From positions 1 through 64,000 of the forward strand of contig CALUZB010000004.1 in the NCBI GenBank assembly GCA_944325195.1: 64,000 bases of DNA. Reading direction: 5' to 3'. A program made the translations under genes and the position numbers. Shown here in pieces: positions 1 to 64,000 of this stretch. This stretch comes from an uncultured Desulfovibrionaceae bacterium (lineage in GTDB: Bacteria > Desulfobacterota > Desulfovibrionia > Desulfovibrionales > Desulfovibrionaceae). Positions within the stretch are counted from its first letter, which is position 1. Each line of letters begins with the position of its first letter. The notes under the pieces were generated by a model. It searched no databases and had not been told where the DNA came from. It saw only the letters and a program-made list of their open reading frames with translations.

Positions 1-124
1 TCCAATCAAGATTGGCAGCATTCAAAATTTTAAGAGCAGTGGCAGGCCCGATACCATAAATATAGGTAAGAGCGATATCAGCACGCTTTCCTCTGGGCAA
101 ATCAACACCGGCAATTCTAGCCAT
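1..124 (-). CDS. rpsM: 30S ribosomal protein S13, C-terminus cut off by window edge
   Basis: S13 sits in the head of the small subunit, contacts P-site tRNA and takes part in a bridge to the 50S. Only the first 41 residues are present. They open [20 protein letters not shown] and continue through [10 protein letters not shown], the usual S13 start, and the frame is still open at base 1. AGGAG lies about 10 nt before the ATG. The gene follows rpmJ by 19 nt, so it begins the alpha-operon part of the cluster. rpsK, rpsD and rpoA would be expected past the left edge (inference). Confidence 0.95.
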
Positions 125-143
125 TCTCAAATACTCCTAATGA

Positions 144-257
144 TTAACCTTGGCGCTGCTTGTGCCTGGGATTTTCGCAAATAACGCGCAAAATCCCCTT
201 GCGACGCACAATTTTGCACTTCGGGCAAATTTTCTTAACAGAGGGCCTAACTTTCAT
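144..257 (-). CDS. rpmJ: 50S ribosomal protein L36
   Basis: L36 is the smallest 50S protein, 37 residues here, and binds one zinc ion. The translation starts [15 protein letters not shown] and carries the C-x2-C ... C ... H zinc ligands (CPKC, then C and H in VICENPRH). GGAG lies 8 nt before the ATG. It sits between map and rpsM, its normal place in Gram-negative clusters. There is no infA beside it. A 9-bp hairpin lies between map and this gene, so L36 might be expressed partly separately (inference). Confidence 0.95.
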
Positions 258-287
258 GGCTTAAACTCCAAAACTGTTATAATCCGG

Positions 288-310
288 CAAAAGCTGCATG
301 ACAGCTTTTG
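288..310 (-). promoter_or_regulatory. Hairpin in the map-rpmJ gap
   Basis: A perfect 9-bp stem, CAAAAGCTG / CAGCTTTTG, with a 5-nt loop lies in the 197-bp gap between map and rpmJ, the largest gap inside the ribosomal cluster. On the minus strand no long T-run follows, so it is a poor classical terminator. It could be an attenuator, an RNA-processing site or a protein-binding site that sets rpmJ/rpsM levels. The structure is seen; the function is inference. Confidence 0.45.
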
Positions 311-454
311 AATTGGTTCAATTACCATTATTAATAAATACGGTCAAGCAAATTTAATCGCTTTAGCCAGTCAATATACCTTCTCAGCTGTAAACATCCT
401 CTGACCTTAAACTCAATCTGAATATAAACGGCAAATTTATCGCTCTCAGATTAA

Positions 455-1219
455 TCACGACAAACTGAGTATCTGAGGGCCATCAGACGTTATTGCGACT
501 GTATGTTCCCAATGTGCTGCCAGAGAACCGTCTGCTGTAACCGCAGTCCAATCATCATCAAGAATGTTCACTTCTGCAGAACCCAAGGTGAGCATAGGTT
601 CTATGGCCAGCACCATTCCACTCATCAAAGGAACTCCTGTACCTCCCGGGACCTTGAAATTGGGAACTTCTGGCTTTTCATGCAAGGCACGCCCAATGCC
701 GTGCCCAACAAAGCGCTTAACAACACCCATCCCTTCTGCAGTTGCATATTCTTCGATTGCACTGGAGATATCAAACAGATTATTTCCCGGTCGCGCCTGC
801 TCTATACCCTTATAGAGACTTTCCCGTGTAATTTTAATCAGGCGTTCAGCTTCTTCACTAATCTGACCTGCAGCAAAGGTGCGCGCAGAGTCTCCATAAA
901 AACCGTCATAAATCACACCCATATCAATGCTGACGATATCGCCCGCATTAATAATTCGTTCTGAAGGGAAGCCATGCACTACTTCATCATTTATCGAGCA
1001 ACAAATTGCATAGGGGAAGCCCTGATAGCCCTGGAATGCCGGCTTCACATCAAACTCCCGGCACATAGACTGAGCATGCTCTTCCAATTCAATACTGGGA
1101 ATTCCGGGCTCTACTACTTTCGCAAGACTATCAAGAATTAAGGATACATAGCGGTTCGCCTTGCGCATCGCCTCTATCTCACGCTCATTCTTGATAAAAA
1201 TTCCCCGGATCTTTTTCAC
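455..1219 (-). CDS. map: Methionine aminopeptidase, type I
   Basis: Removes the initiator methionine from new proteins in the cytoplasm. It has 254 residues, normal for type I. The dinuclear metal ligands are recognisable: the two Asp in SIDMGVIYDGFYGDSART, the His in VGHGIGRALHE, and the Glu in AIEPML and in WEHTVAI. The start is GTG, immediately after the secY stop, with a GGGTAGGG purine stretch upstream. No ATG lies close enough to the IFIKNEREIEAMR beginning of the family to be a better choice. Coupling to secY is therefore likely. Confidence 0.95.
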   Translation of the reverse strand: MKKIRGIFIKNEREIEAMRKANRYVSLILDSLAKVVEPGIPSIELEEHAQSMCREFDVKPAFQGYQGFPYAICCSINDEVVHGFPSERIINAGDIVSIDMGVIYDGFYGDSARTFAAGQISEEAERLIKITRESLYKGIEQARPGNNLFDISSAIEEYATAEGMGVVKRFVGHGIGRALHEKPEVPNFKVPGGTGVPLMSGMVLAIEPMLTLGSAEVNILDDDWTAVTADGSLAAHWEHTVAITSDGPQILSLS

Positions 1220-2542
1220 TTACGCCCTACCCTTGATTTTTCCTTTTTGCATCAAACCTTCATATTGCCTGGAGATAAGGTAAGACTCAAGCCTACCCAT
1301 AAAATCCATAGCCACCCCAACCATGATCAATAATGAAGTTCCGCCAAAGGTAATAGTCGGACCAAAGAACGATGACAGTATTACCGGCAATACACACACA
1401 GCCGAAATATAAAGCGAACCCCATAAAGTCAACCGCGTGAGCACAGTATTAATATAATCTTTAGTCTTCCCTCCCGGACGGATCCCAGGGATAAAACCAC
1501 CCTGATTTTTTAAATTTTCTGCAATATCTTTTGGGTCGAAAACAATAGCTGTATAAAAGAAACAGAAAAATATGATTAATCCAACAAAGAAAACATTGTA
1601 TAGTATAGTATCATTAGCGCTAAACATAGCGGCTACGTCGTTCAGCCACGGGAAACTACCTGAGAACATTGTCAGGGTGGCAGGGAACAACAATAAACTC
1701 GAAGCAAATATCGGTGGAATAACACCAGCAGTATTCAATCTTAACGGCAAATGAGTGTTCTGCCCCCCCACCATGCGACGCCCCATTAAACGCTTGGCAT
1801 AGTGAATAGGAATTCTGCGTTGCCCACGTTCAACAAATACAATAGCACAGAGTACCGCCGCCATAAACAGGATCAAACCTATTACAATGACGATATTGGT
1901 GCCCTCAGCAACAGCTGTAGTAAAATAACGACTGGTCGCCCCGGGAATGGCTGCCACAATCCCTGCAAAGATAATCAGCGAAATGCCGTTGCCGATTCCT
2001 TTTTCTGTAATTTGTTCGCCAAGCCACATGATCAGGATAGTGCCCGCAACCAAGGTGATTACAGTAACAAGCCGGAAAGTCCAGCCCGGATCAATTACCA
2101 CCCCAACTACACCGGCGGCGGCAGGCATAGTCTCAAGTCCCACAGCCAAGGCAAAACCTTGAATAATGGTAATTAACACTGTGCCGTAGCGGGTGTATTG
2201 AGTAATTTTCTTACGGCCGGCAGCGCCTTCTTCTTTGGCCAAGCGTTTCAATTCAGGACTTACAACCTGCAAAAGCTGCATAATGATCGATGCGGAGATA
2301 TACGGCATAATCCCTAAAGCAAAAATAGAGAAACGCTCAAGCCCTCCGCCTGAGAACATGTTAAACAGCCCCACCAAAGAATTGGAAACTGAATCGAAAA
2401 ACGCCGCCAGTGCCTGCGGATCCACCCCAGGCACAGGAATATGCACCCCTATGCGAAATGCGCCAAGGATTGCAAATGTCCAAAGCAGCTTTTTTCTGAG
2501 TTCAGGCAAACGGCCTATATTTTCAACAGCACCAAGAGCCAC
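1220..2542 (-). CDS. secY: Protein translocase subunit SecY
   Basis: SecY is the channel-forming subunit of the SecYEG translocon in the inner membrane. It has 440 residues and about ten hydrophobic segments. Family signatures include GIMPYISASIIMQLL near residue 80 and FFYTAIVFDPKDIAENLKNQ near residue 330, with the plug region after the first segment. The start is GTG, preceded by AAGGA. It follows rplO closely and abuts map, the usual spc-operon order, which links secretion capacity to ribosome synthesis. Confidence 0.97.
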   Translation of the reverse strand: MALGAVENIGRLPELRKKLLWTFAILGAFRIGVHIPVPGVDPQALAAFFDSVSNSLVGLFNMFSGGGLERFSIFALGIMPYISASIIMQLLQVVSPELKRLAKEEGAAGRKKITQYTRYGTVLITIIQGFALAVGLETMPAAAGVVGVVIDPGWTFRLVTVITLVAGTILIMWLGEQITEKGIGNGISLIIFAGIVAAIPGATSRYFTTAVAEGTNIVIVIGLILFMAAVLCAIVFVERGQRRIPIHYAKRLMGRRMVGGQNTHLPLRLNTAGVIPPIFASSLLLFPATLTMFSGSFPWLNDVAAMFSANDTILYNVFFVGLIIFFCFFYTAIVFDPKDIAENLKNQGGFIPGIRPGGKTKDYINTVLTRLTLWGSLYISAVCVLPVILSSFFGPTITFGGTSLLIMVGVAMDFMGRLESYLISRQYEGLMQKGKIKGRA

Positions 2543-2575
2543 GGGCTATCCTTTGATTATATCAGTTAAGTTAGA

Positions 2576-3037
2576 TTAAACATCCAAATTCTGTTCAAGC
2601 GACTTGACAGAACCACCAGCAGATCTGATTTTTTCAACAGCAGAAGCGCTGAAACGATGAGCCTCAATGCTCATGGCGGATTCAATACTGCCAACACCAA
2701 GCACTTTTACTGCAGCCCCTGGCTTTACCAAACCACGCGCATAAATATCATCCAAAGTAATTTCTTTCTCACCCGCAAAGACCTGGGCAAGCCGTCCGAT
2801 ATTCAGTACTTCATAAACAACTTTGAATTCCGCGTTTTTAAAGCCACGCTTGGGCAAGCGCCTGGCTAAAGGCATCTGACCACCCTCAAATCCAGCCGGA
2901 ACTCCGCCGCCGGAACGAGAATTCTGCCCTTTGTGCCCACGCCCAGCGGTTTTACCACGACCGGAACCAGAGCCCCGTCCTACCCGCTTGCGGTTCTTAC
3001 GCTCTTCTGCAAATGGATAAAGTTCATGTAATCTCAT
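2576..3037 (-). CDS. rplO: 50S ribosomal protein L15
   Basis: L15 is a late-assembly 50S protein with a long basic N-terminal tail that enters the rRNA core. The tail is visible as GRGKTAGRGHKGQNSRSG near residues 22-45, followed by the globular domain. It has 153 residues, within the normal range. The ATG overlaps the stop codon of rpmD by one base (TAATG), indicating translational coupling. secY follows after 33 nt. Confidence 0.96.
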   Translation of the reverse strand: MRLHELYPFAEERKNRKRVGRGSGSGRGKTAGRGHKGQNSRSGGGVPAGFEGGQMPLARRLPKRGFKNAEFKVVYEVLNIGRLAQVFAGEKEITLDDIYARGLVKPGAAVKVLGVGSIESAMSIEAHRFSASAVEKIRSAGGSVKSLEQNLDV

Positions 3038-3207
3038 TATCTTACAACCTCAACCATATGCTTAACTTTTTCAATCATCCCACGCACTGCAGGAGAATCC
3101 TTAAATTCTTTTTCAGCACGAATCTTACGGAGTCCCATGGCATCCAGGGTCTTGCGCTGATTCGGGCTGCAACCTATAGGGCTGCGGACGAGTTTAATCT
3201 TTATCAT
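3037..3207 (-). CDS. rpmD: 50S ribosomal protein L30
   Basis: A 56-residue L30, short as the family usually is. The translation begins MIKIKLVRSPIGCSPNQRKT and contains LDAMGLRKI, the typical L30 motif. AAAGGTGATAAG lies upstream. A GTG codon directly precedes the ATG in frame, so the start could be one codon earlier. It fills the gap between rpsE and rplO exactly and shares one base with the rplO start. Confidence 0.94.
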   Translation of the reverse strand: MIKIKLVRSPIGCSPNQRKTLDAMGLRKIRAEKEFKDSPAVRGMIEKVKHMVEVVR

Positions 3208-3233
3208 CACTTATCACCTTTCCTTGTACAGCC

Positions 3234-3734
3234 TTACTTACGAGGAGCGTGTAAGGTTTTACCCCTAAGTTCAGACACTTCATCTGCACTCCGCAGTGAA
3301 GCAAGTCCGGCCATTGTGGCTTTGATCACATTATGCGGATTATTCGTGCCGATCGCCTTGGAAAGTACGTCACGAATACCGGCCGCTTCCATAATCGCGC
3401 GTACCGCTCCACCCGCAATAACTCCCGTTCCCTCAGAGGCTGGGATCAACAGTACAGAGCCAGCACCAAACCTGCCAAGCACCTGGTAGGGCAAAGTACC
3501 ATCCAATACAGGAACCTGAATCATATTGCGCTTAGCACTTTCAGTAGCTTTACGCAAAGCTTCCGGAACCTCCTGGGCTTTGCCCAGACCAAAGCCTACG
3601 CTACCGTTACCATCACCCACAACAACCAGGGCGCTGAATGAAAACCGGCGACCACCCTTCACAACTTTGGCTACTCTGTTCAGGGCTACTATTTTTTCTA
3701 CAAAACCTACTTCATTAGTTTCCATGTAAGTCAC
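3234..3734 (-). CDS. rpsE: 30S ribosomal protein S5
   Basis: S5 lies near the mRNA entry and decoding region and affects translational accuracy. Of 166 residues, the N-terminal half is the double-stranded-RNA-binding-like domain ([20 protein letters not shown] near residues 23-42) and the C-terminal half is the S5 fold ([24 protein letters not shown], described here by position near 128-151). It follows rplR by 2 nt and precedes rpmD by 26 nt. Confidence 0.97.
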
Positions 3735-3736
3735 CT

Positions 3737-4090
3737 TTAAAATGCTAGTCCGCCTTCGCGAGCACCATCAGCCACTGCCTTAACCCGACCATGATAAGGA
3801 TATCCATTGCGGTCGAAAGTAACAGCAGCAATATTCTTCTCTTTGGCCATGCGGGCAATTTCCTGACCAACCTTGGTTGCACCCTCAATATTCAGGCGAA
3901 TTTCGTTATTGGCCTTAGCAAGGGAGAGAGTTGATGTAGCCGCAAGAGTTATGCCGGCCTCGTCATCTACCAGCTGAGCGTAGATGTGAAGATTAGACCG
4001 ATATACCACCAAACGGGGGCGATCAGGGCAACCGGAAATCTTCTTGCGGATGCGCACCTTACGCTTAATCCTGGCGTCATGCTTTTTCAT
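3737..4090 (-). CDS. rplR: 50S ribosomal protein L18
   Basis: L18 binds 5S rRNA with L5 and L25 in the central protuberance. It has 117 residues. The family core [20 protein letters not shown] is seen near residues 24-43, and the C-terminal [19 protein letters not shown] is typical. The N-terminus [18 protein letters not shown] is strongly basic. It lies between rplF and rpsE with a gap of 20 nt upstream and 2 nt downstream, as in other spc operons. Confidence 0.97.
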
Positions 4091-4110
4091 AATGATAATA
4101 ACCCCGCTAT

Positions 4111-4647
4111 TTATTTTTTACCAGACTTACCGGCCTTGCGGCGGATCTGTTCATTTTCGTACTTAATGCCCTTGCCCTTATATGGTTCGGGCTTACGCAG
4201 GCGACGAATGCTGGCTGCAACTTCACCAATCTGAGCCTTATCCACGCCGGAAAGGGTCAGCTTATTTCCTTCAGCAGTGGCCGTAACGCCTTTAGGCAAC
4301 TTAAATAATACTGGATGCGAAAATCCGAGGGCCATTTCAACCGAGTCGCCTTTCACCGCCACACGGTAACCCACCCCATTGAACTCCAGCACCTTATTCC
4401 AGCCCTTGCTTACACCGTCTATGCAGTTAGCCAAAAGCGCACGACGCAAGCCATGCTGAGAACGTGAAGCCTTGGTGTCGTTTACTCTGGTAATAATGAC
4501 TTCTGAGCCTTCCACCTTATATTCAACAGATTCATGACGGGGAGTGCAGACAGTGCCTTTGGGGCCTTTTACCTCAATTTGGGTCTCCAGCACCTTCACT
4601 TCCACACCGCCAGGAATAGCGATCGGCAATTTACCTATTCTGGACAT
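4111..4647 (-). CDS. rplF: 50S ribosomal protein L6
   Basis: L6 lies at the base of the L7/L12 stalk near the elongation-factor binding site. The chosen start gives 178 residues beginning MSRIGKLPIAIPGGVEV, the family start; the frame is open for six more codons upstream, but these are not conserved. Two repeated L6 domains are visible, and the C-terminal motif RRLRKPEPYKGKGIKYENE is the L6 signature. rpsH ends 11 nt upstream. Confidence 0.97.
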   Translation of the reverse strand: MSRIGKLPIAIPGGVEVKVLETQIEVKGPKGTVCTPRHESVEYKVEGSEVIITRVNDTKASRSQHGLRRALLANCIDGVSKGWNKVLEFNGVGYRVAVKGDSVEMALGFSHPVLFKLPKGVTATAEGNKLTLSGVDKAQIGEVAASIRRLRKPEPYKGKGIKYENEQIRRKAGKSGKK

Positions 4648-4658
4648 ACACGCACCTA

Positions 4659-5039
4659 CTACCAAATTTCACAGATGAGTTCGCCGCCGATATGTTGCTC
4701 TTTAGCTTTGGCACCGGAAATGACCCCCTTAGAGGTGGACACAATACAAATACCAAGGCCGTTCTGCACGTTCGGCACCCCGGCCGCACTGACATAAATG
4801 CGACGACCGGGTTTGCTGATTCGCTTAAGACCGGAGATAACACCTTTACCGCCTATATATTTCAGGCCGATTTTGATATTGCGGTCTTCAACGGACACTT
4901 CTTCCACATAACCTTCATCTCTCAGAATGTTGGCTATGGATTCCTTAATTTTCGAGCGCGGCACACTCACTTCCTTATGCAGGGCCAAGTGTGCGTTGCG
5001 GATACGCGTAAGCATATCTGCAATAGGATCAGTCATCAT
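4659..5039 (-). CDS. rpsH: 30S ribosomal protein S8
   Basis: S8 is a primary 16S rRNA-binding protein. In E. coli it is also the translational repressor of the spc operon; regulation here is not shown by the sequence. It has 126 residues, starting MMTDPIADMLTRIRNA, and ends with the S8 signature region ISTSKGVISGAKAKEQHIGG (written VSTSKGVISGAKAKEQHIGG in this copy) and LICEIW. It sits between rpsN and rplF. Confidence 0.97.
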   Translation of the reverse strand: MMTDPIADMLTRIRNAHLALHKEVSVPRSKIKESIANILRDEGYVEEVSVEDRNIKIGLKYIGGKGVISGLKRISKPGRRIYVSAAGVPNVQNGLGICIVSTSKGVISGAKAKEQHIGGELICEIW

Positions 5040-5064
5040 AATTATCGTCTCCTGCTATTATGAC

Positions 5065-5250
5065 TTACCAGCTCGATTTGCGAACACCCGGCAACTCGCC
5101 GCGCAACGACATGTTACGGAAACAAATACGACAAATACCGAATTTGCGTATAAAAGCACGAGGGCGTCCACAAATGGGGCAACGATTATAGGCACGAACA
5201 GAAAACTTGGGTTTTCTGGTGGCCTTAACTTCCAAAGCTGTACGTGACAA
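5065..5250 (-). CDS. rpsN: 30S ribosomal protein S14, zinc-binding type
   Basis: A 61-residue S14 of the short, zinc-binding (type Z) form. The ligands are seen as CPIC ... CRIC with 12 residues between the pairs ([11 protein letters not shown] and GICRICFRN). The ending LPGVRKSSW is the S14 signature. Many bacteria carry a second, zinc-free S14 for zinc limitation; none is in this window. It is followed by rpsH after 25 nt. Confidence 0.97.
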
Positions 5251-5261
5251 AGCTTTTCTCC

Positions 5262-5801
5262 TTACTTTCTAAAGGGCATACCAAGTTGATCCAGCAACAT
5301 CTTACCTTCCCGGTCAGTCTTGGCAGTAGTAACAATGGTTATATTCATACCCTTGGGATTGTCAATCTTATCGATCTCAAGCTCCGGGAAAATGGCATGT
5401 TCCTTTATCCCCAAGGTAAAATTGCCTCGCCCGTCAAAACCACGATCAGAGATACCTCTAAAGTCACGCACACGAGGCAAGGCAAAGTTGAACAACTTAT
5501 CTAAAAAATCCCACATTCTGTCATGCCGCAAAGTTACCCGACAACCAATCGGCATGCCTTCGCGCAACTTAAATGATGCGATAGACTTCTTGGCAGTGGT
5601 GATAACAGCTTTCTGACCAGCTATGAGGGAAAGCTCCTGAACAGCTTCCTCCATAATCTTGTTATTCTGGCTGGCTGCGCCAAGGCCAATATTTAGGGAA
5701 ACTTTCTCCAGCCCGGGAACCTGCATGGAAGATTTATAATTAAACTCCTGCTGCAGGGCCGGCACCACTTTATCCCTATAAATTTTCTCAAGACGAGTCA
5801 T
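5262..5801 (-). CDS. rplE: 50S ribosomal protein L5
   Basis: L5 binds 5S rRNA and reaches the P-site tRNA from the central protuberance. It has 179 residues, the standard length. The L5 signature is seen around [14 protein letters not shown] (residues 28-41). [21 protein letters not shown] and the [19 protein letters not shown] region are also characteristic. It lies between rplX (27-nt gap) and rpsN (11-nt gap). Confidence 0.97.
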
Positions 5802-5828
5802 GGCTTATCTTCCTAAAAGTCGTAGTGT

Positions 5829-6152
5829 CTACGCAATTACTTCATTACATTTTTTACAGAAACGCACTTTCTTACCATCTTCAGTGAAACGGTAACCTAC
5901 ACGAGTGGGTTCAGTACAAGCAGAACACACCAGCATTACATTTGAAATGGCAAGAGGCATTTCCTTATCCTGAATACCACCGGGCTGCTGACGATAGGGG
6001 TTAGGCTTGGTATGCCGCTTGGCAACGTTTACTTTTTCAATCAGCACAGTATCATTTTTACGGTTAACCTTAATGATTTTGCCGATTTTGCCCTTATCTT
6101 TACCGGCGATTACAATCACCTTGTCATCTTTACGAATTCTATATTGTCTCAT
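5829..6152 (-). CDS. rplX: 50S ribosomal protein L24, with C-terminal cysteine pairs
   Basis: L24 initiates 50S assembly. Its KOW motif is visible at the N-terminus ([20 protein letters not shown]). The 107-residue protein ends with two Cys pairs, CSAC ... CKKC, spaced like a zinc ribbon. This C+ form is known in a number of bacteria. It follows rplN by 12 nt. Confidence 0.96.
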
Positions 6153-6164
6153 GACTGTAACCCC

Positions 6165-6533
6165 CTATAACACTTCCGGGGCAAGGGATACAATCTTCAT
6201 AAAGTTCTTAGCACGCAGTTCGCGGGCAACCGGACCGAAAATACGGGTGCCCACCGGCTCACCCTGCTTGGACAGCAAAACTGCAGCATTAGTATCAAAC
6301 TTGATATAAGATCCATCTGCCCGACGAATTTCTTTAGCTGTGCGCACAATAACCGCATCCATTACATCACCCTTTTTCACCTTGGCGTGGGGCATGGCTT
6401 CTTTAACAGAGACCACAATAATATCGCCAACAGTGGCATAACGACGCTTGGAACCACCAAGCACTTTAATGCAGGCAACTTTCTTGGCACCGGAATTATC
6501 CGCAACCTGAAGAGTAGTTTCTACCTGAATCAT
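6165..6533 (-). CDS. rplN: 50S ribosomal protein L14
   Basis: L14 is at the subunit interface and is the binding site of the silencing factor RsfS in other bacteria. It has 122 residues, beginning [20 protein letters not shown]. The signature [20 protein letters not shown] is near residues 37-56, and the ending [20 protein letters not shown] is canonical. It follows rpsQ by 35 nt and precedes rplX. Confidence 0.97.
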
Positions 6534-6568
6534 GACTGACCTCTATAAGCTATAATGGCAAGTTGTTA

Positions 6569-6832
6569 CTACAGGCTCTTTTCCACAATGGATTCCAAAT
6601 GCCAACGCTTAGTGGCAGACATAGGGCGAAATTCTACAATTCTAACCACATCGCCCACACTACATTCATTATTTGGATCATGGGCGGTGAAGCGCTTGCG
6701 ACGACGCACATACTTCTTGAGCAAAGGATGCTTGACCTGAGTTTCTACATTAACGATGATGGTTTTGTCATTCTTGTCAGAAACCACCACGCCAACCAGC
6801 TTTCTTCCTTTTGTATTGAGGATAGCGGCCAT
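6569..6832 (-). CDS. rpsQ: 30S ribosomal protein S17
   Basis: S17 is an early-binding 16S rRNA protein with an OB fold. It has 87 residues. RKLVGVVVSDKNDKTIIVNV at the N-terminus and GDVVRIVEFRPMSATKRW at the C-terminus are the family motifs. It begins 2 nt after the rpmC stop, in the usual rplP-rpmC-rpsQ order. Confidence 0.97.
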   Translation of the reverse strand: MAAILNTKGRKLVGVVVSDKNDKTIIVNVETQVKHPLLKKYVRRRKRFTAHDPNNECSVGDVVRIVEFRPMSATKRWHLESIVEKSL

Positions 6833-6834
6833 AG

Positions 6835-7020
6835 TTAAGCTCCCTTGTTCATTAAAGTAAGTATACGCGCAATGGTACGCTTCTTAGCCGGAATCTGAGC
6901 AGTATTTTCCAACTGCCCAGTCGCGTGGCTGAAGCGCAAGTTCATCAGCTCTTGGCGGGTAGCTGCAAGCTTTTCCGCCAACTGCTCCTGCGAAAGCTTT
7001 TTGAGTTCTGCGAGTTTCAT
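6835..7020 (-). CDS. rpmC: 50S ribosomal protein L29
   Basis: L29 lies near the polypeptide exit tunnel next to L23 and forms part of the landing site for trigger factor and SRP. It is a 61-residue two-helix protein. QELMNLRFSHATGQLENTA, near residues 25-43, is the family signature. Gaps of 2 nt on each side to rplP and rpsQ imply coupled translation. Confidence 0.97.
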   Translation of the reverse strand: MKLAELKKLSQEQLAEKLAATRQELMNLRFSHATGQLENTAQIPAKKRTIARILTLMNKGA

Positions 7021-7022
7021 AA

Positions 7023-7436
7023 CTAGATAATCTCCTTAGTCACGATAACTGTTTTCACAGGAAGCTTATGGGCTGCGCGGGTAAGAGCTTCCTTGGCAAC
7101 ATCAAGGCTCACGCCGTCTATTTCGTAAAGTACGCGCCCGGGTTTAATAGGAGCGACAAATCCTACCGGGGCACCCTTACCGGAACCTTGACGAGTTTCA
7201 AGCGGTTTTGCAGTAATAGGCCAATCGGGAAAAACGCGGATCCAGATTTTACCCTGGCGTTTGATATGACGCATTACCGCAATACGAGCCGCCTCAATTT
7301 GCTGAGAAGTAAGTTTGCCATGCTCCAATGCCTTAAGACCGATAGTGCCGAAGGAAATCACGCTTCCGTTAAGGGCCATACCCTTATTGCGGCCCTTCAT
7401 GCGCTTACGGAATTTTTGTCTTCTTGGACTCAACAT
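7023..7436 (-). CDS. rplP: 50S ribosomal protein L16
   Basis: L16 organises the aminoacyl-tRNA binding site of the 50S. It has 137 residues. [19 protein letters not shown] at the start and [20 protein letters not shown] in the middle are canonical. The ATG shares one base with the rpsC stop (TAATG). The Arg-containing [14 protein letters not shown] loop near residues 93-106 is present. Confidence 0.97.
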
Positions 7437-8077
7437 TACTGCTGTACCTCATTGTCCAGAATTTCACCCTTGAAAATCCAGACTTTAACGCCGATAATAC
7501 CGTAAGTTGTGGTTGCTACGGCGTAACCATAATCAATATCGGCCCGCAAAGTATGCAGCGGCACACGGCCGTCACGGTACCATTCTGAGCGGGCAATTTC
7601 AGCACCAGCCAGACGTCCGGAGCAGGCAATCTTAATGCCCTCGGCACCAAACTTGCGGCTCATCAGCACAGTGCGCTTCATCGCGCGCCGGAAAGCCACA
7701 CGGCGTTCAAGCTGCATAGCTACGTTTTCAGCCACCAACTGTGCCTCAAGCTCAGGACGACGAATTTCATTTACTTCAATGGAAAACTCACGCCCGAACT
7801 TCTGTTTGAGATCTGAACGGAGTTTCTCAATTTCCACACCCTTGCGGCCGATAATGATGCCGGGACGGGCAGTGGAAAGAATCAGCCTCACCTTTGCGCC
7901 GTGACGTTCAATTTCAATTCTGGAAAGGCCGGCATGATAAAGCAGCTTCTTGATGAAAGTCCGGATCTTATGGTCCTCAAACACATAAGCCGGGTAGTCC
8001 TTCTTGCTGTACCAGCGGGACTGCCAGTTTTTGTTATACCCCAGGCGAAAACCAAAAGGATGTACTTTCTGACCCAT
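7436..8077 (-). CDS. rpsC: 30S ribosomal protein S3
   Basis: S3 forms part of the mRNA entry channel and has mRNA helicase activity with S4 and S5. It has 213 residues. The N-terminus [20 protein letters not shown] is standard. The KH domain carries the GxxG loop in [14 protein letters not shown] near residues 75-88, and the C-terminal domain holds the [20 protein letters not shown] signature. It overlaps rplP by one base and follows rplV by 2 nt. Confidence 0.97.
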
Positions 8078-8079
8078 AA

Positions 8080-8415
8080 TTAACCTTCCAATATCACTGT
8101 AATGTGGCTGGTTCGCTTAAGAATCCGGTTGGCGCGGCCCATTGAGCGCGGTTTGATCCGCTTCCAGACAGGACCGTCGTTAACCACCACCTGCTTTACC
8201 TGCAAAGCGTCCACATCAGCGCCAATCTGCTGGGCGTTCGCAACAGCCGAATACATTACTTTATAGATAATTTCGGCTGCTTTCTTGGGGGTGAAACGCA
8301 GAATGTTCAGCGCATCTTCCACCGGCAGGCCGTTCACATTGCGAGCCACAAGGCGCGCCTTGCGAGGCGAGATTCTAGTAAATTTCAAAGTAGCTCTGGA
8401 TTCCATTCTAGTCAC
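8080..8415 (-). CDS. rplV: 50S ribosomal protein L22
   Basis: L22 lines the exit tunnel with its long beta hairpin, the site of some macrolide resistance changes. It has 111 residues. [20 protein letters not shown] near residues 15-34 and the tip region [20 protein letters not shown] near residues 84-103 are canonical, with no obvious insertion. It follows rpsS by 2 nt. Confidence 0.97.
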
Positions 8416-8417
8416 CT

Positions 8418-8702
8418 TTATTTCTTGACAGCTTTAGATTTCTTGTCGCCAGCATGTCCATGGAAGGTGCGGGTAAGTGAAAACTCGCCCAACTTATGTC
8501 CAACCATATTTTCGGTGACGAATACTGGAACAAATTTCCTGCCGTTATGCACCGCAAAGGTGAGGCCGACCATTTCGGGCAGAATAGTAGATCTGCGCGA
8601 CCAGGTCTTAATTACCCGGCGGTCATTATTAGCAACGGCCTGCTCTACTTTAGCAACCAGATGGCCATCCACAAAGGGGCCTTTTTTCAGCGACCTAGGC
8701 AT
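8418..8702 (-). CDS. rpsS: 30S ribosomal protein S19
   Basis: S19 is in the 30S head with S13 and contacts the central protuberance. It has 94 residues, starting [15 protein letters not shown]. The signature [19 protein letters not shown] is near residues 57-75 and FAVHNG lies before it. The gap from rplB is 17 nt and rplV follows after 2 nt. Confidence 0.97.
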
Positions 8703-8719
8703 AGTCTAACTCCTAACTT

Positions 8720-9544
8720 CTATCGACGGCGCTTAACAATAAGCTTGGACGATGCTTTTTTACGATTTCTGGTCTTATAACCCTTAGTAGGCATACCCCA
8801 GGGCGATACCGGATGACGCCCGCCGGAGCTGCGGCCTTCCCCACCGCCAAGCGGGTGGTCAATGGGGTTCATGGCAACACCGCGCACCTGAGGTCGACGG
8901 CCGAGCCAGCGATTACGGCCGGCTTTACCAAGGCTGATATTTTCATGATCGAGGTTACCGACCTGACCGATTGTCGCAATACAGGCAACCAACACCTTGC
9001 GGATTTCACCGGAGGGCATACGCAAAAGCGCATATTTGCCTTCCTTGGCGGTAAGCTGGGCATAAGCTCCGGCCGCACGACAGAACTGTCCACCCCGTCC
9101 GGGATGCAGTTCAATGTTATGCAAAATGGTACCCACAGGAATATTGTTGATCTGCATCGCATTCCCGGGCTTAATATCCGCGCCTTGTCCGGTGAATACC
9201 TGATCGCCCTGCTTCAGCCCGTTGGGAGCAATAATATACCGTTTTTCACCATCAGCATAGTGCAGCAGTGCAATGCGGGCAGTGCGGTTCGGGTCGTATT
9301 CAATATGGGCCACAACGGCGGGAATGCCGGCTTTGTCGCGCTTAAAGTCGATTATGCGGTAAAGCCGCTTATGGCCGGCGCCCCTGCGGCGGGAAGTAAC
9401 ACGCCCCACATTGTTGCGGCCACTTCGCTCCGGCATCCCATGCACCAAAGAGCGCTCATAACCACTACGAGTAATTTCCTCGAAAGTAGATACTGTCTGA
9501 AAGCGGCGGCCGGCGGAAGTCGGATTTAACTTACGTACGGGCAT
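8720..9544 (-). CDS. rplB: 50S ribosomal protein L2
   Basis: L2 is required for subunit association and lies close to the peptidyl transferase centre. It has 274 residues. The C-terminal motif [19 protein letters not shown] contains the conserved His studied in peptidyl transfer. The N-terminal RNA-binding domain includes [20 protein letters not shown] near residues 41-60. It begins 3 nt after rplW ends. Confidence 0.97.
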
Positions 9545-9547
9545 TGC

Positions 9548-9838
9548 TTATACCCCCTCAAAGAAATCAATTTTATCGCCTTCGGCTAAAGTAACATAAG
9601 CTTTCTTGTAGCCGCTGACTTTACCGACGACTCTGCCATGACGCTGCTTCTGTTCAACTTTACGGTTGACCACATTCACGTCAAGCACTTTCACATTAAA
9701 GGCTTTTTCAACAGCCTTGCCAATCTCAATTTTATTAGCCTGCTTATTCACATAAAAAGCTACTTTATTATCGTCATCGCGAAGCAAAGTTGCCTTTTCA
9801 GAAATAATCGGCCTGATTAAAATCTGTGTATAATCCAT
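9548..9838 (-). CDS. rplW: 50S ribosomal protein L23
   Basis: L23 surrounds the tunnel exit and docks trigger factor and SRP. It has 96 residues. MDYTQILIRPIISEKATLL at the N-terminus and the NVKVLDVNVVNRKVEQKQRH loop are family features. KKAYVTLAEGDKIDFFEGV at the end is typical. It is 11 nt downstream of rplD. Confidence 0.96.
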   Translation of the reverse strand: MDYTQILIRPIISEKATLLRDDDNKVAFYVNKQANKIEIGKAVEKAFNVKVLDVNVVNRKVEQKQRHGRVVGKVSGYKKAYVTLAEGDKIDFFEGV

Positions 9839-9849
9839 GATCCTACCCC

Positions 9850-10485
9850 CTAGGCTTCACTGTTTTGTTTGAAGCGGGCTTCCAGCGGAGCAACAGTTTC
9901 TTCAAGCAGCACCAGTTGGGGATGACGCAAAATATCAAACACGGTAAGCTGGCTTGCAGTCATGACGGTAATACCGGGGACGTTGCGGGCAGAAAGCTTC
10001 AGATTGGTATTTTCCGCTGAAGCCACCACCAAGGCCTTGCTTAAGCCCAGATTGCCGGCAACCTTAACAAACTCTTTGGTCTTGATCTCAGGAAGATCAA
10101 TGGCCTTAACAACCATGAGGTTGTCTTCAGCAAGGCGTGAGGACAAAGCCATTTTCAGGGCCAGCCTGCGCACTTTCTTATTAACTTTGAAGGAATAGTC
10201 GCGAGGCTTGGGAGCAAACAGCACTGCACCGCCCCGCCACAAAGGCGAACGGTTTGAACCTGCACGTGCGCGCCCTGTCCCTTTCTGGGAAAAGGGTTTT
10301 TTCCCGCCGCCGGAAACCTGACCGCGCTCTTTAGCAGCATGGGTACCCGCCCGATAAGCGGCGCGCTGTGCACGCACCACCAAATTAAGGATTTCAGGGC
10401 GAACCGGCACTTCAAAAATATCGGAGTCGAGGTTTATTTCCCCTGCTTCCTGCTTATTCTGATCGTATATCTTCAAAAGAGCCAT
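9850..10485 (-). CDS. rplD: 50S ribosomal protein L4
   Basis: L4 has a globular surface domain and a long loop into the exit tunnel; in E. coli it also represses the S10 operon through the mRNA leader. It has 211 residues. The loop QKGTGRARAGSNRSPLWRGG is near residues 69-88, followed by the PKPRDYSFKVNKKVRRLALK segment. The long leader upstream of rpsJ makes L4 feedback worth considering, but the sequence does not prove it. Confidence 0.97.
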   Translation of the reverse strand: MALLKIYDQNKQEAGEINLDSDIFEVPVRPEILNLVVRAQRAAYRAGTHAAKERGQVSGGGKKPFSQKGTGRARAGSNRSPLWRGGAVLFAPKPRDYSFKVNKKVRRLALKMALSSRLAEDNLMVVKAIDLPEIKTKEFVKVAGNLGLSKALVVASAENTNLKLSARNVPGITVMTASQLTVFDILRHPQLVLLEETVAPLEARFKQNSEA

Positions 10486-10498
10486 TTTTAAAATCTCC

Positions 10499-11125
10499 CT
10501 ACTGCTTCTTGACCATCACCAGGCCGCCCTTGGGGCCGGGAATGGAGCCTTTAATCAAGATGAGATTGTCTTCGGGACGTACTTCAACGATTTGAAGATC
10601 TACCACCGATACGCGCTCATCGCCCAGATGTCCGGCCATTCTCTTGTTCTTGAATACACGACCAGGAAAGGTATGACAACCCGTGGAACCGCCCTGGCGG
10701 TGCACTTTTTCAGCACCATGGCTGTCCGGAGCGCCGCGGAAATTCCAACGCTTCATAACACCGGCATAACCTTTACCGATACTGCGCCCCACTACTGTGA
10801 TGAAATCGCCGCGCTGAAAAATATCCACAGTAATGTCTTGACCAACCTCATATTCGCTGGGCCCCTGCAAACGAATTTCGCGCAAGGTACGGCAAAGCTT
10901 GCCGGATTTGGCAAGATGGCCTTTCAAGGCCTTATTCAGCCTATTTTCCTTGGCTTCGCCAAAACCGATTTGCAGAGCATGATAACCGTCTTTTTCCTGG
11001 TTTTTCACCTGAACAACAGGACAAGGCCCGGCTTCCACCACAGTGACAGGAAGAACAGTGCCGTCGATATCAAAAATTCGGGTCATGCCCAGCTTGCGGC
11101 CGATAATTGCTAATTTTTCTGCCAT
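10499..11125 (-). CDS. rplC: 50S ribosomal protein L3
   Basis: L3 is an early-assembly 50S protein that reaches the peptidyl transferase centre. The chosen ATG gives 208 residues starting [18 protein letters not shown], the family start; the open frame runs 26 codons further upstream into the rpsJ gap and the rpsJ 3' end, but those are not L3-like. The signature [19 protein letters not shown] is near residues 135-153. It follows rpsJ by 19 nt. Confidence 0.97.
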
Positions 11126-11144
11126 GATTTTCACCGCCTTAAAG

Positions 11145-11462
11145 CTAGAGCTTAATTTCCACGTCAACGCCGGCAGGAAGTGAAAGCCTGCCAAGAGCAT
11201 CAACTGTTTGCTGGGTGGGCTCGAGAATATCCATTAATCGCTTGTGAATACGCATTTCAAACTGCTCACGCGACTTTTTATCCACGTGCACACTGCGGTT
11301 TACAGTATACTTATGAATATTGGTGGGCAACGGGATAGGACCAGCCACACCTGCGCCTGTATTGCGGGCCGTATCAACGATCTCGGCCACGGCCTTGTCT
11401 AAAATGCGGTAATCGTAAGCTTTGAGCTTAATCCTGATACGATCACTGCTTACTGTCGTCAT
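11145..11462 (-). CDS. rpsJ: 30S ribosomal protein S10
   Basis: S10 is in the 30S head and also acts as NusE in antitermination complexes. The chosen ATG gives 105 residues beginning [21 protein letters not shown], described by its first 21 positions. The open frame continues 79 codons upstream but without S10 similarity. The signature [20 protein letters not shown] is near residues 35-54. A GGAGAGAAGAA purine stretch precedes the ATG. It is the first gene of the cluster; fusA and tuf are not immediately upstream. Confidence 0.97.
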
Positions 11463-11542
11463 TTCTTCTCTCCGTATCTCAAAAGACGCTTTTGGCCTTG
11501 CCTGCCGAATTTCCCGGCGGCCAGTATTCCTCACCAAGGCGA

Positions 11543-11569
11543 AACCTGAAAACTCTGCCGGTTCAGGTT
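11543..11569 (-). promoter_or_regulatory. Leader hairpin upstream of rpsJ
   Basis: A perfect 8-bp stem, AACCTGAA / TTCAGGTT, with an 11-nt loop lies about 80 nt before the rpsJ ATG on the minus strand. Its position in the presumed S10 leader suggests a site for translational or transcriptional feedback. The stem is seen; the role is inferred. Confidence 0.4.
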
Positions 11570-11651
11570 CCTTAATCGGAAATTCGCTTTGAACAGTTTC
11601 CTGCAAGCGGGCTATTGAAGAATGATCGTTTGGGCAGCCGGGCTGACCTAA

Positions 11652-11670
11652 CCGGACCTCATCCTTCCTT
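11652..11670. repeat. 19-bp repeat, copy 1
   Basis: CCGGACCTCATCCTTCCTT is identical at 11652-11670 and 34289-34307. Both copies also have TGAC eight bases before the repeat. Both lie in gene-free DNA, upstream of rpsJ and upstream of guaB respectively. It is too long for chance in a window of this size, but its function is unknown. Confidence 0.6.
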
Positions 11671-11770
11671 ACATAGCCTTTTCCATATAGTCCTTTCACA
11701 GTCTATGCGAAGGTATATCCCACGTTTGACAGCCCGACTTAAAAAGGTCAGGTGGTCCGCAGGGTTACCG

Positions 11771-11791
11771 GCGGCAGACATCTGTCTGCCG
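11771..11791. promoter_or_regulatory. Stable hairpin in S10 leader
   Basis: CGGCAGAC and GTCTGCCG form a perfect 8-bp stem around a 4-nt loop (ATCT). It lies about 310 nt upstream of rpsJ. It could be a terminator or attenuator element, but no T-run follows on the minus strand. Confidence 0.4.
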
Positions 11792-11935
11792 GATTTACTA
11801 CCTTACAGCCCGGCATAATTTGGAAGCCTTGGCGGGCTGGAACGGCGCACATTAAATGAGGCAACGCCTGCAATTTCAAAGCAACGCTGCCGTTTTCCGG
11901 CGCGCTGCCTGCGCTTAAAGGGACTTATGCCCTTC

Positions 11936-11956
11936 CTCCCCAGCCGTTACGGGGAG
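11936..11956. promoter_or_regulatory. GC-rich hairpin in S10 leader
   Basis: CTCCCC and GGGGAG form a 6-bp GC stem with a 9-nt loop, and the flanking GGGACT / AGTCCC can pair as an alternative or outer stem. It lies 50-80 nt downstream of the candidate promoter on the minus strand, within the presumed leader. Confidence 0.4.
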
Positions 11957-12006
11957 TCCCAACCTTGAGTTATGGCTGACAGGCCATTCTACAAGACCAG
12001 GGCGAT

Positions 12007-12035
12007 TAAATACTCTTGCTTGTCAATCTAGTCAA
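12007..12035 (-). promoter_or_regulatory. Candidate promoter of the S10 ribosomal operon
   Basis: On the minus strand TTGACT (12035-12030) is followed after 17 bp by TATTTA (12012-12007). The -35 matches five of six consensus bases and the -10 about three of six. Transcription would start near 12000 and give a leader of about 540 nt before rpsJ. It is the best promoter-like pair I see in the region but is unproven. Confidence 0.4.
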
Positions 12036-12589
12036 GCATTATTTCTAAAATTGACCAACTTTTTATGGTTTGGTCATGGGCTGTTCCGGCGCACACCTTT
12101 AAACTGATTTATAAAACAGCAAAGGAAATTAACGTCAAACAGAAAAACACTTTCTAAAGCCGGACAAAACCATCTCGGCCAACCATAATGACAGCCTCAA
12201 CCGGACTTCAAAACAGCCGAAAAGCCCAAAGCGAAAAAGCGCTTCCGCTTTCCGTCGCATCAGCAGATGTCCCGATTTCACCTCGTCTTATGAACAGCAT
12301 CAGCTTAACGTTGTGTAATTACAAAGCTTCTCTGCTTTAGTTGATTAACGCTTTAAAAACCTGTGGACTTTCACCCGGAAATGTGATTGTTATGCTCTGC
12401 TGGGCAACCGGCGTCCGGGCTGGTCTGAGGCTGCTTCCCTGCTTGGTGCATAAAGCACAGCCTCAGACTCGGCCCTTTCCTCTGTCCTATCTTTTTCCGC
12501 CCATAAGACTTCTAATTTCCAACGCGCTCCCTGAAACAACTCTGGTCAAATTGAAACATATGCGGTAAATTATGTTTTGAGGAGTCTGC

Positions 12590-14518
12590 GTGAAGGAACT
12601 TAGCTCAAATATGAAACAGCTTGGACCAACACTGGCCGTATTAGCACTTGTGTTGATTCATCTCCTTTGCTGCACATGTGCAGATGCGCATGCCCAGGGC
12701 ATTGTTTTCTCCTCGCAAAACAGCAAACTGCCGGTGAGTTTTGAGCATTCCGAATATCGGCTTGCTTCTGAGCCGGAAGCACTACTGATAATGCTGGAAT
12801 TAACCCCTGCTGACGGGCACTACGCCTATGCCAATGATCCCGGGGAAGCGCTGGGGCGTCCTACTGAGGTCAAGCCTATACATAAAGCCAATGGCCCCGC
12901 GCCGGAATTTGAAATCATCTACCCTCTCGGTAAACAAATTGCCGATATCTATTCCGACGGGAAACAGGTTAATGTTTACGATCGTACTGTGCCTGTTTTC
13001 ATTAGTCTGCGCCCCGGCTCAACATCCGCATCGCTCACCGGCGATACCACCGGCATGGGCAACGCCACTGCCAATATTTTTACAGATGGGAAGCTCCGCC
13101 TGGATCTGGAAGTCAGTTTGCTGCTCTGCTCAATCACCAACTGCACCCCGGTGAGAACCCTGATTCCGGTGGAGATTTCCGCCGACTCGCCCCTGCCGTT
13201 TGCAGAAGAACAGGCCTGGTGGCCGGAATTTGCCGAAGCCCGCAACATCATTCAAAACGCAATGCCGGCGATGACGCCGGTGTACGACACACCGGGTCTG
13301 GAAATTGAAAGCCTGGGAAAAGCAATCATTTTTGGTTTGCTTGCCGGTTTGATTTTAAATTTCATGCCCTGTGTTTTTCCGGTGGTCAGCCTGAAATTGC
13401 TGTCTTTTATCATAACCCTGGGCCAGCCCGATTCAGAAAAACGCATTCGAGCCTTCCGTCACCAGAATCTGATGTTCTCGCTGGGCGTAATTGTCTGGTT
13501 TTCATTACTTTCCGCTCTGCTCTCCGCGATGGATATGCTGTGGGGTCAGATTTTCCAAAGCCAGACCATGGTGATCGTCATTCTGTTGCTTGTGTTCACT
13601 CTTACCCTCAGCCTGTTCGGGCTGTTTATGCTGCCCTCATTCGCTTTCAGGGAAAAACAGGGACGGGTGACCAAACGCAGCGCCTTTATCACCGGCATGT
13701 TATCCACCTGCTTGGCCACACCCTGCAGCGGCCCTCTGCTGGGCGGGGTGCTGGGTTGGAGTTTCAACCAGTCGCAACCCACCCTCGGCATAGTGTTCAT
13801 CACTGTGGGTCTGGGTATGGCCAGCCCCTATCTGCTGCTGGCCGCATTCCCCAAAATGGGCCGCTATTTCCCAAAACCGGGCCCTTGGCTTGCAAAACTG
13901 GAAGTCGCCCTGGGGTTCTTCCTGCTTCTGACTTGCGCCTATCTGCTCAGCCTGCTTACCAAAGAAGCTAAAATCGGAGCGGGCATCGCTCTCTTCCTGC
14001 TCTTTTGCCTGGGCTGGCTGTGGGGAAAACACCAAAACAAGCGCGGCCTGAACGTCATTTTCTATTGGCGCTGGCTTTTTGGCTGCCTTCTGGCCTTGTT
14101 CATATTCTTAGGTATCTGGAACCAGATAATATTCAAGGAAGCTGAGACACGCTGGGTGCCGTATTCAGAAGAACTGTTCCTGGCTGCGAACAGCAATAAG
14201 AATATTGTGCTCGACTTTACCGCCGACTGGTGCCCGAACTGCAAACTGCTTGAGCGCACAGTGTTTACCAATGACCTGATGGAAGATTGGGAAACCAGAT
14301 ACAATGCCATATTCATGCAGGTTGACCTGACCCATGACAACCCGCAAGGCTATGCGCTGCTTTCCGCCCTGAACAGTAACAGCATACCGGTGGTTGCCCT
14401 TTTCCCAAGCCAAACTGAAGACAGCCGCGAACTGGCTCCAGTGGTTCTGCGCGATTTGTTCGGAACCGCCCGCCTGGAGGAAGCCGCGGAAAAGGCCTGG
14501 ACAAACTCAAGTGAATGA
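12590..14518 (+). CDS. dsbD: Thiol:disulfide interchange protein DsbD
   Basis: DsbD moves electrons from cytoplasmic thioredoxin across the inner membrane to periplasmic thiol enzymes. Of 642 residues, 1-36 are a signal sequence. The N-terminal periplasmic domain carries the Cys pair C180/C185. The membrane domain has eight or so segments with the redox cysteines in NFMPCVFP (C261) and CLATPCSG (C374, C379). The C-terminal thioredoxin-like domain has the active site WCPNC (C548, C551). The start is GTG with GAGGAG 8 nt upstream; ATG at codon 8 is an alternative. It is the first gene of a plus-strand run. Confidence 0.95.
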   Translation: MKELSSNMKQLGPTLAVLALVLIHLLCCTCADAHAQGIVFSSQNSKLPVSFEHSEYRLASEPEALLIMLELTPADGHYAYANDPGEALGRPTEVKPIHKANGPAPEFEIIYPLGKQIADIYSDGKQVNVYDRTVPVFISLRPGSTSASLTGDTTGMGNATANIFTDGKLRLDLEVSLLLCSITNCTPVRTLIPVEISADSPLPFAEEQAWWPEFAEARNIIQNAMPAMTPVYDTPGLEIESLGKAIIFGLLAGLILNFMPCVFPVVSLKLLSFIITLGQPDSEKRIRAFRHQNLMFSLGVIVWFSLLSALLSAMDMLWGQIFQSQTMVIVILLLVFTLTLSLFGLFMLPSFAFREKQGRVTKRSAFITGMLSTCLATPCSGPLLGGVLGWSFNQSQPTLGIVFITVGLGMASPYLLLAAFPKMGRYFPKPGPWLAKLEVALGFFLLLTCAYLLSLLTKEAKIGAGIALFLLFCLGWLWGKHQNKRGLNVIFYWRWLFGCLLALFIFLGIWNQIIFKEAETRWVPYSEELFLAANSNKNIVLDFTADWCPNCKLLERTVFTNDLMEDWETRYNAIFMQVDLTHDNPQGYALLSALNSNSIPVVALFPSQTEDSRELAPVVLRDLFGTARLEEAAEKAWTNSSE

Positions 14519-14602
14519 AGCTGAAAAACATGTACTCCCAATTAATCCCGTTGCACAAAACTCCGTCTGTTGTTAAATATTGGATTGAGCGAGGGTGGAA
14601 CA

Positions 14603-15547
14603 ATGACTCGGAAACAATGCTATATTCTCCTGGGCATAAGCGAGGGAAGTAGTCTGGAAGAGGTCAAGCGCGCTTACCGTAAACGTGCTTTTGAACTGCA
14701 TCCGGACCTCAACCCCGCCCCCGACGCCAGCAGGAAGTTCCAGCAGCTTAACGAGGCCTATGTTCTGCTTCTAAGCTTCCTTGAGGAAGACAACAACCTC
14801 AACAGTCACGCTGAAAGGCAGGCGGCTTTCAGGCAACAGAACTTCTCCGCGGCCGATCAGACAAGCCGCCCCGGCGGCAGAGCGCGCTCCGCCTACACCG
14901 GCGCTGCCAGAAATATATTTAAAGCCACAGATGAGGCAGACCCCCAAAAAAAAGGCGATGCAAAATCAGAAGCTTCCGACTCCGGGCAGTTCCAAAAAAC
15001 AAAAGCCCGGGCAACTGCTGCACAAGCTTCAGACAGACCGGACAACTCCGCGCAAAAAGGCGGAAATACCGCAGCCGGGTCGGGACTTTTCTTTCATAAA
15101 GCAGATGCGGAATCACATTTAAGTCGGGAAGAAGTGCTTTCCGGAGTTCTGCGCGACCCGTTTGCACGCAGGGTCTTTGAAGATATTTACAGCGAAATCA
15201 AACAGAGCGGGAGAAAGGCCGGCAAACTCCTGCAAAAAAGCGGGCGCGACATTGCGGATCTGTTCCCGGTGCGGAGCAGCCGCGGTTTGATCCATTCAAT
15301 TAAAGACTGGTTGCGCAAGCAGATAGATGATGAACAAACCGTGGCCGTGCCTGTGCACAATTTACGACCGGGAATGCGCATCCGCCTGCAGATACAGCAG
15401 GGCATGTCCGGTAATGTGCAAAATATAGAAGTGACTATCCCTACGGACTACACGCCGGGAAGGCCAATGCGCCTGAAGGGTCTGGGCAGAAAAATCGGCC
15501 CTTGGCTCGGCGATTTATATTTGAGGCTTATTCCCAAATTAGTGTAA
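14603..15547 (+). CDS. J-domain protein with DnaJ-like C-terminal domain
   Basis: A 314-residue protein. Residues 3-67 are a J domain with the HPD motif at 33-35, which stimulates the ATPase of an Hsp70 partner. Residues 70-170 are low-complexity and polar, probably disordered. The last 60 residues (GMRIRLQIQQGMSG to GDLYLRLIPKLV) resemble the final substrate-binding or dimerisation domain of DnaJ. The zinc-finger domain is absent, so this is a class B/C type co-chaperone, not canonical DnaJ. The ATG is chosen over one 11 codons upstream because MTRKQCYILLG matches the domain start and GAGGGTGGA lies 3 nt upstream. Its Hsp70 partner and role are unknown. Confidence 0.75.
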   Translation: MTRKQCYILLGISEGSSLEEVKRAYRKRAFELHPDLNPAPDASRKFQQLNEAYVLLLSFLEEDNNLNSHAERQAAFRQQNFSAADQTSRPGGRARSAYTGAARNIFKATDEADPQKKGDAKSEASDSGQFQKTKARATAAQASDRPDNSAQKGGNTAAGSGLFFHKADAESHLSREEVLSGVLRDPFARRVFEDIYSEIKQSGRKAGKLLQKSGRDIADLFPVRSSRGLIHSIKDWLRKQIDDEQTVAVPVHNLRPGMRIRLQIQQGMSGNVQNIEVTIPTDYTPGRPMRLKGLGRKIGPWLGDLYLRLIPKLV

Positions 15548-15865
15548 CTCCTCTTCCGGGTCTTAAGCCATTCTGATATTAAAACAACCTGACCCGACAG
15601 AATGCTCCGGCAATGCGGGCATGGCCTAAGTCCAGCGATGTTTTCACAGACCGGCTTACCAGTCTGAAAACGGAAGTTTCAACACAATATGCCTGACGGC
15701 TCAAACTTCTTTACTGCAAAACAGCTTCAGGCTTAAGGAATTTATGCCCCGCTCCGGTTATGATGAGTACTACAATACCCATAGAACTTCCCTGCAAGTT
15801 GCTCCCGGATACGGCTGATGAGTGACGAAAGGGAATCATAACTATAATTACGAACAGGAGACCTT
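15548..15865. other. Gap with one imperfect hairpin
   Basis: No gene is visible. GTTTTCACAGAC (15640-15651) pairs with GTCTGAAAAC (15662-15671) with a 2-nt bulge, making a stem-loop that could end dsbD/J-domain transcription. AGGAG at its right end belongs to the next gene. Confidence 0.4.
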
Positions 15866-17179
15866 ATGCCTTTTTCCTCAAAAAAAGCCCTGAAAATTGC
15901 GCTGCGTTGCGCAATTCTGCTTATTCTGGCCATAATTACGGTAAGCCTGTTTTATTCCAAAGAAATAAGCCAGATTTACCGCGAATGGAAAACCGGCGGC
16001 AGCTCGCAGGAGAGCATCGCCTTAACACGTCCAACCCCGGGAAACGCTTCCGGCAATACTGCCGGGGGTACCGCCGCCCGCTCCGGCTCTGCCGATACCA
16101 ACACCTTTTCTTCCGCAATTCCGGGGTATGGGCTGCCCGACCCCGGCAACATGTTCGAGCAATCCCAATCCGACGTCGCCGCCACTACAGCACCGGCTGA
16201 TGACGGGAATTTCAGCAACTCTGAACCGGCCGAGGCAACTGAAAATGCTGAAAATCCCCCTGCAGGACTTACAGACAACGCAACAGGCCATTCCAATATC
16301 CCGCCGTCCGCACACGAACCGGTGGGCGGCGTGGAAATAACCACCGCCAGTGGCCAGCAGGTGCAGGTGGGCGGTGTGGCCCCGCTGCAACGCCAGGACA
16401 GCATCATCACCCGAGGCTTCATCTATGAACTGGCCGGATTTCTGGTGAATTCATATTACCCCGCCGGAACTCATCAGAATGCCGGGCAAAGCGGATATAT
16501 CAGCACGTCACTGCTCAATTTAAACGTTCACTACGGAGCGGACACGCCCCGCTATTTCGGACGGGAGCGGGCAGTGGTTTTGCGCTACATTCTTTCTCCG
16601 TCCATGTTGGAAGCATTATACAGGCTTTATGAGGACGATTTTTTAACGGCCATGCAGCAGATCTCCGCAACAGAAGAACGCCGGTTTTCCGGGGGGACGC
16701 GCCGGATGACCCAAGCGGAGCAGAAACGCATGTTCGCCGACTATGCGGTTTACTCTGAAGGTCTGGCAGCTTTGTTCGAAGCATGCGCCGCCAGTCCGGC
16801 GATCAGAGAAAAACTTGACGCCTACTATGCAGCCGCGGTAGAAAATGTTGCCCGTAATCAGGCTTACATCGAAGCGAGCATTGCTTACGACCAGGCCGCC
16901 CCGGAAAATGAAAGCCGGGCCAAAGCCGCTTTGAACCAGGCTCAGACCGCGTACGACAACAGCTTCAAGTTGCGCGAAGAAGCGCGCGACAGTTTGCTGC
17001 TCAGCCTCAAACGCTATCCGGGAGTGCGCACTTTGAGCGATTCAAACATCCTGTACGGAGCAGGCTGGATCAAACGCCGGCTGGCTGACGACAGTGCAAA
17101 TGCGGATACTCTGTCCTCTGTCTCGCGCATCCTGAACAGTCTTGCGGCAGAAATGAAGAAACTGGGCGAGGCGGCTTAG
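15866..17179 (+). CDS. Unknown membrane-anchored protein with helical C-terminal domain
   Basis: I do not recognise this 437-residue protein. AGGAG 8 nt before the ATG supports the start. Residues 8-29 are one hydrophobic segment preceded by Lys/Arg, so it is an N-in single-span or uncleaved signal-anchor protein. Residues 35-160 are rich in Ala, Gly, Pro, Ser and Asn, like a periplasmic linker. Residues 170-437 are a folded, mostly helical domain with several Tyr (FLVNSYYP, DTPRYFGRERAVVLRY, QTAYDNSF). There are no cysteines apart from those in the TM segment and CAAS. Its stop overlaps the cobU GTG by one base. A periplasmic structural or assembly role is possible but unproven. Confidence 0.7.
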   Translation: MPFSSKKALKIALRCAILLILAIITVSLFYSKEISQIYREWKTGGSSQESIALTRPTPGNASGNTAGGTAARSGSADTNTFSSAIPGYGLPDPGNMFEQSQSDVAATTAPADDGNFSNSEPAEATENAENPPAGLTDNATGHSNIPPSAHEPVGGVEITTASGQQVQVGGVAPLQRQDSIITRGFIYELAGFLVNSYYPAGTHQNAGQSGYISTSLLNLNVHYGADTPRYFGRERAVVLRYILSPSMLEALYRLYEDDFLTAMQQISATEERRFSGGTRRMTQAEQKRMFADYAVYSEGLAALFEACAASPAIREKLDAYYAAAVENVARNQAYIEASIAYDQAAPENESRAKAALNQAQTAYDNSFKLREEARDSLLLSLKRYPGVRTLSDSNILYGAGWIKRRLADDSANADTLSSVSRILNSLAAEMKKLGEAA

Positions 17180-17715
17180 TGCTCTGTCTGGTATTGGGAG
17201 GACGGCGCAGCGGCAAAAGCGATTGGGCCGAACAGCAGGCGCTGGCAAGTTCCAGGCAGAATTTGGTTTATCTCGCAACCTGCCGCCCTTCGGACAAAGC
17301 TATGCAGGAACGAGTAGCCCTGCATCGGAACCGTCGCGCCCAACACCCGCGTACCTGGATTTTGCGGGAAGAACCGGTTCAGCTTGCCGCCGCTCTGGAC
17401 GAAATCAGCCGGACAACGCCTGATTGTTTAGTATTGTTGGACTGCCTGACCCTGTGGCTGGCGAACCTCATGGAAACTCACAGCAACGGGCAAATTGCCG
17501 CGGAAACAGACCGGCTGCTTGAGGCGGCGCAAAATTTCGCCGGAGACCTGATCGTGGTCAGCAACGAAGTGGGTCTGGGCATAGCCCCGGCCAGCGAGTT
17601 AGGAAACCGTTTCATCGACCAGGCCGGCATTCTCAACCGGAAAACCGCTCATGTGGCTGCTGAAGTGGTTTTCATAACTGCCGGATTGCCTTTTTACCTG
17701 AAACAAAGGAGTTGA
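17179..17715 (+). CDS. cobU: Adenosylcobinamide kinase / adenosylcobinamide-phosphate guanylyltransferase
   Basis: CobU phosphorylates adenosylcobinamide and then adds GMP, steps in assembling the nucleotide loop of vitamin B12 coenzyme. Of 178 residues, the P-loop GGRRSGKS is at 7-14. The motif ERVALHRNRR contains the conserved His that accepts GMP, and LVLLDCLTLWLANLM matches the Walker B region. The start is GTG overlapping the upstream stop (TAGTG). It fits an organism that uses B12, as the B12-dependent reductase at 27265 also suggests. No other cob genes are in the window. Confidence 0.93.
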   Translation: MLCLVLGGRRSGKSDWAEQQALASSRQNLVYLATCRPSDKAMQERVALHRNRRAQHPRTWILREEPVQLAAALDEISRTTPDCLVLLDCLTLWLANLMETHSNGQIAAETDRLLEAAQNFAGDLIVVSNEVGLGIAPASELGNRFIDQAGILNRKTAHVAAEVVFITAGLPFYLKQRS

Positions 17716-17720
17716 GGATA

Positions 17721-18830
17721 ATGCAGGAATCTACAGTTTACTTTACCGGGTTGCGCGCCCGCAATGAGCGCAACAACAAAATCAACAAGGTGTCCCGGCT
17801 GATTGACGCAATCGGTTATGTAGGAAGCATCGATATTGATGATCTGATCGCAATCAAAATCCACTTCGGGGAACGCGGCAACGATTCACACATCAGCCCG
17901 ATCTTCGCAAGAGTGGCTGCGGATAAAATCAGGGAAGGCCGGGGCAAACCATTCCTTACCGATACCAATACCCTTTATAAAGGAAGCCGCCATAATTCGG
18001 TTGACCACCTGCATACCGCTCTGGAGCATGGATTTGCCTACGCGACTGTGGGCGCTCCACTGATTATCGCCGACGGGTTGCGCGGCTCTTTCACAACCGA
18101 TATCAAAATCAACGGAAAGCACTTCAGTGATGTAAAAATTGCCGGAGCAGTGGCGGAAGCCGACGGCATGCTGGTAATGTCACACTTCAAAGGCCATGAA
18201 ATGGCCGGCTTCGGCGGCGCAATCAAGAATCTGGCCATGGGTTGCTCTCCGGCCCAAGGGAAGAAAGAACAGCACGCCGTCAAATTTGAAGTTAACCCCT
18301 CGCTTTGCGTGGCCTGTCAGGCCTGTGTGAACACCTGCCCCACCAACGCCATTTCCATGCGGAACGCAAAAGCCTGGATTGATCCGAATATCTGCATCGG
18401 CTGTGGGGAATGTATGACCGTATGCCCGACAAAAGCAATCAGCATGAACTGGGAAACAGAATTGGAAGCTTTTAACGAGCGCATGGTTGAATACGCTTTG
18501 GGAGCGGTGCAGGGCAAGCAGGCCAAGACAGGATACATTAACTTCCTGACCAATATCACCCCGGATTGCGACTGCGTACCCTGGTCGGACGCGCCCATTG
18601 TTCCGGACATCGGCATTGCCGCCTCGCTTGACCCGGTGGCTCTGGACCAGGCCTGTTTTGATCTGGTCAATCAGCAGGTAGGCTGTGGCGACTCCATGCT
18701 CAGCTCCGGACACACCGCCGGTGAAGACAAGTTCAAGGGGGTATGGTCGTACACAATCGGCGAACACCAACTCGCTTATGCTGAAAAAGTCGGTTTGGGC
18801 AGTCGTACCTACAAACTGGTAAAAATATAA
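17721..18830 (+). CDS. DUF362 protein with two 4Fe-4S ferredoxin motifs
   Basis: A 369-residue protein of the DUF362 family, common in anaerobes. The N-terminal two-fifths and the C-terminal third are DUF362 sequence; between them a ferredoxin insert has two Cys clusters, CVACQACVNTCP and CIGCGECMTVCP, each able to bind a 4Fe-4S cluster. No signal peptide is seen, so it is probably cytoplasmic. The substrate is unknown; electron transfer is inferred from the clusters. The ATG has AGGAG 9 nt upstream; a TTG three codons earlier is the alternative. It follows cobU by 5 nt and is likely cotranscribed. Confidence 0.85.
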   Translation: MQESTVYFTGLRARNERNNKINKVSRLIDAIGYVGSIDIDDLIAIKIHFGERGNDSHISPIFARVAADKIREGRGKPFLTDTNTLYKGSRHNSVDHLHTALEHGFAYATVGAPLIIADGLRGSFTTDIKINGKHFSDVKIAGAVAEADGMLVMSHFKGHEMAGFGGAIKNLAMGCSPAQGKKEQHAVKFEVNPSLCVACQACVNTCPTNAISMRNAKAWIDPNICIGCGECMTVCPTKAISMNWETELEAFNERMVEYALGAVQGKQAKTGYINFLTNITPDCDCVPWSDAPIVPDIGIAASLDPVALDQACFDLVNQQVGCGDSMLSSGHTAGEDKFKGVWSYTIGEHQLAYAEKVGLGSRTYKLVKI

Positions 18831-18852
18831 ATCAAACCGGTCGATAAAGAAG

Positions 18853-18892
18853 CACCGGCCCGCCATGTTCCGGACAGCAAAGCGGGCCGGTG
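18853..18892 (+). terminator. Strong stem-loop after the DUF362 gene
   Basis: CACCGGCCCGC and GCGGGCCGGTG form a perfect 11-bp GC-rich stem with an 18-nt loop, 22 nt after the stop codon. No T-run follows, so termination would need Rho or another factor; it may instead protect the 3' end of the mRNA. Confidence 0.5.
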
Positions 18893-19062
18893 AATGCCCG
18901 GGGACATCGTCAGACTATACCATCATTCATACGCGGTCACACTGCACCCACAGTCCGACTTCCCGGCGCATAGCCCGCCCTTTCCAGGTAAACAATCAAC
19001 ATGAGCAACTAACGCAATCTGACGCCTTACCGGCCGGATATAAAACCACTCACAGGTCAACA

Positions 19063-20385
19063 ATGTTTGAACAGCTCAAAGCCCACTGCCGTTTTCACAG
19101 CTACACACAGTTTGAAGCATATCTGAACAGCCTGGGATTGTTTCATATGGATTTCGAGCTTGACAGAATCAAGCTTGCCGTCAGTAAACTGTTTCCCAAA
19201 GGGCTGCCCTATCATACCGCCCAGATAATCGGCACTAACGGGAAAGGCTCCACTGCCCACTTTCTGGCGTCGCTGGCCAGAGCCCATGCCTTGCCGGACG
19301 GTCTGTTCACCTCTCCCCACCTGTTGACTTTGCGGGAACGGATCCGGGTGCGCGGACAAATGCTGCCGGAAGCGGAATGGCTGGTTTGCGCCAATATTGT
19401 GGACGCCGTCCAGAGCCCGACAAGCGGTGAGCGATTGACTTATTTTGAATTTGTGTTCGCCCTGGCCCTGGTGGCCTTCGCACGGGCCGGCATAAAACTG
19501 GCGGTGCTTGAAGCCGGGTTGGGGGGAGAATATGACGCAACCAGCGCCGTGCCCGCGGATTTGGTGCTCTTCACCCCGATCAGCTTTGACCACGAACAGA
19601 TTCTGGGGGACACACTGGCCGAAATTGCGGCAACCAAGGCCGGGGGAGTCAGGCCGGGGCAAATCCTGCTCACCGCCGCCCAGCCGCCGGAAGCCCTGGC
19701 GGCAATGAAAGCAAAGGCAGGCAAGGTCGGCAACCGTCTGCTCAAACCGACTCCCAACCAAAAATTTAATTACGCACTGGGCATGTTGGGTCATCAACAA
19801 ACTGAAAACGCCCTGCTGGCTCTTACCGGCTATATGCAACTGGCCGAAAAACTCGCCTGGCCGGTGCACAAGCCGGCAATTGTCCGCGCTTTGAAAACCA
19901 CCTTTGTGCCGGGCCGGCTGCAGATGATCAACCCTATTTTTGAAAAACCGGCCATATTGCTGGATGGGGCTCACAACTCACACGCTTTTGAGGCGCTGCA
20001 CAAAAACATCTCCCTCTATGGGCTGCGCCCGCGCTGCATCATTTTCAACTGCATGAGCGACAAGCACCTTGATGCGGCAATGCCGCTGCTGCCGCTCTGG
20101 ACTTCAGGCCCTATTTTCATCCCACCGATTGAAAACAATCCCAGAGCCTGTGAGCCGAGCCGCCTGGCCGCCGAATTGGGGCCACAGGCCATAGCGGTGG
20201 ACAGTCTGAAAGAGGCCTTGCGCCGGGCCGCACTGGAGCCCGCCCTTGACTGCCCACCTACCCCCCAACGCCAATTGCCGTTGGAGTTGAGCAGCCCCAT
20301 TCTGATCTGCGGCTCCCTTTATCTGTTGGGTGACTTTTTCCGGTTGCATCCGGGAATGCTGGAGCACAGTCCGCGGATTAAATAA
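19063..20385 (+). CDS. folC: Folylpolyglutamate synthase / dihydrofolate synthase
   Basis: FolC adds glutamate to dihydropteroate and to folates, using ATP. From the chosen ATG it has 440 residues, starting MFEQLKAHCRFHSY, typical for the family; the frame is open 66 codons upstream but that part is unlike FolC and would cross the preceding hairpin. The P-loop IIGTNGKGSTAHFL is near residues 54-67, followed by GLFTSPHLLTLRERI. The Mur-ligase family His/Asp metal site appears as PISFDHEQILGDTL, and LLDGAHNSHAF is in the C-terminal domain. Confidence 0.93.
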   Translation: MFEQLKAHCRFHSYTQFEAYLNSLGLFHMDFELDRIKLAVSKLFPKGLPYHTAQIIGTNGKGSTAHFLASLARAHALPDGLFTSPHLLTLRERIRVRGQMLPEAEWLVCANIVDAVQSPTSGERLTYFEFVFALALVAFARAGIKLAVLEAGLGGEYDATSAVPADLVLFTPISFDHEQILGDTLAEIAATKAGGVRPGQILLTAAQPPEALAAMKAKAGKVGNRLLKPTPNQKFNYALGMLGHQQTENALLALTGYMQLAEKLAWPVHKPAIVRALKTTFVPGRLQMINPIFEKPAILLDGAHNSHAFEALHKNISLYGLRPRCIIFNCMSDKHLDAAMPLLPLWTSGPIFIPPIENNPRACEPSRLAAELGPQAIAVDSLKEALRRAALEPALDCPPTPQRQLPLELSSPILICGSLYLLGDFFRLHPGMLEHSPRIK

Positions 20386-20454
20386 TCAGTTCACCTGAAG
20401 ATTGTTATACAATGCTGAATTGTCAGCGGACTGCAAGTCGGGTATAAGTCGGGA

Positions 20455-21543
20455 ATGTATAAAGTGCTGCACATTGTAAAAGGCCTGGGCTTGGGCGGAA
20501 CGGAAAAAGTGATGCAACTCATGGTGCTGGGCCTGCGCAACAGCCCGTTCAAACCGGCTGTGCTCAGCCTTGAAGATGGAGAACGCGCCGCCCTGCTCCG
20601 GGACGGCGGCGTGGAAGTGACGATTTCGCAAAACCTGTTTGAATGTATTGTTGAAAGGCAACCGGATATTGTGCATGTGCACCGGGCGGGCTGGCCGGAA
20701 CCGAAGCTGCTGCGCCCGCTTTCAGCCGCCCGTTTGCAGGTGAAACGGCAAAAAGGCCTCCCCTTTCCAATCGTGGAGACAAATGTGTTTGGAAGGCATG
20801 ACCCCTCCCCGGAAGCCCGGAACCTGGCCGCCACTTTGTTTGTATCGCACTTCTGCGCCCGGCGTTTTTCCCGTCAGCATGGAATCAGCCTGACCGCTCC
20901 CCGCTGGCAGGTGCTGTACAATCCCATTGATTTTACAACCATAGCGGAAAGGACCACGCCGCCCGCCCAACGCGATTACAGCCGCCCGCTTGTGGGTAGA
21001 GTCTCCCGTCCCGATCCGGGCAAATGGTCGGAGCTCGCCTTAAGCTGGCTGCCCCGTGTCTGCAGCCGAATTCCCGATTTCCGCTACAAGATCATCGGCG
21101 GTATTGCGCCCGCTGAACAGTTCGTGCGGGAGCACCACCTGGAGCAATATGTGGAATTTCTGCCGCCCTTTGTCCGGGACGCTGAGTTAGCTGATTTTTT
21201 AAACGGACTGTCCGTTTTTGCCCATGCCAATGATACCGGGGAAAGTTTCGGACTGGTCATTGCCGAGGCCATGGCAGCGGGCTTGCCGGTGGTTACTCAC
21301 CCGGCTGCCGGGCAGAGAGACAACGCCCAGTTGGAGTTGGTGGAACACGGCAAAACAGGCATAGTGGCCGGAAACACGGAAGAATACGCCGCCGCGCTGC
21401 TCTGGTTGCTTCAGCACCCGCAGGAAGCCCGACGCATGGGTGAGGCCGGACGGGAAAAAGCCGGGCGCGAATTTGACCAGGCAGTGATTGCCACGAAACT
21501 GAGTAAGATATATGAAGAGTTGCTGGCCGAACAAAACCAATAG
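20455..21543 (+). CDS. Glycosyltransferase, GT4-like
   Basis: A 362-residue GT-B fold glycosyltransferase. The N-terminus MYKVLHIVKGLGLGGTEKVM is the acceptor-side beginning common in family GT4. The donor-site motif is ESFGLVIAEAMAAGLPVVTH near residues 262-281, with the E-x7-E pattern. The donor and acceptor are not deducible. No signal peptide is seen; it probably acts at the cytoplasmic face of the membrane in lipopolysaccharide or capsule synthesis. No other cell-surface genes are directly beside it. Confidence 0.82.
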   Translation: MYKVLHIVKGLGLGGTEKVMQLMVLGLRNSPFKPAVLSLEDGERAALLRDGGVEVTISQNLFECIVERQPDIVHVHRAGWPEPKLLRPLSAARLQVKRQKGLPFPIVETNVFGRHDPSPEARNLAATLFVSHFCARRFSRQHGISLTAPRWQVLYNPIDFTTIAERTTPPAQRDYSRPLVGRVSRPDPGKWSELALSWLPRVCSRIPDFRYKIIGGIAPAEQFVREHHLEQYVEFLPPFVRDAELADFLNGLSVFAHANDTGESFGLVIAEAMAAGLPVVTHPAAGQRDNAQLELVEHGKTGIVAGNTEEYAAALLWLLQHPQEARRMGEAGREKAGREFDQAVIATKLSKIYEELLAEQNQ

Positions 21544-21701
21544 ACGGAAAGCCAGAGCCGTTCTACAACCCTACCGGGACTTTTGCTCTTCAAATGCTTG
21601 CTTGGCGAACCACGTTTTCGGCCGGTGCGCCCGGACTTGTTCCGGCTCGCGCCTGCTGCGGTTTACTGATTTGGGCTGGAGCTTATAAATTTACACGTCC
21701 A

Positions 21702-21726
21702 CCGACTGTGTCGGCACAACCCGACA
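21702..21726 (+). promoter_or_regulatory. Pair of mutually exclusive hairpins before tyrA
   Basis: CCGAC-TGT-GTCGG and TGTCGG-CACAAC-CCGACA share the central GTCGG, so only one can form at a time. The second ends 24 nt before the tyrA ATG and just ahead of its AAGGA. This is the geometry of an attenuator or translational switch, but no T-run and no Tyr/Phe-rich leader peptide were seen. Confidence 0.4.
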
Positions 21727-21750
21727 GACTGATAAGAAACAAGGATTGTT

Positions 21751-22614
21751 ATGTCCGATTTAACTGAATTGAAGATTTGCATTGTAGGGGCGCAGGGGCG
21801 CATGGCCAAACTGTTTAAGCAATGTTGGGACGGCAAGCTTGGCAGAATATACGAGCTCGACTTGGTTCCCGGAACCGGCCGGATGAATTCCGCAGAAATA
21901 GAACAAACCGTGCCGGACGCCGACGTGACACTGCTCAGCGTGCCGATCTGCAACTTTGAGGCTGCCCTGGCCGCAATTGCCCCCTGTCTGCGTCCGGATA
22001 CAGTGCTCAGCGATGTAAGCTCCGTAAAAACCCTGCCCATGGAGTTGATGCAGAAATATCACTCCGGTCCGGTGGTCGGCACTCACCCCCTGTTCGGCCC
22101 GGAAAGCTTTCACCCGGCCGTCGTAAGTGAAACAGGCGGGTTGCTTCACCCAACCGACAACCAGGAGAACCGGTTCTTAAAGGAAGAATTCCAGGACAGG
22201 AAAAATTCAGTGGCAGTAGTGCCGGCGCAAAACTGCCCGAAACGCGCGCTTGAGATCATATGCGCCCTGTTTCGTTCAGCCGGTTGCGACACTTTTGTTA
22301 CCACCGCGCCCGAACACGACCGGGCCATAGCCACCATTCAATCCCTGAATTTCCTGAGCAATCTTGCCTACTTTGCAACGGCCGCCGCGCTTCCCGATCT
22401 GGCGGAATACATCACTCCGTCCTTCCGGCGCCGCCTGTCTGCCGGCCGCACCATGCTGCAGGAAGACGCCGGATTGTTCACGAACATCGCCCGCCATACC
22501 CCGCACCTGCAGGAGGCCGTTCAAGCGTACACGCGGAATCTGGCTGCCGCCGGCAGGCTTGACGACAACTCGCTGCACAGCCTGCTGGCGTTGGCCGGGC
22601 GCTATTTTAAGTAG
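21751..22614 (+). CDS. tyrA: Prephenate dehydrogenase
   Basis: Converts prephenate to 4-hydroxyphenylpyruvate with NAD(P), the tyrosine branch of aromatic synthesis. It has 287 residues. The Rossmann motif KICIVGAQGRMAKLF is near residues 8-22. VVGTHPLFGPESF near 108-120 is the conserved substrate-site segment with its His. It lacks fused chorismate mutase and ACT domains, so feedback control must differ from E. coli TyrA. AAGGA lies 8 nt upstream of the ATG. Confidence 0.9.
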   Translation: MSDLTELKICIVGAQGRMAKLFKQCWDGKLGRIYELDLVPGTGRMNSAEIEQTVPDADVTLLSVPICNFEAALAAIAPCLRPDTVLSDVSSVKTLPMELMQKYHSGPVVGTHPLFGPESFHPAVVSETGGLLHPTDNQENRFLKEEFQDRKNSVAVVPAQNCPKRALEIICALFRSAGCDTFVTTAPEHDRAIATIQSLNFLSNLAYFATAAALPDLAEYITPSFRRRLSAGRTMLQEDAGLFTNIARHTPHLQEAVQAYTRNLAAAGRLDDNSLHSLLALAGRYFK

Positions 22615-22743
22615 TCCGGACGAAAACAGTTCTTCCGCCCGGCGGGCAAAGTTGACACACCTTAATATTAAGGCTTTAGTTGCAACAAAACGATTATGCC
22701 GCCAAGGCCCGCATAACATTTTGCGATAGCCGGAATGATTACA

Positions 22744-23523
22744 ATGACTGACCAGAATTCCACAGCAGAGGCCATAATTCATTTCCCGCGCGGCCTGAAA
22801 CAACCTGAGGGCAGTTTCCGTTTTTCCATGGATGCCCTTTTACTGGCCGGTTATGCCAACCCCGGGAAAAACAACCGTCTGCTGGACCTGGGTTGCGGGT
22901 GCGGAGTTATCGCCCTGGCCGCCCTGCTTTCCCACAAGCATTTGCATGCAGTGGGGATTGACATTGCTCCCGAGCTGATCGACTGTGCTCGTCAAAACGC
23001 AAGCCTGCTTGGCCTGGAAGACCGGTTTAAGGCTTATACTCTTGATTTAAGGGAGCTGGGGGCCTCGGAAACGCCCATCCGACCGGAGCAATTTGATCTG
23101 GTAACCGCCAACCCGCCTTTCCGCAAAGCGAACCAAGGGCGCAAACCTTTGGGAAATATGCGCCGGAACGCTTTATTTGAATTTGCAGGCACATTGCCCG
23201 ACTTTGTGAAGGCCGCCGGGTTCGCCCTGAGAAATAAAGGAAGCTTCTACTGCATCTGGAGCAGCGAGCGCCTGGCTGAATTGATTTGCTCCCTGAAAGC
23301 ATACCGCCTGGAGCCGAAGCAAATTTTGCCGGTGCAGGCCCGACCCGGCAAAGAGTGTGGCCTGGTGCTGGTAAAAGCAATCAAAAACGGCGGGACCGGC
23401 TTAAAACTGGACCCGCCATTGCTTGTTTATGAACAAAAATCCGAGCTGCCCGACTCTGAACCCATGCTGACTATGGAAGTACTGAAGTTCTGCCCCTGGC
23501 TTGCCTGCAACTCCAAGCGATGA
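22744..23523 (+). CDS. trmN6: tRNA1(Val) A37 N6-methyltransferase-like protein
   Basis: An S-adenosylmethionine-dependent methyltransferase of the TrmN6/YfiC family, which methylates N6 of A37 in a valine tRNA. It has 259 residues from the second ATG, with GGA 8-10 nt upstream; an ATG three codons earlier is possible. The SAM motif LLDLGCGCGVIALA is near residues 42-55 and the amino-methyltransferase motif NPPF is near residue 124. The C-terminus RPGKECGLVLVKAIKNG fits TrmN6. Substrate assignment is by family resemblance only. Confidence 0.85.
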   Translation: MTDQNSTAEAIIHFPRGLKQPEGSFRFSMDALLLAGYANPGKNNRLLDLGCGCGVIALAALLSHKHLHAVGIDIAPELIDCARQNASLLGLEDRFKAYTLDLRELGASETPIRPEQFDLVTANPPFRKANQGRKPLGNMRRNALFEFAGTLPDFVKAAGFALRNKGSFYCIWSSERLAELICSLKAYRLEPKQILPVQARPGKECGLVLVKAIKNGGTGLKLDPPLLVYEQKSELPDSEPMLTMEVLKFCPWLACNSKR

Positions 23524-23586
23524 AGCACTTGCGTGCAAATCGGCTCATCTCCTCTGCGCTCATAGACAAACAGCCCGATGCTGTTG

Positions 23587-24261
23587 CTAAAACACACCGT
23601 GCTTATAAAGAATGTCCATGCCCAGTGAGAGCAGGATCATCCCGCCCGCTACATAGGCCCAGCCGCCCAGCCGGGTGATACTGCGGGCCTTACGGCCCAG
23701 AAACGCTCCGAAAGCGCTGAACAGAAAAGTAACGCCGAAAACTATTGCTGAAAACAACCAACCCACATTTCCCAGCATGGAAATGCCCACGCCGGCGCCC
23801 AACGAGTCAATGCTGGTGGCCACTCCTAAACCCAGCAAAATCAGCGGCGAAGCCGGCAAAAACGACTCCCGGTTAATCGCGCCGAGCTTACCGAGCATTT
23901 CAACGCATTCAGGCGAGGAAGCCGGGTTCCTTTTCTCATCTTCTCCATTTTTATCTTCAGGGGAAGACGGCTGTAACGGAGCATAAATTTTTGCTTTACC
24001 TTCCCGAAGCATATGCACCGCCACAGCTGCCAGCAGGATAAACGCCACCCAATGGTCAAAGCTGCTGATCAAACTCCCTAATTTGCTCCCGGCCTGCCAG
24101 GCAATCGTAATGAACCCGCTTTGAACCAAGGCAAAAATAAAGGCCACTGTCATAATCTGAGCGCGTTTCAGCAGGCACTCCCTGGTACCGAAAACCAAAG
24201 ACACTGCAAATGTATCCATTGCCAGAGAACAGGCAAGTGCGGTCATTTCCCTGAGTTCCAT
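23587..24261 (-). CDS. mntP: Manganese efflux pump MntP
   Basis: MntP exports Mn2+ across the inner membrane. It has 224 residues and six predicted segments in two repeats. The conserved Asp residues are seen in AMDTFAVSL and ATSIDSLGAGVG. Between the third and fourth segments is a long hydrophilic loop (about residues 90-140) with many Glu, Asp, Lys and Pro, larger than in typical MntP. No mntP-type riboswitch was recognised upstream. It is downstream of the cupin gene on the minus strand. Confidence 0.9.
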   Translation of the reverse strand: MELREMTALACSLAMDTFAVSLVFGTRECLLKRAQIMTVAFIFALVQSGFITIAWQAGSKLGSLISSFDHWVAFILLAAVAVHMLREGKAKIYAPLQPSSPEDKNGEDEKRNPASSPECVEMLGKLGAINRESFLPASPLILLGLGVATSIDSLGAGVGISMLGNVGWLFSAIVFGVTFLFSAFGAFLGRKARSITRLGGWAYVAGGMILLSLGMDILYKHGVF

Positions 24262-24266
24262 AGAGT

Positions 24267-24746
24267 TTACCTATTATCGCTGCGGCATTCCGCCCATTTA
24301 TATGGAATTTTCCTTGCAAGCTCACTTTCAAAGGGAATAACTTCACTCTCTTCCGGGTCGTGCATCAGGTCAGTAACATTGGCAATCAGCCCCGGTTCAG
24401 CTCCGGTACAGGCAAAAGAATACCACAAAAGCGGCGGCAAGCTGAGCAAGCAGTAATTATCCGGGCGGCCCAAAGCACATTCCTGCACCATTCCCCGGGT
24501 TGGGGAGTCCGGACGATCGTCATACAGCACGAATCTGATTTGACCCCTGGGAACCGCAAAGTTCTGATGCATGCGTAGATGCCGCTTCCAGCCTTTGATC
24601 TCTCCAGGCTCCACCTCAGAGAAATACACTTCCCCAAACTCGGTAAAGCGGGGGGAATCGGCACGCAACATATGCAACACAGGGCCGCCGCGAGTTGGAA
24701 TTATCTTCAGAGGCGTAAGCGCAACTCCCTCTATTGTTGGGCCCAT
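24267..24746 (-). CDS. Cupin-fold sugar 3,5-epimerase-like protein
   Basis: A 159-residue protein of the dTDP-4-dehydrorhamnose 3,5-epimerase (RfbC/RmlC) superfamily. The conserved segment GEIKGWKRHLRMHQNFAVPRGQIRFVLYDD, near residues 48-77, includes the His/Lys/Tyr-type positions of the fold. It is shorter than RmlC and its substrate is probably a CDP-linked 4-keto sugar, because it overlaps the CDP-glucose 4,6-dehydratase gene by 16 nt. It may alternatively be a non-epimerising homologue. Confidence 0.75.
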   Translation of the reverse strand: MGPTIEGVALTPLKIIPTRGGPVLHMLRADSPRFTEFGEVYFSEVEPGEIKGWKRHLRMHQNFAVPRGQIRFVLYDDRPDSPTRGMVQECALGRPDNYCLLSLPPLLWYSFACTGAEPGLIANVTDLMHDPEESEVIPFESELARKIPYKWAECRSDNR

Positions 24747-25834
24747 TCCACCCCCTTCCGCCTTGCCTGGGCAACATAATCCTCAATCTGGCGCATGGTG
24801 AAGGCATACATGTCATTGCCCTCATCCCACCACGCCTTATACCACGATGCAGTGTATTCAATTGTTTGGGCAAAATCGAGCACCGCCTGCCAGCCCAAAT
24901 GGGAAAGCGCCTTGTCGCAGCACAACTTTAATAAGGTGTTTTCCATTTTTCCGGCCGCCGCATTGCGATCCATTTCATTGCTGAATCCCGGCCAGTGCAC
25001 GGCCAGGCTTTCAACCACTTCACCGACAGTTTTATTAACTTCCGCGGCCGGGCCAAAATTAAACGCCTCTTTATTCACCGGCAGGCCATTGCGGGTGTAC
25101 CCCGTGAACAGGCACGCCCCAAGCCACAAATACCCCGACAACGGTTCAAGCACATGTTGCCAGGGGCGGGTTGACCAGGGATTGCGGATGTTCACAGGCA
25201 CCCCGGCAGTCCAGGCACGCACACAATCGGGCACAATGCGGTCTTCCGCCCAATCGCCGCCGCCAATCACGTTTCCGGCCCGGGCGGTTGCGGCGTAAAT
25301 ATCCACAGGCAGTCCGGATCGAAAATAAGAATGCGCCGCAATTTCAGCCCCGGCCTTTGAGGCGGAATAGGGATCAGCCCCGCCCAGCTCATCGGTTTCC
25401 CTGTAACCCCATACCCATTCCTTATTCCGATAGCATTTATCGGAAGTGATGCAAACCAAGGCCCGGATACTGGGTGACCCCTGTACGGCCTCAAGCAGAT
25501 TGACCGTACCCATAATATTGGTTTCCATAGTCAGGGCCGGGTGGGAGTAAGATTTGCGCACTAAAGACTGAGCCGCCAGATGAAAAACGATGTCCGGCCC
25601 GAAGTCTTTAACCACATCGGTTATTAAATCGCGGTCGCGAATGTCGCCCTCATAATGCCTGAGCCTTGGCCTTAACCCCAGCACCTCGAAATTGGAGGGC
25701 TCTGTAGGCGTGCCCAAAGAAAAACCGGCCACGTCCGCTCCCAACGAGAGCAACCAGGTTGAAAGCCAAGAGCCTTTAAAACCGGTATGCCCGGTTATCA
25801 ATACCTTTTTGCCACTGTATATTCCCTTGAACAT
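24731..25834 (-). CDS. rfbG: CDP-glucose 4,6-dehydratase
   Basis: Converts CDP-glucose to CDP-4-keto-6-deoxyglucose, the first step to dideoxy and branched deoxy sugars of O antigen. The preferred ATG, with GAGG 7 nt upstream, gives 367 residues; an ATG two codons earlier is the alternative. The NAD motif VLITGHTGFKGSW is near residues 12-24, the catalytic YxxxK is in DPYSASKAG, and PWSTRPWQHVLEPLSGY is typical of RfbG. rfbF (CDP-glucose synthesis) and the other sugar genes are not in the window. Confidence 0.92.
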   Translation of the reverse strand: MFKGIYSGKKVLITGHTGFKGSWLSTWLLSLGADVAGFSLGTPTEPSNFEVLGLRPRLRHYEGDIRDRDLITDVVKDFGPDIVFHLAAQSLVRKSYSHPALTMETNIMGTVNLLEAVQGSPSIRALVCITSDKCYRNKEWVWGYRETDELGGADPYSASKAGAEIAAHSYFRSGLPVDIYAATARAGNVIGGGDWAEDRIVPDCVRAWTAGVPVNIRNPWSTRPWQHVLEPLSGYLWLGACLFTGYTRNGLPVNKEAFNFGPAAEVNKTVGEVVESLAVHWPGFSNEMDRNAAAGKMENTLLKLCCDKALSHLGWQAVLDFAQTIEYTASWYKAWWDEGNDMYAFTMRQIEDYVAQARRKGVEWAQQ

Positions 25835-25892
25835 ACCCATACCCTCAAACGAGTTTAATTTCCATATCCAGTCGGCCTTATCCGTCGCCTCC

Positions 25893-25943
25893 GCCTGTAG
25901 ACAGGCATGCGGGTTCCCCTTTGCGGGGAAATTGTTTAGACAA
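25893..25943. repeat. Three tandem small dyads between rfbG and the recombinase gene
   Basis: Three consecutive inverted repeats lie in 51 bp: GCCTGT-AG-ACAGGC (25893-25906), TTCCCC-TTTGC-GGGGAA (25914-25930) and TTGT-TTAG-ACAA (25932-25943). The outer two also share the direct sequence TAGACA. Resolvase res sites contain three dyad subsites, but those are longer and lie beside the promoter. These may instead be mRNA 3' hairpins. Confidence 0.4.
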
Positions 25944-26127
25944 GGCGCCTGTAAACTTCGCCGCTTGCCGAATCAGACTGACTGGTCCGACCAGGAAGCT
26001 TATCTTTCAGCTTTTAAATCATTACCTGCAATTAGACAAGCTGTTCGTCCGTTCATCGCCAATCGCTTCAGGAATACCCTTCAGAAAAACGGCAACGCCC
26101 CCTCTCACAAACGAAAAGCATTTATCA

Positions 26128-26733
26128 TTACGACTTGTCCTTCTCAAATGATTCCGCCCGATACCGGAAGGTTGAGCGGGCCATTCCACAGCGCCTTGCA
26201 GCTTCAGAAGCAGATATGGCCCCATCTTTCCAGAGCTCATACGCCTTGGAAAAGGCAACCGGAAGCGGTTTGGGTTCACGCCCGAAGCGCACGCCGCTTA
26301 CTTTTGCCGCGGCAATGCCCTCGGCCTGTCTTCTCCGAATATTCTCCCGCTCGCTTTGAGCCACAAACGAGAGCACCTGAAGCACCAGATCGGCAATAAA
26401 GGTACCCAGCAAATCCTTATCACGCCGGGTGTCCAGCAACGGCATATCCAATACCACAATATCTACCTTCTTCTCCTTGGTCAGAATGCGCCATTGCCGT
26501 TGGATCTCCTCATAATTGCGTCCAAGCCGGTCGATACTGGTTATGCAAAGCTGGTCACCGGCTTTCAAGCGTCTCATCATCGCCTGGTATTGCGGACGCC
26601 TGAAATCCTTGCCCGATACCTTATCTACATAAAGGCATTCGCTCACGATAAACTGCTCACGCATGGCAACGTACTGGCGCATTTCATTCTGATCCATGCT
26701 GGACACGCGAATATATCCGTACACCTTTCCCAT
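26128..26733 (-). CDS. Serine recombinase, resolvase/invertase family
   Basis: A small serine recombinase of 201 residues, full length for the resolvase/invertase type. The N-terminal catalytic domain has the nucleophile Ser at position 11 in YGYIRVSS, and SIDRLGRNYEEI supplies the Arg pair and Asp of the active site. The E helix follows, and a C-terminal helix-turn-helix (ISASEAARRCGMARSTFRYR) binds DNA. AGGAGAG lies upstream. No transposase, terminal repeats or clear invertible segment was found, so its target is unknown. A site-specific DNA rearrangement near surface-sugar genes is possible. Confidence 0.9.
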   Translation of the reverse strand: MGKVYGYIRVSSMDQNEMRQYVAMREQFIVSECLYVDKVSGKDFRRPQYQAMMRRLKAGDQLCITSIDRLGRNYEEIQRQWRILTKEKKVDIVVLDMPLLDTRRDKDLLGTFIADLVLQVLSFVAQSERENIRRRQAEGIAAAKVSGVRFGREPKPLPVAFSKAYELWKDGAISASEAARRCGMARSTFRYRAESFEKDKS

Positions 26734-27264
26734 CCTGCTTTATCTCTCCTGTTGTTTATGACCGCCAACCTGAATTCACGCCGGCAGCCGTAATCTTTCG
26801 GTCTGTAGTGTGTAAAACGTTTGCTTCTACCACGACGCACAAAATTTTAAGATGCAACGATTGAGCCACCGCCTGATGATATCTGAAAACATAAAGATTT
26901 CACAGTGTTATGCAAACATGGCCATAGTTTGATTCTTAACCCTCACCGGAATGCTTTCAATCCGTAAATGACGCCCACGCTCATTCCCGAGGCCACCGGC
27001 CCGTTATCCGGACTCACACCCGCTTCTGCCCGGCATAAAATTTTCACTTGGCAACATTGGTAATAAAGGATATTTTATTCGCCGCTGAGGGGAGAACTCG
27101 ATATGAGCAGCTACAGGCGGGAAACATCTGATTTACCGGACGCTCCCGTTTTCCACAGCACCCGCAATTCTTGCATATCCAGCCTGCACGGCTTTTCCCG
27201 GTCGGCATAGTTTTATTGCCCGCCGCTTTTACATTAAAACCTTATTTGAGAGAAAGCTTTATTT
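26734..27264. other. Intergenic region between recombinase and nrdJ
   Basis: A 531-bp gene-free stretch between divergent genes. I looked for a cobalamin riboswitch because nrdJ needs B12, and for NrdR boxes, and recognised neither. It contains scattered AT-rich patches such as AAAATTTTAAG near 26841. The recombination site of the neighbouring recombinase could lie here, but I could not identify it. Confidence 0.4.
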
Positions 27265-29547
27265 ATGAGCAACACCAATTCAGAACCGGCCCAATATCCG
27301 CCCATGCCCCCGGGCCTTGAAAAAGTGGAGATCAACCCCAACGCGGAAATCGTCCTTTCCAAGCGTTATTATAAAAAAGACGAAGACGGAAACTTCATCG
27401 AAAGCGGACGGGAGCTGTTCTGGAGAGTGGCCTCAGCCATTGCGGCCGAGGAAGCCAAGTATGAAAAATCGCCTTACAGCCCCGAGAAACTGGCTCAAGA
27501 ATTCTATGCCCTGATGACCAGTTGGAAATTCCTGCCCAATTCTCCTACCCTGATGAACGCCGGAACCGCTTTAGGCCAGTTATCCGCCTGCTTTGTACTG
27601 CCGGTTGGCGACTCGATTGAGGAAATTTTCGATGCCGTAAAACATGCGGCGATTATTCACAAATCCGGGGGCGGCACCGGCTTCTCCTTTTCACGCATCC
27701 GCCCGAAAGAAAGCCGGGTGGGTTCCACCGGCGGCGTCGCCTCAGGTCCGCTTTCCTTTCTGCGCATTTTCAACACCGCCACTGAACAAATCAAACAGGG
27801 CGGTACCAGACGCGGCGCCAATATGGGCATCATGCGGATTGACCACCCCGACATCATGGATTTCATCCGAGCCAAAGAGCGGGAGGGCGACTTCAACAAC
27901 TTCAATCTGTCCGTAGCCCTTACAGAAGATTTCATGAAGGCGGTTGAGGAAAATAAAGACTACAGCCTGATTAACCCGCAAACCGGCAAAGCGGCCGACC
28001 AGCTTAATGCCCGCAAGGTGTTTGAAATTCTGGTGCAGAAAGCCTGGGAATCGGGAGATCCGGGCATTGTGTTCATCGACCGGATCAACCGCGACAACCC
28101 CACTCCCAAGCAGGGGGAAATCGAATCGACCAACCCCTGCGGCGAGCAGCCGCTGCTGCCTTATGAAGCCTGCAACCTTGGCTCTGTTAACGTTTCCCGC
28201 TTTTTCAAGGCGCCTGAAACAGACACCGACAAAGGCTCTCCCGACGCCTGTATCGACTGGGCGGAGTTGCGCCGGGTCATTCACCTTTCCGTGCGTTTTC
28301 TCGATAACGTAATCGATGCCTCCCGCTTTCCGATTGAGCTTATTGAAGAAAACGTGCGCAAAAACCGCAAAATCGGGCTGGGTCTTATGGGTTGGGCGGA
28401 TCTGCTCTTCCTGCTGGGCATTCCCTACAATTCCGAACAGGCCATTAACCTGGCCGGGCGCATGATGAAATTCTTCCGCGACGAAGGGCGCAATGCCTCC
28501 CGAATTCTGGCGGAAGAGCGTGGGGCCTTCCCCGCTTATGCAGACTCGACATATGCCCAAACCAAACAGGGCCCCTACCGCAACGCCACTATTACCACTA
28601 TTGCCCCCACCGGCACCCTGTCCATTATTGCAGGCTGTTCTTCCGGCATAGAACCGCTGTTTGCCCTGTGCTTTGCCCGCAACGTGATGGACGGCGAGCG
28701 TCTGGTTGAGGTCAACCCCTATTTTGAGCAGGCCCTGCGTGACAGCGGCAGTTATTCCAGCGCGTTGATGGACGCAGTGGCAAGCAAGGGCAGTATTCAG
28801 GGCATGGAGTATCTGCCGGCGGAAATCCGCCAGGTTTTCGTTACCGCCATGGATATCGAGCCCATCTGGCATTTGCGCATGCAGGCGGCCTTCCAGGAAT
28901 ATACCGACAACGCCGTTTCCAAAACCGTAAACCTGCCTAACGCGGCCGGCATTGACGATATCCGGCATATTTACTGGCTGGCTTACCAATTGGGCTGTAA
29001 AGGTGTGACCGTATACCGCGACGGCTGCAAATCGGTACAGGTGCTGTATGCCGGAGAAGGCCGGAAAGCGGACGCCCCGGCCCCGGAAAAAGCCAAAGTA
29101 CGCACCCGCCCCGATGTGATTTACGGCTTTACCCAGAAAGTGGATACCGGGCTTGGGGTGATGTATGTGACTATTAACGAGGTGGACGGGCTTCCGTTTG
29201 AACTGTTCGTGACCATCGGCAAGTCCGGGCACTCCATCACCGCCAAGGCGGAAGCAATCGGACGTCTGGTATCTCTGGCTCTGCGCTCGGGTATCAGCGT
29301 CCGGGAAATAGTCAAGCAGATTAAAGGGATCGGGGGCGAACACCCCGTATTTCAGAAAAAAGGCCTGTTGCTTTCCATACCCGACGCAATCGCCTGGGTG
29401 CTGGAAAACCGTTATCTGTCCGACCAGGCGCCGATTACCGACAGCAACTCCCTGGGCAAACAGACCTGCCCTGACTGCGGCACGGAACTGGTGTTCCAGG
29501 AAGGTTGTCACCTTTGCCCGAACTGCGCCTACTCCAGATGCGGATAA
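27265..29547 (+). CDS. nrdJ: Vitamin B12-dependent ribonucleotide reductase, class II
   Basis: Reduces ribonucleotides to deoxyribonucleotides with adenosylcobalamin, with or without oxygen. It has 760 residues. The N-terminal part carries LPNSPTLMNAG, a family motif; the active-site cysteine region is NPCGEQPLLPYEACNLGSVN near residues 291-310; and APTGTLSIIAGCSSG lies near 448-462. The C-terminal tail ends with Cys pairs CPDC and CPNC, which pass electrons from thioredoxin. It relies on cobalamin synthesis or salvage, in line with cobU upstream. The GAGAGAAAG purine stretch is 7-15 nt before the ATG. Confidence 0.95.
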   Translation: MSNTNSEPAQYPPMPPGLEKVEINPNAEIVLSKRYYKKDEDGNFIESGRELFWRVASAIAAEEAKYEKSPYSPEKLAQEFYALMTSWKFLPNSPTLMNAGTALGQLSACFVLPVGDSIEEIFDAVKHAAIIHKSGGGTGFSFSRIRPKESRVGSTGGVASGPLSFLRIFNTATEQIKQGGTRRGANMGIMRIDHPDIMDFIRAKEREGDFNNFNLSVALTEDFMKAVEENKDYSLINPQTGKAADQLNARKVFEILVQKAWESGDPGIVFIDRINRDNPTPKQGEIESTNPCGEQPLLPYEACNLGSVNVSRFFKAPETDTDKGSPDACIDWAELRRVIHLSVRFLDNVIDASRFPIELIEENVRKNRKIGLGLMGWADLLFLLGIPYNSEQAINLAGRMMKFFRDEGRNASRILAEERGAFPAYADSTYAQTKQGPYRNATITTIAPTGTLSIIAGCSSGIEPLFALCFARNVMDGERLVEVNPYFEQALRDSGSYSSALMDAVASKGSIQGMEYLPAEIRQVFVTAMDIEPIWHLRMQAAFQEYTDNAVSKTVNLPNAAGIDDIRHIYWLAYQLGCKGVTVYRDGCKSVQVLYAGEGRKADAPAPEKAKVRTRPDVIYGFTQKVDTGLGVMYVTINEVDGLPFELFVTIGKSGHSITAKAEAIGRLVSLALRSGISVREIVKQIKGIGGEHPVFQKKGLLLSIPDAIAWVLENRYLSDQAPITDSNSLGKQTCPDCGTELVFQEGCHLCPNCAYSRCG

Positions 29548-29618
29548 TGTACCGGAACTTAAACCGTAACCGATACCGCGGGAAGGATTCAAATCGGCTG
29601 CTGTAAGCCAAACTGAAT

Positions 29619-30359
29619 ATGCTTGTAATTCGTCATTTATCACATAATTTCGGCCGTCACTGGACCCTGAAGAACATTTCCTTTTCCTTAAACAAAGGGG
29701 ATTTTCTGTTCCTATCCGGACCTTCCGGCGCCGGTAAAACAACGCTCTTAAAACTCCTCTACGCGGCCCTGCCTGTGCAGCGCGGTCAGGTGCAACTGGC
29801 CGGGTTCAATCTGAATGCTCTGGACTATGCCACAGTGCCCATGCTGCGCCGTCAGGTAAGTGTGGTATTTCAGGATTTCAAAATTCTCCCGGACCATAAC
29901 GTTTACGAAAACGTGGCCCTGCCTCTGGAAGTAAGAGGGTTGCCGCGTGCCGCCATTGATCGGCGGGTGCACGCCGTATGCCGGGGCCTGGGCCTGGAAA
30001 ACCGCATTTTCACCGCTTGCGGGAGCCTTTCCGGCGGCGAACAGCAGCGTGTGGCTGTGGCCCGGGCGGTGGTGGTGAACCCGCAGGTGCTGCTGGCGGA
30101 CGAACCTACCGGCAATCTGGACCCGGATCTGTCGCAACGGCTGATGGATTTGTTCATGCAGTTTCACGCCCACGGCACAACCGTGATCCTGGCCACGCAC
30201 AGCCGGGAAATTGCGGCGCGCAATCCGTCGGCAAAAATGCTCCGGCTTGAAAATGGAATGATTACCTGGGCCAACTGGCCGGAAGCGGTTACTTTCAAAG
30301 ACGCTGACTCCATTCCCGCCTGGGGAGAAGTCGGCCTGCCCAATCATCTGGAAATATAA
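29619..30359 (+). CDS. ftsE: Cell division ATP-binding protein FtsE
   Basis: FtsE is the ABC ATPase of FtsEX, which couples the division ring to septal peptidoglycan hydrolases. It has 246 residues. The Walker A GPSGAGKTT is near residues 34-42, the signature LSGGEQQRVAVARA near residue 138, and the Walker B LLADEPTGNLDP follows. The N-terminus MLVIRHLSHNFGRHWTLKNI is FtsE-like. It is followed after 15 nt by ftsX. Confidence 0.93.
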   Translation: MLVIRHLSHNFGRHWTLKNISFSLNKGDFLFLSGPSGAGKTTLLKLLYAALPVQRGQVQLAGFNLNALDYATVPMLRRQVSVVFQDFKILPDHNVYENVALPLEVRGLPRAAIDRRVHAVCRGLGLENRIFTACGSLSGGEQQRVAVARAVVVNPQVLLADEPTGNLDPDLSQRLMDLFMQFHAHGTTVILATHSREIAARNPSAKMLRLENGMITWANWPEAVTFKDADSIPAWGEVGLPNHLEI

Positions 30360-30374
30360 GCGGAGTGGAATGAA

Positions 30375-31283
30375 ATGATCCGGGTGTGGATAAGACTGAT
30401 TTTACAGGGCTTAAGAGATATGCGACGCAATTCCTGGTCGCAGTTCATGGCCCTGGGGGCAGTAACCCTGGTGGTTTTTCTCTCCGGGCTGTTCCTGCTG
30501 GTATTAAACACCCTTGACAACGAACTTTCCGCAAGCCGCGGCGATGTGGTGATCCAGGTTTACTGGCGGCAGGACGTGGAAGTGCGCACTATGCGCGCCC
30601 AATGGGAAGAGCTGGCTCATCTGCCCGGCCTGGTGAGCTGGAGCACCTATACTCCCGACGACGCCCTGGCCGCTCTGTCGAACCGTTTGGGGCAGAGTAT
30701 GGGCGTGGACGTCTCTTTCCTGAAAGGCAAAAGCCCCCTGCCCGGAACAGCCGTGCTCAATTTCCAGCCAAGAGAGGAAAACCACGAACAATGGCTTGCC
30801 GATACAGTGAAGTATCTGGAGGCCATGTCCGGGGTGGAACGGGTAGTGGCCAACCCCCTGCGGGAAGAACTGGCCAAAATCTGGAATTCGCTCAGCCGGA
30901 AAATAATGCTTCCCACTATCTGCCTGCTGGCCGGGGTGCTGGCTCTGGTGGTGGGCAACACCATTCGCCTGACCTTGGTTTCCAGGGCCGCGGAAATTGA
31001 AATTCTGCAACTGGTAGGGGCGGAAAACTGGTATATCCGTCTGCCGCTGCTCACCAGCGGCTCAAGCCTGGGGCTGCTGGGCGGGCTCCTCGGCCTGGGT
31101 CTGCTCAGCCTGGTCTATCTGCAACTGCAGGGGCTCTACCTGCCCCCGCTGGTCACTGATCTGCAGTTTCTGCCTTGGCCGCAAATTATCATCCTGACCG
31201 GCATCCCCACCCTGATGGGCTTTTTAGGCTCATACCTGGCAGTGCGCAAGCCACTGGTCTATTCCGATCCCGATTCAGACTAA
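30375..31283 (+). CDS. ftsX: Cell division protein FtsX
   Basis: FtsX is the membrane partner of FtsE. It has 302 residues, with one segment near residues 20-43, a large extracytoplasmic loop to about 175, and three more segments near 180-290, the normal FtsX plan. NPLREELAKIWNS and LQLVGAENWYIRLP match the family. It forms a two-gene unit with ftsE, and a possible terminator follows at 31382. Confidence 0.9.
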   Translation: MIRVWIRLILQGLRDMRRNSWSQFMALGAVTLVVFLSGLFLLVLNTLDNELSASRGDVVIQVYWRQDVEVRTMRAQWEELAHLPGLVSWSTYTPDDALAALSNRLGQSMGVDVSFLKGKSPLPGTAVLNFQPREENHEQWLADTVKYLEAMSGVERVVANPLREELAKIWNSLSRKIMLPTICLLAGVLALVVGNTIRLTLVSRAAEIEILQLVGAENWYIRLPLLTSGSSLGLLGGLLGLGLLSLVYLQLQGLYLPPLVTDLQFLPWPQIIILTGIPTLMGFLGSYLAVRKPLVYSDPDSD

Positions 31284-31607
31284 CCGGTTTTGAAAGACGA
31301 CGAACAGCAGGCTTCGGAAAATCGACTTTGGGGAGCCGCCCCTCACAGGCATCTGCAAGCTGACCTGTTCACCGGAATGATCCGCGCGACGCGGAAGCGC
31401 TTTTTAAGAAAAAGGGGCAGGCAATCCTCTTGCTGATATCAGGCATTTTCCAAAGCCTACGGCGCGCCGGATTTGCAAGGGCGGGCAGACCTATTTTACT
31501 GCTTCCGGATTTCTGGTATAAACGCTGCTTCAAAGGCAGTCAAAATCCTGACCACCCTTAAGCGTCAGGGCAACAATAATATTCTTGCCTGCAATAAGGA
31601 CACCTGA
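31284..31607. other. Intergenic region between ftsX and the Lon-like gene
   Basis: No gene is visible in 324 bp. A small terminator-like hairpin lies at 31382-31405. AAGGA before 31608 belongs to the next gene. No clear promoter was picked out. Confidence 0.4.
31382..31405 (+). terminator. Possible terminator of ftsEX
   Basis: CCGCG-CGA-CGCGG is a 5-bp GC stem with a 3-nt loop, followed six bases later by TTTTT. The alternative stem GCGC ... GCGC runs directly into the T-run. Short but correctly placed, 99 nt after the ftsX stop. Confidence 0.4.
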
Positions 31608-34067
31608 ATGAAAAAGAATTACGCCCTTCCCGCAAGCCACCTGCGCACCACCCTGGACCCGAACCGCGTGCCCTATGCCAGCAGCACGGAAATTCCTTCC
31701 CGCATTCAAAACGGCCTGGCCCACCACCCCCAGCCGCGGGCGCTTAAAGCCCTGGAGCTGGCCCTGCACATCAGTGATAAGGGCTACAATATCTACCTTT
31801 CCGGAAGCATAAACCTGGGGCGCAAACTGATGCTGCTGGATTTTCTTGCGCCTCGGGCCAGAAAGCAGGAAACGCCGCCCGACCTGATTTATGTGACCAA
31901 CTTTGAAGACCGCGACAGCCCGACCCTGATCAGCCTGCCCGCCGGTCAGGGCAAAAAGCTCAAGGCAGGTCTTTCCAAAGCCCTGGGTAAAGTGCGCAAG
32001 GAAATTCCCGGGCGCTTGGAGCACGATGCGTTTATTCAAAGTCGCAGCATTCTGCTTGATAAGTTCCAGGAAGACCGCAAAAAACTGTTCAAGCAAATGG
32101 ACCAGGTGGCGGAAGAGCAGGGGTTCAGCCTGGATATGGATGAACGCGGCGGGCTTACCCTTTACCCGCTGATTGAGGGCAAGCGCCTGTCTGAAGAAGA
32201 CTTTGAAAAGCTGGACGCGGATTTGCGTGACAGTCTGAAAATCAAAGGCGACCAGCTTCTGCAGGACATGGGCCGATTGATGCGCCGGCTTTCACGCACA
32301 GAGGAGGCCTTTTCCGATGGAGAGCGCGAGCTTGAGCGGGAAGTGATCAACCAGGTACTGGACCTGTTTTTGAACCCATTGGCGGATCAATTCAGAAAAA
32401 GCTGCAACAACCCGGAACTGGACAAGTATTTCGATGACCTGCGGAAGAACATTCTGGAAAATCAGGATCAGTTCGTACCCCGCGACAGCATTACACCCGC
32501 GGAAACAGGGGTTCCGCCCATACCCGCCTTCCCGGGGGAAGCTCCGGCCGCCCAACATTTAAGCGAACCCGACGTGCCCTATGAAATCAACCTGTTTGTG
32601 GACAACTCAAAACTCAAAGGCGCGCCTATAATCATTGAAGATCACCCGATGCTGACCAATCTGATGGGCTGTATTGAGCGCGAAGCGGAAATGGGGGCGC
32701 TGGTGACCGATTTCACCCTGATTAAAGCCGGAGCCGTTCACCGCGCCAACGGCGGGTTCCTGATTATCCGCGCTGAAGATATCCTGCAGCACCCGGCCGC
32801 CTGGGAAAGCCTGCTCCGGGCTTTGTCGTCGCAACTGGCCAGAATTGAAGAGGGGTCCGAAAGCAGTGAAACCACAAAAACCAAGGGGCTTACTCCCGAG
32901 CCTCTGCCTCTGAACCTGAAAGTCATTCTGGTTGGGTCAGAAGAGATTTATGAAACCCTGCTCATGGCGGACGACCGCTTTGCCAAGCTGTTTAAAATCA
33001 AAGCTCATCTCGATGAAACCACTCCGCGCAATTCCGCCGGGTATAAACTCTACCTTGCCCGTATGGCCAGAATAATCAATGAAAGCAAGCTGTTGCCCTT
33101 TACCAGGGGAGCTTTGGCCGAAATTATTGATTTCGGCTCGTTCATCTGTGAAGACCAGAAAAAGCTTTCCCTGAAATTCGGTCTGGTAAGAGAGTTGATG
33201 ATTGAGGCTTCCGCCCTGACCGTTATGTCCGGCAAAACAGAGGTGGACGAGACGGCCATCCGCGACGCTCAAGCCGCCCGCCAGTTCAGGGCAAACCTGT
33301 ATGAAGAGCATTTTCTGGAAGAATACGATCGCGAACTGATCAAAGTACCTACCTCCGGACAGGCGGTGGGCCTGGTAAACGGGCTGGCAGTAACCTGTTA
33401 CGGCGATTTTGAATTCGGACTGCCTCATCAGATTTCCTGCACCGTGGGAGTGGGTCACGGCGGCATTATCGATCTGGAGCGCGAGGCTGAGTTGTCGGGA
33501 CCCATTCACACCAAGGCGATCATGATTTTGAAAAGCTACCTGGTCAGCATGTTCGCCCGCAACAAACCGATTGTGCTTACCGGAAGCCTCTGTTTTGAAC
33601 AGAACTACGCCGGCGTTGAGGGTGACTCCGCCTCGGCCGCTGAACTGGCGGCTTTGCTTTCCGCCCTGGCGGATGTGCCCGTTAACCTTTCACTGGCCTG
33701 CACCGGCGCGGTAAGCCAGACCGGCAATATTATGGCTGTGGGCAGTGTTACCCGCAAGATTGAAGGCTTTTTCGACGTGTGTAAACGGCGCGGCCTGTCA
33801 AAAGGTCAGGGGGTGATTATGCCCAAGGACAATATCGATCACCTGATGCTTAAATCGGAAGTGATTGATGCAGTTGAAGCCGGGAAGTTCAACATTTACC
33901 CGGTTGCGCACATTTCCGAAGTGCTTGCTCTGCTCACCGGCATGTCTGCCGGAACCAGACGCAAGGACGGCAGTTTCACTCCCGGCTCGCTGTTCCAACT
34001 GGTGGACAGGCGGCTTGATCAGTTGTGCAGGCTGGCCCTCAAACATGAAAGCCGTGTCTGCAAGTAA
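31608..34067 (+). CDS. Lon-like ATP-dependent protease (YcbZ/LonC-type) with degenerate P-loop
   Basis: An 819-residue protein of the Lon-related family with an N-terminal AAA-like region, a long helical insert (about residues 120-300) and a C-terminal Lon protease domain. The catalytic Ser is in GVEGDSASAAELAAL and the Lys in VTRKIEGFFDVC. The Walker A position reads GSINLGRK at 66-73, so the usual Lys is Arg and the Ser/Thr is Lys; the Walker B region is FLIIRAEDIL. ATP hydrolysis may be weak or absent. It lacks the LAN domain of classical Lon. AAGGA precedes the ATG. Confidence 0.88.
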   Translation: MKKNYALPASHLRTTLDPNRVPYASSTEIPSRIQNGLAHHPQPRALKALELALHISDKGYNIYLSGSINLGRKLMLLDFLAPRARKQETPPDLIYVTNFEDRDSPTLISLPAGQGKKLKAGLSKALGKVRKEIPGRLEHDAFIQSRSILLDKFQEDRKKLFKQMDQVAEEQGFSLDMDERGGLTLYPLIEGKRLSEEDFEKLDADLRDSLKIKGDQLLQDMGRLMRRLSRTEEAFSDGERELEREVINQVLDLFLNPLADQFRKSCNNPELDKYFDDLRKNILENQDQFVPRDSITPAETGVPPIPAFPGEAPAAQHLSEPDVPYEINLFVDNSKLKGAPIIIEDHPMLTNLMGCIEREAEMGALVTDFTLIKAGAVHRANGGFLIIRAEDILQHPAAWESLLRALSSQLARIEEGSESSETTKTKGLTPEPLPLNLKVILVGSEEIYETLLMADDRFAKLFKIKAHLDETTPRNSAGYKLYLARMARIINESKLLPFTRGALAEIIDFGSFICEDQKKLSLKFGLVRELMIEASALTVMSGKTEVDETAIRDAQAARQFRANLYEEHFLEEYDRELIKVPTSGQAVGLVNGLAVTCYGDFEFGLPHQISCTVGVGHGGIIDLEREAELSGPIHTKAIMILKSYLVSMFARNKPIVLTGSLCFEQNYAGVEGDSASAAELAALLSALADVPVNLSLACTGAVSQTGNIMAVGSVTRKIEGFFDVCKRRGLSKGQGVIMPKDNIDHLMLKSEVIDAVEAGKFNIYPVAHISEVLALLTGMSAGTRRKDGSFTPGSLFQLVDRRLDQLCRLALKHESRVCK

Positions 34068-34288
34068 TTATATCGTAGTGAGGCCGCGCGGGCACGGCCT
34101 TACTACAGTTGCATATCTCGGCTCTGCACGCCTGTCGTCCCACCATACTGTCCAATTTCAATTTGACCACCCCGCCAATGGAGTAATAAATCCTGCAATT
34201 ACGGCCGGCTTCCCGCCGCCGCCTATTGACGGAGCGGCACGGAGCGAATATACTGTGCCCCTTCAAAGGCCGTTACGGATTGACGGAG

Positions 34289-34307
34289 CCGGACCTCATC
34301 CTTCCTT
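34289..34307. repeat. 19-bp repeat, copy 2
   Basis: Second copy of CCGGACCTCATCCTTCCTT, identical to 11652-11670. It lies 52 nt before guaB in a gene-free stretch of 292 bp that otherwise holds nothing I recognise, not even a convincing promoter or a purine riboswitch. Confidence 0.6.
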
Positions 34308-34344
34308 CTGCTTCCGGCGCCTTCCGAAAGGCCGCAACTTCTAG

Positions 34345-35820
<1,476 letters not shown>

Positions 35821-35842
35821 ACAGAAACATCAGGATTAATAA

Positions 35843-37375
35843 ATGCACAACACCGTTCTTATACTCGACTACGGATCGCAACTGACCCAGCTCATCGCAC
35901 GCCGGGTGCGCGAGGCCGGAGTGTACTCTGAAATTCACCCTTGCACCATGCCCACTGCCGATATTCAGGCGCTGGCCCCCAAGGCGATTATCCTCTCCGG
36001 CGGCCCAGCGTCGGTTCTGGAGCCGGGAGCTCCTACCCTGAATAAAGATATTCTGAACATGGGAGTGCCGATTTTCGGTATTTGCTACGGAATGCAACTG
36101 CTGGCCCATAACCTTGGCGGGGAACTGGCTACAGCAAAGAACCGGGAATATGGGCCGGCTGATTTGAAAATTACGAAACAGACCCTGCTCTGGCAAAATC
36201 TGCCCGCCGACTCCACTGTGTGGATGTCGCATGGTGACAGAGTGGCGGCCATGCCCACAGGTTTTGAGGCCATTGCTTCCACCGCTGATCTGGATATTGC
36301 GGCTATGGCGGACGAGCAGCGCAAAATTTACGGCGTGCAGTTCCACCCGGAAGTGCATCATACTGCGCACGGTACAGCCATATTGCGCAATTTTCTGTTC
36401 CAGGTGGCGGGAATAACCCCTGACTGGACGATGTCGTCATTCATTGAAGAAACAACCGAACGGGTGCGTCGTCAGGTCGGCGACAGCAACGTGGTGCTGG
36501 CCCTTTCCGGCGGGGTGGACTCAACTGTAGTGGCGGCCATGTTGCATCGGGCCATTGGCGGGCAACTGTACTGCATTTTTGTTGATCACGGCCTGCTTCG
36601 TCTGAACGAAGCTGAAACGGTGATGGACAATGCGGCCAAATACATGCCCGGCCTGAACCTGAAAATGGTTGACGCCTCCCAACGCTTCCTGGCTGGTTTG
36701 AAAGGAGTTACCGACCCGGAAGAGAAGCGGAAAATTATCGGTCGCTTGTTTATTGAAGTTTTCGAGGAAGAAGCAGGAAAAATATCCAACGTCAAGTTCC
36801 TGGCCCAAGGTACAATCTATCCCGATGTGATCGAATCCTTTGCCCCGCAAGGCACGGTGATTAAAAGCCACCACAATGTAGGCGGTTTGCCGGAGCGGAT
36901 GCACCTGGAGCTGGTTGAACCCTTGCGCGAGCTGTTCAAAGATGAAGTGCGCGCGGTAGGGCATGAGCTCGGCCTGCCCGACTCGCTGATCTGGCGGCAC
37001 CCCTTCCCGGGCCCCGGTCTGGGCGTGCGCATTCTCGGAGAGGTTACGGCCGAACGGGTGCAGGTGTTGCAGCAGGCGGACAATATTCTGATAGAAGAAC
37101 TGAGAGACTCCGGCTGGTACTCCAAGGTCTGGCAGGCTTTGGTGGTTTTGCTGCCGGTGAAGTCCGTGGGCGTAATGGGCGACGCGCGCACTTATGAAAA
37201 TGCCGTTGCCTTGCGGGTGGTGAATTCAGTGGACGCCATGACCGCCGATTGGTCGCGCTTGCCCGATGACCTGCTGGCCCGCATCTCCACCCGAATCATC
37301 AATGAAGTGCAAGGGGTGAACCGCGTGGTTTACGACATTTCGTCAAAGCCGCCCAGCACTATCGAGTGGGAATAA
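35843..37375 (+). CDS. guaA: GMP synthase (glutamine-hydrolysing)
   Basis: Converts XMP to GMP with ATP and glutamine. It has 510 residues. The glutaminase domain starts [16 protein letters not shown] and has the Cys nucleophile in [10 protein letters not shown], with HPEVHHT carrying the His. The ATP-pyrophosphatase domain has the PP-loop [10 protein letters not shown] near residue 221, and the C-terminal dimerisation domain ends with [12 protein letters not shown] terminator follows 7 nt after the stop. Confidence 0.97.
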
Positions 37376-37381
37376 GCAGAT

Positions 37382-37425
37382 AACTCCCGATGCCTGGAAC
37401 TGTAAGGGCGATCGGGAGTTATTTT
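37382..37425 (+). terminator. Rho-independent terminator of guaBA
   Basis: AACTCCCGAT and ATCGGGAGTT form a perfect 10-bp stem with a 19-nt loop, followed by ATTTT. It closes the guaB-guaA unit and separates it from the beta-lactamase gene. Confidence 0.8.
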
Positions 37426-37504
37426 GCAATTGAACATCGGCGTCACATTGAATAAAGTAATCATGAGGCGCTCAAAAGTCATCATTGGGCGTCCAGGTGA
37501 AATC

Positions 37505-38488
37505 ATGCCGGTCAGACTGGTTGTGATCCTCACGCTTTTGTTGTACTGCGCCGTTTCAGGCGGCAATTACGCACAGACGGATATTACTGCTGTGCTCACG
37601 GGGGACAGCCCCGCGGCGATGTCTGCCGGAACAGAAAAAGCATATTACGGCCAGTCCGAAACTGTCTGTGATCTCCAAGTTACGGAAGTGGATTGGTCCG
37701 ACTATTTTGACGGTCTGACAGGCGCGGCTGTTTTTTACAACCCCTCCGCCAAAGTAATGACCGTGTTTAACCCGGAACTGGCAAATACACGCAGGTCGCC
37801 CTGCTCAACTTTTAAAATCGTTTCGGCTTTAATCGGGTTAGAGCAGGGCGTCATACCGATGAAATATTCCACGCGGGTATGGAGTGGGGAAATTTTCTGG
37901 AATGCGGCATGGAACAGGGATATTGATTTTCACGACGCTTTCCGGACATCGTGCGTCTGGTATTTCCGGGCCGTAGCTGATGAGCTGGGGAAAGAACGGA
38001 TCCGGTTGGAATTAAACCGACTGCAATACGGCAATGCCGACATTTCCGATTGGGCGGGACAGCTCAATACCAATGATGACAATCCCGCCCTGACCGGATT
38101 TTGGATTGAATCTTCTTTGCAGATTTCACCTGCAGAGCAAGTTCTGGTAATGGAGCGTATTTTCGGAGAGAACACGATTTACCGTCAAGCGACTATTGAG
38201 CAACTCAGGAATGCCATGCGGCTGCCGGACTTGCATATCAATGGTTGGAACGTTTTCGGGAAAACGGGAATGGGAAAGTCAGCCGACACTGCGGTTGACG
38301 CTTGGTATACCGGCTTTGCAGAGGCATCTGATGAAAGGGTTTACTTCTGTGTGTACCTGGGGCAAACAGCAGAGGCGGAAATATCCAGCATCAAAGCAAG
38401 GGAAATCGCAATTCAGCTTATTGCGGACAACGCTTTACCCGCCGCGCTGTCGGCGTCCGCATTCAGTAAAAACGGGGCAGCCAACTAA
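37505..38488 (+). CDS. Class D (OXA-type) beta-lactamase
   Basis: A serine beta-lactamase that hydrolyses beta-lactams in the periplasm. The chosen ATG has AGGTGA 5 nt upstream and gives 327 residues with a signal peptide of about 23. All class D motifs are present: S101-T-F-K104 (active Ser and carbamylated Lys), S149-C-V151, Y175-G-N, W200-I-E-S-S-L-Q-I-S, and K253-T-G. The mature N-terminal segment, about 40 residues before the core, is longer than usual. The spectrum cannot be told. It lies between guaA and the tat genes, apparently inserted. It is not a BlaR-type sensor, as no other domain is present. Confidence 0.9.
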   Translation: MPVRLVVILTLLLYCAVSGGNYAQTDITAVLTGDSPAAMSAGTEKAYYGQSETVCDLQVTEVDWSDYFDGLTGAAVFYNPSAKVMTVFNPELANTRRSPCSTFKIVSALIGLEQGVIPMKYSTRVWSGEIFWNAAWNRDIDFHDAFRTSCVWYFRAVADELGKERIRLELNRLQYGNADISDWAGQLNTNDDNPALTGFWIESSLQISPAEQVLVMERIFGENTIYRQATIEQLRNAMRLPDLHINGWNVFGKTGMGKSADTAVDAWYTGFAEASDERVYFCVYLGQTAEAEISSIKAREIAIQLIADNALPAALSASAFSKNGAAN

Positions 38489-38531
38489 AAGACTGATTAC
38501 CCATTAAACGATAGCTTACTGGAGGGTTGAT

Positions 38532-39155
38532 ATGAAAATCTTTCTTATCCTGTTCGGGCTTGCAGCACTGCTGGGTATTCTGTTTTTTTACGGCTGTGTC
38601 CGAAGCAGCGCCCCCACCCTGAGTCTTAATAATAAACCTGCCGGAAAAGTCCTGGTGGTGTATTATTCGCAATCACCCAATCAAAACACAAAAATTGTCG
38701 CGGAATGGATTCACCAGCAAGTTGGCGGGGATATCTTTGAAATTGAAATGGTGACGCCATATTCCGACAGCTATCGACAGGTGCTTGAAGAATCAAAACG
38801 TGACAACGCCGCCGGCATCAAGCCGGAAATCAAACCTTTCAAGCAAGACCCCGCTGATTACGACATTATCTTTATAGGCTCTCCGGTTTGGTACGGAACC
38901 TACGCGCCGCCGGTGGGAAGTTTTCTGGCATCTACCGATTGGAGCGGTAAAATCATCGTTCCTTTCTGTACTCATGGCGGAGGCGGGGCCGGGACACTTT
39001 ATGCCGACATGGCCGCAGCCTGCCCCAAGGCAACAATGCTTGAAGGCCTGGCCGCGCGGGGAAGCAACGTTGTGGAGCGGGTGCTGAGACGCAGCACTGC
39101 ACACAAAGAATCGCCGGATCTGGTAATTGCTTGGCTAAACCGGATCCTTGAGTAG
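38532..39155 (+). CDS. Membrane-anchored flavodoxin-like protein
   Basis: A 207-residue flavodoxin-fold protein. Residues 1-22 are hydrophobic and end FFYGC, so it is either a lipoprotein or membrane-anchored with the flavin domain outside the cytoplasm. The FMN-binding start is KVLVVYYSQSPNQNTKIVAE and the 90s loop region is IIFIGSPVWYGTYAPPVGSF, near residues 111-130; these are typical of flavodoxin_4-type proteins. ACTGGAGGGTTG precedes the ATG. It follows the beta-lactamase by 43 nt and may be coexpressed with it. Redox partner unknown. Confidence 0.8.
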   Translation: MKIFLILFGLAALLGILFFYGCVRSSAPTLSLNNKPAGKVLVVYYSQSPNQNTKIVAEWIHQQVGGDIFEIEMVTPYSDSYRQVLEESKRDNAAGIKPEIKPFKQDPADYDIIFIGSPVWYGTYAPPVGSFLASTDWSGKIIVPFCTHGGGGAGTLYADMAAACPKATMLEGLAARGSNVVERVLRRSTAHKESPDLVIAWLNRILE

Positions 39156-39305
39156 CCGGGTTTACAGCCCGGAGCAGACCAGGTTTTCAAATTGTGCGCT
39201 ATGCTTTACAGGCGGGTGCTGCCATGTTGCAACCTGTTTGCAGGATTACTGAGCGCTTTTGTGGGATCGCGCTTTAATTTCAGCGGTTCATAAAGGCCTC
39301 CCAGT

Positions 39306-39337
39306 GCCGGGCCATCACCCGGCCCGGCGGCAACGCC
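39306..39337 (+). promoter_or_regulatory. Two overlapping alternative hairpins
   Basis: GCCGGGCC-ATCACCC-GGCCCGGC is a perfect 8-bp stem. Its right arm overlaps a second stem, GGCG-GCAA-CGCC, closed by a GNRA tetraloop. The two cannot form together. It may terminate the beta-lactamase/flavodoxin transcript or be a repeated extragenic palindrome. Confidence 0.45.
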
Positions 39338-39380
39338 GCCATGAACAGCTGAGACTCATACTTCTCAACGAAGTGTATCC

Positions 39381-39412
39381 TTAATAATCGTCCGCAAGAC
39401 GATTTATATAAT
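39381..39412 (+). promoter_or_regulatory. Candidate tatB promoter with dyad in the spacer
   Basis: TATAAT, a perfect -10, is at 39407-39412. The dyad AATCGTC-N5-GACGATT (39386-39404) lies just before it. With a 20-bp spacer the -35 would be TTAATA (39381-39386, four of six consensus bases). A long spacer with an inner dyad is the plan of MerR-family promoters. No MerR gene is nearby; this is inference. Confidence 0.4.
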
Positions 39413-39474
39413 GAGTTGTAGTGAGGGCCGGCCCTTAAGGGACATGGCGTAATTCGCCCGACGTGGAGTTATCT

Positions 39475-39708
39475 ATGTTTGAAATCGGCGGTTTGGAAGT
39501 ATTGGTAATTGCCATTGTGGCCCTGGTTGTACTGGGGCCGGAAAAACTGCCTCACGCCGCCGCCAAAACCGCTCGGGCCATTCACACGCTGCGACGGGCC
39601 TGGATCAACTTTCAACGCCAGCTCTTCATTGAAACTTCCCAGGAAGAGCAGGATAAGAATGCTGATACTTGCGTATCCTCACCGAAAGAAGAAGAAAAAG
39701 GTGAATAG
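39475..39708 (+). CDS. tatB: Twin-arginine translocation protein TatB (TatA/B family)
   Basis: Part of the Tat export system for folded proteins. It has 77 residues, beginning MFEIGGLEVLVIAIVALVVL with one membrane segment, then GPEKLP and an amphipathic helix, then a short acidic tail. The Glu-8 and the sequence resemble TatB more than TatA. The ATG is 4 codons inside the open frame; GTGGAGTTATCT precedes it. tatC follows after 2 nt, as a TatBC pair; tatA may be elsewhere. Confidence 0.88.
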   Translation: MFEIGGLEVLVIAIVALVVLGPEKLPHAAAKTARAIHTLRRAWINFQRQLFIETSQEEQDKNADTCVSSPKEEEKGE

Positions 39709-39710
39709 GC

Positions 39711-40571
39711 ATGGATACGAATACCCCAAAAACAGAAGGCCGGACCGTTCAGCTCCACCCGTCCGCCGGAGCGGCCGAAACTACACACCAAGCCGAACAA
39801 CGCCAACGGGGAAATACTCCAGACAACCAACTGTCCCACAAACCGGACGGAAACTCGGAGACTGGTCTGCTCGAGCATTTACGCGAACTGAGACTCCGTC
39901 TGATCCGCTGCCTGCTGGTTTGGGCGCTGCTGTTTCTGGTTTGCTGGGCATTTGACAGGGAACTCGCCCAAATCATTCTGGCCCCCCTGCAAACCGCTCT
40001 GGCCCATTCCGGCGGCAGACTGATCACCATAACCCTGCCGGAAGGTTTTTTAGCCTATCTGAATATCTCCCTGATCGCCGCCCTGTTCTTAAGTTCACCC
40101 TACCTGTTTTACCAGGCTTGGGCTTTTGCATATCCCGGCCTGAAAAAAGGAGAGAGGAAAATAATCAGCCGTCTGGCCCTCGGATCTGCCGGTTTGTTTT
40201 GTCTGGGAGCCCTGTTCGCCTACTTTATCATCTTTCCAGCCGCCTTCACCTTTTTCATTGATTACGCCAGAGACGCCGCCGCCCCCGAACCCTCCTTGCG
40301 CTTTTACCTCAATCTGGCCCTGAATACACTGCTGGCTTTCGGATTTGTGTTTCAATTGCCGCTGGCCATTTTCTTTTTAACCAAACTGGGGGTGGTTACC
40401 CCGGCCGGGCTGAAACGCAATCGTAAATATGCCGTTCTGGGGGCGTTCATAGTCGGGGCAGTTCTCACTCCTCCCGACCCCATTTCCCAGGTTTTGATGG
40501 CCCTGCCCCTGATCGGGCTTTACGAACTGAGCGCGTTTATCTGCAAACGCATAGTGAGGACAGCAGAATAA
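39711..40571 (+). CDS. tatC: Sec-independent protein translocase TatC
   Basis: TatC is the signal-peptide receptor of the Tat pathway in the inner membrane. It has 286 residues: a hydrophilic N-terminal extension of about 55, then LLEHLRELRLRLIRCLLVWA, the TatC start, and six membrane segments. The family sequences FLSSPYLFYQAWAFAYPGLK and GFVFQLPLAIFFLTKLGVVT are present. The extension is longer than usual; an internal start is possible but no ATG lies close to the conserved region. Confidence 0.94.
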   Translation: MDTNTPKTEGRTVQLHPSAGAAETTHQAEQRQRGNTPDNQLSHKPDGNSETGLLEHLRELRLRLIRCLLVWALLFLVCWAFDRELAQIILAPLQTALAHSGGRLITITLPEGFLAYLNISLIAALFLSSPYLFYQAWAFAYPGLKKGERKIISRLALGSAGLFCLGALFAYFIIFPAAFTFFIDYARDAAAPEPSLRFYLNLALNTLLAFGFVFQLPLAIFFLTKLGVVTPAGLKRNRKYAVLGAFIVGAVLTPPDPISQVLMALPLIGLYELSAFICKRIVRTAE

Positions 40572-40760
40572 ACCAATTTATACAAAGGCGAAGCTCCAAT
40601 AACCCCTTTTCTTTTTTTCAGAAAACGGATATTTCTATAATCTTTGAGCCAACTACTGAAAAAGAACTGACCGTCAGGGTACAAGCGGAACAGATTATCT
40701 GAATTCAACAGAATACAGCCTGTCAAAATGCACACTGCACACTTTGAACAAGGAGAGCCA

Positions 40761-41357
40761 ATGCGCCAGGGAAGCATTACCCGGAACACTACAGAAACAC
40801 AAATCAAAGTGGTTATCGGGCTTGATCCCAATCCGGAAACCGGCCCTGAAATTGCGGTCAGAACCGGTTATGGCATGGCTGATCATATGCTGCACCTGAT
40901 CGCCTTTTGGGCCGGCTTTGATCTCACCCTCACCTGCAACGGCGATTTACATATAGATGCTCACCACAGTCTGGAAGATTCCGGGTTCTGCCTGGGTAAA
41001 GCTCTGTTGGCGGCCTTGGGCGACCGCAAAGGAATCAGACGGGTGGGAAACGCCAAAGTGCCGATGGATGAAGCCCTGGCCGAGGTGAATATCGATATTT
41101 CCGGGCGCCCCTACCTGGTTTATCGAGGCGCTGAGCTGCTGCCTCCAATGCTTGGCGGCGAGGAAGCGGATTTATGGCGTGAATTTTTCAGGGCTTTCTC
41201 AACTGCCGCACAAATGAATTTACACATCGAATACCACTACGGACTAAACGGTCATCACCTGATCGAATCCGCCTGCAAAGGGCTTGGCCTTGCTTTAAAG
41301 CAGGCTACTGCCGTGGCGGGCACAGCCATTCTAAGTACCAAAGGGAGCCTCGACTAA
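40761..41357 (+). CDS. hisB: Imidazoleglycerol-phosphate dehydratase
   Basis: Dehydrates imidazole glycerol phosphate, step six of histidine synthesis. It has 198 residues and only the dehydratase domain, not the phosphatase fusion of E. coli. The metal-binding His motifs are seen: [22 protein letters not shown] and [19 protein letters not shown] lies 5 nt before the chosen ATG; an upstream in-frame ATG 11 codons earlier is less likely. Its stop overlaps the next ATG by one base. Confidence 0.95.
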
Positions 41358-42001
41358 TGCGTAAACTTCTTTTCTTGTTGTCCTTAATTTTTTTGCTGAG
41401 CCTCAATTTTGCCTGTTCCAGCGCTAAGAAACAACCGCCGGCTGCTCCGCTGCCGGATGTATCCATTGCAGTGGCCTGGTTCAACCAACCGCGCAGTATG
41501 GACGATTTGCTTGCCGGGGTAATGATTTCTGAACAGGCTTTTGTGGGTGACAAGGTGCTGATGAACCTGGACGCCGAATTGCAAAAAGTGCTGGCGGAAG
41601 AGTCTAAACGCGCTTTCATCAATATTGCCGGCTCATATACCTGCCAGGTGAAAGCTGAAAAAGTGGAGAAAACCGGCAGAACCGCTCTGGATTACTGGGT
41701 AGCGGTGGGGGCCTGCCTTGATGCGGATATGATTCTGGTACCGCAGCTCACAGAGTGGCGCAACCTGGAAGGATCGGCCATGGGGGCTGAAACGCCCTCT
41801 TCTGTGACTATGGATTTCTACCTGATTGATGTGAAACGCGCTCAACTGGTGAACCGTTACCACTTTGAGGAAACACAGCAAAGCCTGACCGATAATTTGC
41901 TGAATATCGATAAGTTCTTCAACCGGCACGGCAAATGGCTGACCGCCGATGAACTGGCCGCTGAGGGGATGCGCCAAGCTGTGCAGGAGCTTGGGTTATG
42001 A
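41357..42001 (+). CDS. Lipoprotein-like protein of unknown function between hisB and hisA
   Basis: A 214-residue protein with a signal peptide [20 protein letters not shown]; the Cys at 20 is a probable lipidation site, though the lipobox is not perfect. The rest has alternating strands and helices, with [18 protein letters not shown] and [20 protein letters not shown]. This resembles outer-membrane-associated lipoproteins that compute or hold a complex, but I cannot name a family. Start and stop overlap hisB and hisA (TAATG, ATGA), so it is translated with the histidine genes. A role in histidine synthesis is unlikely. Confidence 0.75.
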
Positions 42002-42726
42002 TCCTGTACCCGGCTGTGGATATCAAAGGCGGCAAATGCGTCCGCCTGCGTCAAGGCGAGGCTCACCGCGAAACAGTGTTCGGCGATCCGGTAGCCATGG
42101 CCCTGCATTGGCAGGAGCAAGGCGCGCGCTTTCTGCATGTAATCGATCTTGACGGCTCATTCGACGGCGAGCCGGTCAACCTGGAAGTGGTGCGCAATAT
42201 CTGTTCAAGGCTGTCCATTCCCGTTCAACTGGGCGGGGGGGTGCGTAATCTGAGCACTGCCGCAATATACCTGGAAGCCGGGGTGGAACGGATAATTATC
42301 GGCACGGTAGCCCTGGAAGAGCCCGCTGCATTTGAAAAGATGTGCGCCGCTTATCCCGGCCGGTTCGGGGTCTCCCTGGATACAGCCGACGGGCGCATCA
42401 AAACCCGCGGCTGGGTAAAAGACACCGGTCTGAGCATTGACCAGGTGCTGCCCCAGCTCACCGAAGCCGGAGCCGCCTTCCTCATTTTCACCGATATCAG
42501 TCTGGATGGAATGCAGCAAGGGGTTAACGTGCCGGGCATAGCTCATGTGTGCGAGATCAGCCGCATTCCGGTAATCGCCGCCGGTGGGGTTACCCGACTG
42601 GAAGATGTGCAGGCGCTTTACCCCTTGGGAGAAAAAGGGTTGAACGGAATTATCACCGGGCGCGCAATTTATGAGGGTACCCTGAATTTCAAAGCAGCTC
42701 AGGCCTGGCTTGATGCACAAGCTTAA
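41998..42726 (+). CDS. hisA: Phosphoribosyl-ProFAR isomerase
   Basis: Isomerises ProFAR to PRFAR in histidine synthesis. It is a 242-residue half-barrel repeat protein. [20 protein letters not shown] is the family start with the first catalytic Asp, and [20 protein letters not shown] contains the second. [12 protein letters not shown] is also conserved. GGAG lies 8 nt upstream in the preceding gene. A strong terminator follows. Confidence 0.96.
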
Positions 42727-42744
42727 CCGTTTATCAGAAGCTGC

Positions 42745-42792
42745 AAACAGGGGGCGCGGCAAAGGACAGCAAGTCCGCCCCGCCCCCTGTTT
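42745..42792 (+). terminator. Terminator after hisA
   Basis: AAACAGGGGGC and GCCCCCTGTTT form a perfect 11-bp stem around an inner GC-rich hairpin (AGGAC-AGCAA-GTCC type), followed by GATTCTTG. It ends the tat-his transcript before the convergent hypE. Confidence 0.75.
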
Positions 42793-42936
42793 GATTCTTG
42801 CTTGCCGCACACCGCGAACTGGATTTTCAGCCAAACCCCAAATACGGACTTACAGCCAAATATACTAACACTTCGCGGCTGCGGGCAGACTCCCGCGCCA
42901 AGCATTCCGGGTAAAAAAGCGGTTGCCGCTTAAACA

Positions 42937-43956
42937 TCAGCAAATTCTCGGTAACTGTTCCCCCTCAAGCATTGACAGTAAACGCTTGCCGCCGATAGGC
43001 GTTTGCAGCAACACCTGCCCGGGGCGCCCGCTGTCCGGATCGGGGGCCAGCACGCTCCCAATGCGACAGGCCTGCCCGCCATGCGGGCTTGAGCGCATTA
43101 TTTCCAGGGCCCGCCCGGCTGCCTGCTCCGGCACAATGACAATAACCCGCCCCTCACAAGCCAGATAAAGCGGGTCAAGGCCCAGGACAGATGCAGCCTG
43201 GGCAACGCCGCTACGCACGGGAATGCCCGCCTGCTCCACTTCAATCACTACCTGCGACTGACCGGCTATTTCATTCAGAGTAGTGGCCAGGCCGCCCCGG
43301 GTGGGGTCGCGCAAAACATGCACTTCCACTTCAGCGCGGATTAAATTCAAAACCATTTCATGGATAGCGGCACTGTCGCTTTTTACATCCGCTGCCAGCA
43401 TAATCCCGGCCCGACTGCTCATTACCGCCAAGCCGTGATCACCCACAGGACCACTGATGAGAACGGCATCCCCGGCTTTTGCCCCGCCGCCATGCGGCAT
43501 GGGCTCGGCAATAATCCGCCCTAAACCGGTGGTGTTGATAAAAACCTTGTCCACCGCGCCTTTGGGCACAACTTTGGTATCGCCGGTCACAATGCTTACC
43601 CCGGCACTGCGGGCGGCCAAAGCCATGGAATCGGCGATCCGGATAAGCTGGTTGAGGGCAAACCCTTCTTCAATAATGAACCCACAGGAAATAAACAGCG
43701 GCTCGGCCCCAAGCATTGCCACATCGTTCACTGTGCCGTGTACGGCAAGTGAGCCGATGTCTCCACCCGGGAAGAATATGGGATCCACCGTATAACTGTC
43801 TGTACTCATTGCCAGCGGCCCGGATATTTCCAGACGGGCGGCATCGTTCAGCCCGGCCAGCACAGGGTTGGAAAAGCGGGAAACAAACACTTCATTAATC
43901 AGACGATGAGAAGCTTTGCCGCCGCTGCCGTGATCGAGAAGTAGGATATCGTTCAT
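42937..43956 (-). CDS. hypE: Hydrogenase maturation protein HypE
   Basis: HypE dehydrates a thiocarboxamide on its C-terminal Cys to a thiocyanate, the source of the CN ligands of [NiFe] hydrogenase. The ATG start gives 339 residues, starting MNDILLLDHGSGGKASH. The ATP-grasp-like PurM fold motifs MLGAEPLFISCGFIIEEG and RDPTRGGLATTLNEIAG are present, and the last residues are PRIC, with the carbamoyl-accepting Cys. A TTG four codons upstream is the alternative start; neither has a strong ribosome site. It is preceded by hypD. Confidence 0.95.
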   Translation of the reverse strand: MNDILLLDHGSGGKASHRLINEVFVSRFSNPVLAGLNDAARLEISGPLAMSTDSYTVDPIFFPGGDIGSLAVHGTVNDVAMLGAEPLFISCGFIIEEGFALNQLIRIADSMALAARSAGVSIVTGDTKVVPKGAVDKVFINTTGLGRIIAEPMPHGGGAKAGDAVLISGPVGDHGLAVMSSRAGIMLAADVKSDSAAIHEMVLNLIRAEVEVHVLRDPTRGGLATTLNEIAGQSQVVIEVEQAGIPVRSGVAQAASVLGLDPLYLACEGRVIVIVPEQAAGRALEIMRSSPHGGQACRIGSVLAPDPDSGRPGQVLLQTPIGGKRLLSMLEGEQLPRIC

Positions 43957-44093
43957 AGTGATTGTCAAAAAACTGCAGGTTAAGACGCCAAAATCCGCAT
44001 TCCTCTTGCCGTACCTTACATGCGAAGCTCAACAAGCTGCCGCACCTTTAAATTTTCAGAGCTTAAGCAGAGAAGCTAAGGGGCAGCGCATGG

Positions 44094-45215
44094 TCAAAAT
44101 CCGTAATTATAATAAGCCGCACAACTGCCTTCCGTGGATACCATACAGGGCCCCACCGGATTTTGCGGCGTGCAACGCTTCCCGAACAAAGGGCACCGGG
44201 GCGGCTGAATCAGCCCGGCCAGCGCCTCTCCGCACATGCAGCCGGGTATGGGAGGCGTATCTTTCAGGCTTAACCCAAGCTTGGCCAGGGCATCGTATTC
44301 AGCGAACTCCGGCCTGAATTGAAGCCCGCTTTCCGGGATCAGGCCCAAGCCCCTCCACCGGGCATTGCCCACCTCAAACACCTGGTTGAGAATTTCGCGC
44401 GCTTTAGGATTTCCCTGACGGTGCACAGCCCGGACATACTCATTTCTGACCTGAGGAGTACCGTTTTTTCTCATTTCCAGCAACTGGGCCAGGGCCTGCA
44501 GCAAATCTGCCGGCTCAAACCCGGCCACAACCGCAGGCTTTCCATATTGAGCGGCAATGAAATCATACGCTTCCACGCCCAAAATGGTGGATACATGCCC
44601 GGGCAGCAAAAACCCGTCTATGCCCGCCCCTTCACTGTCAGATTTAACTCTTGGGGAAACCGGCGGAGCAGCCAGCAGGGCGCGCAACGCCGGCGGCACC
44701 AGTTTATGGAAACACAAAACCGAAAAATTCTTCAGGCCGCGTCGTTTCGCTTCCAGCACGGTAGCCGCAACCGCCGGTGAAGTAGTTTCAAAGCCTACCC
44801 CAATAAACACCACTTCCACGCTTTTATCCGCCCCGGCCAGCTCCAGGCACTCCAGCGGAGAATACACAACGTCTATCCGCGCCCCGGCTGCTTTGGCCTT
44901 TTTCAAACTTTCGCCCTTGGGGCCGGGTACCCGCATCAAATCGCCGAAAGTGGCCAGATGCACGTTGTCCTGGCCGGCAAGGGCAATGGCGGCGGCTATT
45001 TCCGAGTCGTGGGTAACGCAAACAGGACACCCCGGGCCGGACAAATGGGTCATGGTTTTGGGTAACATGGAAACAATCCCGCTTCTGAACAACGCCACGG
45101 TGTGAGTGCCGCACACTTCCATAAATCGGAAAGGGCGCTCGGCCGACTTCCGGATCCGCTCCAGCAGACGCCCACACAGCTCGGGATCGTTGAGCTTTCC
45201 TTTTAAGTTCAACAT
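44094..45215 (-). CDS. hypD: Hydrogenase maturation protein HypD
   Basis: HypD carries a 4Fe-4S cluster and with HypC assembles the Fe(CN)2CO unit of [NiFe] hydrogenases. The ATG, with GGAGAAAAT upstream, gives 373 residues. Motifs: FMEVCGTHTVALFRSG, GPGCPVCVTH, FETTSPAVAA, and the C-terminal Cys set in GCMCGEAL, CPLFGKRC and GPCMVSTEGSC. It is 137 nt upstream of hypE on the same strand. HypC, HypA, HypB, HypF and hydrogenase structural genes are not in the window. Confidence 0.95.
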   Translation of the reverse strand: MLNLKGKLNDPELCGRLLERIRKSAERPFRFMEVCGTHTVALFRSGIVSMLPKTMTHLSGPGCPVCVTHDSEIAAAIALAGQDNVHLATFGDLMRVPGPKGESLKKAKAAGARIDVVYSPLECLELAGADKSVEVVFIGVGFETTSPAVAATVLEAKRRGLKNFSVLCFHKLVPPALRALLAAPPVSPRVKSDSEGAGIDGFLLPGHVSTILGVEAYDFIAAQYGKPAVVAGFEPADLLQALAQLLEMRKNGTPQVRNEYVRAVHRQGNPKAREILNQVFEVGNARWRGLGLIPESGLQFRPEFAEYDALAKLGLSLKDTPPIPGCMCGEALAGLIQPPRCPLFGKRCTPQNPVGPCMVSTEGSCAAYYNYGF

Positions 45216-45568
45216 ATTTTCTCCGCGCGGGGACACACCATCAAACAGGCTCTGACAGCATTCCGTCCACCCGCATTTCAGGAATGCACCGGTTCCTGTT
45301 TCACAGATTTGTGAACAGGCAGGGTCAGATCAGTCAAACAGTCAATACGAACACAGACAATATACACAAATGGCTTTTTTTTACCATACGTTTTTGATAC
45401 ACACTGCAGTCAGGGAGACAACAGCAATGCGCATAATCATGGGCAGGCACTTTGTGCACAAGTCAGATAACTCCATGCCGTTCTCTTTAATGTATCCGGC
45501 TTATAAGCGGCCTGCACGCTCTTCAGCTTCGCATCCGGGCGGGCAAAAGTAAACGGGAGGAATAGTCA
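45216..45568. other. Divergent region between hypD and an FAD oxidoreductase gene
   Basis: Gene-free as far as I can support. It has two inverted repeats: CAGGAA-N8-TTCCTG (45279-45298) and TTCACA-GATT-TGTGAA (45300-45315). The first 150 bases should hold the hypDE promoter. A possible 41-codon reading frame, 45427-45552, has AGGGAG 12 nt upstream but no recognisable similarity. Confidence 0.45.
45279..45315. promoter_or_regulatory. Two adjacent dyads in the hypD upstream region
   Basis: CAGGAA-TGCACCGG-TTCCTG is followed one base later by TTCACA-GATT-TGTGAA. They are 65-100 nt upstream of the hypD ATG on the minus strand, a normal place for an operator. The second resembles, in reverse order, the TGTGA/TCACA half-sites of Crp/Fnr-family and Rex sites, so identity is uncertain. 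Confidence 0.4.
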
Positions 45569-46927
45569 ATGCAGGTTAAATTTTTGATTATCGGAGCCGG
45601 TCCCACCGGACTGGGCGCGGCCTGGCGTTTGCACGAGCTGGGCGAGCAGGATTTTCTGGTGCTTGAGGCCAATTCATACCCAGGCGGTCTGTCGGCCTCT
45701 TTTAAAGATGACTGGGGATTTACCTGGGATATCGGTGGGCACGTGATTTTCTCGCACTACCCCTATTTCGATGCCTTGCTGGCGGAAGTGCTGGGCAATG
45801 AATATGAAGAGCACCAGCGCATTGCCCGCATCCGCGCCGCCGACACCTGGACCCCGTATCCATATCAGAACAACATCCGCTATCTGCCTAAGCAGATTCA
45901 ATGGGAATGTGTGGAGGGGCTGTTGCCCGGGCGCAGGCCGCAAACCCGCCCCAGCAACTTTGAAGAGTGGATTTACACCGTCTTCGGCCAGGGGCTGGCT
46001 AAGCACTTCATGCTTCCCTATAATTTCAAGGTATGGGCCTTCCCGCCCAAGCTCATGTCTTTTCAATGGATCGGCGAACGGGTCAGTGTAATTGACCTGG
46101 AAGGGGTGCTTAAAAACCTTATTCTGGAAGCAGATAACGTATCCTGGGGGCCGAATTCCCGCTTCCGTTTCCCCAGACACGGCGGCACCGGCGAAATTTA
46201 CCAGCGCATGGCCGCCAAGCTGGGGGATAAAGTGCATCTGAAATCACCCCTGTTGAAACTCGATTTGCAAAACAAACGCGCCTTCACCGAAAACGGCCTT
46301 GAAATCCGCTTCCAACACATGCTGAGTACGGCTCCGCTCGACAAGCTGGTCAGGGAAATCATTAATGATGCCCCGGCTGAGTACAAACGCGCGGCTGAAC
46401 AGCTTGAGCACAGCGGCGTGTTCGTGGCCGGAGTCGGGGTGAACTCCGCACGGACGGACGACACCTGCTGGATGTACTTCCCGGAAAGCAACGCTCCCTT
46501 CTACCGGGTCACCAATCTGCACAACTACTCTCCCAACATTGCCCCCGCCGGCAGCGGGAAACGCGCCCTGCTTTGCGAGGTGTCGTTCTCCAAACATAAA
46601 CAGGAAGATCCGGCAACGATGGAGCGGCGCATTCTGGACGGTCTGGTCAACACCACGTTGTTGCAGGAACAGGACAGAGAGAGCAACAGCATCTGGAGTA
46701 TGCGGGTGGACTACGGCTACCCCACCCCCACCCTGGAGCGCGACCGGGCCCTGGCCCTGATTCAGCCCTGGTTGCAGGCGCAAGGCGTGTTTTCGCGGGG
46801 AAGATTCGGCGGCTGGCGCTACGAAGTGGGAAATATGGATCATAGTGTCATGCAGGGGGTGGAATGGGCCGATCTGCTGCTGAAAGGCGAGCCGGAAACA
46901 ACCTATGCCGTTCCCGCGCCATGCTGA
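45569..46927 (+). CDS. FAD-dependent oxidoreductase, UDP-galactopyranose mutase-like / amine oxidase-like
   Basis: A 452-residue flavoprotein. The FAD-binding Rossmann motif FLIIGAGPTGLGAAWRL is near residues 5-21, followed by LEANSYPGGLSASF. Middle regions (IGGHVIFSHYPYFDALLAEV and FPRHGGTGEIYQRMA) resemble the NAD(P)-binding/protoporphyrinogen oxidase-like family that includes UDP-galactopyranose mutase. A sugar-nucleotide or glycolipid substrate is plausible but unproven. GGGAGGAAT is 7 nt upstream. No glycosyltransferase is directly adjacent. Confidence 0.75.
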   Translation: MQVKFLIIGAGPTGLGAAWRLHELGEQDFLVLEANSYPGGLSASFKDDWGFTWDIGGHVIFSHYPYFDALLAEVLGNEYEEHQRIARIRAADTWTPYPYQNNIRYLPKQIQWECVEGLLPGRRPQTRPSNFEEWIYTVFGQGLAKHFMLPYNFKVWAFPPKLMSFQWIGERVSVIDLEGVLKNLILEADNVSWGPNSRFRFPRHGGTGEIYQRMAAKLGDKVHLKSPLLKLDLQNKRAFTENGLEIRFQHMLSTAPLDKLVREIINDAPAEYKRAAEQLEHSGVFVAGVGVNSARTDDTCWMYFPESNAPFYRVTNLHNYSPNIAPAGSGKRALLCEVSFSKHKQEDPATMERRILDGLVNTTLLQEQDRESNSIWSMRVDYGYPTPTLERDRALALIQPWLQAQGVFSRGRFGGWRYEVGNMDHSVMQGVEWADLLLKGEPETTYAVPAPC

Positions 46928-47055
46928 TTGCTGATATTCTCAAATGACCAGGCTGAAGCAATGAAGTTTAAGCTTGCAGTATTGCAACTTTTGCGGGCCT
47001 GGATTAAAGTTCTTCCTCAAACAGGCTGTTTTAAAAGCCTAATGCAAGGTGATTT

Positions 47056-47937
47056 ATGTTGAAAAGTATGACCGGGTTCGGACGCTCCCTGCTTGAAGAC
47101 GCCGGTATTTCTCAGGCATGGGAAATCCGCAGCGTAAACGGCCGCAACCTGGACATTAAATGGCGTCTGCCCTATCCGGTGCGGGGTCTGGAGCCGATTT
47201 GGGAGCGGGTGGTGCGCAAAGCCGCCGTTCGGGGGCGGCTTGACATCAGTCTTACCCTCTCAATCAACCGGGAAGACGCCCAACCGGTGCGCCTGAACCG
47301 CGAGTTGGCCGAGGAGATGCTGGCTGAAATTTCCGATTTTGCTGAATCCATCAACGAAAGTTTCACCCCCGACCTTAATCGCTTAATCTCAATTTCAGCG
47401 TTGTGGGAAGACCAGACCCTGGAACCGGGCGATGAAATCAGCGGCATGTTGGAACAAGGCCTGACCGCCGCTCTGGACGACTGGAACGAATCGCGGATCC
47501 GTGAAGCCAAATTGCTGGAAACCGACATTACTTCCCGCCTGCTGCGAATGCAGGAATGGGTAAGTATTATTGACTCAAGAGCGCCGGACATCAAGCAGGA
47601 GCGTTTCGATCAACTACACGAGCGCATCAGCCAGATTCTGGCAAAGCATCAGTTGGAGCTTGAGGAAGGACGCTTCCTGCAGGAAGTGGTCATTCTCGCC
47701 GACAAACTGGACGTAAGCGAGGAACTGACCCGGCTGAACGCTCACCTGGAGCTTTTACGCGACCTTCTGGAACAGGGCACTGACGCCGGCCGACGCATGG
47801 ATTTCGCCATTCAGGAATGTTTCCGGGAAATCACCACCTGCGCCAATAAAATCCAGGATACCCAGGTGCAGCACCTGGTTGTGGATTTCAAAAATGAGCT
47901 GGAAAAATGTCGTGAGCAAGTGCAGAATCTGGAGTGA
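47056..47937 (+). CDS. yicC: YicC-family protein (putative endoribonuclease)
   Basis: A 293-residue YicC/YloC-family protein; the E. coli member is reported to be an RNase acting on small RNAs. The N-terminus MLKSMTGFGRSLLE, the SVNGRNLDIKWRLP segment, and the C-terminal GTDAGRRMDFAIQECFREI and FKNELEKCREQVQNLE are the family motifs. It begins a run with remA, gmk, pyrF, a TPR gene and recJ, the order recalled from Desulfovibrio genomes. AAGGTGATTT precedes the ATG. Confidence 0.93.
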   Translation: MLKSMTGFGRSLLEDAGISQAWEIRSVNGRNLDIKWRLPYPVRGLEPIWERVVRKAAVRGRLDISLTLSINREDAQPVRLNRELAEEMLAEISDFAESINESFTPDLNRLISISALWEDQTLEPGDEISGMLEQGLTAALDDWNESRIREAKLLETDITSRLLRMQEWVSIIDSRAPDIKQERFDQLHERISQILAKHQLELEEGRFLQEVVILADKLDVSEELTRLNAHLELLRDLLEQGTDAGRRMDFAIQECFREITTCANKIQDTQVQHLVVDFKNELEKCREQVQNLE

Positions 47938-47940
47938 GCC

Positions 47941-48189
47941 ATGCCCAAGTTGTTGAGTGTGGGGCTCGGAAATTTTGTGATGCCGAACAGGATAGTGACT
48001 ATCGTCAACCCGGCCTCATCACCGATGCGACGCCTGCGCGAAGACGCCAAACAGGCCGGGCGTCTGGTGGACGCCACCCAAGGACGAAAAACCCGCTCGA
48101 TCATCATTACCGATTCCAATCATGTAATTCTTTCTTCCATCCTGGCTGATACTTTGCTGGCCCGGCTGGAGTTGGAGGGCGGGCAATGA
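47941..48189 (+). CDS. remA: DUF370 / RemA-like protein
   Basis: An 82-residue protein of the DUF370 family. In Bacillus RemA is a DNA-binding regulator of biofilm genes. [20 protein letters not shown] and the Arg/Lys segment [20 protein letters not shown] are typical, as is [13 protein letters not shown]. The 4-bp overlap with gmk (ATGA) and the 3-nt gap from yicC imply one transcript. Its role in a Gram-negative cell is not established. Confidence 0.9.
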
Positions 48190-48794
48190 GTCAGGGTCTG
48201 GTTTTTGTGATTTGCGCTCCCTCCGGAACCGGCAAAACAACCCTGGCCGGACGCCTGCTGGCTGAATTTCCACAATTGAATTTCTCGGTGTCCTGCACCA
48301 CCCGCCCCCCCAGACCGGGAGAGGTGGACGGAGAGGACTACTTTTTTCTCAGCAAGCAGGAATTTGAAGCCAAGCGGGCTGATAACGAATTTCTGGAATG
48401 GGCCGAAGTACATGGCAACTATTACGGCACGTTACGAAAAACAGTGGAAGAAGCTCTGAGCAAAGGCAAAGATCTTCTGTTCGACATTGATGTGCAGGGA
48501 GCGGCGCAGGTAAGGCTGAATCTGCCCGGACACTGCGTCTTTGCTTTCATTGCCCCACCGTCAATCCTTGCCCTGCGTCACCGCCTTGAGGCCAGAGGAA
48601 GCGAATGCCCTGAAATCATCTGCCGTCGCATTGCCAATGCCAAGGCCGAAGTAGCCAATGCGCACTGGTTTGATTTCCTGGTGGTAAACGATGAGCTAGA
48701 ACTTGCCTACCAGGAACTTAAGTCGGCTTATCTCGCCGCCCGGCTTTACCCGACCCGTCAAGCCGGACTGATTAATAAACTCCTAGCGGAATAA
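48186..48794 (+). CDS. gmk: Guanylate kinase
   Basis: Phosphorylates GMP to GDP, the step after GuaA. It has 202 residues. The P-loop [15 protein letters not shown] is near residues 10-24. The GMP site [20 protein letters not shown] is near 35-54, and [14 protein letters not shown] follows. Starts inside the end of remA. Location beside yicC matches many proteobacteria. Confidence 0.96.
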
Positions 48795-48807
48795 AGGTGC
48801 TTGTCTG

Positions 48808-49533
48808 ATGCCTGAAATCATAGTTGCACTTGATTACCCTTCTGTGGAAGAAGCCGTTGCGCTGGCTGAAAAACTCCAGGGCCGCGGCCTGTGGCTGAAG
48901 GTGGGAATGGAACTGTTTACCCTGGGGGGACCGGACATTGTGCGCGAACTGCAGAATATGGGATATAAGGTCTTTCTGGACCTTAAATTTCACGATATCC
49001 CGAACACCGTGCATGGCGCGGTGAGCAGCGCGGCCAAACTGGGAGTGAAGTTGACCACAATTCATCTTTGCGGTGGAGCGGAAATGTGCAAGGCCGCAGT
49101 GGCGGCTGCAACCGCCGCCTCCGGTCTTACTGTGCTGGGGGTAACGGTGCTTACATCTTTAAGCGCGGAAGATCTGCAAGCAGATCTGGCCATGTACGGG
49201 TTTGAAGCGGATCCTGTAACGCCAAGCCCCGCCACCCTGGCTGTAAACCGGGCGATGGCCGCAAAGAACTGGGGCCTGAAAGGCATTGTCTGCTCTCCCC
49301 ATGAAATTGAAAAAATCAAAGCTGTTTGCGGCGAAAACTTCATCTGCCTCACCCCTGGAATCAGACTGGCCGGCGGTGCAACTCAAGACCAGAAACGGGT
49401 GATGACTCCGGGGAAAGCAGCTTCCCTTGGTTCGGACTTTCTAGTGATAGGCAGGGCAATTACCGCGGCCGCCGACCCGGAAACCGCCTGCGACAAAGTG
49501 CTTGAGGATATCTACAAAGCAAAACTTGTTTGA
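48808..49533 (+). CDS. pyrF: Orotidine 5'-phosphate decarboxylase
   Basis: Decarboxylates OMP to UMP, the last step of UMP synthesis. It has 241 residues. The catalytic tetrad is seen in FLDLKFHDIPNTV (D-x-K-x2-D). The ending PGIRLAGGATQDQKRVMTP and the start IIVALDYPSVEEAVALAEKL are typical. It lies 13 nt after gmk. Its stop precedes the TPR gene by 61 nt. Confidence 0.96.
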   Translation: MPEIIVALDYPSVEEAVALAEKLQGRGLWLKVGMELFTLGGPDIVRELQNMGYKVFLDLKFHDIPNTVHGAVSSAAKLGVKLTTIHLCGGAEMCKAAVAAATAASGLTVLGVTVLTSLSAEDLQADLAMYGFEADPVTPSPATLAVNRAMAAKNWGLKGIVCSPHEIEKIKAVCGENFICLTPGIRLAGGATQDQKRVMTPGKAASLGSDFLVIGRAITAAADPETACDKVLEDIYKAKLV

Positions 49534-49594
49534 TTTGGCTAGTGCTTTTTATTCTCAATTGTGTTATGGAAGAAAGGACAGAGCCGAGGAATAT

Positions 49595-50461
49595 ATGGAC
49601 AAACAGAACCTGAATAATCACTCTGAACCCGCTTCGGAACAGGAAGGCGAACGCGAAAAGATCAAAGGCGTGTTCTCCTGTCAGGAAGTACGCAAAGTAG
49701 GCACAGGCACAACTACGCGTAAAACCATTCAAAAATCTTTCTGGTTTGCGGAAGAGCTGCCCGACGGACAAATCAGCGTGCAACCCCTGAACGCGAACTA
49801 TGTGCCTTCCGGACCGAAGCGGACAATCACCCTTGAAGAATTTCTAAGCTCATTTTCCCCGGAAATGGAATTTTATGTGCAGACCGTATTTCCTCGGATG
49901 AGGGAAATGAATAAAACCATTGCCCGGGGAGATCGTTACCGCCAGAACGGCGAGCATTACAGCGCCGAATATGAATACAGCAAAGCGCTTAAAGTAGATG
50001 AAGACAATGTGCGCGCCAATTTCGGACTTGGCCTGACCTATCTTGAGCGGGGGCAAAAAGAAAAGGCCGACGACGTTTTCCAGCGCATAGTAAAACTGGA
50101 AGCCGCTTTTGAAGAAGAGCACAAGCATCTGTTCAACGACTTCGGAATTAATTTGCGCAAAAACAAAATGCTGCCCCAATCTCTGGAGTATTACCAGCGG
50201 GCGTTGGAATTGAGCAAGGCAGACGAAAACCTGTATATAAATATTGCCCGGGCGTATCTTGATTCAGGGAAATACACAGAAGCAGTGGAAAATTTGCTGG
50301 AAGCCCTGAAGCTGAACCCTCAGCATGAAGTGGCGCATAAATTCTTAACCTGGATGCAAAGCAAGGAATTAATTCCAGCCACCCTCTTGGATAAGGCGCA
50401 GGCAGCGCTGAACGGCTCTGTGGAAACAGCTGCTCAGCCGGACCCGGCCAGCCAAGGCTAG
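49595..50461 (+). CDS. TPR-repeat protein of unknown function
   Basis: A 288-residue protein starting at an ATG with GAGGAATAT upstream; the longer frame overlaps pyrF. The N-terminal third (GVFSCQEVRKVGTGTTTRKT) is a conserved segment of unknown function. Residues 110-260 are about four tetratricopeptide repeats, for example FGLGLTYLERGQKEKADDVF and NIARAYLDSGKYTEAVENL. Without a signal peptide it is probably cytoplasmic and a protein-protein adaptor. A terminator at 50529 ends this unit. Confidence 0.82.
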   Translation: MDKQNLNNHSEPASEQEGEREKIKGVFSCQEVRKVGTGTTTRKTIQKSFWFAEELPDGQISVQPLNANYVPSGPKRTITLEEFLSSFSPEMEFYVQTVFPRMREMNKTIARGDRYRQNGEHYSAEYEYSKALKVDEDNVRANFGLGLTYLERGQKEKADDVFQRIVKLEAAFEEEHKHLFNDFGINLRKNKMLPQSLEYYQRALELSKADENLYINIARAYLDSGKYTEAVENLLEALKLNPQHEVAHKFLTWMQSKELIPATLLDKAQAALNGSVETAAQPDPASQG

Positions 50462-50528
50462 TGGTGGTATCCACCCGGTCGGATAGCAGGGAAGCTATAG
50501 GAGGCCCGGCTGGGTGTCGGATTTTACA

Positions 50529-50559
50529 GCCGCGCGAAGTCCCAATAACTTCGCGCGGC
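50529..50559 (+). terminator. Terminator after the TPR gene
   Basis: GCCGCGCGAAGT and ACTTCGCGCGGC form a perfect 12-bp stem with a 7-nt loop, followed by AATTTATC. It is the strongest hairpin in the region and separates the pyrF-TPR unit from recJ. Confidence 0.7.
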
Positions 50560-50656
50560 AATTTATCAAAGACTCCTTTATGATTTCATACTTCCCCAAA
50601 AAGCGGAAAAGAAGAAGGTGACAGGTGGCTTTGCCGATAAAATTATTTTCCATTAC

Positions 50657-50674
50657 TCCTCCTTTCGCGGAGGA
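50657..50674 (+). promoter_or_regulatory. Stem-loop with a GGAGGA arm
   Basis: TCCTCC-TTTCGC-GGAGGA is a perfect 6-bp stem; flanking ATTA / TTAAT can extend it. It would hide a Shine-Dalgarno-like GGAGGA, but no start codon with the right spacing follows. Confidence 0.35.
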
Positions 50675-50901
50675 TTAATCCGCACGGCCTCTGTCGGCCG
50701 GCTGGGAAACTATGAATTGAGCCGCCTTTAAACCAATTGCCACATATACAGGCCGATATATCAGTTCCCCTTCAGCTCATACCGGGACAGACTTATCTTG
50801 CCACTATTTTTAGGGTCGCCACAGGGTAAATAAAAACCGCTACTTAAGGTTTGGACGTGGCTCTGTCGGCTTAGCATAACCATTTGAATTATCTGCACAT
50901 T

Positions 50902-52626
50902 ATGCGTGTTCTACATAAAAAATGGCTGGCTCGCGAAAACCCGCCCAACGCTGCCGCTGATAACTACCTTGCCGGGAAACTAGGCATCTCTCCTTGGCTG
51001 TTAAACATTCTGAACTTGCGCGGGCTGAACCAAGAGCAAGAGTTGAGCGAATTCCTCAATCCCGGTCTGCGCAACCTCATTCCCCCTATTCACTGGCCCG
51101 GCGTTGAACACGCGGCTGAAATTTTAGTGAAAGCGTTGCGCGACGGCAAGAAAATGGCCGTGTGGGGCGATTATGATGCGGACGGAGTTACAAGTACTGC
51201 CCTAGTCAAAACGATTCTGTCCTGGCATGGTTTTGAAGCTGTTTCCTTTCTTCCGCACCGCAGCACTGATGGCTACGGTTTGAACTGCAACGGTGTGCAG
51301 CAACTGGCGGAGCAGGGTGTAAATCTGCTTCTGACTGTGGATTGCGGCATCAGCGATCTGGAACCTGTTGCGCTGGCCAGAAAACTCGGCATGACTGTGC
51401 TGATCAGCGACCACCACTTACCCGCAGCCCACCTGCCGCAGGCGCACGCAATTTGCAACCCAACCCTGCCCGGCTCGCCCTATCCCAGCCTAGCTGGAGT
51501 GGGAATGGCCTTCTTCCTGATGGCTCAAGTACACAAGCTTTTGGAGCCGTTCAGCAAATCAGGCCGGGATATCCGCAGTGTCTTAGATCTGGTGGCTTTG
51601 GGCACGCTTGCCGACTTGGTGCCTCTCACCGGCCAGAACAGAATACTTGTGAAAAACGGTATGCTCGTTCTGAATGAGGCTAAACGCCCGGGTATTGCGG
51701 CCCTGAAAACCGTGTCCGGCTTCTCCCCCGCCGCTGTCCTCAGCGCCGGGCAAATCAGCTTTACATTAGCCCCGCGCATAAACGCCGCCGGCCGTCTGGG
51801 CCATGCAGATGACGCACTGGCCCTGCTTCTGGCTGAAAAAGCCGATGATGCCCTTGTTCTCGCTGAAAAACTGGATGAAATGAACTCTCAACGCCGTAAA
51901 CAGGAAGACGTCATTCTTAAAGAAGCATTACAAATGGCCGATGAGCAACGCCATTGCCCCGGGCTTGTGCTCTATGCGCCGCACTGGCACAGCGGAGTCA
52001 TCGGAATTGTGGCGTCACGCCTGGTGGAAATGTTTTACAAGCCAACCATTGTTCTTTGCGACGAGGGCGGAATGGTGAAAGGCTCCGGGCGCAGTATCCG
52101 CGAATTAAACCTGCATGAAGCAATCTCCGCCTGTAAAGAACACCTGATCCGCTACGGGGGGCATCATCAGGCCGCCGGACTTTCTCTTGAACTGACGGAT
52201 CTTGCACCTTTCCGAACAGCCTTTTTCCAAAAAATCATTGACGCCATAGGGCCGGATCCGGTTTTGCCCAGCTTGTGTTACGACGCTGAAATGGGGTTTG
52301 CCCTTGCAAGCAGCCCCCTCCACCTGAACGAACTTGAACTGATGCAGCCCTTTGGGATTAAAAATCCCGAGCCTTTGTTCCTTTCGCCCCCGCTGTTAAT
52401 TAAAACCATCAGCCATTTCGGCAACCGCAATGTCCATGCCAGACTGACTCTTTGTGATGAAGCAGCGAATATTTCTCTAAAGGTAAAAGCCTGGGGGCTG
52501 GCTCAGGAATTCCCGCTCACAGGCATGGGCCGCAGAATTCAGATAATCTACAGTTCCCGCCTGGACTGCTATAATGGAATTCCCGGGATAGATATTCAGT
52601 TGCGCGACTGGAAGTGGCTGGCTTAA
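50902..52626 (+). CDS. recJ: Single-stranded-DNA-specific exonuclease RecJ
   Basis: RecJ digests single-stranded DNA 5' to 3' in recombination and repair. It has 574 residues from the ATG; a TTG six codons earlier is possible. DHH phosphoesterase motifs: WGDYDADGVTSTALV, TVDCGISDLE, and ISDHHLPA. DHHA1 is in SGVIGIVASRL and GSGRSIRELNLHE, followed by GGHHQAAGLSLE. It ends the yicC-recJ run. A short weak stem-loop, GCTTTTTAAAGC, follows the stop. Confidence 0.95.
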   Translation: MRVLHKKWLARENPPNAAADNYLAGKLGISPWLLNILNLRGLNQEQELSEFLNPGLRNLIPPIHWPGVEHAAEILVKALRDGKKMAVWGDYDADGVTSTALVKTILSWHGFEAVSFLPHRSTDGYGLNCNGVQQLAEQGVNLLLTVDCGISDLEPVALARKLGMTVLISDHHLPAAHLPQAHAICNPTLPGSPYPSLAGVGMAFFLMAQVHKLLEPFSKSGRDIRSVLDLVALGTLADLVPLTGQNRILVKNGMLVLNEAKRPGIAALKTVSGFSPAAVLSAGQISFTLAPRINAAGRLGHADDALALLLAEKADDALVLAEKLDEMNSQRRKQEDVILKEALQMADEQRHCPGLVLYAPHWHSGVIGIVASRLVEMFYKPTIVLCDEGGMVKGSGRSIRELNLHEAISACKEHLIRYGGHHQAAGLSLELTDLAPFRTAFFQKIIDAIGPDPVLPSLCYDAEMGFALASSPLHLNELELMQPFGIKNPEPLFLSPPLLIKTISHFGNRNVHARLTLCDEAANISLKVKAWGLAQEFPLTGMGRRIQIIYSSRLDCYNGIPGIDIQLRDWKWLA

Positions 52627-52720
52627 CAAGCACCTTACAGCGCTTTTTAAAGCGGCCGGGATTTATCCTTCCTGACCGCCTTTGAGCTCATTACCATGTA
52701 TTACAACCTGGTCCGAAAAG

Positions 52721-53089
52721 TCAACTGATCTTTCCGGCAACTTCCGCGGCAAACAGCTCAAAATTATTCGGCTCACCCGGACGGTGATCATCAGGGTAAA
52801 GCAAAGCCGACATGTAAAACACGGAATTAAGTTCCAAAGCCTTGGCGGCGCTTGCGCTGAAGCGGCTTAATTCCGCTTTCACATGACTGGCGATGCTTTC
52901 ACTTACTCCAGCCAGATGTGTTTCCACAGCTTCAGCCAGTCCCGCCAACAATTGCGCTTTTTCACGCATACCCCGATTATACTCTTCCACATCGCCCCTG
53001 TTTAAAGCGGCTAATGCGGCACTCTCAATGTTTTTAATTGTATCTGAAGTCTGCTCAAGCCATTTTAACAACTCAATATCCTTATTCAT
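52721..53089 (-). CDS. Small helical protein of unknown function
   Basis: A 122-residue protein with GAGGTTGGTT before the ATG (4 codons inside the longer open frame). It is almost entirely helical: KDIELLKWLEQTSDTIKNIE to HVKAELSRFSASAAKALELN. It has no signal peptide, no cysteines and no recognisable domain. It is convergent with recJ and divergent from a glycosyltransferase. It may be a cytoplasmic adaptor; homology is unknown to me. Confidence 0.65.
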   Translation of the reverse strand: MNKDIELLKWLEQTSDTIKNIESAALAALNRGDVEEYNRGMREKAQLLAGLAEAVETHLAGVSESIASHVKAELSRFSASAAKALELNSVFYMSALLYPDDHRPGEPNNFELFAAEVAGKIS

Positions 53090-53134
53090 AACCAACCTCA
53101 CTAAATAAAGAAAGCAATATTAAATCCATAAGCC

Positions 53135-53210
53135 GACAATCAGAAGCCGATGCGCCTCTCTTTCTGAAAGAAGTTGAAGGGCAGGTTACTCATCTGCTCC
53201 CCTGATTGTC
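53135..53210. other. Structured intergenic element
   Basis: GACAATCAG (53135-53143) and CTGATTGTC (53202-53210) are perfect 9-bp inverted repeats 58 nt apart. Inside are TCTTT-CTGA-AAGA and GGGCAG ... CTGC-CCC-like hairpins, so the whole could fold as a branched structure. It is in a 285-bp divergent gap. It is followed by CCC-GAAA-GGG near 53222. It may be a regulatory RNA or a terminator. Confidence 0.4.
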
Positions 53211-53386
53211 AATTCCTTTTCACCCGAAAGGGAAGCCCTCAAGGAATAAATAAACTTCGCCCCCTTAACAACCCACCTAAGCCCTGAATTTTGATTTAGT
53301 CAATGAATATTCTGGAAATTTCCCGTCTCCTCTGGTAATTAACTCAAAAGTAAGTTTAATAGTAAACATTATTCGGCAAACATGCA

Positions 53387-54514
53387 ATGCGCACAATTCA
53401 AATCGTAAATGTACGCTGGTTTAACGCAACAGCCTGGTATGGCTTGTGGTTATCTAAACTGTTGCGTGAGGCCGGCCATGAAACTCTGGTTATCACCCTG
53501 CCGCATACGGATAATTGGGAAAAAGCCATTGAATTCGGCTTTGACCCCATCTTTTTACCGTTTAACAGCAAAAACCCTTTCAATTTCCCGAAACTCTATT
53601 ACAGCCTGCGCAAACTGGTCAGGGAATTCAGGCCTGACATTATTAATTGTCACCGTGGAGAAGGTTTCATTGCTTGCGCCCTGTTGCGGGAAGACCTGAA
53701 AAATTTCGGGCTGATCCGCACCCGCGGCGATCAACGCCTGCCTAAAACCAACCTGCCGAATCTGATTATGCACAAACACATGGCTGATGCGGTTATTGCC
53801 ACCAATTCCCGTATGGCGGATTTCTTTCTGGAACGGATGGGTCTGCCGACCGAACAGGTGCATACCATTTTGGGTGGAGTAGATACCGCCAAATTCCAGT
53901 TCGATGCAACCGGACGGGCAAAGGTAAGGGCTGAGTTCGGCCTGAAAGACACCGACTTTGTGATTGGGTTGCTGGGACGCTATGATGAGGTCAAAGGACA
54001 TGGCGATTTGCTTGAGGCCGTTGCCCGCCTTTATAAATTCGAACACATGTCCGATCTGAAGATTATGTTTATCGGGCACCCCTGTCCGCACTTCTCAGAA
54101 GACAGATTGCGCGCTTGCGCCGCCAAAGCCGGGATTGCCGATATTGTGCGCTACACCGGACGCCGCACCGATATTGCCGCCTGCATATCCGCCCTGGACG
54201 CCGGGGTGGTGGCCTCCCTGTGGTCAGAAGCCATTGCCCGGGCCGCCCTGGAAATTATGGCCTGCTCCCGTCCGCTCATCAGCACCACTGTGGGGGTCAT
54301 GCCGGATCTGTTGCCCGGCATAGCCATGTATCCGCCGGGAAATATTGAAGAACTGGCCCGGCTGTTGCTTACTCTGCATCAGAATGAACTGTTCAAGCGC
54401 GATCTCCTGCTTCATCAGGAACAGCGACTGCAGCAGCTCACCCCGGAAGTTTTTCTGAATTCAACTCTGACCGTATATGAACAAGCCCTCGCAAAAGTGC
54501 GCAACAGAGCATAG
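53387..54514 (+). CDS. Glycosyltransferase, GT4-like
   Basis: A 375-residue GT-B glycosyltransferase. MRTIQIVNVRWFNATAWYGL is the start. FVIGLLGRYDEVKGHGDLLE near residues 195-214 is the linker motif (GR-x3-KG-like), and EAIARAALEIMACSRPLIST has the E-x7-E donor motif. It is unlike the glycosyltransferase at 20455 in sequence. Substrate unknown. No clear ribosome-binding site precedes the ATG; the next gene is 84 nt downstream, so the unit may continue into the lipid genes. Confidence 0.8.
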   Translation: MRTIQIVNVRWFNATAWYGLWLSKLLREAGHETLVITLPHTDNWEKAIEFGFDPIFLPFNSKNPFNFPKLYYSLRKLVREFRPDIINCHRGEGFIACALLREDLKNFGLIRTRGDQRLPKTNLPNLIMHKHMADAVIATNSRMADFFLERMGLPTEQVHTILGGVDTAKFQFDATGRAKVRAEFGLKDTDFVIGLLGRYDEVKGHGDLLEAVARLYKFEHMSDLKIMFIGHPCPHFSEDRLRACAAKAGIADIVRYTGRRTDIAACISALDAGVVASLWSEAIARAALEIMACSRPLISTTVGVMPDLLPGIAMYPPGNIEELARLLLTLHQNELFKRDLLLHQEQRLQQLTPEVFLNSTLTVYEQALAKVRNRA

Positions 54515-54598
54515 CCGGTAAAACAACCTGCAGGCAATGCAGACAGCATAATGATTGAAATGTATAACTTTTCAATCTGAAATGCTCCAGGAAATCTG

Positions 54599-55987
54599 AT
54601 GAAATCAACCCCTGTACAAAGCGCGGCGACTCCACTGAACCAAAAAGCCGGACAAGGCAGACGTCTGTTTTTGATGGGCTCGACATACGCCCTGGGAACT
54701 TTTAACGATAACTTTTTCAAACAGGCGGCCGGATTACTGGCCCTTTCTTTCGGATTTAAGGAAATTCAGGGCGAGGCGGGCATGGTTTTCGCAATGCCGT
54801 TTGTGCTGTTTTCCGCCTGGGCCGGTTGGCTTGCCGATCGTCTTCCCAAATCAAGCATTGTGGTGTGGGCCAAGGCCCTGGAAGTGCTGGCCATGTGCTT
54901 CGGAGCATACGGTCTGATTACCCTGAACTGGCAGTTCATTCTGGCCATGGTGGGCACAATGGGCTTGCAATCCACTATCTTCAGCCCGGCCTTGAACGGC
55001 TCCATTCCGGAAACGGTCAGCAGTGCCGCCGTGCCCAAAGTGAACGCCGCGCTTAAGCTTGCCACCACCCTGACCATTCTTGCAGGCATTGCTTTGGCCG
55101 GAGTGGGCTTAGACCAGGTTTGGGGCCAGCCGTTACTGCCGGAGAGTATCCCCTTCGGACGGGTCTTTGTGGCGGGTATAGCCCTGCTGGTAGCTCTGCT
55201 GGGTTTGGCTGCGGCGCTGTTCATCAGCCCAAGCCCCATGGCAGATGTTTCCCGGCACGCCAAATTCCCCTGGGCCGGACCGCTTGACTCTCTGCGCGAC
55301 TGCGCCCGCTTGCCGCAAGATCCCTCCCTGGGGCTGACGCTCCTGGCTGAAGCCTACTTCTATCTGATCTCATCCCTCGCTGTATTCCTGATTAATGACT
55401 TGGGAAAAACAGAGCTGCATTTTTCCTTCACCCAGACCAGTCTGCTGCCGCTAGCCCTGATGCTTGGATTGTGCGCCGGTTCAATGCCGGCCGGACGGGG
55501 AAGCCCCTTATCCTGGCACAAATTACTGATGCCGGCGGGCATGGGCATGGGGGTTGGCCTGCTCCTTTCCGGTCTGGCGCCCTGGTTCAGCCCGGCAGTA
55601 AGGCTCTACTGGCTGGTTGCGGTTTACCTGTTCACCGGATTTGCCGGTGGTCTCTATCTGATTCCCCTGACCAGCTTCATTCAGGTAAGGCCCTGCCGGT
55701 TTGAAAAAGGTCGGGTGCTTGGCCTTTCCGGGTTCATGTCTTTCACCGGAATCATTATTTCCGGCAGTTTATACAATCTGATTGCTGAACATGCCCTGGC
55801 CTCCACCGGCTTGATCCTGGCGGGAACCGCCAGCCTGGGCTTTGCCCTGCTGCTTGGTCTGTGCGTGTCCCGTATTCAGAAGAGCAGGCTGAGAATTGAC
55901 CCCTCTTTAAAAAGCAATCCGGCCGCGGTAACCCTGTCCACAAGTATTTTTAACCCGCCCAAACCGGATCACAAAGGATCGCTATGA
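54599..55987 (+). CDS. MFS transporter, LplT-like
   Basis: A 462-residue major facilitator with about twelve segments. NDNFFKQAAGLLALSFGFKE at the start and FSAWAGWLADRLPKSSIVVW, near residue 65, are typical of the LplT (lysophospholipid flippase) branch. AGGA precedes the ATG. It overlaps the next gene by 4 nt (ATGA). In E. coli lplT and aas form the same pair: the transporter brings lysophospholipids inward and Aas re-acylates them. The sugar or antibiotic substrate alternatives cannot be excluded. Confidence 0.85.
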   Translation: MKSTPVQSAATPLNQKAGQGRRLFLMGSTYALGTFNDNFFKQAAGLLALSFGFKEIQGEAGMVFAMPFVLFSAWAGWLADRLPKSSIVVWAKALEVLAMCFGAYGLITLNWQFILAMVGTMGLQSTIFSPALNGSIPETVSSAAVPKVNAALKLATTLTILAGIALAGVGLDQVWGQPLLPESIPFGRVFVAGIALLVALLGLAAALFISPSPMADVSRHAKFPWAGPLDSLRDCARLPQDPSLGLTLLAEAYFYLISSLAVFLINDLGKTELHFSFTQTSLLPLALMLGLCAGSMPAGRGSPLSWHKLLMPAGMGMGVGLLLSGLAPWFSPAVRLYWLVAVYLFTGFAGGLYLIPLTSFIQVRPCRFEKGRVLGLSGFMSFTGIIISGSLYNLIAEHALASTGLILAGTASLGFALLLGLCVSRIQKSRLRIDPSLKSNPAAVTLSTSIFNPPKPDHKGSL

Positions 55988-58845
55988 ATATTGACCAGTT
56001 AAGAAAATCATCCTGCCCGCCGAAACAGAATTTCCTGCACCGGCTGGGACTGGCCGCAATTCTCATCTTCTTACGGTTCTCCCTCATGTTGCGGTACCGT
56101 CTGCAGGTAAAAGGACTGCAGGCAGTGCTTACTGAGGTGGAGCGCGCGGGCCGTCCCTGCCTGTTTCTGCCCAATCACCCGGCTCTGATTGATCCGGTCA
56201 TTCTTTACAGCCTGCTCGGACGCCGTTTCCGTCCCCGCCCTCTGGCTGATGAGGCGCAAGCAAATCGTTCGGGATTGAAAGGGATTTTTCAAAAGCTTAT
56301 CCGGGTAATCATCATTCCTGACGTAAACAAACAGGGGCGCACCGCCAGACAAGGCGTAGAGGCCGCCCTGCAAAGCGTGGTTGCCGCCCTGGCATGTGGC
56401 GAAAACGTAATGCTGTATCCCTCAGGCCATATCTACCGCCAACCAAATGAGCAGATTTCCGGCAATTCCGGGTTGGAGCAGATTCTGAACGGACTGCGGG
56501 AAGCGGGGTGCCCCATGCCCACCCTGGTGATAGTGCGCACTTCCAACCTTTGGGGAAGCCGGTTTTCCCGGGCCTGGGGCACTTACCCCAAGGTGGCGAA
56601 AATTTTACGCCAGGGGCTTCTGGCACTTATCGCCAACCTGATTTTCTTCATCCCCCGCCGGGAAGTAACCGTTGAATTCGGTATTTTCGCTGAATTCAAC
56701 GCGCTGGCGGCTCAACCGGATAAGCGCAAGGAAATGAACGCCTGGCTTGAGAACTATTACAATCAGGTCTCCTCACCGGCAATGGTTGTGCCGCTTTATT
56801 TATGGCAAGGCAGCAAGCCGTTGCCTCTGACGGAGCTTGTTCCGCTGACGGCCTCAGCAGCCCCCTCAACAGACGTAAAGATATCCGACACGGTATGGGA
56901 ACAGGTCAGAGAATACTTAAGCGAGATATCCGGACGCGCGGAAATCACCAGAGATATGCGCCTTGCCGCTGATCTGGATATGGACAGTTTATCAATTGCA
57001 GAGCTTTCCGTCTGGATTGAAACGGAATTCGGGCATAACATCGCCGATCTCGATACCCTGGTCACCGTAAAAGATGTGCTGGCCGCCACACAGGGGCGTT
57101 TAACCGGAAAAGAGGTGGAGCAGAGGACTGTTCCCCCAACCTGGCTGGCGCTTGACGCTCAGGGCGCGGATATCCGGCTTGGCCTGCCCGCCTGCCCGAA
57201 TTTAGAAGGAACAGCCAGCCCCTCTCTGGCCTCTTTGTTTCTGGCCCAAGCCAGAAAGGCCCCCAAGCGCCCTATCCTCATGGATTATACCGGCGGGCTT
57301 AAAACCTACCGCGCCCTGCTTACAGGCATTGAAGCTTTACGCGAAAAGTTCAAGCCGCTTCCCGGGGAACGCCTGGGCATCATGCTGCCCTGTTCAGCAG
57401 CGGTGGTCAGCACCTATTTTGCGGTTCTGCTGGCCTCGAAAACCCCGGTAATGGTCAACTGGACGCTGGGGGTGGGCAATATCAAACACTGCCTTAACCT
57501 GACCGACACGGAAATAATCATCACCGCCAGAGCCCTGACTTCGCGCCTGGTTCGGCAGGGGTTTAACATTGATGCCGTGACCACTGCAGCGGGACAGCCG
57601 ATAAAATGGATCTATCTGGAAGATCTGGCCGCCGACCTGACCAGAATGGAAAAAGTTCAGGCCCTGCTGCGCGGTATGTTCTCCCGCAAGCTGGACAAAC
57701 TTGCGGCCCGGCGTAAAACCCCGGAGAACCCGACGGGAATATCTGAAGTGGCCGCGATTCTGTTCACTTCCGGATCGGAGTCTCTGCCCAAAGCCGTGCC
57801 TCTGACCCATGCGAATATGGTGGCCAATCTGGCCGATGTGGCCGATATTCTGCATGTATCGGCCAACGACCGGATTCTGGGCATGTTGCCGCCTTTCCAT
57901 TCTCTGGGCTTGCTGGGGAATGTGGTTCTGCCGCTGGCCTATTCCCTGCCCATGGCCTGTCACTCAAATCCGGCTGAAGCAGCCCCGCTGGTCAGTCTGA
58001 TTAAGAACTGCAAACTGACGATTATTGCCTCAACCCCCAGCTTCCTGGACGGCATTCTGATGCGGGCCAAGGGCGACAACAACGCCCTGAGCAGTGTCCG
58101 TCTGGCGTTTGTAGGGGCGGAGAAATGCCCGGAGCACGTCTTCAAAGAGTTTGACGTCCAATGCCCTGAAGCGGTGATTTGCGAGGGCTATGGGGTTACC
58201 GAATGTTCCCCGGCCATCAGCGTTAACCGGCCTGAGAATGTCCACCCGGGCACCATTGGTGAACCATTACCCTCGGTTGAGGTGCGGGTAGTGGGAAATT
58301 ACGACTACGCTGAGCCCGGCGGTTTGGTTGCAGTGAAGCCGGATCAAACCGGACTGTTGATTGTGCGCGGCCCAAATGTCTTTTCCGGATATCTGCTCCC
58401 TTCCGCAAAAATGGCGGTGGCGGCTCCGGCGTCGCCGTTTGTGGAGTTTGAGGGCAAGCAATGGTATTCCACCGGTGATCTGGTTTCCATGAGCCGGGAT
58501 AAAGTGCTTACCTTCCAAGGCCGCCTGAAGCGGTTTATCAAGCTGGGCGGCGAGATGATTTCCCTGCCCCAGATTGAAAGCATTCTGTTGGAGCATTTTT
58601 CCAGGACAGTCGCAACCCGGGAGATAGAAGGACCATTGTTAGCGGTTGAAGCCAAAGATGAGGAAAACCCGGAAATTGTTCTGGCCACGCCCCTGGCAAT
58701 CAGCCGGGAAGAAGCCAATAAAGTGTTGCGCGAGGCCGGTCTTTCCGGGCTGCACAGCATCCGGCGAGTTCTGCATCTGGCCGCCCTGCCCGTTCTGGGA
58801 ACCGGTAAAACCGACTATCGGAAGCTGAAAACCTTTTTAAGCTGA
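55984..58845 (+). CDS. Acyltransferase - acyl carrier protein - acyl-CoA/ACP ligase fusion (Aas-like)
   Basis: A 953-residue protein with three parts. Residues 20-280 are a PlsC-type acyltransferase (NHPALID at 64-70; PSGHIYR at 146-152). Residues 300-375 are an acyl carrier protein with the phosphopantetheine site DLDMDSLS (S335). Residues 400-953 are an AMP-forming acyl ligase (TSGSESLPK at 595-603, GYGVTECSPAIS, STGDLV, YRKLKTF). E. coli Aas has the first and last parts only. The built-in ACP would let the ligase charge an in-cis carrier that the acyltransferase then uses on lysophospholipid (inference). Confidence 0.9.
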   Translation: MNIDQLRKSSCPPKQNFLHRLGLAAILIFLRFSLMLRYRLQVKGLQAVLTEVERAGRPCLFLPNHPALIDPVILYSLLGRRFRPRPLADEAQANRSGLKGIFQKLIRVIIIPDVNKQGRTARQGVEAALQSVVAALACGENVMLYPSGHIYRQPNEQISGNSGLEQILNGLREAGCPMPTLVIVRTSNLWGSRFSRAWGTYPKVAKILRQGLLALIANLIFFIPRREVTVEFGIFAEFNALAAQPDKRKEMNAWLENYYNQVSSPAMVVPLYLWQGSKPLPLTELVPLTASAAPSTDVKISDTVWEQVREYLSEISGRAEITRDMRLAADLDMDSLSIAELSVWIETEFGHNIADLDTLVTVKDVLAATQGRLTGKEVEQRTVPPTWLALDAQGADIRLGLPACPNLEGTASPSLASLFLAQARKAPKRPILMDYTGGLKTYRALLTGIEALREKFKPLPGERLGIMLPCSAAVVSTYFAVLLASKTPVMVNWTLGVGNIKHCLNLTDTEIIITARALTSRLVRQGFNIDAVTTAAGQPIKWIYLEDLAADLTRMEKVQALLRGMFSRKLDKLAARRKTPENPTGISEVAAILFTSGSESLPKAVPLTHANMVANLADVADILHVSANDRILGMLPPFHSLGLLGNVVLPLAYSLPMACHSNPAEAAPLVSLIKNCKLTIIASTPSFLDGILMRAKGDNNALSSVRLAFVGAEKCPEHVFKEFDVQCPEAVICEGYGVTECSPAISVNRPENVHPGTIGEPLPSVEVRVVGNYDYAEPGGLVAVKPDQTGLLIVRGPNVFSGYLLPSAKMAVAAPASPFVEFEGKQWYSTGDLVSMSRDKVLTFQGRLKRFIKLGGEMISLPQIESILLEHFSRTVATREIEGPLLAVEAKDEENPEIVLATPLAISREEANKVLREAGLSGLHSIRRVLHLAALPVLGTGKTDYRKLKTFLS

Positions 58846-59170
58846 AGCAGATTAATTTAAAGCATGCATGATTAGCCTTGGGCGGCGGCGAAAGCGGGAG
58901 CAGCCCCCGCTCTCTGGCGGGATAAAAACGCCTGACACGTCTGTATGCGGGTAGCAGCAACTGTAACAAATGCCCTGAGACACCCGCTTGCCGGCACGGC
59001 AATGTCCAGCTCAGCACACAACACATTGATGTTGCGGCAATCAACCTTAAGAGTGCAGAGCCGGTATATATCTATTGGAATTACACGCAAGTCGATAATT
59101 GATTGCGGTATGGCATCAATAATATAAAGATTGCCAAACTATTTATAAATTAATGCATTATTGATATTTA

Positions 59171-59186
59171 ATGCCTTATATGGCAT
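59171..59186. promoter_or_regulatory. Dyad upstream of HTH gene
   Basis: ATGCC-TTATAT-GGCAT: 5-bp arms about a 6-bp AT centre. It is 39 nt before the HTH start, a likely operator site. A half-site TATGGCATCAATAA is at about 59107. Confidence 0.4.
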
Positions 59187-59192
59187 GTTCGA

Positions 59193-59209
59193 GTTAAGTA
59201 AACCTTAAC
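59193..59209. promoter_or_regulatory. Second dyad upstream of HTH gene
   Basis: GTTAAG-TAAAC-CTTAAC: perfect 6-bp arms with a 5-bp spacer, 15 nt before the ATG. The size and place suit autoregulation by a Cro/C1-type protein. A related ATTAAAG-TTAAC-CTTTAAT dyad lies at 60026, upstream of dnaA. Confidence 0.45.
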
Positions 59210-59224
59210 ACAGATTACCTTCCA

Positions 59225-59470
59225 ATGATTAAAAGCAATCTTACCCATCTCATGAACGAGCGTGGCTATTCCATTCGCCTGCTGGCCGCTTACACCAATC
59301 TGTCAATTCAAACCATACAAAGAGCACGGAGCGATCATATCGCCGAATGTCAGCTAAAAACCCTGCAAAACATTGCAAACGTGCTGAATCTGCCTGTAAG
59401 TTCTCTATTTGAAGTCACCGAGCATTCTGATGTTCACCTTCTTCCCCGCAAACACCCCAGACGCTCTTAG
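59225..59470 (+). CDS. Small Cro/C1-family DNA-binding protein
   Basis: An 81-residue protein that is nearly all helix-turn-helix: LTHLMNERGYSIRLLAAYTN, LSIQTIQRAR, LKTLQNIANVLNLPVSSLFE. The XRE-type motif pairs with the operator-like dyads just upstream, so it probably controls itself. There is no clear Shine-Dalgarno; the mRNA may be weakly translated or start close to the ATG. Location between the lipid ligase and dnaA suggests it could regulate either. Confidence 0.8.
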   Translation: MIKSNLTHLMNERGYSIRLLAAYTNLSIQTIQRARSDHIAECQLKTLQNIANVLNLPVSSLFEVTEHSDVHLLPRKHPRRS

Positions 59471-60209
59471 GGCATTGCCGTCAATAAATTATCTGTATTG
59501 AATACTGCATGCACTTTCTTTGAAACAACTTACGCGGGATTGTCGCAATCCGCGGTCATTCAACCGCCAAACAACAAAGCAAACACAAGATGCTGTATCA
59601 ATAACCAGTGCAGACCGGCTTGCCATCGGAGACAATTTCGTGGCGTACGCACTGTTCAGGCGCGCTAAACCACTTTTGCTTTCAACCCGGGTCTAACTTT
59701 CAGTCCATCAGGATTTGAACTCATAATCCAACAAATCAGCCTTCATATTTGCGCTTTCTATACCGGCTTATCTTATAATTCTGCCTTATGAAAATGAAGC
59801 TGTAAATTATTTGTACTAAGTCGCCGGCTCTTTAATTGACAGTTCAGACAGGTTGCAAACAAGTAAAGATTTTTTTCCTCAAGCACTTGACTTCCAGCAA
59901 TGCAAACAGGTTCAATACAAGAATGCATGAATCTGCAATCAAGCAAATTTATCTGATATTTTAAGATATATCAAGTTTCACCTTTGGAAAAAAAATCAAT
60001 ACTTTGACTGCTTATTCTTATTGACATTAAAGTTAACCTTTAATCCCAAGGGTTTTCCCTCTCCGTCCCGATAAGCAGTAAGCAAAAGCAAATTCAATAA
60101 AAACAAATGGTTATATACATCCGGCTTTTGGAAAGTTTCCGCACAAGCTCAGCCTGCTCCCGGTTTTTTGTTCGTTGGTAAATCAAATCAAATGGCGTAT
60201 CACTGCCAC
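59471..60209. other. AT-rich gene-free region upstream of dnaA, possible origin region
   Basis: About 740 bp without a supported gene, AT-rich especially at 59860-60060. Regions like this beside dnaA often carry oriC. I found no TTATCCACA box; TTATATACA at about 60110 is a weak match. The T-rich run at 59869-59878 and the dyad at 60026 are its main features. It could equally be just the dnaA control region. Confidence 0.35.
60026..60044. promoter_or_regulatory. Dyad upstream of dnaA
   Basis: ATTAAAG-TTAAC-CTTTAAT: perfect 7-bp arms with a 5-bp spacer, 166 nt before the dnaA ATG. It contains GTTAAC and overlaps TTGACA (60021-60026), a -35-like hexamer. It shares the spacing and TTAA core of the dyad before the small HTH gene, so the same protein might bind both (inference). 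Confidence 0.4.
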
Positions 60210-61613
60210 ATGCAAAACATCTGGTCGCAAATTCAATCTCAACTCAGCAACACGCTCACACCGGGCAACTATAAGGTGTGGATTGCGCCGTTGCAGGCTT
60301 CTGTCTCCGGCAGCGCCGCCTCTGGAGACCTTTGCCTGCAGTTGTATGCCCCTACAGAGTTTGTTGCCCTCAGAGTAAAAGAGCGTTTCCTGGCGGACAT
60401 ACGCCAAGCCGCTTGCCGCGTTGCCGGGGCGGAGCTTGTGGTGAGCATCGTTTGCGGCAAACCGGAAAAGCCTTTGCCCGGATTTATTCCGGAAGCGGCT
60501 TCACAAGCAACCGCGGTCAAAAGCGTTACTGTCAATCAGCCCTCACAACTTGGGCTGCCGCTTAATTTCAGCGTAAAACCCATTGCCTGTCCAGATAAAT
60601 ACTCGTTCGACAGTTTCGTGGTTGGTCCTTCCAATGAACTCGCTTACGCTGCGGCAAAGTCAATTTGCTGTGAGGATATGCCGGATGTAAACACTTTGTT
60701 TCTGGTTTCCGGTCCCGGTCTGGGAAAAACCCATTTAATGCAGGCAATGCTCAGTAATCTTCGCCATGAAAGGCTTTCCCGCTGCAAAGTTGCCTGTCTT
60801 ACAGCAGAAGAATTCGGCAGCAGAATGGTTGCAGCGATTAAGGCCCGCGATACAGAGAGATTCAAAGCCATTTACCGCGATGTGGATGTGTTGCTGCTTG
60901 AAGACATTCAGTTTCTGCAGGGCAAGGAAAAGATGCAGGACGAAGTACTGTCAACCATCAAAAGCATTCGTGACCACGGCGGCAGGGTGGTTTTCTCCTC
61001 TTCTTTTCTGCCGCAGGATTTACATGATTTGGATTCGCAACTGGCCTCGCGTTTCTGCTCCGGTTTTTTTGCCCAAATCGCGCCACCCTGTTTTGAAACG
61101 CGCAAGAGTATTTTTAAACAAAAGGCTAAAATTCACCAGATTATGCTGCCTGACTCTGTGGCAGAACTGCTGGCAGAGCATATTCAAAATGATGTGCGTC
61201 GCATTGAGAGCTGTCTGCACAATCTCATCTTACAGGCCAGAATGCTTAACCGAGATATCAGTTTGGATTTGGCGGCCAGCCTTCTGGAACAATATTCCGA
61301 TAGAGATGAAGTACTTGATTTCAACTCCATAGTGCAAACAGTCTGCCGCGCCTTCGGATTAAAAAAAGAAGACATTGCCTCAAAAACCCGTCGCTCAGTC
61401 TATGTATCGGCACGCAATGCCATTTTCTTTTTAGCCCGTAAACATACAGACATGACCCTGGCGGAAATAGGGAGAGCCTTTAACCGTACGCATACCACTG
61501 TGATTAAAGGAATTTCAAGCCTGGAAAGAGAAATTAACAAGGGCAGTCCACAAGGCGCCCAGATGCAGAAAACCATTGAGCTGATCGAAAGAAACAGTAG
61601 ATTGCGGGTATAA
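60210..61613 (+). CDS. dnaA: Chromosomal replication initiator DnaA
   Basis: DnaA binds oriC, forms an ATP-dependent filament, and opens the origin. The chosen ATG gives 467 residues starting MQNIWSQIQSQLSNTLTPGN, matching domain I; ATGs at 60192 and 60168-level upstream codons are alternatives. The AAA+ domain has Walker A VSGPGLGKTHLMQA, and Walker B is VLLLEDIQFLQGKEK. Domain IV has the DNA-binding signature FNRTHTTVIKG, with the variant Arg-Thr-His instead of Arg-Asp-His. dnaN, recF and gyrB are not adjacent. Confidence 0.93.
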   Translation: MQNIWSQIQSQLSNTLTPGNYKVWIAPLQASVSGSAASGDLCLQLYAPTEFVALRVKERFLADIRQAACRVAGAELVVSIVCGKPEKPLPGFIPEAASQATAVKSVTVNQPSQLGLPLNFSVKPIACPDKYSFDSFVVGPSNELAYAAAKSICCEDMPDVNTLFLVSGPGLGKTHLMQAMLSNLRHERLSRCKVACLTAEEFGSRMVAAIKARDTERFKAIYRDVDVLLLEDIQFLQGKEKMQDEVLSTIKSIRDHGGRVVFSSSFLPQDLHDLDSQLASRFCSGFFAQIAPPCFETRKSIFKQKAKIHQIMLPDSVAELLAEHIQNDVRRIESCLHNLILQARMLNRDISLDLAASLLEQYSDRDEVLDFNSIVQTVCRAFGLKKEDIASKTRRSVYVSARNAIFFLARKHTDMTLAEIGRAFNRTHTTVIKGISSLEREINKGSPQGAQMQKTIELIERNSRLRV

Positions 61614-61729
61614 GAGCCTGTGAAATCAGCGCAAAATCCGGCCGGTTCTGACAGGCTTATCAGACATCCTGCACTAAATTTCGCCTGGCATGATATATGG
61701 CTGAATGCGGACCAGGCCCCGCACAAGAA

Positions 61730-61765
61730 AAGAAAGGGAAAGCAGCAAGCAACTTTCCCTTTCTT
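61730..61765 (+). terminator. Terminator after dnaA, possibly bidirectional
   Basis: AAGAAAGGGAAAG and CTTTCCCTTTCTT form a perfect 13-bp stem with a 10-nt loop. The A-rich left side and T-rich right side would work on both strands. Confidence 0.7.
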
Positions 61766-61984
61766 CATATCTTTAAACACCCATCAACAGCCCCACTGGT
61801 ATAATCCCTTATATCTTGTGGTCGGCAGTTCAGCCACCGCCGATGGGAGCAATGCTTTGAAGCACTGCAAGGTTTTGTAACAGCAGTAATTTTCAGCCGG
61901 CTCAGCCCTTGTTTCCGCATTTTGGACAACTGCCCACCGTTTACCTCAAAGCGTGATCTACGGCCGGCTGGAAATTATCCGCGG

Positions 61985-62015
61985 AAGGCCGGCCGGGCAA
62001 CGCCAAACCGGCCTT
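61985..62015 (-). terminator. Stem-loop after the EF-G paralogue
   Basis: AAGGCCGG and CCGGCCTT make an 8-bp stem with a 15-nt loop, 14 nt after the stop codon on the minus strand. No T-run follows on that strand. Confidence 0.45.
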
Positions 62016-62029
62016 TCAATCCGCTGCAA

Positions 62030-64000
62030 CTACTGACTTAAAGCTGCAAATTCGGCAACCACCTTTTCCGTAATATTGCTTGGGGCCTCTTCATAATGGT
62101 CAAATTCCATTGTAAACATCCCCTGACCAGCGGTCATTGCCCGCAAATCCGGAGCATAACGCAAAATTTCACTCATCGGCACATGAGCCCGCACTTCGGT
62201 AACCCCGCCTTGCGAGTCTGAGCCGAGCACTTTGCCGCGGCGGCTGGAAAGATCGCCGATAACATCACCCATGAATTCATCGGGAATAGACACCATGAGC
62301 GTGACCACCGGCTCAAGCAGCTTTACTTTCAACTGTTCCATTGCCTTTTTAAAAGCGATGGATCCGGCCATTTTAAAAGCCATTTCCGAAGAGTCCACGT
62401 TATGATAACTGCCGTCGTACAGCTTAACCTTGAAGTCCACCACCGGGTAGCCGGCCAGGAACCCACGCATCGCTGATTCCTGAATGCCCTTGTCCACAGC
62501 CGGAATATACTGACGCGGTATGGCCCCACCCACAATGGCGTCTTCAAACACATATCCGCTGCCGCGCGGCAAAGCTTCCATTTCAATCCAGCAGTCGCCG
62601 AACTGGCCGCGCCCGCCGGTTTGTTTCTTATGCCGTCCCTGCACCTGCACCTTGCCCTGAATGGTTTCCCGATAAGGCACTTGCGGTGTTTTCAGTACAA
62701 TATCCACCTTTGAGCGGCGTTGCGCTTTTTCCACGGCAATTTCAATATGGAGCTGGCCCATGCCGGAAATCAGAATTTCAGAGGTAACCTCGTCGCGGAA
62801 CAGGCGCAGACAGGGATCCTCTTCCAAAAGCTTCTGAATTGCCGCGTAAACCTTGTCTTCACCGCCCTTTTCCTTGGGCGCCAAGGCATAGGAGATAAGT
62901 TGAGGCGGAGTTTCCGGCTGAGGCACAATAAAGGGATTCTTTTCTTCCGTAAGGGTATGGCCGGTTTTTACCGACTTCAGCTTGGACAGGGCGATAATCG
63001 CGCCCGGGCCGACCGCATCCTTGATCGGCGTATGGTTTTTCCCCAGCATGAACATCGCATTGCCCATGCGTTCGCTTTCTCCGGTCTGCATATCAGTGAG
63101 AGACATATCCGTGCTCACTGTGCCGGATACTACTCTGCCCATATACAGGTAGGCGGAAAACGGATCGGACAGGGTATTGAAGATAAAAACCGTAGGGGTG
63201 TCGTCCGGAGAAGATTTTCTGACGTTTCCTTCCGCGTCCTTCCAATCAGGACGGTCGAGCGGGGAAGGCAGCAGCGCGTCAACCGCGTCCAGCAAAAGTT
63301 CGCCCCCCAGGTTCAGCAATGATGCCCCGGCAAATACCGGGACCAACTCCCCGGTTTTTGTACCGGTTTTTATCGCGCTGTTCATTTCCTCCTGGGTAAG
63401 CTCGCCTTCTTCCAGATATTTTTCAATCAGCACTTCATCGCTGGAGGCGATATTCTCCATGCCGACATCGCGCAATACCGCAATCTCTTCCTTAAATTCA
63501 TCAGGCACAACTCCGTTCACTGCTTTGCCGCCGTCAAGCAACAAGGCGCTGTTGCCAAAAACATCAGCCAGCCCGGCAATGTTGCCCGGCTGACCAATGG
63601 GAGATTGCATGACCACAGGCCGGATACCCAGCATGGAAGACAGGGAATTGACCGCCATATCGAAGTCGGCGCGGTCGCGGTCTATTTTGTTAATAAAGAC
63701 AATGGCGGGCAACTCGGCGTCCTGAATCGCTTTCCACAGCTTGCGCCCCAACGGACGGACCCCGTCGATGGCGTCCACCACGAAAATCACCCCGTCCACT
63801 GCGGTTAATATATAGTTGAGATCGCCCAGAAAGTTGTTGTCGCCCGGCAAATCCACCAGAAAATGCTGAGCACCTTTATATTCAAACGTGGCGAATGCAG
63901 GCTGCATACTGCTTTTATGACTGGTTTCTTCGGGTTCATAGTCGAGGGTCGTTGAGCCTTCTTCAATTTTACCCATGCGGTTGATTGCCCCAGCCTGAAA
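62030..64000 (-). CDS. Elongation factor G-like GTPase, N-terminus beyond the window edge
   Basis: A translation-factor GTPase of the EF-G family; at least 656 residues are present and the frame is open through base 64000 (FQAGAINRMGKIEEGSTTLD). The P-loop lies outside. Switch I reads EETSHKSSMQPAFA rather than the canonical RGITI form. Switch II is DLPGD (63841-63853) in place of DTPGH, so the catalytic His is Asp. The G4 motif INKIDRDRADF is intact. Domains II-V are EF-G-like (QVQGRHKKQTGGRGQFGDC; AGYPVVDFKVKLYDGSYHNV). This is a paralogue (fusA2-like), not the housekeeping EF-G. It may act in recycling, stress or as an unusual factor. Confidence 0.88.
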   Translation of the reverse strand, partial: FQAGAINRMGKIEEGSTTLDYEPEETSHKSSMQPAFATFEYKGAQHFLVDLPGDNNFLGDLNYILTAVDGVIFVVDAIDGVRPLGRKLWKAIQDAELPAIVFINKIDRDRADFDMAVNSLSSMLGIRPVVMQSPIGQPGNIAGLADVFGNSALLLDGGKAVNGVVPDEFKEEIAVLRDVGMENIASSDEVLIEKYLEEGELTQEEMNSAIKTGTKTGELVPVFAGASLLNLGGELLLDAVDALLPSPLDRPDWKDAEGNVRKSSPDDTPTVFIFNTLSDPFSAYLYMGRVVSGTVSTDMSLTDMQTGESERMGNAMFMLGKNHTPIKDAVGPGAIIALSKLKSVKTGHTLTEEKNPFIVPQPETPPQLISYALAPKEKGGEDKVYAAIQKLLEEDPCLRLFRDEVTSEILISGMGQLHIEIAVEKAQRRSKVDIVLKTPQVPYRETIQGKVQVQGRHKKQTGGRGQFGDCWIEMEALPRGSGYVFEDAIVGGAIPRQYIPAVDKGIQESAMRGFLAGYPVVDFKVKLYDGSYHNVDSSEMAFKMAGSIAFKKAMEQLKVKLLEPVVTLMVSIPDEFMGDVIGDLSSRRGKVLGSDSQGGVTEVRAHVPMSEILRYAPDLRAMTAGQGMFTMEFDHYEEAPSNITEKVVAEFAALSQ

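Follow-up and report, generated by a model that had tools for sequence, protein, structure and literature searches.

A CDD-like class D beta-lactamase gene of putative clostridial origin and an apparently relocated flavodoxin gene inserted between guaA and tatB in a member of the Desulfovibrionaceae

The analyzed stretch of DNA (the window) comprises the first 64,000 nucleotides of contig CALUZB010000004.1 from an uncultured Desulfovibrionaceae bacterium (GCA_944325195.1). This contig has a size of 736 kb and belongs to a genome sequence of 27 contigs that is 98% complete with a contamination of 0.15%. As an earlier note on this DNA had described, a class D beta-lactamase gene (bla) and a gene coding for a membrane-anchored Flavodoxin_4 protein (fld) are located between guaA and tatB (Table 1). 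All genes from guaB to tatC lie on one strand, with 43 bp between bla and fld and a gap of 319 bp between fld and tatB. The reading frame of bla begins at TTG 37424. Its likely start is ATG 37505, as judged from the AGGTG situated 5 bases upstream and the hydrophobic stretch MPVRLVVILTLLLYCAVSGG that starts at this codon. The start codon of fld (ATG 38532) is preceded, again 5 bases upstream, by GGAGGG. The terminator that had been proposed for guaA fits an inverted repeat with arms of 12 bp each (37380–37391 and 37411–37422); the site-pattern scan, which takes loops of 3–8, does not contain this repeat in its list. The pattern scan detected no promoter-like site upstream of bla and no terminator-like site in the gap between bla and fld, the counts being near those of shuffled sequence; bla and fld are probably transcribed together.

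Table 1. Genes and other features at the guaA–tatB junction (positions refer to the window).
Feature	Position	Strand	Remarks
guaB	34360–35820	+	two genes left of bla
guaA	35843–37375	+	left neighbor; guaA of G035 86% identical
Inverted repeat 3' of guaA, probable terminator	37380–37422	+	perfect 12-bp arms; role inferred
bla, CDD-type class D beta-lactamase, putative signal peptide	37505–38488	+	327 aa
fld, membrane-anchored Flavodoxin_4 protein	38532–39155	+	Pfam and model
Copy of dispersed palindromic repeat, ~125 bp ("alternative hairpins")	39304–39426	+	genome repeat search
tatB	39475–39708	+	right neighbor; NCBIfam TIGR01410 above cut-off
tatC	39711–40571	+	profile matches

Relative to G035, the only congener compared, the window species carries an insertion of ~2 kb between guaA and tatB, the spacing of these genes being 136 bp in G035 and 2099 bp in the window genome. 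The gene order guaB-guaA-tatB-tatC-hisB-lipoprotein-hisA is uninterrupted in G035 (the order of hisB, the lipoprotein gene, and hisA was compared in this genome alone). The best guaA matches among 116 other genomes with a match provided 28 further loci of the family, one of which had just 123 bp downstream of guaA, leaving 27 to be scored. In 24 of these, tatC was located at most 1.5 kb from guaA, which was not the case in the remaining three. Neither bla nor fld was found at the guaA junction in any of the 27 loci or in G035, and the proposed insertion into a conserved gene order was thus confirmed. No exact borders of the insert emerged: its right end aligned to the gap of G035 with a score of 19, which is no better than shuffled sequence (95th percentile 22), and the left end scored 23, a value obtained without a shuffled control. 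The 8-bp sequence GGAGTTAT, which occurs as a direct repeat at 37415–37422 and 39465–39472, was rejected as a target-site duplication, since such a repeat is at chance level (~0.6 expected by a hand estimate) and its copies overlap an arm of the probable terminator and the probable tatB ribosome-binding site. The same two sites cause a 10-bp inverted pair at 37378–37387 and 39465–39474. Among flanking repeats and tRNA genes, no element that would explain a transfer was found; the window was devoid of tRNA genes, and a search of positions 35000–42000 against Rfam returned no match at E ≤ 1.

The alternative hairpins that had been seen to the right of fld are present and belong to a dispersed repeat, whose consensus of 20 copies is ~125 bp long and, by eye, contains nested palindromes. 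A repeat model built from six copies, including the one right of fld, obtained 34 hits at E ≤ 0.1 in the window genome (30 at E ≤ 0.002; 150 candidates scored). With 150 candidates per genome, it obtained few and weak hits in three relatives, namely three in G035 (best E 4.8e-4), two in G011 (best 6.2e-5), and two in G001 (best 0.07). Further copies in the window genome are found, for example, in the loci L132, L140, L142, and L143, ~1500 bases from each locus end. In G035, the surroundings of guaA and of the fld counterpart contained no copy that stood out (best E 0.21). A single-sequence fold of the region right of fld yielded a z of −3.58. A structured RNA was nevertheless rejected, and the hairpins were treated as a palindromic DNA repeat, because the alignment of the six copies contained only seven consensus pairs and had a covariation term of +0.61. 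The repeat may be a marker of rearranged DNA.

The product of bla was assigned to the Transpeptidase family by Pfam. Its top solved relatives identified by phmmer were class D structures of Clostridioides difficile (CDD-1, E 5.8e-63), and a Foldseek search with the predicted model (pLDDT ≥ 90 in 225 of 327 residues, with low confidence at both ends only) also ranked CDD-1 first (7kep; E 9.1e-28, 42% identity, target TM 0.91). The motifs STFK, SCV, YGN, FW, and KTG are all present, so that bla has the combination of S-x-x-K, S-x-V, Y-G-N, K-T-G, and class D fold that characterizes class D homologues. Like CDD-1 and CDD-2 (described in the available text of PMC6299217), it carries a cysteine before the catalytic serine and an S-C-V motif, but it differs from these enzymes in its identity of 42–43%, its occurrence in another phylum, and its signal region. 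None of the class D cut-offs among the 25 NCBIfam families listed was reached by bla. As its score for NF033866 (blaCDD) was 224.8 bits at a curated cut-off of 600, the protein is regarded as CDD-like and not as blaCDD. The earlier description of an OXA-type enzyme with every catalytic motif therefore holds for the motifs, whereas the label OXA is loose because bla groups with CDD-1 and Clostridia-type proteins.

BlaR1 and MecR1 sensors have an S-x-N motif with asparagine, together with a membrane protease domain at the N-terminus. In contrast, bla contains SCV and consists of 327 residues with one short N-terminal hydrophobic stretch; the BlaR1-like row L029 of the alignment carries the asparagine at the position where bla has valine. 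According to its title, structure 3uy6 is the BlaR1 variant N439V, and the same position has thus been studied by others. That bla is a beta-lactam-binding or other penicillin-recognizing protein and not a working beta-lactamase is unlikely on balance. Such a role would agree with the class D cut-offs not being reached, with the BlaR1 sensor domains being near neighbors in sequence and fold, and with the statement in the accessible part of PMC9045261 that conserved class D motifs do not guarantee activity, the same source listing CDD enzymes among homologues with low activity or a different function. It is at odds, however, with the valine in S-x-V, with the lack of a BlaR1-type membrane domain within the 327 residues, and with the closest solved relative CDD-1 being an efficient enzyme (PMC6299217, as far as its text was available). 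By analogy, bla as a working enzyme would most likely act in the periplasm and hydrolyze penicillins and similar beta-lactams, with Ser101 being acylated by the beta-lactam, Lys104 serving as the carbamylated base, and the hydrolyzed product being released, and it may confer resistance to such compounds.

Both proteins look exported, as had been noted earlier: bla has a putative signal peptide that would direct its export, and the predicted model of fld has an N-terminal helix (residues 2–23). A strict lipobox is found upstream of the catalytic domain in 19 of 26 Clostridia-type relatives of bla, and several of the remaining seven show near-matches or are truncated at the end. In bla, no lipobox of the pattern [LVI][ASTVIMFG][GAS]C was found before STFK. 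Since the strict lipobox is absent, a soluble enzyme in the periplasm would fit and be the simplest assumption for bla, given the Gram-negative envelope expected from the family.

The origin of bla was addressed by a pattern-based, non-exhaustive scan of genome contigs, which covers 84,980 species by the description of the tool. It yielded 29 loci with relatives of bla, 27 of which have identities of 48–60% and stem from records of Lachnospiraceae, other Clostridia, or without a group name. In a tree of 51 rows, from which six copies of the window gene (L065, L045, L001, L080, L075, L094) and two partial rows (L028, L030) had been left out, bla formed a group with 26 Clostridia-type proteins (100/99) that was joined next by CDD-1 (100/99). 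Its affiliation with the CDD/Lachnospiraceae group is thus found at both nodes. The identity of bla to the 26 Clostridia-type proteins is 50–60%, the highest value noted in the tree being 61%, and signatures such as GNxDISDWxG and VDAWYTGF are common to bla and these relatives. The tree has no outside root and no settled branching order inside the Clostridia-type group, and the rows L081 and L084 from the window's own phylum were placed on the same side as the bla group at a weak midpoint split. In a sample of the own family, class D-like matches occurred in 25 of 118 other genomes. These homologues share the class D motifs with bla but have identities of 28–38% (42% for one short piece), and those placed in the tree fell outside the CDD group. 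The corresponding phylum sample contained class D matches, many of them short, in 57 of 394 other genomes. Among 288 family genomes searched (205 of them ≥90% complete and ≤5% contaminated), only two others matched bla at E ≤ 1e-30, both with 34–35% identity. Literature searches among open-licence papers, at the level of their listings, turned up no CDD-like enzyme for this family.

Codon scores were calculated against 33 window genes and gave a z of −2.5 for bla. The signal is weak because secY of the same window (1220–2542) is more unusual, with the lowest codon score and, at 45.6%, the lowest GC content among the 33 genes measured. Of the flanking repeats and shifts in codon use that had been suggested for inspection, shifted codon use was seen in bla; fld has normal codon use (z −0.85), and the 8-bp repeat is at chance level. 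A mobile vector for bla was rejected, as the 4711 matching plasmid records (top 34.9%) and the eight matching phage records (top 32.0%) were all below 60% identity, and none of the five stretches of viral contigs that fit the bla pattern encodes a relative. The best reading of these data is that bla would have been gained by horizontal transfer across phyla from a Clostridia lineage of Lachnospiraceae type, a direction suggested by the distribution of the relatives and not by a rooted tree. Since the nearest relative is just 61% identical, the donor would be unsampled or the transfer old, and an intermediate host may have stood between the Clostridia and the window species.

A different history is suggested for fld, which was identified as Flavodoxin_4 (PF12682) with 74 bits at a gathering cut-off of 24 (E 1.2e-20) and has 3KLB and 4ICI as nearest solved relatives. 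Its phosphate-binding loop SQSPNQNT (38667–38690) has two residues more than the loops of 18 other family relatives, which aligned with 36–50% identity. The congener G035 alone has the same two extra residues in a copy that is 72% identical and has the anchor and the tail in common with fld. FYGC in fld fails the lipobox pattern, and its Gly-Cys is kept in G035. In G035, the flavodoxin gene adjoins proB and is convergent with a polyprenyl synthetase gene. The proB of the window genome is 89% identical to that of G035 with ~200 bp downstream also conserved, and no flavodoxin was detected after it (best match E 0.62). Because fld lies beside proB in G035 and is missing from the proB locus here, the gene is judged from these comparisons to be native to the genus and to have changed its place. 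Among the fld relatives fetched from other genomes, none had guaA or tatC within ~1.5 kb, and the 94 matching plasmid records were all below 60% identity (best six of 94 at 36–38%). ApbE-flavinylated members of Flavodoxin_4 have a flavinylated Ser/Thr motif. By eye, no ApbE-type Ser/Thr motif was recognized in fld, and just two extra residues are present in the loop after strand 1, where flavinylated members have an insertion according to the part of PMC11334425 that was available. Domain, fold, and N-terminal anchor of fld are like those of the extracytosolic Flavodoxin_4 proteins treated there and of 3KLB and 4ICI. The protein most likely would bind FMN non-covalently and pass electrons to some periplasmic partner.

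The earlier note had singled out the pairing of a beta-lactamase with an extracytoplasmic flavodoxin. The 29 loci that carry relatives of bla were examined by tblastn and a profile search, the latter of which recovered three true flavodoxins as positive controls. No flavodoxin was found in their flanks of 0.1–6 kb per side, and none was present near a further 22 class D homologues from the phylum (flanks up to 1.5 kb). Since no flavodoxin was seen in the flanks of the 29 loci, the combination appears, as far as seen, to be local to the window species. A special bond between the genes was not upheld, fld being normal in codon use and located elsewhere in the congener. Apart from adjacency, the only thread that might link the flavodoxin to bla is a pair of cysteines: Cys100, just before Ser101, and Cys150 in S-C-V flank the active-site motifs as in CDD-1. 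According to its title, structure 7rl8 shows the C. difficile enzyme with the substitution C79A, and to go by a title naming K83A, C79 would correspond to the position of Cys100. In some other class D enzymes, whose cysteines are at different positions, activity drops without DsbA (PMC8863373, available text). It is highly improbable that bla and fld form one functional unit in which the anchored flavodoxin maintains or restores the redox state of Cys100 and Cys150, resulting in a redox-gated beta-lactamase made up of a foreign enzyme and a native electron carrier.

Taken together, the interval probably represents an addition of ~2 kb from two sources at the guaA–tatB junction, consisting of a bla gene derived from Clostridia and a relocated fld gene of the genus itself. 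The location of both genes on the same strand, 43 bp apart, and their common absence from the junction in G035 would also be compatible with their arrival as one cassette that was already paired in the donor. This scenario is very unlikely, however, considering the flavodoxin-free flanks of the 29 loci, the normal codon use of fld, and its 72% identity to the G035 protein compared with 36–50% for the other family relatives aligned. For bla and fld as old core genes of the junction that were lost in relatives, no supporting point was found. With neither gene at the junction in G035 or the 27 further family loci, and with no CDD-type bla found in the other 287 family genomes searched, this alternative has almost nothing to recommend it. 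The condition under which the earlier note would have called them core genes did not apply, since no examined relative carried both at this place and codon use is shifted in bla (in secY more so). The fragmentation of the genome sequence into 27 contigs could hint at a foreign gene placed here by contamination or misassembly, an explanation that is scarcely credible since the genes are situated inside a 736-kb contig with family-typical neighbors on both sides, are next to a repeat with many copies in the window genome and to a flavodoxin belonging to the genus, and are part of an assembly with a contamination of 0.15%.

In a survey of class D homologues, little taxonomic mixing was observed within clusters (PMC9045261, in the text available). 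A Clostridia-type enzyme in the chromosome of another phylum, devoid of the lipoprotein signal that most of its relatives have, would be an example of a change of phylum and probably of cell-envelope type. If active, bla would widen the host range of CDD-like enzymes. The locus is worth recording as a likely cross-phylum acquisition and does not constitute a new kind of system. The search against class D families that had been recommended in the earlier note gave CDD-1 as best solved relative.

Some further observations concern the window organism. The genus name Desulfovibrio, with which the earlier note had associated the gua-tat-his gene order, was not confirmed. In the 98%-complete window genome, a search for dsrA returned nothing at E ≤ 0.001, while of 14 control genomes, 8 had a match below the cut-off of the same search; if the absence is right, the window organism is not an ordinary sulfate reducer. 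Besides fld, five flavodoxin-like matches are present in the window genome, of which one (L073:16509–17000; contig C4, 80521–80955) is interrupted by two stop codons and is probably a decayed paralogue. In another region of the genome (L071:8208–10234, contig C26), a sulfatase-modifying-factor domain is fused to Flavodoxin_4, and the gene adjoins that of a DUF4405 membrane protein. According to the accessible part of PMC11334425, DUF4405 and flavinylated Flavodoxin_4 occur together in apbE clusters.
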